Of a stretch of DNA of 25,744 bases, positions 1 through 25,744 are shown piece after piece. Origin of the DNA: an uncultured Oscillospiraceae bacterium. Its GTDB lineage: Bacteria; Bacillota; Clostridia; Oscillospirales; Oscillospiraceae. Under the pieces are notes generated by a model. It made no database searches and was not told the DNA's origin. It worked only from the letters and a program-made list of their open reading frames with translations. A program made the translations under genes and the position numbers. The stretch's first letter is position 1. Each line of letters opens with the position of its first letter. The DNA lies in contig CAKTIM010000031.1 in the NCBI GenBank assembly GCA_934565795.1, forward strand, positions 1-25,744, in the 5' to 3' direction.

Positions 1-79
1 ACTCTTTATCTCACATTTTGCACTATTTGTCACCTTTTTTTGCCCATTTTTCGGGAGGTCTACCCTTGATTTGCATCTT

Positions 80-650
80 GGGGGAAGCTGGCAGTCTTGG
101 CGGCTCTTCGGAACCGACAAGACTGACTGAAGAGGGCCTGACGCAGTACATTCTTCATTAAAGGTAAGTTGAATGGTGCATGCCAATCCGTAGGGGCGGA
201 TATCAGCCGCCCGAAAGGTAACGAAACTGAGTTGTACAGACGAACCGCTCAATCCCGGTACTCGGCGGGTCGACAAATTGCCGACCCCTACGGGTTCAGA
301 TGGTTTCAGCTGGCCCCATTCAATGGGGTGCTATCGAAGTGGCAACGTTGCGGGCGGCTAATATCCGCCCCTACGGACTCAGAATGTTTTAAATTTTACC
401 TTTTTAGCTTAATCTCTCTCAAAACCATGAGCTGAGTGCCCTCTTCAGTCGCTGCGGCGACAGCTAATTGATTATTGTATCATTGCCACCGGCAATGATT
501 GTAATTAAAGATTCGCTGCGCTCTGCAACACCCCTCAGGGAAGCTTGGGGGATGTATACGTCAGGTTATACGCTCATCTTCACTGCTATCGAAACCGGCA
601 GGTTTAGGGTCGGCAGGTTGCCGACCCCTACGGACTCAGAGGATTTTACA
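80..650. repeat. Composite palindromic repeat block, copy A
   Basis: Non-coding block that matches 21194-21647 in the same orientation over most of its length, so it is one of two long diverged copies. It has inverted outer arms: GGGGGAAGCTGGCAG to GACTGAAGAGGGC at 80-137, and GCCCTCTTCAGTC to GCGACAGCT at 438-465. Inside and beside these sit REP-like units, each an imperfect hairpin next to the word CCGTAGGGG or its complement CCCCTACGG: 188-213, 266-293, 351-376 and 607-633. Relative to copy B it carries an extra segment at about 466-532. I see no credible gene in 1-730; the short open frames there run through the repeats and have no ribosome binding site. Bases 1-79 hold nothing I recognise. 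The block resembles a MITE or REP cluster; no transposase is present. Confidence 0.8.
466..532. repeat. Palindromic insert within copy A
   Basis: Segment present in copy A but absent at the matching place in copy B, where the right inverted arm runs on directly. It contains a hairpin with arms TCATTGCC (480-487) and GGCAATGA (491-498) around a 3-base loop. This is consistent with a small nested palindromic element inserted into an older repeat, or with deletion of the segment from copy B. Confidence 0.55.
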
Positions 651-676
651 TATTACCATTCAGCCTGCCGGGGGGT

Positions 677-708
677 GGGCGGCGGGTATTTGCCCCCTGT
701 ATAGGGGG
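677..708. repeat. Degenerate REP-like unit and short hairpin before the response regulator gene
   Basis: GGGCGGCGGGTATTTGCCCC (677-696) resembles the REP-like units further upstream but lacks the CCCCTACGG word. It overlaps a small hairpin CCCCC-TGTATA-GGGGG at 693-708, which ends about 10 bases before the AGGAG ribosome binding site of the response regulator gene. I could not find a convincing promoter between the repeat block and that gene. Confidence 0.45.
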
Positions 709-730
709 TAATGCAAACAGGAGAAACGAT

Positions 731-1390
731 ATGACGAAAATATTGATTGTAGAGGACGAGCGGCCCATTGCAAATTTGGTTGACTGGAACCTCAGTGCCA
801 GCGGCTATCAGTGCACCAGGGCCTATGACGGCAACGCGGCGGCGGATCTGATTATGGAGCACAGCTACGACCTGGTGCTGCTGGATATCATGCTGCCCGG
901 TATCAACGGCTATGAGCTGCTGCGGCAGATCAAGCCCACCGGCACCCCGGTGATCTTCATCACCGCCAAGGGCAGTGTGCAGGATCGGGTGCAGGGGCTG
1001 CGGGCCGGGGCGGACGACTATCTGGTAAAGCCCTTTGAGATCGTGGAGCTGATCGCACGGGTGGAGTCGGTGCTCCGCCGGGCGGGCAAGAGCAGCCCCA
1101 TCTATACCCTGGGGGATGTGACGGTGGATACCGAGTCCATGCTGGTCACCAAGGGCGGGGTGCCCGTCACCCTGACCCGCAAGGAATATGACCTGCTGGT
1201 GCTGTTCCTTCAGAATCAGAATGTGGCCCTGTTCCGGGAGACCATCTATGAGCGGGTGTGGGAATCGGACTACATGGGCGACACCCGCACGGTGGACTTG
1301 CATGTCCAGCGCCTGCGCCGGAAGCTTGATTGGCAGCAGCGGCTGTGCGCCATCCACAAGGTGGGCTACCGGCTGGAGGGGGACGGATGA
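731..1390 (+). CDS. OmpR/PhoB-family DNA-binding response regulator
   Basis: Cytoplasmic transcription regulator of a two-component system, 219 residues, the usual family length. The N-terminal receiver domain (about 1-115) has the acidic pair E8-D9, the phosphorylation site D52 in LVLLDIMLPG, T78 and the conserved K100 in LVKPF. The C-terminal winged-helix domain (about 125-217) has the family pattern LTRKEYDLL and a recognition-helix region RTVDLHVQRLRRKL, ending GYRL. The start has AGGAG eight bases upstream. Its stop overlaps the next gene's start as ATGA, so it is translationally coupled to the kinase, its evident partner. The target genes cannot be read from sequence; the operon's envelope proteins are reasonable candidates. 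Confidence 0.95.
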   Translation: MTKILIVEDERPIANLVDWNLSASGYQCTRAYDGNAAADLIMEHSYDLVLLDIMLPGINGYELLRQIKPTGTPVIFITAKGSVQDRVQGLRAGADDYLVKPFEIVELIARVESVLRRAGKSSPIYTLGDVTVDTESMLVTKGGVPVTLTRKEYDLLVLFLQNQNVALFRETIYERVWESDYMGDTRTVDLHVQRLRRKLDWQQRLCAIHKVGYRLEGDG

Positions 1391-2745
1391 AGCTTTCCGC
1401 AAAGATCACCCTGTCCGTGGTGCTCATTGTCTCGCTGGCCGTGGCCATTGGCGGCTACGCCATCGTCTCGTCGGTGTTCAACGCCCAGCTGAGCCATCAG
1501 ATCACCGCCGCAGCGGAGGAGACACAGCTGATGTGCTCCGTGCTGGGCACCATGGCCGTGGAGCGGCGCACCAGCGTATCCGCCAAGGTGACGGAGCAGG
1601 CGCTGGAGGAAACGCTGCAAATTGCCCCGTTCCGGGATTACCGCCTGCGGCTTGTACACCCGCTGGACACGGGGCGGAACCTGAGCTATGAGATCATCAA
1701 CGCCCCGGAGGGGGCGAAGGATGTATACGAGGTGGTGGTCACCTGCCGTTTTTCCGTGGATCAGGCCACCTATTATCTGGAAAGCCGCCACGACGTATCC
1801 GACCTGTACCGGCTGCGGGGGCAGTATCTGACCACCTTCCGCCTGGTGTACCTGGCGGCGGTGGCTTTCAGCCTGGTGGCGGGCATTGCCCTGGGGGCCG
1901 TGCTTACCGCGCCCATCCGCAACCTGTCCCGCTCCGCCCGGCAGATCGCCGGGGGCAACTACAGCGTCCGGGCCAATGTGCACACCGCCGACGAGATCGG
2001 CATCCTGGCCGCCCAGTTCAACCACATGACCCAGGAGCTGGAAAGCCACATTCAATCCCTGGAGCTGGCCACCCAGCAGCAGAAGGACTTCACCGCCGCC
2101 TTTGCCCACGAGCTGAAAACGCCCCTGACCTCCATCATCGGCTATGCCGATACCCTGCGCAGCCGCAAGCTGCCGGAGGAGCAGCAGTTTGAGGCGGCCA
2201 GCTTCATCTTCTCCGAGGGACGGCGGCTGGAGACCATGTCCCATAGTCTGCTGCGCTTGTTCTCCCTGGAAAATGAAGCGCCCAGGATGCAGCGCTTTTC
2301 CGCCCTGGCCTTGGCCAAAAGCGTGGAGGAGAGCATCTCCTATCCCCTGAAGCAGCGCAAGCTGGTGCTGGAGCTGCGGGTGGAGGATGCCATTATTGCG
2401 GGAGAAAAAAGTCTTCTGGAAATCCTGCTATATAACCTGGTGGACAACGCCCGCAAGGCCTCCAATCCCGGCAGCAAGATCACCATTCTCGGCACCCGCG
2501 TCCCGGCGGGCTACTGCTTTGCCGTGAAGGACCGGGGCCGGGGCATCCCCCCGGAGGCCATCAGCCGGATCACCGAGCCATTCTACATGGTGGATAAATC
2601 CCGCGCCCGGGCCGAGGGCGGCGCGGGGCTGGGACTGGCGCTGTGCAAGCGGATCGCCGAGCTGCACGGCGCGCATCTGCACTATGAGAGCGTGGTTGGC
2701 CGGGGCACGGTGGTGTCCTTTGTGCTGCGGGAGGTGGCGAAATGA
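1387..2745 (+). CDS. HAMP-domain sensor histidine kinase
   Basis: Membrane sensor kinase of 452 residues that would phosphorylate the response regulator encoded just upstream. It has a TM helix at about 8-30, an extracytoplasmic sensor region of roughly 115-120 residues, a second TM at about 152-175, a HAMP linker (about 176-228), a HisKA domain with the phospho-accepting H241 in AFAHELKTPLTS, and a HATPase domain with N box (N350, N354 in LYNLVDNARKA), G1 box (DRGRGIP), F box (EPFYM) and G2 box (GGAGLGLAL). The start chosen overlaps the regulator stop (ATGA); an open frame extends further upstream but lies within the regulator gene. The ligand is unknown; the sensor region matches no named domain I recognise. 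Confidence 0.95.
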   Translation: MKLSAKITLSVVLIVSLAVAIGGYAIVSSVFNAQLSHQITAAAEETQLMCSVLGTMAVERRTSVSAKVTEQALEETLQIAPFRDYRLRLVHPLDTGRNLSYEIINAPEGAKDVYEVVVTCRFSVDQATYYLESRHDVSDLYRLRGQYLTTFRLVYLAAVAFSLVAGIALGAVLTAPIRNLSRSARQIAGGNYSVRANVHTADEIGILAAQFNHMTQELESHIQSLELATQQQKDFTAAFAHELKTPLTSIIGYADTLRSRKLPEEQQFEAASFIFSEGRRLETMSHSLLRLFSLENEAPRMQRFSALALAKSVEESISYPLKQRKLVLELRVEDAIIAGEKSLLEILLYNLVDNARKASNPGSKITILGTRVPAGYCFAVKDRGRGIPPEAISRITEPFYMVDKSRARAEGGAGLGLALCKRIAELHGAHLHYESVVGRGTVVSFVLREVAK

Positions 2746-3497
2746 AGAACTGGCTGATTATTCTCCTGGTGGCCGCGGTGGTGGCCGCCGGTGCCTTCCT
2801 GCCGGAGCTGCTGCTGAAATGGAGCAGCCCCCCGGAGCTGAACGTGGACGGCCAGCAGGTAGCCATCACCTCCCAAAGCTCCTCGGACTACACCTGGCGC
2901 ATGGGCACCCTGGCTGAGAGCTATTTCGGCGAGGGGGAGCAGCTGCTGACCACCTATATCTCCCAGGCCAGCCCGGAGGACAGCGCCGGGGAGGAATATG
3001 CCCAGTTCCTGGCTGAATTCGACCGGCTGACCCAGATCGGCGTCATGCCCCAGGCCGCCCGGGAGCTTCTCCAGCCCGATACGGACTACCGCATCCGCTA
3101 TTATTACCTGTTTGACAGCCAGGCCGTCAGCGGCTTCCGCTACGCGGAATTCACGGCGGCGGCTACCAACTGGCGCATTCACGCCTGTATGGATGTGGAA
3201 AGCGGCCGCCTGGTGCGGCTGGACTACGGCGGAAGCAAGCTCTTCCCCGGCGGGGAGATCACCCCCCAGACCAGCTGGTACGACGTGCTGCGGGGCTTCG
3301 GGCAATATCTGGGCCTGTCCGACACGCCCAGCGCCGACAGCACCCAGGAGGCCCAGGGGGCCAGAAAATACTACGATTCCGTCACCGCCGACCGCCGCAC
3401 CGCCACCGTCGCCTCCGGCGGCAGCGCCTGGCTGGAGCTGCGCGTCCTGCGGGATAACTACATCGCCACCGTCACCGTATACCAGGACGGAAAATGA
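2742..3497 (+). CDS. Membrane-anchored protein of unknown function, two-component operon
   Basis: Protein of 251 residues with one hydrophobic N-terminal segment (about 3-24) and no lipobox, so probably anchored in the membrane with the rest outside the cell. The exported part is acidic and aromatic-rich, with a run RIRYYYLFD near 117-125 and a segment HACMDVESGRLVRLDYGG that reads like a beta-rich sheet. I do not recognise a family. Its start overlaps the kinase stop (ATGA), so it is translationally coupled to the sensor. Accessory proteins in this position often modulate the kinase or act in the response it controls; that role is inference. A strong terminator-like hairpin follows. Confidence 0.85.
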   Translation: MKNWLIILLVAAVVAAGAFLPELLLKWSSPPELNVDGQQVAITSQSSSDYTWRMGTLAESYFGEGEQLLTTYISQASPEDSAGEEYAQFLAEFDRLTQIGVMPQAARELLQPDTDYRIRYYYLFDSQAVSGFRYAEFTAAATNWRIHACMDVESGRLVRLDYGGSKLFPGGEITPQTSWYDVLRGFGQYLGLSDTPSADSTQEAQGARKYYDSVTADRRTATVASGGSAWLELRVLRDNYIATVTVYQDGK

Positions 3498-3515
3498 TGC
3501 AAATTGGATACAAAA

Positions 3516-3589
3516 CCGCGCCTTTTCGGATGCATTTCCCTTTTACTGTATCAGTAAGAAGGAAATGCCGAACAGGCGCGGCTTCTTTA
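3516..3589 (+). terminator. Long hairpin after the two-component operon
   Basis: Near-complementary arms beginning CCGCGCC (3516-3522) and ending GGCGCGG (3575-3581), with further pairing inside (CATTTCC against GGAAATG), followed by CTTCTTTA. It begins 18 bases after the stop codon. The T tract is imperfect, so termination may be partial and some transcription could reach the lipoprotein genes. Confidence 0.7.
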
Positions 3590-3598
3590 TAGGCGCAT

Positions 3599-3858
3599 CC
3601 CTTGGCTCCCCTGAAAGGTTTAGCAGGTGTAGCCGACCGCAGGGCGGCGTACAGCTGCTTAATGCAAAGCTGAGCTGGCAGCCCGTAGGGCTGACTGAGG
3701 GGTTTGCGGTAGGCACCTGAGGTTCCTTCAGGTCGTAGGCGAATTCGCAGAATGTCCGTTGCGGATTGTACGAATTCGCCTGGGATTTCTGGAATGGTAT
3801 TCTGCGTCCCGCGGCTGACCCCTCCGGCGCGATGCGCCGCCTCCCCTTTCAGGGGAGG
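3599..3858. repeat. Composite palindromic repeat block C
   Basis: Non-coding block filling most of the gap between 3498 and 3913. It starts with CCTTGGCTCCCCTGAAAGG (3599-3617) and ends with the hairpin CCTCCCC-TTTCA-GGGGAGG (3840-3858), so the outer arms are inverted versions of each other. Inside are CAGCCC-GTA-GGGCTG (3679-3693), followed by ACTGAGGGG, a dyad with 11-base arms AGGCGAATTCG (3737-3747) and CGAATTCGCCT (3771-3781), a dyad CGCAGAAT (3746-3753) with ATTCTGCG (3799-3806), and GGCGC-GAT-GCGCC (3826-3838). The layout (GCTGGCAG, hairpin, GACTGA, GAGGGG) parallels the arms of copies A and B, so it looks like a related but distinct family member. Confidence 0.65.
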
Positions 3859-3913
3859 TTTAAGGGGGCGCTTGGGGAAGCAGATGAGAAAAGCAGGAAA
3901 AAGGAGCATTTTT

Positions 3914-5341
3914 ATGAAAACCAAGCCTTTAAACTATTTCCGCTGCCTGGTGATTTGCCTGGTATCGCTGCTGCTGTGTGCCTGTCAGGCCAGGGCGGCA
4001 GTCCCAAATGAGGAAACGCAGACGCCGCCGGAAAGCGGCTCCGGCGCTTCCTATCAAAGCGCCTTCACCAGCACCGACGGCAGTGTAAGCTTTGTGATGG
4101 ACATTGACCAGGCTGTTGACCTGCCCGCCGGCCCCGTTGTGCAGGTTCAGCCTCATTTCCTGACGGGCGAGGACGCGAAAAGAGTGGCCCAGGCCCTCTT
4201 CCCCGATGCGGCATTTTTTGAAGCGGAGCCGGAGCAGGCGGAGAATCTTTCCAAGGGTGAGATTCAGGCAAAGCTGGACAGATGGTCGCAGTATGCGGAT
4301 ATGGCCGCGCTGGCAGGCCTGTGCGGCGATGCGGCGACGGCGGATTATGTGGAGCTGATCGGGGCCTTTCTTGCGGATTATCAGCGCCTGTATGACCAGG
4401 CACCCACAGAAAAATCCCATACGCCCTGCCGGTGGGAGATGCGCAATGAAGCGGTATATTCCCTCACGGCGCAGGAGCTTGCCGAAGCCTCTACGGCGGA
4501 TTTCAATGACGAGGTGTCCGCCCAGTTTACCGCAAACGGAATTCCCTATCGCTTCACCGCCTCCACCCGGAACAAAAGCGATTATCAGGTAAACATGATC
4601 TCCTGCTACATATACGACGGCATCTGCCCCCGGAATCTGGACGACGAAATTTTCACCGCCAGACTGTGCCGGACGGGGGAACCCTCCCAGGCGCAGCTGG
4701 AGCTTATCAAATCCCAGGCGCAGCAGCTGCTGTCCGCCTTCGCCCTGGGGCAGTGGCAGGTGGACGAATGCGATGTCAAAAGGGAAGCAGGCGGCAGCGA
4801 GGCGGAATATCTGGTATACGTAAACGCCGTGCCGGTGCTGAGCGGCGTTGCCGCGCTGCGGCAGCCGCAGATTAGAGCTTTGCGAAGCCCCGACGGCAAG
4901 TCAGACTACTATCTGACAGACGCCAACTTCGTTTTTTCGGCCAACGGGGACCTTATTTCCTTCACTCTGTTTTCTCCGCTGGACATCCAGGAAACTGTAA
5001 GCGAGGGCGTGCAGCCCCTCGGCATTGAGGGCCTGCTGGCCCAGGTGCAGCAGCATCTGGCGCAGACCTGCGCGTATGGCTACGGCAACGGATTTGGCTC
5101 CCTCCTGCAAGGCCTCCAGACGGAGGTGCAGTGCACGGTGACGGTCTCCGAAATCGAATACGGTCTGGCCCGCACCGGGGGCGAGGGCAGCTTCCGCTAT
5201 GTGCCCGCGCTGGCGCTGAAAGGAACTTCCGAGTATATTGGAAAGGCAGACGGCAAAACCTATTATACCGGCGAAGCCCCCGAACTTCTGCTTGTGATGA
5301 ACGCGGCAGACGGAACAATCATCCGCGCCGCAAACGGATAG
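3914..5341 (+). CDS. Lipoprotein of unknown function (DUF6034-like)
   Basis: Exported lipoprotein of 475 residues. The signal peptide ends in the lipobox LCAC with the modified cysteine at 24, then a Ser/Glu/Pro-rich linker. The mature part has a pattern I associate with the DUF6034 lipoproteins of gut Clostridia (an early segment on promoting Val-Gln-Pro, then helical and beta regions, with many alternating Tyr/Phe residues towards the C terminus), but this assignment is from memory and tentative. Start chosen at ATG 3914, with AAGGAG eight bases upstream and a proper signal peptide; an in-frame open stretch upstream runs through repeat block C and is not coding. Probably co-transcribed with the next lipoprotein, 30 bases downstream. 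Confidence 0.85.
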   Translation: MKTKPLNYFRCLVICLVSLLLCACQARAAVPNEETQTPPESGSGASYQSAFTSTDGSVSFVMDIDQAVDLPAGPVVQVQPHFLTGEDAKRVAQALFPDAAFFEAEPEQAENLSKGEIQAKLDRWSQYADMAALAGLCGDAATADYVELIGAFLADYQRLYDQAPTEKSHTPCRWEMRNEAVYSLTAQELAEASTADFNDEVSAQFTANGIPYRFTASTRNKSDYQVNMISCYIYDGICPRNLDDEIFTARLCRTGEPSQAQLELIKSQAQQLLSAFALGQWQVDECDVKREAGGSEAEYLVYVNAVPVLSGVAALRQPQIRALRSPDGKSDYYLTDANFVFSANGDLISFTLFSPLDIQETVSEGVQPLGIEGLLAQVQQHLAQTCAYGYGNGFGSLLQGLQTEVQCTVTVSEIEYGLARTGGEGSFRYVPALALKGTSEYIGKADGKTYYTGEAPELLLVMNAADGTIIRAANG

Positions 5342-5371
5342 CATCCGAATAAATAAAAGGAGGATTCCACC

Positions 5372-5836
5372 ATGAAAAAACTGTTTCTTGCACTGCTGGC
5401 GTTCTGCCTGACCCTCACCGGCTGCGGGAGGCAGCAGGCCCGCTCCGATTTCACCACTGTCACGCGGCAGGGGGTGGCCATCTCCCTGAATGCCCCCGCC
5501 GGCCCCGTGCTGGCCGCTCTGGGCGCACCCTTTGGCTACGGCGAAAGCAAAAGCGGCGTATACGCCGGGGTGGAAAAGACCTATCAATTCACCGGCCTGC
5601 GGCTGAAAACCTTCCAGAGTCAGGACGGTGAACGGATTCTGGGCGTAATGATCACCGACAGCGGCATGCAGACCCCCGACGGCCTCTCCATCGGCGACCC
5701 CGCCGCCCGCGTCCGCGAATGCTTCGGCAATGACGCCATCCAAAACAACTGCTGCATCATCAGCCGCCCCCAGGAGCAAATGATCGTCCTCCTGGAGCAC
5801 GACGTGATCACCGCCATTCAGTATACGATGCTGTAA
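5372..5836 (+). CDS. Small lipoprotein of unknown function
   Basis: Protein of 154 residues with a lipoprotein signal peptide and lipobox LTGC, modified cysteine at 18. The mature domain is about 130 residues with a glycine-rich, beta-type pattern (GVAISLNAPAGPVLAALG, then a region YTFTGLRLKTF-like and IGDPAARVRECFG). The shape recalls small exported domains that bind and sense envelope state, but I do not recognise a family. AGGAGG lies eight bases before the ATG. It follows the larger lipoprotein by 30 bases and is the last gene of the block. Confidence 0.85.
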   Translation: MKKLFLALLAFCLTLTGCGRQQARSDFTTVTRQGVAISLNAPAGPVLAALGAPFGYGESKSGVYAGVEKTYQFTGLRLKTFQSQDGERILGVMITDSGMQTPDGLSIGDPAARVRECFGNDAIQNNCCIISRPQEQMIVLLEHDVITAIQYTML

Positions 5837-5846
5837 GTAAGGGGAC

Positions 5847-5875
5847 CTGGCCCCTTTACGGCGTTTACGGGCCAG
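5847..5875. terminator. Hairpin between convergent genes
   Basis: Arms CTGGCCC (5847-5853) and GGGCCAG (5869-5875) with a 15-base loop, overlapped by a second possible pairing AAGGGG with CCCCTT at 5839-5856. It lies between the stops of the lipoprotein (+) and the methyltransferase (-). There is no clear T tract on either strand, so it is a probable rather than certain terminator. Confidence 0.45.
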
Positions 5876-5901
5876 ATTGTCGGGAAACACCCATGGTTGA
5901 T

Positions 5902-6690
5902 TCAGCGCCTTTCCAGCACCACGATTCGGTTGGAGAGGTTGCGGATGGGGGGAATCTTGTCCAGCAGCTTGTAGATCGGGACGAAGGCGGCCATTCCCTC
6001 GGTGAGGGGGTGCTCCTCTATGAGGCGGAAGTCCGGCAGCAGGGCGGCCAAGGCCTTACCGTTGCGGATGCCCCAGGTGAATTTGGCCTGGCTGCCCTTG
6101 ATGGATTTCTCCTGGAAGTGCTTGGCCATGGCGGGGTTCATGGTCTCTACAAAGACCGTCGCCCGTGGAAACCGTCCGGCGATCACGGTGAAGATGCGCT
6201 GCACCTGTGCCTCGGTCAGGTACATGGTCAGGCCCTCGATGATGACCAGCACCGGCGTGTTCGGCTCCCGGATCTCGCTGCCCCAGTCGTCCATGGCCGA
6301 CATGGCGATCTGAGAGATGGCTCCCGTCTCCGGCAGCAGGCGGCGGCGTACATCAATGGTGTCCGGCAAGTCCAGATTGTACCAGTGGGCGTAGCCCTGC
6401 ATGCGGTAGCACCGGGTATCCAGCCCGCAGGCAATGTTCACCACCACCGCACCGGGGTGCCCGGCCAGCCAGCACGCCACCAGCTGATCCAGCACGATGG
6501 TGCGGGCGATGACGCCGCTGTGCATGGCGCCGTCCCGGTCGGCGAGGGAGAAGTCGTAGTCCAGCCGCTCCACCAGGGCAACGGCGGTCTCATCCCGAAT
6601 GGCGCCGCGGGTCTTTGTCTCCTTGGCGCGGGCGTAAACCGTTTGCAGCATGGTCTCCGGCACCCCGGAGAGCGTAATTTTTTCACCCAT
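5902..6690 (-). CDS. Class I SAM-dependent methyltransferase, LCMT/TcmP-like
   Basis: Cytoplasmic protein of 262 residues of the leucine carboxyl methyltransferase-like family (Ppm1/LCM, PF04072), whose bacterial members often act as O-methyltransferases on small molecules. The SAM-binding motif is VVVNIACGLDTRCYRM at about 82-97 with the family's GLDTR signature, and a second conserved stretch is VLVIIEGLTMYL. A HSGVIARTIVLD segment precedes the SAM site, as usual in this family. The start has AAAGGAAG upstream and overlaps the upstream gene by eight bases, so it is translationally coupled to it. The substrate is unknown. It is expressed from the promoter and operator at 7037-7091. Confidence 0.88.
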   Translation of the reverse strand: MGEKITLSGVPETMLQTVYARAKETKTRGAIRDETAVALVERLDYDFSLADRDGAMHSGVIARTIVLDQLVACWLAGHPGAVVVNIACGLDTRCYRMQGYAHWYNLDLPDTIDVRRRLLPETGAISQIAMSAMDDWGSEIREPNTPVLVIIEGLTMYLTEAQVQRIFTVIAGRFPRATVFVETMNPAMAKHFQEKSIKGSQAKFTWGIRNGKALAALLPDFRLIEEHPLTEGMAAFVPIYKLLDKIPPIRNLSNRIVVLERR

Positions 6691-6964
6691 TTTTATGCTT
6701 CCTTTCCCAGAGATAATCCTCCAGCATCCACAGCATCACAGCGCCGTTGCCGGAGCACTGGCTCAGTACAAAATCGATGGTCTGCACCTGCGCCCCCAGC
6801 AGCAGCGGCAGCCGCCAGGTCTGGTAGCTTCCGTTCAGATAGGCCTCCCGCACAAACAGCCCGCTGTCCGTGCTGGCCGCCGGGATCAGGCTCAGGCACA
6901 AATCGCCCACCAGCATCAGCGCCGCGCCCAGGCAGCCCAATAGCAAATCTCTTCTTCGGTTCAC
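6683..6964 (-). CDS. Short membrane protein, probably a truncated DUF6796-like protein
   Basis: Protein of 93 residues. The first half (MNRRRDLLLGCLGAALMLVG, DLCLSL, then GLFVREAYLNGSYQTWRLPL) resembles the start of a larger multi-pass membrane family I believe is DUF6796, whose members are about 240 residues. The remainder, after GAQVQTID, ends in a short hydrophobic stretch and a basic tail, as though the N and C termini of the family had been joined by an internal deletion. It may be a remnant that is still translated, since it is coupled to the methyltransferase by an overlap of eight bases. The family name is tentative. Confidence 0.6.
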   Translation of the reverse strand: MNRRRDLLLGCLGAALMLVGDLCLSLIPAASTDSGLFVREAYLNGSYQTWRLPLLLGAQVQTIDFVLSQCSGNGAVMLWMLEDYLWERKHKNG

Positions 6965-7036
6965 GTTTCCTCTCTCCTTTTAAAGCTTCCGGCTGCGCAC
7001 GGAAGGCCGCCTGAAGCGATATCCGTGTATTCCTGC

Positions 7037-7056
7037 CAGTTAGCCTATACTAACTG
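7037..7056. promoter_or_regulatory. Palindromic operator at the transcription start (possible DtxR-type box)
   Basis: CAGTTAGCCTATACTAACTG has perfect 7-base arms CAGTTAG and CTAACTG around six bases. It lies directly after the -10 box of the minus-strand promoter, where a bound repressor would block initiation. Read on the minus strand, the part TTAGTATAGGCTAAC matches 13 of 15 bases of the DtxR/IdeR consensus half TTAGGTTAGGCTAAC, suggesting a metal-dependent repressor; this identification is inference. Confidence 0.6.
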
Positions 7057-7062
7057 AAAGCC

Positions 7063-7091
7063 ATTATACCGCCCCGGCCCCTGCCTGTCAA
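7063..7091 (-). promoter_or_regulatory. Perfect consensus sigma-70-type promoter for the methyltransferase operon
   Basis: On the minus strand TTGACA (7091-7086) is followed after exactly 17 bases by TATAAT (7068-7063). Both hexamers and the spacing match the housekeeping consensus exactly, so this should be a strong promoter unless repressed. Transcription would start near 7056, inside the palindromic operator, and run to the membrane protein and methyltransferase genes. Confidence 0.85.
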
Positions 7092-7139
7092 GCCAAAACC
7101 CTGTGGGCCAACGGTCACATATCGTTTATAAAAAACCGC

Positions 7140-7169
7140 TTGCGGCTGCCGGGGGAAAGGTGATAAAAT
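7140..7169 (+). promoter_or_regulatory. Probable promoter for the CMD-cupin gene
   Basis: TTGCGG (7140-7145) and GATAAA (7162-7167, spacing 16) or TAAAAT (7164-7169, spacing 18) give a moderate match to a housekeeping promoter. It is followed by an A-rich, purine-rich leader and AGGAGG at 7201-7206. It does not overlap the divergent promoter and operator at 7037-7091. Confidence 0.5.
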
Positions 7170-7214
7170 GGGAAGAGAAAACCGAAGGAGAAAAAACAAA
7201 AGGAGGAATATTTT

Positions 7215-7964
7215 ATGGCAGTTAAACAGACGGCGGGCAGAGACGCCCTGGGGGAATTCGCCCCGAAGTTTGCCCAGCTGAACGACGATGTGCTGTTCGG
7301 CGAGGTGTGGAGCCGGGAGGAGCAGCTGAGCCTGCGGGATCGGTCGGTGATCACGGTGGTGGCGCTGATGTCCCAGGGGCTGACGGATATTTCCTTCCAG
7401 CACCATCTGGAAAACGCCAAGAAAAACGGCATCACCAGGGCGGAAATCGCGGAGATTCTGACCCACGCGGCCTTCTATGCCGGTTGGCCGAAGGCCTGGG
7501 CGGCGTTCCACATGGCCAAGGAGATCTGGGCGGAGGAGCCGGACGGCAGCGCCCGCGCCGCCCACGAGAACGCCATGGTGTTCCCCATCGGCGCGCCCAA
7601 CGATGGCTTTGCCCGGTATTTCATCGGCCAGAGCTATCTGGCTCCCCTGTCCACCGATCAGCTGGGCATCTTCAACGTGACCTTTGAGCCGGGCTGCCGG
7701 AACAACTGGCACATCCATCATGCCGCCAAGGGCGGCGGGCAGATCCTGGTCTGCGTGGCAGGCCGGGGCTACTATCAGGAGGCGGGCAGCCCCGCCCGGG
7801 AGCTGCACCCCGGCGACGTGGTGAACATCCCTGCCGGCGTCAAGCACTGGCACGGCGCCGCCCCGGACAGCTGGTTCTCTCACCTGGCCGTGGAGGTTCC
7901 CGGCGAGAACACCTCCACCGAATGGCTGGAGCCGGTGACCGGCGAGTATGAAAAGCTGAAATAA
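7215..7964 (+). CDS. Carboxymuconolactone decarboxylase-cupin fusion protein
   Basis: Cytoplasmic protein of 249 residues in two domains. Residues about 15-105 are a carboxymuconolactone decarboxylase-like helical domain (RDRSVITVVALMSQGL, then FQHHLENAKKNGITRAEIAEI); the CxxC pair of AhpD-type peroxidase relatives is absent. Residues about 125-245 are a cupin barrel with metal-ligand motifs WHIHH (165-169) and PAGVKHWHG (206-214). Such fusions are common in anaerobes and annotated as CMD/cupin proteins; their reaction is poorly known. AGGAGG lies eight bases before the ATG. It is monocistronic and divergent from the methyltransferase operon. Confidence 0.9.
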   Translation: MAVKQTAGRDALGEFAPKFAQLNDDVLFGEVWSREEQLSLRDRSVITVVALMSQGLTDISFQHHLENAKKNGITRAEIAEILTHAAFYAGWPKAWAAFHMAKEIWAEEPDGSARAAHENAMVFPIGAPNDGFARYFIGQSYLAPLSTDQLGIFNVTFEPGCRNNWHIHHAAKGGGQILVCVAGRGYYQEAGSPARELHPGDVVNIPAGVKHWHGAAPDSWFSHLAVEVPGENTSTEWLEPVTGEYEKLK

Positions 7965-7970
7965 TGTAAG

Positions 7971-8004
7971 GCCCCCGGACGGATTCAAATCTCCGTCCGG
8001 GGGC
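7971..8004. terminator. Bidirectional hairpin between convergent genes
   Basis: Perfect arms GCCCCCGGACGGA (7971-7983) and TCCGTCCGGGGGC (7992-8004) with an eight-base loop. It begins seven bases after the stop of the CMD-cupin gene and ends 23 bases before the stop of the convergent phosphotransferase gene. There is no T tract on the plus strand; the minus side is mildly T-rich. Confidence 0.7.
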
Positions 8005-8027
8005 AATGCTATCAATAGAAGGTGCGA

Positions 8028-9596
8028 TTATTCAAAGTTCAGCCACTTGCGCAATCCCTCTGCTGAGCCGGGGTTCAGGAGGAAGCGGAACAGGTAGGGT
8101 ACCATGCTTCGGTCGATCTCGTTGTTCAGCGTTTCCACGCCCAGCCGCTCCGCCAGCGTGGGCTGGTCGGAGAACAGGTTGACGCCCAGCCCCAGCCGAT
8201 CCCCCTGGATCTGGCAGCCCATGGCGGCCAGGGTAGTGGGGAACATATCAAAGGGGGTGATCTCCCGGTTGGCGGTATTGGCGGCGCTCACCGGGGAATT
8301 GATGATGCAGTTGTATACCCGCCGGTTGGTGTCCTCCAGCTGGTTCTGCCGGAAGTAATCCGCCGCCATGCTCAGATGGTCGCCGCAGATGATCACGGTG
8401 GTATTTTCATAGAACGGCTGCTCCTTCAGCCACGCCACAAAGCGGTATACCTGCCTGGACGCGCAGGCGTATGCGTTTTCATATTTGGTCGGAAATTCCG
8501 TGGGGCATTCCGCACAGCGCCAACCTCCGGGGGCGTGGGTGTCGATGGTCGAAACGCAGACCTGGAACGGCTCTTCGCCCTGGGCCATCTGGGTGATCAC
8601 CTGGCGGGCGTAGGTGTAGAGCTTGGTGTCCTCCATGCCCCAAAAGACCCGGTAACCCGTGGGAATGATCCCGTCATCGGCCGCGGTATCATAGTCGTAA
8701 ACCCGGTCGATTCCATGGGTTCGGAACAGCCGCTCCATCCCGGAGAATATGGCACTCGATCCCATCACAAACGCCTGAGAATAGCCCTCCTGGTTCAGAA
8801 TGTCCCACAGCATCGTCGCCCCCTGGAGCGGTCGGGCGGCAACGCCGTCGTTATTCTGTCCCATGGGCAGCAGTAGCGGCAGCCCGGCGGTCTGCGCCAC
8901 AATGCCGCTGGTCGTCCAGGTGGTGCAGCTGATCGGCCCCCAGCCGCCCAGCTTGTCCGAATCCGAAAAGCTGATGTTTTCCTCCGCCAGCTGATACAGC
9001 TCCGGGGTAACGCTCTGCTTCATGGCACCGCCCTGCGCTGTAGAGCAGAAGGTATTTTCCATGGACTCCATGAAAATGTAGACGAGGTTCCGCTTCTTTT
9101 CGGGGAAGCGCACCTGAACCTGGGCAGGGTCGATATATTCCTGCGTGAGCAGATCGGAATAATTCCGGGCGTCCTGAAACCACTCCCGCATCCCCACGGC
9201 CTCCTCGGCGGGGATCAGCAGCGCCAGAAAAACAAGGACGCACAGCCAGCAGTACACCCTGCGGGGGACGGGGGAGACGGTCACCCTGCGGCGGAAAAAC
9301 CGTACCACCAGCCGGAACTGGCCGCGCTGGCACAGCAGGAACGCCAGAAACGCCGTGCAGCACAGCGACAGCAGCAGCGGCCCGCGGCAGAAGGATTCCA
9401 GCAGATCGTTGTCCGCTCCTGCAATGCCGGAAAACAGGGTGAACAGCAGGGCATTGAAGCTCTGTCCCGCGAACATGAATAAGTACCATTGCGAGGAAAA
9501 GAAGCACAGCAGGCCAAGAAACAGAAGCGCCGTGCAGAGAATCTCCGGCCACAATCCCCGCTTTTGAGTGGAATTATGCTTCTTCGTTTTTCTCAT
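8028..9596 (-). CDS. LTA synthase/OpgB-like membrane phosphotransferase (sulfatase fold)
   Basis: Membrane enzyme of 522 residues, alkaline-phosphatase superfamily (PF00884). About three to four hydrophobic segments occupy residues 16-130, then an extracellular catalytic domain. Visible active-site features are a metal-ligand Glu in FMESME (about 177), the probable nucleophile Thr in TTWTTSGIVAQ (about 228), DTHAPGG (about 351-357) and the metal pair in CGDHLS (about 404-406). The WTxxG context and total layout are closer to phosphoglycerol transferases of the OpgB/MdoB type than to classic LtaS. It would move a phosphoglycerol-like group onto an envelope glycan or lipid; the acceptor is unknown. 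ATG 9596 is chosen because GAGGAG precedes it by four bases; it overlaps the upstream gene by 23 bases. Confidence 0.88.
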   Translation of the reverse strand: MRKTKKHNSTQKRGLWPEILCTALLFLGLLCFFSSQWYLFMFAGQSFNALLFTLFSGIAGADNDLLESFCRGPLLLSLCCTAFLAFLLCQRGQFRLVVRFFRRRVTVSPVPRRVYCWLCVLVFLALLIPAEEAVGMREWFQDARNYSDLLTQEYIDPAQVQVRFPEKKRNLVYIFMESMENTFCSTAQGGAMKQSVTPELYQLAEENISFSDSDKLGGWGPISCTTWTTSGIVAQTAGLPLLLPMGQNNDGVAARPLQGATMLWDILNQEGYSQAFVMGSSAIFSGMERLFRTHGIDRVYDYDTAADDGIIPTGYRVFWGMEDTKLYTYARQVITQMAQGEEPFQVCVSTIDTHAPGGWRCAECPTEFPTKYENAYACASRQVYRFVAWLKEQPFYENTTVIICGDHLSMAADYFRQNQLEDTNRRVYNCIINSPVSAANTANREITPFDMFPTTLAAMGCQIQGDRLGLGVNLFSDQPTLAERLGVETLNNEIDRSMVPYLFRFLLNPGSAEGLRKWLNFE

Positions 9597-9933
9597 GGTG
9601 CTCCTCGCCCTCTTTCTTTTCCAGATGAACCGAGAACGCTTTTCCAATATACGCCTCCACGAAGCTCAGCGGCACGCCCGCCACGCAGGCAAATACCAGA
9701 TGCTTCAATAGAACCGCGGCGGTATCCTTGCTGCCCACCGCCTGGGAGTATCCATCTGCGGTGAGGAAGAAGGCAAGGTAATCCCGCAGCAGCAGGGACG
9801 CCACATTCAGGGCGAAAATGTTGAAAATACACAGAAAGATAAAATAGTGCCGCGACACCTTCTTGTGCATCAGGTACTCCGCCGCGTAGGCGAAAATGAT
9901 TCCGGGAAACATGATCGATACAATTTCCAGCAT
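9574..9933 (-). CDS. Small integral membrane protein, unknown function
   Basis: Protein of 119 residues with three hydrophobic segments (about 1-22, 30-58 and 78-104) and a Glu/Lys/His-rich tail ending in HHEKNEEA. I do not recognise the family. It overlaps the downstream phosphotransferase gene by 23 bases, so the two are probably translationally coupled and may act together in the envelope. A longer open frame reaches 10053, but that start would lie at the predicted transcription start, so ATG 9933 is preferred. The strongest Shine-Dalgarno-like run, GGAAAGGAG, is 26 bases upstream with a perfect hairpin between it and the ATG, which is unusual. Confidence 0.7.
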   Translation of the reverse strand: MLEIVSIMFPGIIFAYAAEYLMHKKVSRHYFIFLCIFNIFALNVASLLLRDYLAFFLTADGYSQAVGSKDTAAVLLKHLVFACVAGVPLSFVEAYIGKAFSVHLEKKEGEEHHEKNEEA

Positions 9934-9943
9934 ACAAATCGTT

Positions 9944-9968
9944 CCAACAGGACTGTTGGCTCCTTTCC
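9944..9968 (-). promoter_or_regulatory. Shine-Dalgarno separated from the start codon by a hairpin
   Basis: On the minus strand GGAAAGGAG (9968-9960) is followed immediately by CCAACAG-TC-CTGTTGG (9959-9944), then ten bases and the ATG. If the hairpin folds, the effective Shine-Dalgarno to ATG distance drops from 26 to about 10 bases, which is workable. A TTG just inside the hairpin could also open a 24-codon upstream frame in another reading frame. Confidence 0.5.
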
Positions 9969-10062
9969 GTTTGATTCCTCTTTTGATTGGGGGCTGAACA
10001 GCACCGCCCGGAGGTATTTGCCCCACCCGCGCGATGCTGCCAAAATATGACATCTATGGCAC

Positions 10063-10091
10063 AGTATAGCATTATATAGCTCCCTTTGCAA
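10063..10091 (-). promoter_or_regulatory. Promoter of the phosphotransferase operon
   Basis: On the minus strand TTGCAA (10091-10086), 17 bases, then TATACT (10068-10063). A second -10-like TATAAT lies within the spacer at 10076-10071. Transcription would start near 10055, giving a leader of about 120 bases that contains a REP-like fragment (about 9994-10025). Confidence 0.65.
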
Positions 10092-10274
10092 GGAAAAATA
10101 CGCAGTGCGTGGACAAGGCGAAAAGTCAGTATTCAGAGGTTGACTTTGGACTAATTTGCTTTTTCTGCCAGACCATTTTTAGATGCCGAAAAAGGGCAAC
10201 TGGCAAAATGACTAACTCGGCGCTGCTCAAATGGTGCAATTTCACTGAATCGTAAAAGAATGGTGGGGAAACTA

Positions 10275-10302
10275 TTGACTTTTTTGCGGGACAAAGTATA
10301 AT
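10275..10302 (+). promoter_or_regulatory. Promoter of the sugar ABC transporter operon
   Basis: TTGACT (10275-10280), 16 bases, TATAAT (10297-10302): a strong housekeeping-type promoter. Start of transcription is expected near 10309, the first base of the operator cluster. The leader to the solute-binding protein gene is about 158 bases. Between 10092 and 10274 I see no gene or clear signal. Confidence 0.75.
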
Positions 10303-10308
10303 AAAGAC

Positions 10309-10338
10309 AAACGAAATCGTTTAAGAAACGAAACGATT
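10309..10338. promoter_or_regulatory. Overlapping palindromic operators (LacI-type style)
   Basis: Three nested dyads share the words AAACGA and TCGTTT: AAACGA-AA-TCGTTT (10309-10322), TCGTTT-AAG-AAACGA (10317-10331) and AATCGTTT-N8-AAACGATT (10315-10338). They begin at the expected transcription start, the usual place for a repressor. The CG-centred half sites suggest a LacI/GalR-type sugar regulator; none is encoded in the window. Confidence 0.6.
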
Positions 10339-10351
10339 ATTGCATAGTGAC

Positions 10352-10396
10352 GAAAAAGGGATATCCCTTTTTCCGTTTCATCCGGGGGATGAAACG
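10352..10396. repeat. Two adjacent palindromes in the transporter leader
   Basis: A 22-base perfect palindrome with arms GAAAAAGGGAT and ATCCCTTTTTC (10352-10373) is followed without a gap by the hairpin CGTTTCATCC-GGG-GGATGAAACG (10374-10396). Both lie in the transcribed leader. They could act as RNA hairpins for mRNA stability or attenuation, or as further protein-binding sites. The first palindrome ends in a T run, but has a short AT-centred stem and would be a weak terminator. Confidence 0.65.
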
Positions 10397-10467
10397 ATGG
10401 TCGCTGTACTGCAATGTGGTTACCGCTCACAAGGGCGTTAACAAAATAAATGAGGAGGAAACACAAA

Positions 10468-11805
10468 ATGAAAAAGCTTCTTGCGCTCGTTCTGGCTGCT
10501 GTGATGGTGTTCGGCATGATGGCCGTTACCGCCGCCGCAGACGGAAAGACCACCATCAATCTGTGGGCCTTCACCGATGAAGTGCCCGGCATGATGACCA
10601 AGTTCCTGGAGGCCCATCCCGAGCTGGCCGACAAGTACGAGATCAACACCACCATCATCGCCACCACCGACGGCGCTTATCAGCCCGCTCTGGATGCCGC
10701 TCTGGCAAACGGCGAAGTCGACCTGTACGCTGCTGAGTCCGCTTTCGTTCTGAAGTACACTCAGGGCGACGCTTCCGAGTATGCTGCTTCCTACGCTGAT
10801 CTGGGCATCGACGTGGACGCCGACCTGGCTGCTGCCGACATCGCGCAGTACACCGTCGACATCGGCACCCGTCCTGCTGACGGCGCTCTGGTCGGTCTGG
10901 GCTACCAGGCTACCGGCGGCGTGTTCATCTATCGCCGCTCCATCGCCAAGGACGTCTGGGGCTCCGACGATCCCGAAGTCGTTGCTGAGAAGATCGGCGC
11001 CGGCTCCGGCAACTGGGACGCTTTCTTCGCTGCCGCTCAGGAAGTGAAGGACGCTGGCTACGCCATCATCTCCGGCGACGGCGATATGTGGCACGCTGTT
11101 GAGAACTCCTCCGAGACCGGCTGGATCGTGGACGACACCCTGAACATCGACCCCGCCCGTGAGGCTTTCCTGGATCTGTCCAAGGAGCTGGTTGACAATG
11201 GCTATCATCACGACACCACCGACTGGCAGGAAGGCTGGTTCGCCGACATGAAGAAGGACGGCGGCGTCCTGGGCTTCTACGGCCCTGCTTGGCTGATCAA
11301 CTACACCATCGCTCCCAACTCCGGCGAGGGCGACAACTCCTCCGCTGGTGACTGGGGTGTCTGCGCTCCCAACATCGGCTTCTTCTGGGGCGGCACCTGG
11401 CTGCTGGCTGGCAAGAGTGTTGTCGGCACCGAGAAGCAGGAGCTGGTTCGTGACTTCATCCGCTGGGTCACCCTGGACTGCACCGAGGACGGCCTGCAGT
11501 ATAAGTGGGCCAACGGCACCCTGAACGGCGAAGGCGGCACCAAGGACTGCGTCGCTTCCGGCACCGTCATGGCTATGTCCAACGGCGAGCTGGACTTCCT
11601 GGCTGGCCAGAACATGTTCGATGCTTTCGTTCCTGCCAACGCTTACGCCAACGGCAAGAACCTGACCCAGTACGACGAGACCATCAACACCGCATGGCGT
11701 GATGCCGTCCGTCAGTACGCTCATGGCGAAGTCGACCGCGACACCGCTATCGAGAACTTCAAGACCACCGTTGCCGATACCCTGGGCATCGATGTCGAGT
11801 ACTAA
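10468..11805 (+). CDS. Sugar ABC transporter solute-binding protein
   Basis: Extracellular binding protein of 445 residues (family 1 solute-binding protein) that would capture an oligosaccharide and deliver it to the two permeases encoded downstream. It has a Sec signal peptide (KK then a hydrophobic stretch, likely cut after AAA at 22-24), but no lipobox cysteine, which is unusual for a binding protein in a single-membrane bacterium. The mature part begins TTINLWAFTDEVPGM, typical of the family, with many Trp residues (FFWGGTWLL, GWIVDD) suited to carbohydrate stacking. Start at ATG 10468 with GAGGAGG upstream. Codon use is strongly skewed (many GCT, GGC, AAG, CTG), unlike neighbours, suggesting very high expression. 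Confidence 0.93.
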   Translation: MKKLLALVLAAVMVFGMMAVTAAADGKTTINLWAFTDEVPGMMTKFLEAHPELADKYEINTTIIATTDGAYQPALDAALANGEVDLYAAESAFVLKYTQGDASEYAASYADLGIDVDADLAAADIAQYTVDIGTRPADGALVGLGYQATGGVFIYRRSIAKDVWGSDDPEVVAEKIGAGSGNWDAFFAAAQEVKDAGYAIISGDGDMWHAVENSSETGWIVDDTLNIDPAREAFLDLSKELVDNGYHHDTTDWQEGWFADMKKDGGVLGFYGPAWLINYTIAPNSGEGDNSSAGDWGVCAPNIGFFWGGTWLLAGKSVVGTEKQELVRDFIRWVTLDCTEDGLQYKWANGTLNGEGGTKDCVASGTVMAMSNGELDFLAGQNMFDAFVPANAYANGKNLTQYDETINTAWRDAVRQYAHGEVDRDTAIENFKTTVADTLGIDVEY

Positions 11806-11845
11806 TTCACTGCGGTACTTAAACTTCATCATTTGATTGCCGTGT

Positions 11846-11875
11846 GGGGATAGGCAGCTTCGGCGGCCTATCCCC
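11846..11875 (+). terminator. Intra-operon stem-loop after the binding protein gene
   Basis: Arms GGGGATAGGC (11846-11855) and GCCTATCCCC (11866-11875), with an inner GC-TTCG-GC tetraloop. It lies between the binding protein and the first permease; a GTTTTT run follows about ten bases on. Such hairpins commonly protect the binding-protein mRNA or reduce readthrough so that the binding protein is made in excess of the permeases. Confidence 0.75.
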
Positions 11876-11913
11876 CCATTGGCTTGTTTTTAAAGATAAG
11901 GGGGCGCATACGC

Positions 11914-12885
11914 ATGAACAAGTCGAAAAGCTTCAGCTATGCCAAATACGGTTACCTGTTCAGCATTCCTTTCGTGGTGGCATATCTGATCTTCTCGTTT
12001 TATCCGACCATCAACACCATCATCCTTGGCTTTACGGATGCCAAGGGCATGGCCGGCCTGACCAACTGGAATTTCCTCCCTGCCGAGGATCTGTTCAAGA
12101 ATTTTATTGCGGTCTTAAAGGCTCCGACCTTCCGCAAATCCCTGGGCAATACCATCATTCTGTGGATTGCCAACTTCATTCCCCAGATCAGCCTGGCATT
12201 GCTGCTCACCGCCTGGTTCACCTCCAAGCGCAATGAGCTGCGGGGACAGGGCTTCTTCAAAGTCGTGTTCTATATGCCCAATATCATCACCGCCGCTTCC
12301 ATCGCAATTCTGTTCAAGGCGCTGTTTGCCTACCCGGTCGGCCCCGTGAACAGCCTGCTGGTCAAGCTGGGTCTTGCTTCGGAAGCTGTTAATTTCACAA
12401 CAAAGGTCTGGCCCACCCGGGGCATCATTGCCTTCATCCAGTTCTGGATGTGGTACGGTAATACGATGATCGTCCTGATTTCCGGTGTGCTGGGCATTAA
12501 CCCCGATTTGTACGAGGCAGCCGAGCTGGATGGCGCATCCTCCTCCCAGATGTTCTGGAAGATTACCATGCCCAACCTGAAAACCATCCTGCTGTATACC
12601 CTGATCACCAGCATGATCGGCGGCCTGAATATGTATGATATCCCCAAGCTGTTCAACGACGGCAACCCGGCCAACTCCACAATGACCGCCAATGTGTTCA
12701 TCTACAAGCAGGCCTTCAGCGGCAGCTATATGTATGCCCGCGCCGCTGCCGCCTCGGTGATCATGTTCATTATCATTGCGGTTATCTCCATCTTCATGTT
12801 TATGATGTTCCAGGATTCCGACAAGAAGGCGGCCAGAGCCGCAAAGCGTGCCGCGAAGCGCGCGGCAAAGAAGGAGGTTGGCTGA
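11914..12885 (+). CDS. Sugar ABC transporter permease, MalF/UgpA type
   Basis: Integral membrane permease of 323 residues, six predicted TM segments, first at about 13-37. The EAA loop that contacts the ATPase is EAAELDGASSSQMFWKITMP at about 201-220. The C-terminal 22 residues are an unusual run of Lys, Ala and Arg, possibly a cytoplasmic extension. Start chosen at ATG 11914, preceded by AAGGGGG; the frame is open a little further upstream without a ribosome binding site. It forms a heterodimer with the next gene's product. No ATP-binding subunit is present here, so a shared MsmX-like ATPase elsewhere is likely. Confidence 0.93.
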   Translation: MNKSKSFSYAKYGYLFSIPFVVAYLIFSFYPTINTIILGFTDAKGMAGLTNWNFLPAEDLFKNFIAVLKAPTFRKSLGNTIILWIANFIPQISLALLLTAWFTSKRNELRGQGFFKVVFYMPNIITAASIAILFKALFAYPVGPVNSLLVKLGLASEAVNFTTKVWPTRGIIAFIQFWMWYGNTMIVLISGVLGINPDLYEAAELDGASSSQMFWKITMPNLKTILLYTLITSMIGGLNMYDIPKLFNDGNPANSTMTANVFIYKQAFSGSYMYARAAAASVIMFIIIAVISIFMFMMFQDSDKKAARAAKRAAKRAAKKEVG

Positions 12886-12886
12886 T

Positions 12887-13753
12887 ATGGAACAGAGATC
12901 CATGCACATTCGCCGCACCCCTGGCCAGAAGGTCGTTCGGCTGATTGCCTACATCCTGTGCATCTTCCTGGCCTGCCTGAGCCTGTTCCCGTTCATCATC
13001 ATGGTGGTGAACGCCACCCGCGACACCCCCAGCATCCAGTCCAGCCCGATCTCCTTTGTGTTCGGCAGCAATCTGAAGCGGAACTTTGAGATTCTGACCA
13101 GCAAGGATATGTTCAGCCCCTGGACGGGCCTGAAGAACTCCCTGATTATCTCCGTGGGCGCCACGGTGCTCACCGTCTACTTCTCCACCCTCACCGCCTA
13201 TGCGCTGGTGGCCTATGAGTGGAAGCTGAAGGGGCCGTTCTTCGCCGCGATTCTGGCGGTGATGATGATCCCCGCCACCGTTACCTCCATCGGCTTCTAT
13301 CAGTTCATGTACCGCATCAAGTGGACGAACAATCTGCTGCCGCTGATCCTGCCCGCCATTGCGGCCCCCGGAACGGTGTTCTTCATGCGGCAGTTCATGA
13401 TCCCGGCACTGCCCATGGAGATCGTGCAGTCCGCCCGTGTGGACGGCGCTTCCGAGTTCCGTACCTTTAACCAGATCGTGCTTCCCATTATGAAGCCCGC
13501 CATGGCGACCCAGGCCATCTTCGCGTTCGTTGCCAGCTGGAATAACCTGTTCATTCCGCAGATTCTGCTGACCAAGAAAGAGGTTTATACCATGCCCATC
13601 ATGGTGTCCCTGCTCAACGGCGACATCTACAAGGTGGAGTACGGCGCGATCTACCTGGGCATCCTGCTGACGGTGCTGCCCATCTTCGTCATCTATTTCT
13701 CCCTGTCCAAGTACATCATTGCCGGTGTTGCCCTGGGCGGTGTGAAGGAGTGA
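12887..13753 (+). CDS. Sugar ABC transporter permease, MalG/UgpE type
   Basis: Integral membrane permease of 288 residues with six predicted TM segments, the second half of the transporter channel. The EAA-type loop is SARVDGASEFRTFNQIVLP at about 182-200. An N-terminal cytoplasmic RRTPGQKVVR stretch precedes the first TM (about 18-42). AAGGAGG lies nine bases before the ATG, and the gene starts one base after the first permease's stop. The end GGVKE is typical of this family, whose members usually finish in a short G-x-K-G-like tail. Confidence 0.93.
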   Translation: MEQRSMHIRRTPGQKVVRLIAYILCIFLACLSLFPFIIMVVNATRDTPSIQSSPISFVFGSNLKRNFEILTSKDMFSPWTGLKNSLIISVGATVLTVYFSTLTAYALVAYEWKLKGPFFAAILAVMMIPATVTSIGFYQFMYRIKWTNNLLPLILPAIAAPGTVFFMRQFMIPALPMEIVQSARVDGASEFRTFNQIVLPIMKPAMATQAIFAFVASWNNLFIPQILLTKKEVYTMPIMVSLLNGDIYKVEYGAIYLGILLTVLPIFVIYFSLSKYIIAGVALGGVKE

Positions 13754-13756
13754 TCC

Positions 13757-14386
13757 ATGAATGCCCGCTGGCAGGATACGCCTGCCGCCGTGTTCCTGCG
13801 GCTCCTGGCTGACCTGATGATCGTCAACCTGCTGTCGCTGATCTGTTCCCTCGGCGTCGTTACCATCGGCGCGTCCCTGACGGCGATGTATACCGTCCTG
13901 TTCCATCGCCAGCGGGATGAGGGAATGGTGAATGCCACCAAGACATTCTTCCAGGCATTTGCCAAAAATTTCTGGAAGGCCACCGCCCTGGAGCTGGTGC
14001 TGGCTGCGCTGCTGCTGGTGGCCGGTGTGGACTTCTGGTATGCCGCGTCCATCCCCAAGCCGGGCAGCGTCGTGTTTACCGTGGTTGCAGTTGTGATCGC
14101 GTTCCTGGCCCTGGTGGTTTTCGTGATGGCCTTTCCCCAGCTGGCGGTTTACAGCAACAGTGTGAAGAACTATCTGAAGAATGGCTTTGTGCTGTTTATG
14201 TGCGCCCCCCATGCGCTGCTGCTTTCCGCCGCTGCCTGGGCTGCCCCCTGGGTGCTGGCCTATATCGAGCCGGAGGTGATCGTCCGCTTTGGCGTGATGT
14301 ACCTCCTGTGGGGCTTCGCGTTCCCGGCCTATGCCACGGTCAGGCTGCTGGGCAAGGTGTTCCAGAAAACAAAACAGGACGGATAA
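13757..14386 (+). CDS. YesL/DUF624-family membrane protein
   Basis: Membrane protein of 209 residues with about four to five TM segments, matching the YesL (DUF624) family through an N-terminal LLADLMIVNLLSLICSLGVV, the GASLTAMYTVLF motif and the FFQAFAKNFWKA segment. YesL proteins occur in Firmicutes next to ABC transporters for plant or host glycans; their biochemical role is not established. It begins three bases after the permease stop, so it belongs to the transport operon. GAAGGAG precedes the ATG. Confidence 0.88.
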   Translation: MNARWQDTPAAVFLRLLADLMIVNLLSLICSLGVVTIGASLTAMYTVLFHRQRDEGMVNATKTFFQAFAKNFWKATALELVLAALLLVAGVDFWYAASIPKPGSVVFTVVAVVIAFLALVVFVMAFPQLAVYSNSVKNYLKNGFVLFMCAPHALLLSAAAWAAPWVLAYIEPEVIVRFGVMYLLWGFAFPAYATVRLLGKVFQKTKQDG

Positions 14387-14404
14387 CTTCATCCCACTTT
14401 CTAC

Positions 14405-14439
14405 CAGCGGGCGGCAGCAGGGAATGCTGCCGCCCGCTG
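14405..14439 (+). terminator. Hairpin after the YesL gene
   Basis: Perfect 15-base arms, CAGCGGGCGGCAGCA (14405-14419) and TGCTGCCGCCCGCTG (14425-14439), around GGGAA. There is no T tract, so it may act as an mRNA 3' stabiliser or a weak terminator, leaving partial readthrough to the GH3 gene. Confidence 0.65.
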
Positions 14440-14503
14440 TGTATAGGGAACCTCTGAATAAATCGTCTGCGGCTGAGCAGCGGATCTTTTTCCCCAGCCG
14501 CGC

Positions 14504-14551
14504 AGTATCAAAAGTGGGAAATATATACAGTATTCCTCCACTTTTGATACT
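14504..14551. repeat. Large inverted repeat in the GH3 leader
   Basis: Perfect 14-base arms AGTATCAAAAGTGG (14504-14517) and CCACTTTTGATACT (14538-14551) with a 20-base AT-rich loop. A smaller dyad AATTGAA (14612-14618) and TTCAATT (14635-14641) follows. The gap from 14387 to 14693 holds no gene. I could not settle on a promoter in it. The large dyad could be a regulator site, an RNA hairpin or a dispersed repeat. Confidence 0.6.
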
Positions 14552-14693
14552 TTCATCTGGCGAAAAATCTCTCGCTGTCAGCTCTTGCCGATTTAATCAG
14601 AGCTTCCATAGAATTGAATGGTTCGTCCATACAGTTCAATTTTGTAACCCAATCATATGGACAAATAGTCGCACAAAAGGAAGGAAGAGCATT

Positions 14694-16784
14694 ATGAATC
14701 GTGCGGAAGCAAGGAAAAAGGCCGAGGCGCTGGTTGCGCAGATGGATGTGCTGGAGGCAGCCGCCCAGCTGCGCTATGATGCCCCCGCGCTGGATCGGCT
14801 GCATATTCCTGAATATAACTGGTGGAACGAGGCGCTTCACGGCGTGGCCCGGGCGGGCGTTGCCACCAGCTTCCCCCAGGCCATCGGCATGGCCGCCGCC
14901 TTCGACCCGGACATGGTGGAGCAGCTGGGCGATATCGCCGCCACCGAGGGGCGGGCGAAGTACAACGCCCTGTCCGGGAAGGACGACCGGGATATCTACA
15001 AGGGGCTGACCTTCTGGTCGCCCAACATCAATATTTTCCGCGACCCCCGCTGGGGGCGGGGCCATGAGACCTACGGCGAGGATCCCTACCTCACCACCCA
15101 GCTGGGCCTTGCCTACATCCGGGGGCTTCAGGGCAGCGGGGAATTTCTGAAATCCGCCGCCTGCGCCAAGCACTTTGCCGTCCACTCCGGCCCGGAGGCT
15201 GAGCGGCATCATTTTGACGTTCACCCCAGCAAAAAGGACATGGCGGAGACCTACCTCCCCGCCTTTGAGGCTGCGGTAAAGCAGGGCAATGTGGAGGCCG
15301 TCATGGGCGCGTACAACGCGGTCAACGGCTATCCCTGCTGCGGAAGCCCGGAGCTGCTGCGCCACTACCTGCGGGAGGAGTGGGGCTTCCAGGGCCATGT
15401 GGTCTCCGACTGCTGGGCAATCAATGATTTCCATGAGCATCACCATTTCACCGATACCCCCGCCGAGTCCAGCGCCGCCGCACTGAAGGCGGGCACCGAC
15501 CTGAACTGCGGCTGCACCTATCGCTGCCTGATTACGGCCCTGGCCCAGAAGCTGATCAGCGAGGATGATATCCGCCGCGCCGCCGTCCGCCTGTTCACCA
15601 CCCGCTACCTGCTGGGCATCATGGATGGTCAGCACACGGATTATGACCGCATCCCCTACAGCGTTGTGGAGTGCAGGGAGCACGTGAGCGCCGCCCTGGA
15701 GGCAGCGGAAAAGAGCATCGTCCTGCTGAAAAACGACGGGATCCTGCCCCTGAACAGGCAGCGCCTGAACGCCATTGCCGTGATCGGCCCCAATGCCAAC
15801 AGCCGCGCCGCTCTGGTGGGCAACTACCACGGCACCTCCTCGCGCTATATCACCGTCCTGGAGGGCATCCAGGATGCGGTGGGCGAGGAAACCCGTGTTT
15901 ACTATTCCGAGGGCTGCCACCTGTTCAAGGATCGGGTGGAAAACCTCGCCCGCCCCGGCGATCGGATCGCGGAGGCCCTGGTGGCGGCGGAGCAGTCCGA
16001 CGTGGTGGTGCTGGTGCTGGGCCTGGACGAGACCCTGGAGGGTGAGGAGGGCGACACCGGCAACGCCGACGCCTCCGGCGACAAGCTCAGCCTGCTGCTG
16101 CCCCAGAGCCAGCGTGACCTGGCCCAGGCGGTGCTGGGCTACGGCAAGCCGGTGATCCTGGCGCTGATGTCCGGCTCCGCCATCGATATCAGCGACATTG
16201 CCCCCCGCTGCGCGGCGGTCGTCCAGCTGTGGTATCCCGGCGCGCGGGGCGGAAAGGCGGCGGCCGATATCCTGTTCGGCAAGCGTTCCCCCTCCGGCAA
16301 GCTACCTGTGACCTTCTACTACCAGCACGCGCTGGAGGAGATGCCGCCCTTTACGGATTACTCCATGCACAACCGCACCTACCGCTACTATACCGGCAAG
16401 CCGCTGTATCCCTTTGGCTACGGCCTGACCTACGGCGACACCCAGGTGCTCAGCGTTTCCGCCGATACGCACCGGGCCAGCGTAAGGGTAATCAACCGCG
16501 GCGCACCCACCGAGGACGTGGTGCAGCTGTATATCAAGGACGCCTCCTCCCCGGACGCCACCACCAACCCCAAGCTCTGCGGCTTCCGCCGCATCCACCT
16601 GGATCGGAATGAGGAAAAGGAAATCCAGATCGACCTGCCCGCCTCCGCCTTCCAGGATTGCAGCGACGAGGGCACATGGCACCCCGGCAGCGGCCAATGG
16701 AACCTCTACGCCTCCTTTGGCCAACCCGACCCCCGCACCCAGGAACTGACCGGCAAACCCGCCGCCCACTGCGTGATCGAATAA
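14694..16784 (+). CDS. Glycoside hydrolase family 3 beta-glucosidase/beta-xylosidase
   Basis: Enzyme of 696 residues that removes terminal sugars from beta-linked oligosaccharides. The N-terminal TIM-barrel domain shows FRDPRWGRGHETYGEDP (115-131), the CAKHFAVHSG segment (157-166) and the nucleophile D239 in HVVSDCWAINDF; SDC with a following AI is frequent in xylosidase-type members. Next come the alpha/beta sandwich (about 340-570, SIVLLKND and VIGPNAN, GEEGD) and a fibronectin-III-like C-terminal domain (about 600-670). No signal peptide, so it is cytoplasmic and acts on sugars imported by the transporter just upstream. Start at ATG 14694 with AAGGAAG upstream; the open frame extends further but into the leader palindromes. 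Confidence 0.93.
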   Translation: MNRAEARKKAEALVAQMDVLEAAAQLRYDAPALDRLHIPEYNWWNEALHGVARAGVATSFPQAIGMAAAFDPDMVEQLGDIAATEGRAKYNALSGKDDRDIYKGLTFWSPNINIFRDPRWGRGHETYGEDPYLTTQLGLAYIRGLQGSGEFLKSAACAKHFAVHSGPEAERHHFDVHPSKKDMAETYLPAFEAAVKQGNVEAVMGAYNAVNGYPCCGSPELLRHYLREEWGFQGHVVSDCWAINDFHEHHHFTDTPAESSAAALKAGTDLNCGCTYRCLITALAQKLISEDDIRRAAVRLFTTRYLLGIMDGQHTDYDRIPYSVVECREHVSAALEAAEKSIVLLKNDGILPLNRQRLNAIAVIGPNANSRAALVGNYHGTSSRYITVLEGIQDAVGEETRVYYSEGCHLFKDRVENLARPGDRIAEALVAAEQSDVVVLVLGLDETLEGEEGDTGNADASGDKLSLLLPQSQRDLAQAVLGYGKPVILALMSGSAIDISDIAPRCAAVVQLWYPGARGGKAAADILFGKRSPSGKLPVTFYYQHALEEMPPFTDYSMHNRTYRYYTGKPLYPFGYGLTYGDTQVLSVSADTHRASVRVINRGAPTEDVVQLYIKDASSPDATTNPKLCGFRRIHLDRNEEKEIQIDLPASAFQDCSDEGTWHPGSGQWNLYASFGQPDPRTQELTGKPAAHCVIE

Positions 16785-16791
16785 AAGCCCT

Positions 16792-16815
16792 TGGCTCCCC
16801 ATCCTTGGGGAGCCA
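16792..16815 (+). terminator. Hairpin after the GH3 gene
   Basis: Arms TGGCTCCCC (16792-16800) and GGGGAGCCA (16807-16815). No T tract follows. The sequence also resembles the arms of repeat block C, so it may be a repeat fragment serving as a transcript end. Confidence 0.55.
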
Positions 16816-16852
16816 GGCCTACGAAAAATGCGGCCCCGGCCCCAAAAAACGC

Positions 16853-16881
16853 TTTACAATTCCTTTGAAGTTTGATATACT
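16853..16881 (+). promoter_or_regulatory. Promoter of the manganese riboswitch transcript
   Basis: TTTACA (16853-16858), 17 bases, TATACT (16876-16881). Transcription is expected near 16888, which is the first base of the riboswitch P1 stem. The fit between promoter and RNA start supports both calls. Confidence 0.75.
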
Positions 16882-16887
16882 CGCCCT

Positions 16888-17032
16888 GATGAAAGGGAGT
16901 AAAGGGCAGCCTCCTGGCGTTGCGGGCCGGGGGACTGCTGCATGGCAGCGTCATCACGGCAGGAATGCCCGATGCCATGTGTTCGCTTGAGACTTTTGTC
17001 GCAGACAGAGTGCTGTGGCAAGAGTCTTTTTT
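16888..17032 (+). ncRNA. yybP-ykoY-type Mn2+ riboswitch with transcription terminator
   Basis: The RNA fits the yybP-ykoY class. P1 pairs GATGAAAG (16888-16895) with CTTTTGTC (16993-17000), followed by the conserved GGGAGTA. One arm is closed by CTCCTGGC with GCCGGGGG. The other pairs CATGGCA (16941-16947) with TGCCATG (16973-16979), enclosing the conserved GCGTCATCAC, GGCA-GGAA-TGCC and CGA. The 3' side carries the typical GAGACTTTT. The terminator GACTTTTGTCGCAG (16991-17004) with CTGTGGCAAGAGTC (17013-17026) and six T reuses the 3' strand of P1, so Mn2+ binding should block termination: an ON switch. Alignment was made from memory of the known family fold. Confidence 0.85.
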
Positions 17033-17073
17033 CTTGCCTCGGCGGAAATATATCTTTGAGAGGAAGGAAAAAC

Positions 17074-18204
17074 ATGAATTTTTTAAACGCATTCGTTGGT
17101 TTGTTTTCCAATTTTGGGAACCTGACCTGGCAGATGGTGGTGATGTGGGGGATCGGGGCCTTGCTCATCTATCTTGCCATCGCCAAAAAGATGGAGCCGA
17201 GCCTGCTGCTGCCCATGGGCTTCGGGGCCATCCTGGTCAACCTGCCCCTCTCCGGCGCCATTACGCAGGGGGCGGTCATTGGCCCCGTCTCCGCGCTGTT
17301 TGAAGCGGGCATGTCCAATGAGCTGTTTCCGCTGCTGCTGTTCATCGGCATCGGGGCCATGATCGATTTTGGCCCGCTGCTGGAAAAGCCGTGGCTGATG
17401 CTCTTCGGCGCGGCGGCGCAGTTCGGCATCTTTTTCACCCTGTTTCTGGCGGGCTTCTTCTTCGACCTGCGGGACGCCGCCTCCATCGCCGTGATCGGCG
17501 CGGCGGACGGCCCCACCGCCATCTTTGTGGCAAACACCCTCCATTCCCGGTATCTGGGGGCCATTATGGTGGCGGCCTACAGCTACATGGCGCTGGTGCC
17601 CATCGTTCAGCCGCCGGTGATCCGGCTGCTGACCACCAAAAAGGAGCGCCTGATCCGAATGCCCTACCAAAAGTCCAGCGTCAGCCGCCTGACCAAGATC
17701 CTGTTCCCCATCGTGGTCACCGTGATCGCGGGCATGGTCGCCCCGTCCAGCGTGGCGCTGGTGGGCTTTCTGATGTTCGGCAATCTGCTGCGGGAGTGCG
17801 GCGTCCTGAACGCGCTGAGCGAGACGGCTCAGAACGTGCTGACCAACCTCATCACCATTGTGCTGGGCCTGACCGTGGCCGGGCAGATGACCGCCGACAA
17901 ATTCGTCCGCCCGGATACCCTGTTGATCCTTGCGCTGGGGCTGGTGGCCTTTGTCTTTGATACGGCGGGCGGGGTGCTGTTTGCAAAGCTGCTCAATCTC
18001 TTCCTGCCGGAGGGCAAGAAGCTGAACCCCATGATCGGCGCGGCGGGCATTTCCGCCTTCCCCATGAGCGGCCGTGTGGTCAATAAGATGGGCTTGCAGG
18101 AGGATAATCAGAATTTTCTGCTGATGTATTCCATCAGCATCAACGTTTCGGGCCAGATCGCCTCCGTGATCGCAGGCGGCCTGATCCTGACCCTGATGGG
18201 ATAG
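17074..18204 (+). CDS. OadB/GcdB-like sodium-translocating decarboxylase beta subunit
   Basis: Integral membrane protein of 376 residues with about nine to eleven hydrophobic segments. Family members are the Na+-pumping beta subunits of oxaloacetate, methylmalonyl-CoA and glutaconyl-CoA decarboxylases. Key features are present: the conserved aspartate D145 in GAADGPTAIF, the MIGAAGISAFPMSGRVV segment (320-336) and N357 in ISINVSGQIAS. Length is at the lower end of the family. GAGAGGAAGG precedes the ATG. No alpha subunit or biotin carrier is encoded nearby, only a tiny gamma-like protein downstream. The gene is controlled by the Mn2+ riboswitch, which normally governs manganese export genes, so a role in metal ion transport is possible. 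Confidence 0.9.
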   Translation: MNFLNAFVGLFSNFGNLTWQMVVMWGIGALLIYLAIAKKMEPSLLLPMGFGAILVNLPLSGAITQGAVIGPVSALFEAGMSNELFPLLLFIGIGAMIDFGPLLEKPWLMLFGAAAQFGIFFTLFLAGFFFDLRDAASIAVIGAADGPTAIFVANTLHSRYLGAIMVAAYSYMALVPIVQPPVIRLLTTKKERLIRMPYQKSSVSRLTKILFPIVVTVIAGMVAPSSVALVGFLMFGNLLRECGVLNALSETAQNVLTNLITIVLGLTVAGQMTADKFVRPDTLLILALGLVAFVFDTAGGVLFAKLLNLFLPEGKKLNPMIGAAGISAFPMSGRVVNKMGLQEDNQNFLLMYSISINVSGQIASVIAGGLILTLMG

Positions 18205-18219
18205 GAGGGAGGTAACGCA

Positions 18220-18348
18220 ATGCTGCATCTTTCGTCGTGGAGGGTCACGCTGCCCATGATGGCTGCCGGGATGGCCGGAACCGTTCTTGTCATTGGCGTC
18301 ATCGTGCTTGCCGTGATGCTGCTGAACAAGCTGACCCGCAAAAAGTAA
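18220..18348 (+). CDS. 42-residue single-pass membrane protein, OadG/gamma-like
   Basis: Very small gene found by reading the frame after the beta subunit: 42 residues, a hydrophobic helix at about 18-36 (GMAGTVLVIGVIVLAVMLL) and a basic end NKLTRKK. GGAGGGAGG lies just upstream, and the gene begins 15 bases after the beta-subunit stop. Position, size and topology fit a minimal OadG/gamma subunit, which holds the beta subunit to its partner; the soluble tail of classic gamma subunits is missing. It is easily overlooked by gene finders. Confidence 0.75.
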   Translation: MLHLSSWRVTLPMMAAGMAGTVLVIGVIVLAVMLLNKLTRKK

Positions 18349-18363
18349 TTTTCCGACACAACA

Positions 18364-18406
18364 AAGCCCCATGCCCGTTCACCCTCGCGGTGCGGACATG
18401 GGGCTT
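18364..18406. terminator. Bidirectional terminator between convergent operons
   Basis: Arms AAGCCCCATG (18364-18373) and CATGGGGCTT (18397-18406), with inner pairing of CCG to CGG. It lies between the gamma-like gene (+) and cobQ (-). On the minus strand the stem runs into TTTGTTGTG, a fair T tract for cobQ. Confidence 0.75.
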
Positions 18407-18433
18407 GATGTTTAGGTGGTGCGCCGGAGGCGG

Positions 18434-19897
18434 TCATACCTCCCGGTTGAGAACCCTGTAGACAAAATCCATATTCAGCCCGCCCCGGACGGCGTCGGCA
18501 AGGCGGTCGTACTGCGCCTGCTTGTAGCGCTCCGGGTCGAAGTCGGTGAGCCTGCCGGGATCGATGCCCTTTTTGGCGGCCAGACCGCGCACCAGGGCCT
18601 GGGCGATGCCCACGCCGTCGAAGATGCCGTGGATATAGCTGCCGTAGACGCTGCCGTTGCACTGGATGGCGTCGCCCTGGCGCTGGCTGCGGCCCATATG
18701 AATTTCATAGCCGGTGTAGCTCAGGCCCGTCAGGCCATGAAGCGCGCCGGGGATTTCGCCGAAGGTACCGTGCACCTGCCGCTGCACCTTTTCCCCCGCA
18801 AACACCGTATCCATATCCAGCAGCCCCATGCCCTGAACCTCTGTCACCCCGGCGGCTTCCACCCCCTGCGGGTCGCGGATGGAGGTACCGAGCATCTGAT
18901 AGCCGCCGCAGATGCCGAAGAGGATGCAGCCCCTGGCGACCTGCTGGCAGATGGCCGCCTCCAGGCCGGACTGGCGCAGCCAGAGCAGGTCGGCAATGGT
19001 GCTCTTGGTGCCGGGCAGGAGGATCATATCCGGCTGGTGCAGCTGTTCCGGCCGCTGGATATAGCGCACGGACACATTGTCAAACCGCTCCAGGGGGGAT
19101 ACGTCGGTGAAGTTGGAGATGCGGGGCAGCTTGATCACCGCAATATCGATGTCCTTGCGCACGTCCCCGGTCTGGAACCGGGTGGACAGGCTGTCCTCGT
19201 CGTCGATGTCCACGTGGACGTAGGGCACCACTCCCGCCACGGGCACGCCGCAGATTTTTTCCAGAATGTCAATGCCCGGCTGCAAAATGGCCCGGTCGCC
19301 CCGGAATTTGTTCACGATGGTGCCCTTGACCCGCTTTTGCTCCTGGGGCTCCAGCAGGGCAATGGTGCCGTACAGCTGGGCAAACACGCCGCCCCGGTCG
19401 ATGTCCCCCACCAGCAGCACCGGGGCGTCCACCAGCTCTGCAAGGCCCATGTTTACAATGTCCGTGGCTTTCAGGTTGATCTCCGCCGGACTGCCCGCGC
19501 CCTCAATGACGATGATGTCGTATTCCTGTTCCAGGCTGCGGTAGGCCTCCATCACCGCCGGGATGAAGTCCCGCTTGCGCCGGTAGTATTCCATGGCCCG
19601 CATGTTGCCCTGTACCCGGCCGTTGATGATCACCTGGCTGCCCACATCCGTAGTGGGCTTGAGCAGGATGGGGTTCATCCGCACGTCCGGGGCGATGCCC
19701 GCCGCCTCCGCCTGCACCACCTGGGCCCGGCCCATTTCCGCGCCGCTTGAGGTGATGAAGGAATTGAGCGCCATGTTCTGACTTTTGAAGGGGGCCACCC
19801 GGTAGCCGTCCTGCCGGAAAATGCGGCACAGCCCCGCCGCCAGCAGGCTCTTGCCCGCGTTGGACATGGTGCCCTGGATCATAATGTTTTTAGCCAT
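18434..19897 (-). CDS. cobQ: Cobyric acid synthase
   Basis: Cytoplasmic enzyme of 487 residues that amidates four carboxylates (b, d, e and g) of adenosylcobyrinic diamide with glutamine and ATP, giving adenosylcobyric acid. The N-terminal ATP-binding domain starts [13 protein letters not shown] (P-loop) with KSQNMALNS at 38-46. The C-terminal glutamine amidotransferase domain has the nucleophile C330 in [11 protein letters not shown] and H423 in YIHGIFD. Length is normal. Its ATG lies within the last codons of cobD (seven to eight bases of overlap) with AAGGAG inside that gene, so translation is coupled to cobD. Confidence 0.96.
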
Positions 19898-20945
19898 TGA
19901 GAATCTCCTTTATTGCGTCCAGCAGCCGTTTGTTTTGCTCCGGCAGCCGCACCGCCGTGCGATACCAGCCCGGCCCCAGGCCGGGATAATTGGCGCAGTC
20001 CCGGATTTGCAGCCCCCGCTCCAGCAGCGCCTCGCCCAGGGGCCGGGGGGAGAAGAACAGCAGAAAATTGGCGCGGGAGGGGATTACCGTCAGCCCCAGC
20101 GCCTCCAGCCCCGTCGCCAGCAGCGGCCGCTGGGTGTGGATGATCGCCCGCGCCCGGTCTAAAAATTCCCGCTGCCCCAGAGCGGCCACGCCTGCCGCCT
20201 GGGCGGGCAGGGATACATTCCAGGCCTGGGTGGCGCGGCCCATCTCGGTCAGCAGCGCCGGGCTTGCACACAGGCAGTAGCCCAGCCGCAGCCCCGCCAT
20301 GCCGTAGCTCTTGGTAAAGGCCTTCAATAAAAGCGTCCGCTCGCCGGGCCGCAGGCTCCTTGCCAGGCTCAGCGCCCCGCCCCCCTGGGTCAGATCCAGG
20401 AAGCACTCGTCGATGAACAGGAAGATGCCTTTGCGGGCGCAGATGCCCCGGATATCCTCCAGCAGCGCCGGGTCGATCACCTGCCCGGTGGGATTGTTGG
20501 GGTTGCAGAGCATGAGCAGCTCGCCGTCAAAATTCTCCAGCACGGGCAGGAAGCGCTCCGTCAGGGCGAAACCCTCCGCCTGCGCCAGCGCGTAAATTTC
20601 CGTTTCGCATCCCACCGTCTCCAGCGCGGAGCGATACTCCGAAAAGGAGGGCACGGGCAGCAGCGCCCGCCTCGGCCGCAGCGCGGCGCACAGGGAAAAA
20701 ATCAGTTCCGCCGCCCCGTTGCCGCAGAGCACCCGCTCTGCGGGCACCCCCTCAAATTCCGCAATCGCCCCCACCAGCGCCCGGCAATAGGGATCGGGGT
20801 ACTGGCTCAGCATCGAAAGCGAAGCCTCCACCGCCTCCCGCACCGCCCCCGGCGTCCCCAATGGGTTAATGTTGGCAGAAAAATCAATCTCCACCGCCCT
20901 GGAATAAACCTCCCCCCCATGGGGATTTTGCGCATTGTATAGCAT
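19890..20945 (-). CDS. cobD: Threonine-phosphate decarboxylase (CobD)
   Basis: PLP enzyme of 351 residues, class I/II aminotransferase fold, that decarboxylates L-threonine phosphate to (R)-1-amino-2-propanol phosphate, the linker used for the lower loop of B12. The N-terminal start [24 protein letters not shown] is typical of CobD rather than HisC. The PLP-binding lysine is K212 in [16 protein letters not shown]; the N151-P-T-G motif (NPNNPTGQ) and D179 (FIDECF) are present. The start has GAAAGGATG upstream. No clear promoter was seen between it and the repeat block behind it. It is coupled to cobQ. Confidence 0.9.
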
Positions 20946-21018
20946 ATACCCATCCTTTCTCTCTCACCCAAAACACAGAAATTCCAGCAGCACTCCATTG
21001 AATGGCAAGCCCCTCCCT

Positions 21019-21127
21019 CCGTAGGGGCAGATACCAGCCGCCCGCAACGTTACGGAATTGAGCTGTCAGTTGAATGAACGTCACCAAAAGCTTTTGAGTC
21101 CGTAGGGGGCGGCAATTTGCCGCCCCT
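21019..21127. repeat. Two REP-like units upstream of cobD
   Basis: Two hairpin units with the CCGTAGGGG word: 21019-21044 and 21100-21127 (the latter with GGCGGCAA and TTGCCGCC). They lie outside copy B, on its cobD side, and make the whole gap 20946-21640 repeat-derived. I see no gene in this gap. Confidence 0.7.
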
Positions 21128-21185
21128 CAACGTCGCGGTTTTGATAGCAGTGCGTTGAATGGAAGTAGCTGGCGGTGACCTCCAA

Positions 21186-21647
21186 AAGCTTCCCTTGGGG
21201 AAGCTGGCAGGCCGTAGGCCTGACTGAAGAGGGCTTACCGCAGTACGTTCTTTATTAGGGATAAGTTGAATGGTACACGCCAATCCGTAGGGGCGGATAT
21301 CAGCCGCCCGAAGGGTAACGAAAGTGAGCTGTATAGACGAACCGCTCAATCCCGTCAGATTTCGGGTCGGCAAATTGCCGACCCCTACGGACTCAGAAGG
21401 ATTTTACTGCTATCAAAACCGATAGGTTTCGGGCGGCTGGTATCCGCCCCTACGGACTCAGAATGTTTAACCGTGTAGCTTTTTAACCAACTCTCCCTCG
21501 AAACCGCTACCTGAGTGCCCTCTTCAGTCGCTGCGGCGACAGCTTCCCCCAGGGAAGCTTAGGGGATGTGCCCTTTAGGTTATACGTTTATCTTTACCAC
21601 TCAAAAACCGGCAGGTTTAGGGTCGGCAGGTTGCCGACCCCTACGGG
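21186..21647. repeat. Composite palindromic repeat block, copy B
   Basis: Second copy of the block at 80-650. The inner part is flanked by clear inverted repeats: AAGCTTCCC to GACTGAAGAGGGC (21186-21234) and GCCCTCTTCAGTC to GGGAAGCTT (21517-21560), giving a MITE-like element of about 375 bases. REP-like units lie at 21285-21310, 21363-21390, 21430-21455 and 21620-21646. The last overlaps the 3' end of cbiB, and its word CCGTAGGGG read on the minus strand supplies the TAG stop codon. The block separates cbiB from cobD. Confidence 0.8.
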
Positions 21648-22612
21648 AGGATAATCAAAAGCACGCAGCGGGTCAGGGTGCACAAAAGGAGCATCAGTAC
21701 GGTGGTGGCGTACATCAGGCGGCAGCTTTGGGGGATGTCCTGGGGGGTGATTTCCCGCAGGGGGTCGCCAATGAATTTTTTGTGGTGGAGCACCCCGTGG
21801 TAGCTGGCGTCGCCGGCCAGGCGCAGGCCCAGCAGGCCAGCGCATACGGACTCGGTCTGGGCGGAGTTGGGGCTGGCGTGGTTGTAGCGATCCCGCCGGA
21901 AGATTTTCCAGCCGTTCTTCACGTCCATACCCAGAAGCCCCCCGGCGGCCAGCATCAGCATCGCGCACAGCCGGGCGGGGAGGAAATTAAAAAGATCATC
22001 CATGCGGGCAGGAATGTACCCCACATTTTTATAGGGCGGCTCCACATAGCCCAGCATGGAATCCATGGTGTTGACTGCCTTATAAAGAAAGCCCAGCGGC
22101 GCGCCGCCCAGGGCGAGGAACAGCATGGGGGCGATCACCCCGTCGGAGGCATTCTCCGCCACCGTCTCCACCGCTGCGCGGGTCACGGCGGCGGCGTCCA
22201 GCTGCTCCGTGTCCCGGCCCACGATCATGGAGACCGCCCGGCGGGCATCCTGGAGGGTGCCGGTTTTCAGGGCGCGGTAGACCTTCATGCTCTCGTCGCG
22301 CAGTGCACGGGGGGCGATGATCTGCCAGCACATGATGCTCTGCACCCCAAGGGTCAGCCAGGGGGAGATCAGGCCGCACACCCGCAGAATTCCCCAGGGC
22401 ACCAGACCGCTGAGCGCCGCGGTGACGAGCCAGATCAGCCCGCCCGCCGTTCGCTCCCCCGCTGCGGTTTTGGGCAGCAGACGGCGCAGCACCCGCTCCA
22501 GCCAGGCAATCAGCCTGCCAATGAGCACAACGGGGTGGGGCAGCCAGTGGGGGTCGCCCACAAGACAGTCGATGATAAATCCAATCAAAAGCGCCATGGC
22601 AATATCGTCCAT
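21641..22612 (-). CDS. cbiB: Adenosylcobinamide-phosphate synthase CbiB
   Basis: Integral membrane enzyme of 323 residues that joins aminopropanol (or its phosphate, made by CobD) to the side chain of adenosylcobyric acid. It has the family motifs GDPHWLPHPV...IGRL near the N terminus, AENASDGVIAPMLF around 156-169 and NTMDSMLGY around 184-192, and several hydrophobic segments. ATG 22612 is chosen with GGAGG eight bases upstream; an in-frame open stretch further back lies in the riboswitch leader and is not coding. The C-terminal CVLLIILP ends in a TAG supplied by a repeat unit, so the last residues may be altered. Length is normal for the family. Confidence 0.93.
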   Translation of the reverse strand: MDDIAMALLIGFIIDCLVGDPHWLPHPVVLIGRLIAWLERVLRRLLPKTAAGERTAGGLIWLVTAALSGLVPWGILRVCGLISPWLTLGVQSIMCWQIIAPRALRDESMKVYRALKTGTLQDARRAVSMIVGRDTEQLDAAAVTRAAVETVAENASDGVIAPMLFLALGGAPLGFLYKAVNTMDSMLGYVEPPYKNVGYIPARMDDLFNFLPARLCAMLMLAAGGLLGMDVKNGWKIFRRDRYNHASPNSAQTESVCAGLLGLRLAGDASYHGVLHHKKFIGDPLREITPQDIPQSCRLMYATTVLMLLLCTLTRCVLLIILP

Positions 22613-22632
22613 TTGCAACGCCTCCAAAGCAT

Positions 22633-22665
22633 AAAAAAGCGGGGGGAGTGGGCAAACTCCCCCCG
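22633..22665 (-). terminator. Second terminator in the cbiB leader
   Basis: Minus-strand hairpin with arms CGGGGGGAGT (22665-22656) and ACTCCCCCCG (22649-22640), followed by C and six T. It ends about 20 bases before the cbiB start codon. A strong intrinsic terminator, independent of the one at 22744-22777. Confidence 0.8.
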
Positions 22666-22743
22666 GAAGAAACCACGCAGCTTGATTCTCAGAAGGGCAA
22701 TCCGGGCATGGGCAAGGGGGACGCGCCAATGCCGGCAGCTGGG

Positions 22744-22777
22744 AAACAAAAAGCAGCGGCGGTAACAGTACCGCCGC
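22744..22777 (-). terminator. First terminator in the cbiB leader
   Basis: Minus-strand hairpin with arms GCGGCGGTA (22777-22769) and TACCGCCGC (22764-22756), followed by TGCTTTTTGTTT. It lies about 60 bases after the riboswitch P1 stem, so it is a candidate expression platform for B12-dependent termination. Confidence 0.75.
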
Positions 22778-22834
22778 AGCCGATTTTCTGCGCCAAAAGC
22801 AGCTGCGCTCCATACTTGCAGAGCCACAGCACAC

Positions 22835-23029
22835 AACCCATCCTTAGCAGTTATCCTGACTTCGCGTATCCCTGGCCGCCGCACCGCCTTCTCAGGAATT
22901 GTTCCCAATGACCGGCTTTCGCCCTGTGCGGCCGCCTCCTCGCTTACAGTGGCGGTACCGTTCGGGATTTGCACCCGATTCCCTATTCTCCCCCAGAATC
23001 CGCGCGACTTTGGGGGCACTAAGATGGTT
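22835..23029 (-). ncRNA. Cobalamin (adenosylcobalamin-type) riboswitch
   Basis: Read on the minus strand, the leader of cbiB contains the hallmark core GGTGCAAATCCC-GAACGG-(TA)-CCGCCACTGTAA near 22979-22945, a GAAAGCCGGTCA segment (about 22924-22913), and near the 3' end the B12-box-like run AAGTCAGGATAACTGCTAAG (about 22862-22843). The ends pair as P1: AACCATCTTAG (23029-23019) with CTAAGGATGGGTT (22847-22835), with two bulges. High B12 should stop transcription of cbiB via a downstream terminator. Confidence 0.93.
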
Positions 23030-23045
23030 ATTTACTTTCCCGTTA

Positions 23046-23074
23046 ACGATAGCACAGTTTTATGGCGTTGTCAA
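23046..23074 (-). promoter_or_regulatory. Promoter of the cbiB transcript
   Basis: Minus-strand TTGACA (23074-23069), 17 bases, TATCGT (23051-23046). Transcription is expected near 23039, about ten bases before the riboswitch. The -35 box begins immediately after the radical SAM gene's TAA stop, and no terminator lies between, so the upstream operon may also read through into the riboswitch. Confidence 0.75.
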
Positions 23075-23938
23075 TTAAAAATCGGGAATAAAGCCCTGAT
23101 CCGCCGATTCCGCCTCCTGGGTGAAGCCCTCCAGCTCGTTCAGATACATCCAGCTGAGCACCGCGTCGTATTCCTCGTCGGTGACCCGCCGGTTATAGGG
23201 CGCACCCAGACCGCCCATGGGGGTGTACTGCCGCATCAGGCTCACCAGCACCTGCCCGGGGCGGAAATGCTCCCCGATCCAGTCCAGCACCCGCAGGGAA
23301 TTTTCCACCTGCCCTGGCAGAATCAGGTGGCGGATGATCACCCCACGGGTGACCCGCTCCCCCTGCCACTGGATGCTCCCCACCTGGCGCACCATCTCTC
23401 GGATCGCCTGGGTGGCCACCGGGAAGTAGTCCGGCGCGCCGGAGAGCGCCCCGGCCAGGGCGGCGTTGGCGTATTTCAGGTCGGGCAGATAGACGTCGAT
23501 TTTCCCCTCCAGTGCCCGGAGCGTCTCCACCCGCTCGTAGCCGCCGCAGTTATACACCACCGGCACCGGCAGCGGCTGCTCCAGCGCGGGCAGAATGGTA
23601 GGCAGAAAATGGGTGGGGGTCACCAGGTCGATGTTCTCCGCCCCTTGGGCGATCAGCTCCTCCATGATCTGCCGCAGCTGGGCGCTGGTCACGGCCCTTC
23701 CCGCAGGCGCGCCGCTGATGGCGGCATTCTGGCAGTACCGGCAGCGCAGGGTGCACCCGCCGAAGAAGATGGCTCCGCTGCCGCCATCCCCGGCCAGCAC
23801 CGGCTCCTCCCACCTGTGGAGCATGCGCTTTGCCACCAGCGCCTTCCCAGGGCAGCCGCAGAAGCCCAGCTCCCCCGCCGCCCGGTTCACCCCACACTCT
23901 CGCGGGCACAGGCGGCAGTCCGTATAGCTTATTTCCAT
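23075..23938 (-). CDS. Radical SAM protein, PflX/pyruvate formate-lyase activase-like
   Basis: Iron-sulfur enzyme of 287 residues related to pyruvate formate-lyase activating proteins (COG1313-type). The radical SAM cluster motif is C62-x3-C66-x2-C69 in GGCTLRCRYCQN. Extra cysteines precede it (C8, C11, C15, C27, C29), as in this uncharacterised subgroup, and may bind a second cluster. The target protein or substrate is unknown; no glycyl-radical enzyme is encoded nearby. ATG 23938 has GAGGGGG upstream; a start six codons earlier is possible. It follows the MATE gene by 33 bases and is probably in the same operon. Confidence 0.88.
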   Translation of the reverse strand: MEISYTDCRLCPRECGVNRAAGELGFCGCPGKALVAKRMLHRWEEPVLAGDGGSGAIFFGGCTLRCRYCQNAAISGAPAGRAVTSAQLRQIMEELIAQGAENIDLVTPTHFLPTILPALEQPLPVPVVYNCGGYERVETLRALEGKIDVYLPDLKYANAALAGALSGAPDYFPVATQAIREMVRQVGSIQWQGERVTRGVIIRHLILPGQVENSLRVLDWIGEHFRPGQVLVSLMRQYTPMGGLGAPYNRRVTDEEYDAVLSWMYLNELEGFTQEAESADQGFIPDF

Positions 23939-23971
23939 GGTTACCCCCTCGTACACATTATGGGATGTCCC

Positions 23972-25339
23972 TTATCCCTGGGAAGCCGTGTCCACCAGAG
24001 TCAGATGCTGCCATTTGCCCTTGACGTAGCGGTGGATGCAGACCAGGCCGGTGACCGTCCAGGTCAGGCCCTGGGTGAGCCAGATGCCCCAGTAGCCCAC
24101 GGCGGGAATGCGCGTCAGCAGGGAGGCAAAGAGAATGCGGCACACCACCTCTGAGGTGCCGTTGATCAGGCTGAAGCGGGTGTCGCCGCAGCCGTTGATC
24201 AGACCACGGGGAACGTAGATCATGCCCAGGGGGAAATAGAACAGGCAGTCAATTTGCAGCGCACGCGCACCGATGGCGATCACATCCGCGTCCTTTACGA
24301 AGCAGCCCGCCGTCCAGCTGCCCAGCAGGAAGAAAAAGGGGATCATGGCAATGCTGAATGCCAGCACCATCAGCCAGGAGACCTTGTAGCCCTGCTTCAC
24401 CCGGTCGACCTTTCCTGCCCCCAGGTTCTGCCCGGCGAAGCTGGTGATGGCCGCGCCCAGGGCAGAAAAGGGCATCTGCACGATCTGCTCCACCTTGCAC
24501 ACCACGGTATAGGCGGCCATCACCGTCTGGCCGAAGCTGTTGACCACCCCCTGCAAAACCATGCTGGATACAGCGATCAGAGCGCTTTGCAGGGCCATGG
24601 GGATGCCCAGGTGCAGGCAGCGCAGAATGATCTGCCTGTGGGGCCGCCACTCCTGGCGGCTCAGCCGGAAATAGGAGACCCGCGTCACGGCATAGACGGC
24701 GCTGATCACAAAGGAAAACACCTGGGATATGACCGTCGCCAGGCCCACACCATATACGCCCATCTGGAATTTCAGCACAAAGAGCAGATCCAGCGCGATA
24801 TTCAGAAAGCAGGATAGGATCAGAAAATACAGGGGGGATTGGGAATCACCCAGCGCCCGCAGCAGGGACGCCACGCCGTTGTACAGCGCCACCGCCACCA
24901 CGCCCAGGCTGGTCACCCGGAGATAGGAAAGGGACATGGGGAAGATCTCCTCCGGCACCTTCAGCAGATGCAGCAGCCAGGGGGCGAGGAGGAAGCCCAG
25001 CAGGCTCACCGCCGTGCCGGTGACCACCAGTACATAGGTAGAGTTGGCTACCGTGGCGCGGATCATTTTGTCGTCCTTCGCGCCGAAATACTGGGCCGCC
25101 AGAATCCCGATGCCGATGGCCAGCCCCGAGCTGAGAGCGAAGAACAGAAAGCCCAGGCTCCCGCAGGTGCCCACCGCCGCCAGGGCGTCCGCGCCTACGT
25201 AGTTGCCCACCACCACGGAATCCACCAGATTGTATAGTAGCTGAAAAATATAGCCCACCATGAGCGGCAGCGTAAAGCTGACGATGTGCTTCAGGGGACT
25301 GCCCTGGGTCATATCGGTAATGCGCTTTGTCTGTGCCAT
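23972..25339 (-). CDS. MATE family efflux transporter
   Basis: Integral membrane antiporter of 455 residues with the twelve-helix MATE arrangement: N-terminal half starting SPLKHIVSFTLPLMVGYIFQ and LYNLVDSVVVGNYVG, and the second half starting LGIPMALQSALIAVSSMVLQ with the QNLGAGK motif. The family exports cationic drugs or metabolites using Na+ or H+. Start ATG 25339 has GGAGGG upstream; an open frame further upstream lies over the promoter. Substrate unknown. Co-transcribed with the radical SAM gene. Confidence 0.92.
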   Translation of the reverse strand: MAQTKRITDMTQGSPLKHIVSFTLPLMVGYIFQLLYNLVDSVVVGNYVGADALAAVGTCGSLGFLFFALSSGLAIGIGILAAQYFGAKDDKMIRATVANSTYVLVVTGTAVSLLGFLLAPWLLHLLKVPEEIFPMSLSYLRVTSLGVVAVALYNGVASLLRALGDSQSPLYFLILSCFLNIALDLLFVLKFQMGVYGVGLATVISQVFSFVISAVYAVTRVSYFRLSRQEWRPHRQIILRCLHLGIPMALQSALIAVSSMVLQGVVNSFGQTVMAAYTVVCKVEQIVQMPFSALGAAITSFAGQNLGAGKVDRVKQGYKVSWLMVLAFSIAMIPFFFLLGSWTAGCFVKDADVIAIGARALQIDCLFYFPLGMIYVPRGLINGCGDTRFSLINGTSEVVCRILFASLLTRIPAVGYWGIWLTQGLTWTVTGLVCIHRYVKGKWQHLTLVDTASQG

Positions 25340-25391
25340 TTTCGGATGCCCTCCACAGTGAAAAAAAGTAATTTTTCCCATTGGTTCGAGC

Positions 25392-25420
25392 ATTATAGCA
25401 CGGGGACGCCGGGATGTAAA
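25392..25420 (-). promoter_or_regulatory. Promoter of the MATE-radical SAM operon
   Basis: Minus-strand TTTACA (25420-25415), 17 bases, TATAAT (25397-25392). The transcription start is expected near 25385, giving a leader of about 45 bases before the MATE start codon. Confidence 0.75.
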
Positions 25421-25433
25421 TCCCCAAACCGCA

Positions 25434-25546
25434 TTTTGTCAACAGCTGCATCAGCTTTTGTCAAAATGAGCGGTTCTCTGCGTTTTCCACAGAATGGCCC
25501 CCGGCGAAATCGCAAACTAATCCATAGAATTTGTCAATATTGTCAA
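25434..25546. repeat. Four TTGTCAA words in the divergent intergenic region
   Basis: TTGTCAA occurs at 25436-25442, 25458-25464, 25531-25537 and 25540-25546. The first two lie in identical TTTTGTCAA contexts 22 bases apart, two helical turns, flanking CAGCTG. They sit between the divergent MATE and isomerase promoters and could be regulator half sites; this is a pattern only. The gap 25421-25557 holds no gene. Confidence 0.4.
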
Positions 25547-25557
25547 TCGTAAACCTA

Positions 25558-25586
25558 TCGACTTTTCGCCTTTTCGGAATTATAAT
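25558..25586 (+). promoter_or_regulatory. Promoter of the isomerase-family gene
   Basis: TCGACT (25558-25563), 17 bases, TATAAT (25581-25586). The -10 box is perfect and the -35 box is moderate. The leader is about 77 bases, with AGAAGGAG ahead of the ATG at 25670. Confidence 0.65.
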
Positions 25587-25669
25587 AGAGTCAGCGATTC
25601 TGTGCCCCGCAGGAAGCGGAACAAAACGCAACAATATTTTACATCATGTATTAGAAGGAGCGTATTTTT

Positions 25670-25744
25670 ATGAAGAACATCCCAGAAGTGAAGCTCGGCA
25701 TTATTGCCGTGTCCCGCGACTGCTTCCCCATTGCGCTGTCCACC
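25670..25744 (+). CDS. Probable L-fucose/L-arabinose isomerase-family protein (5' end only)
   Basis: Only the first 25 codons lie in the window, reading KNIPEVKLGIIAVSRDCFP then IALST. This start strongly resembles bacterial L-fucose/L-arabinose isomerase-family proteins, which open with a Lys-Leu-Gly-Ile-Ile-Ala-Val-Ser-Arg-Asp-Cys-Phe-Pro pattern; the identification is from memory and from a short stretch. It would act in cytoplasmic sugar catabolism. AAGGAG lies nine bases before the start. Confidence 0.65.
   Translation, partial: MKNIPEVKLGIIAVSRDCFPIALST

Follow-up and report, generated by a model that had tools for sequence, protein, structure and literature searches.

A yybP-ykoY-type riboswitch precedes an alpha-free OadB/OadG-like gene pair in gut Clostridia: a candidate manganese export system

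Why should an RNA of the manganese-sensing type precede genes that resemble the membrane part of a biotin-dependent decarboxylase Na+ pump? The question is raised by a stretch of 25,744 nucleotides from an uncultured Oscillospiraceae bacterium (GCA_934565795.1, contig CAKTIM010000031.1), hereafter the window. A first-pass annotation had assigned the genes for an OadB homologue and a 42-residue gamma-like protein to the control of a Mn2+ riboswitch, and had offered two readings of the pair, a Mn2+ (or Na+/Mn2+) efflux system or a decarboxylase Na+ pump tuned by manganese. Leader, oadB homologue and small ORF lie where it had put them, and the locus comprises the following features.

16853..16881, + strand: promoter TTTACA-17 nt-TATACT, which by the consensus we take to be of the sigma-70 type (sequence)
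16889..16998, + strand: yybP-ykoY-type (Mn2+) riboswitch aptamer, a predicted three-way junction without P4 (R1 score, fold, covariation)
16896..16901, + strand: L1, GGAGUA, equivalent to L. lactis G8-A13 including the A-minor base A10 (A10 conservation; PMC6754395, excerpt)
16951..16957, + strand: L3, a seven-nt bulge UCAUCAC with the putative Mn2+ discriminator A at 16953 (conservation; PMC6754395, excerpt)
16989..17032, + strand: predicted intrinsic terminator, hairpin and U-tract (-22.9 kcal/mol)
17074..18204, + strand: oadB of type b, encoding a 376-aa OAD_beta homologue (Pfam, NCBIfam, tree, residues)
18220..18348, + strand: gene for a 42-aa OadG-related partner that has a single helix and lacks the C-terminal tail for binding alpha (NCBIfam, helix and tail scans)

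The promoter sets the transcript start directly 5' of the aptamer, and the structured leader as a whole occupies 16889-17032 of the + strand. As expected of the beta subunit of a decarboxylase Na+ pump, the window OadB matches Pfam OAD_beta (484.9 bits) and NCBIfam TIGR01109 (411 bits); NCBIfam names such proteins 'sodium ion-translocating decarboxylase subunit beta'. The 42-aa protein matched no family in a Pfam scan and reaches 24 bits with NF040909 (OadG_rel_small), one bit short of the cut-off of 25. No ORF for an alpha subunit was seen by eye at window positions 14000-21000. An inverted repeat CCCCATG...CATGGGG (about 18366-18406, by eye) separates the pair from the convergent gene and is likely a shared terminator.

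Homologous loci were collected by scanning genome contigs with the window OadB protein, and the best 80 of 587 confirmed loci were used. A strict regular expression finds the leader in 35 of these best 80 of 587 and in the window; all 36 matches lie on the coding strand directly 5' of oadB, with none elsewhere in the loci read. Thirty oadB leaders, the window among them, were aligned. Their structure runs P1.1, P1.2, P2, P3.1, the seven-nt L3 bulge and P3.2, with P4 absent; both sides change in 19 of the 25 pairs, and pairing cells amount to 84.9% in the real alignment, 71.1% after shuffling and 32.5-48.2% in slid controls. A pairing of GGGAGU with the U-run suggested by RNAalifold was dropped in favour of an L. 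lactis P1.1-like register, and this register covaries too in rows carrying AAGAG/CUCUU.

A covariance model trained exclusively on these 30 leaders, termed R1, gives 60.8 bits on the window (E 1.5e-13), which is itself one of the training rows. R1 matches 38 of the best 80 of 587 oadB loci in addition to the window, and five out of five additional loci (L081-L085), which are mntP leaders. The E. coli K-12 mntP leader, taken as an outside control, is matched as well (22.3 bits, E 5e-5 in 4 kb). These mntP matches point to shared descent with a known member of the yybP-ykoY class. Among the 44 rows that R1 retrieves (39 oadB leaders and five others) the discriminator A is present throughout, A10 of L1 is conserved in all 43 rows having a letter there, and G8 of L1 is replaced by A in one of 43. 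Excerpts from PMC6754395 place Mn2+ between L1 and L3, describe an A-minor contact formed by A10 of L1, and let N7 of an invariable adenosine touch the metal (A41 of the UCA41AU43UC stretch in L. lactis, and A48 in X. oryzae). The lack of P4 is not a new feature, because the S. pneumoniae mgtA riboswitch, which binds Ca2+ and Mn2+, is likewise described as a three-way-junction yybP-ykoY RNA in a passage of the review PMC9495176. Judged by its letters, the window leader is a yybP-ykoY-type riboswitch, presumably with Mn2+ as ligand, and the first-pass annotation's call of such a leader with conserved loops is borne out by the L1 and L3 letters, the covariation and the match of R1 to the E. coli mntP leader.

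The check by the Rfam model RF00080 which had been proposed for this call failed as worded: the window leader gave no match, neither at the gathering score anywhere on the window nor at E<=10 on 16780-17100 (321 bases). We attribute the miss to the Rfam model, since RF00080 also stays below its cut-off on the mntP and GDT1 leaders of the lineage. None of 30 related genomes (G001-G030) reaches the cut-off of 45 bits; their five best matches, at 21.5-31.1 bits, are every one 5' of mntP (L081, L084, L085, L083 and L082, the last also labelled L183), and the best match before GDT1 in the class has 34.8 bits, again under the cut-off. Of 14 control genomes in the same search, 2 exceed the cut-off. 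The result for the 30 genomes suggests that RF00080 overlooks many of the lineage's Mn2+ riboswitches, and these riboswitches and their regulons are likely under-annotated. Other Rfam riboswitches gave nothing convincing at the window leader in a gathering scan and a scan at E<=10; the latter scan also gave no match to the Na+-I (DUF1646) riboswitch, and this candidate was rejected.

The missing RF00080 match is what one would expect if the leader were an ordinary attenuator and no metal riboswitch at all, but this we regard as highly improbable in view of the metal-site letters in L1 and L3, the covariation, the match to the E. coli mntP leader and a specific set of target genes. The window leader and the yybP-ykoY family of RF00080 have in common the L1 GGAGUA, the seven-nt L3 with its discriminator A, the opposition of P1.1 and terminator, and the targets mntP, P-type ATPase and GDT1; the window leader differs in being missed by RF00080, in lacking P4 and in preceding an OadB gene. 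The leader RNA belongs to a known riboswitch class, of which it is a divergent but otherwise ordinary representative. A second Rfam family, RF02617 (SSRC10, Streptococcus sRNA 10), scores 28-39 bits on several R1 leaders, spanning aptamer and terminator, with its cut-off of 56 unmet throughout (L245, L253, L240, L021, L277, L067, L282, L038 and L075); one of these, the mntP leader L282, is weakly matched by both RF02617 and RF00080. RF02617 is annotated as an sRNA, and the window leader, unlike these, is unmatched by it. RF02617 may be an unrecognised branch of Mn2+ riboswitches.

In which direction would the metal act? The 5' arm of the window terminator includes the 3' strand of P1.1 (16993-16998), so that P1.1 and terminator are mutually exclusive. 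A hairpin with a U-run starts inside the 12 nt at the 3' end of the aptamer in 36 of 39 oadB leaders, that is, in the window and in 35 of the 38 R1-positive loci among the best 80 of 587; in L072, counted here, it touches just the last aptamer base. In the three uncounted leaders the best hairpin lies elsewhere (L021) or none is found by the rule (L022 and L029). In L029 a fitting terminator hairpin is visible by eye. A hairpin start at this place implies competition with the 3' strand of P1.1. According to an excerpt of PMC11087558, in L. lactis Mn2+ stabilises P1.1, which competes there with a terminator that overlaps it. As the terminator takes up the P1.1 3' strand, metal should turn the genes on, and we infer that the window switch is ON with Mn2+. 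Both the re-use of the P1 strand by the terminator, as the first-pass annotation had described it, and the ON direction stand, the latter from the anatomy of the leader.

The company in which the pair is found was examined in a non-random set of 50 genomes, chosen for 37 leader-positive and 13 leader-negative loci. Here R1 gives 78 matches in 41 genomes, and 37 of them precede oadB. Assigned by eye, the remaining 41 precede genes for MntP (18), P-type ATPases (14), Na/Ca exchangers (four, all in Faecalibacterium and Gemmiger) and an SPFH protein (one), or are ambiguous or cut off (four). Looked at in reverse, R1 lies upstream of 18 of 47 MntP genes (MntP at >=111 bits). An MntP gene is present in 46 of the 50 genomes; displacement of MntP by the pair was therefore rejected, and the finding counts among those that weigh against the exporter reading.

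Class-wide, PF03977 is matched in 181 of 245 genomes and R1 at E<=0.001 in at least 138 of 245, a lower bound as 17 candidates were scored per genome. For 100 class-wide R1 matches taken by rank (two matches of G002 and lower ranks left out), the downstream gene was typed with phmmer and a set of reference proteins at E<=1e-6; a handful of the matches are weak or concern gene fragments. P-type ATPases account for 35, Na/Ca exchangers for 21, type b OadB for 19, MntP for 11 and other genes for 14, and there is no type a OadB; since R1 was trained on oadB leaders, the OadB share is a biased estimate. The 14 others comprise, by eye, GDT1 (three), CitMHS/ArsB-like permeases (four), TetR-like proteins (two) and single genes for an RND fusion protein, SPFH, HtpX, KUP and a pectate lyase. 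Pfam confirmed one example each of GDT1, CitMHS, Na_Ca_ex and Mntp. With MntP, GDT1, P-type ATPases and Na/Ca exchangers the pair shares the riboswitch class and the bacterial class, but the protein families are unrelated. The Na/Ca exchanger (PF01699) loci, among them L151, L152, L158, L159 and L240, suggest Na+-coupled Mn2+/Ca2+ export.

Membership in this regulon makes Mn2+ export the simplest assignment, and transport of Mn2+ by the pair is suggested by this association of genes. Instead of or besides Mn2+ the riboswitch might sense Ca2+ or another divalent ion, which the pair would then export; Na/Ca exchangers and P-type cation ATPases are among the targets, and the S. pneumoniae mgtA riboswitch with its two ligands (PMC9495176, in part) offers a precedent. 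As all 44 rows carry the discriminator A, and as MntP and GDT1 stand behind the same RNA, we consider a ligand of this kind quite improbable and retain Mn2+ as the metal.

The OadB proteins behind the riboswitch form a lineage of their own. In a tree of 126 proteins, a clade with support 0.999, here called type b, holds 82 tips (the window, the best 80 of 587 loci, and L227); all 39 riboswitch-associated OadB proteins fall inside this clade, and the 44 other tips include none of them. Excerpts from PMC7274780 on Salmonella OadB assign Na+ binding to Asp203, Ser382 and Asn412, call Glu40 critical and Arg304 and Asn311 important for decarboxylation of carboxyl-biotin, and assign the fold to the CPA superfamily, for which movement as an elevator is proposed. 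Residues were counted in 81 type b and 43 type a sequences. Asp203, Ser382 and Asn412 are conserved in 81 of 81 type b proteins, as are Glu40, Tyr227 and Arg389. Arg304 is lost from 81 of 81 type b proteins; all 43 type a sequences have Arg or Lys at this place. Of the 81 type b proteins, 44 have another residue instead of Asn311, and 37, including the window, keep it. Two residues are newly invariant in type b, Asp296 (Salmonella Gly353), probably in a membrane helix, and Gln361 (Val416), four residues from the Asn412 equivalent; Ser332 (Ala387) is found in 80 of 81. Compared with the beta subunits of OAD, MMD and GCD (Pfam OAD_beta, PDB 6IVA/6IWW), type b thus shows near full-length homology and keeps D203, S382, N412 and Glu40, but forms a separate clade, has lost Arg304, has gained Asp296, Gln361 and Ser332, and its riboswitch-bearing copies lack a nearby alpha gene.

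This last point was counted over the 95 OAD_beta matches of at least 350 bits in the 50 genomes (37 with riboswitch, 58 others), an alpha gene being nearby if PF02436, or PF01039 at >=100 bits, lay on the same contig no more than 6 kb away. By this rule none of the 37 riboswitch oadB genes has an alpha gene nearby, as against 23 of the 58 others (Fisher p 2.6e-6; some MAG contigs end sooner than 6 kb). The first-pass annotation had proposed to look for the same riboswitch before OadB without alpha in other genomes, and this arrangement is found. A type b gene without riboswitch in G025 (L025) has an OADA gene 4.8 kb off. A further OadB of their own is encoded in 32 of the 37 riboswitch genomes. 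In four genomes, all MAGs (G012, G023, G044 and G049), the riboswitch oadB is the sole OadB of at least 350 bits, and neither PF02436 nor PF01039 at >=100 bits was found; pairs of PF01039 matches at 50-73 bits in G023 and G049 are taken for acetyl-CoA carboxylase. The Gemmiger and Faecalibacterium genomes G001-G009, by comparison with the Faecalibacterium MAG G012, which has neither PF02436 nor a long PF01039 gene, all carry both elsewhere in the genome, so an alpha subunit in trans is conceivable in the lineage of the window; the conserved Glu40 leaves room for one, too.

The small partner bears on the same point. In Salmonella, the OadG tail 61-84 is required to hold alpha (PMC7274780, excerpt). 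Type b partners were searched as ORFs of 25-130 aa with a helix at 79 of 81 loci (two were cut). A one-helix ORF of 39-119 aa begins 9-39 nt 3' of oadB in 77 of the 79. In the 76 partners that fit a motif, the helix segment is followed by a median of 4 residues; two outliers carry a second hydrophobic stretch. The alpha-binding gamma tail of the decarboxylase pump complex is, to judge from these lengths, lacking in type b partners. At type a loci a gamma-like ORF is nearby in 29 of 43, with 57-118 residues after the helix, and two of these 29 were scanned: TIGR01195 covers helix and tail in both, one above and one slightly under its cut-off. Like NF040909, the OadG-related small transporter subunit, the type b partners are small one-helix proteins, aligned across the helix; they differ in that six of seven score 13-24 bits and one of seven is unmatched. 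A short partner alone is no marker of type b, as the outgroup L194, whose OadB lies outside type b, is likewise accompanied by a short-tailed ORF, of 47 aa.

Of the two readings first offered, the cation (Mn2+) efflux pair is now favoured and the manganese-tuned decarboxylase pump disfavoured, because type b is a distinct paralog with no alpha nearby, a tail-less gamma and no Arg304. A genuine biotin-dependent decarboxylase Na+ pump with its alpha encoded elsewhere, tuned by Mn2+ for instance in order to supply a Na+ gradient to Na+/Mn2+ exchangers, would account for the retention of D203, S382, N412 and Glu40, for the alpha-type genes in trans in G001-G009, and for the frequent targeting of Na/Ca exchangers by the same riboswitch. 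Metal control of such genes has a parallel: Na+ riboswitches (DUF1646), a different RNA, stand before oxaloacetate decarboxylase genes (PMC9337991, excerpt); at gathering scores the Na+-I riboswitch was absent from the 15 of 42 leader-less type b loci that were scanned. We hold such a pump to be unlikely, since the alpha-binding tail is missing from the partner, Arg304 is gone, none of 37 genes has an alpha nearby and four MAGs have no detected alpha, and since most riboswitch genomes own another OadB and most type a loci a tailed gamma.

We therefore lean towards a Mn2+ ON riboswitch that controls an alpha-free, elevator-type cation exporter pair, with Mn2+ as the most likely cargo. Under this proposal Mn2+ would dock L1 onto L3 and hold P1.1, the overlapping terminator would be blocked, and an excess of Mn2+ would switch on the two-gene operon of type b OadB and tail-less one-helix OadG. 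Without a carboxyltransferase (alpha) subunit, the pair would act as a secondary elevator-type exporter within the Mn2+ regulon, moving most likely Mn2+, possibly Ca2+ too, outward against Na+ or H+, and would work alongside MntP, P-type ATPases, Na/Ca exchangers and GDT1. On a wider claim we are evenly divided: that type b OadB and tail-less OadG form an undescribed bacterial Mn2+ exporter family widespread in gut Clostridia, in which the membrane part of a biotin-driven pump has lost its enzyme, gained a new carboxylate in Asp296 and become a Na+- or H+-coupled Mn2+ antiporter controlled by a Mn2+ riboswitch.

Several observations pull against the exporter reading. Glu40, Arg389 and Tyr227 are kept throughout type b; Arg304Ala lowers the activity of the Salmonella enzyme merely moderately (PMC7274780, excerpt), and the window retains Asn311. 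By R1 the leader is absent from 42 of the 80 type b loci (best 80 of 587), including the near relatives L010 and L011 (L053 has just 216 nt upstream), and L227, in the b clade without riboswitch, retains Arg304. The possible trans alpha in G001-G009 weighs in the same direction, as do the MAG status of all four alpha-less genomes, the short-tailed ORF of L194, and the 14 of 43 type a loci at which the gamma scan gave none or just an unlikely ORF.

No earlier report of a Mn2+ riboswitch before an alpha-free OadB was found in the open-access papers searched; one may stand in the gene lists of the two founding papers of 2015. If the exporter reading is true, one more family would join the few known bacterial Mn2+ exporters, a primary decarboxylase pump would be seen reduced to a secondary transporter, and the alpha-less oadB of Faecalibacterium, Gemmiger and other gut Clostridia would have a role.

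Further observations concern other genes at these loci. The CitMHS/ArsB-like permeases behind the riboswitch (L272, L279, L288 and L296, in four genomes; Pfam for L288) are possible further Mn2+ exporters. R1 matches also precede SPFH genes (L167 and L262) and a small Gly/His-rich ORF (L155), and those at L147 and L149 have no clear downstream gene. At L225 (G046, C204) mntP is immediately preceded, on the same strand, by an OadB gene of type a. The window itself carries a second, ordinary riboswitch of the cobalamin class at 22829-23038 on the - strand (90.4 bits, above gathering), which precedes a run of cobalamin-type genes recognised by eye.
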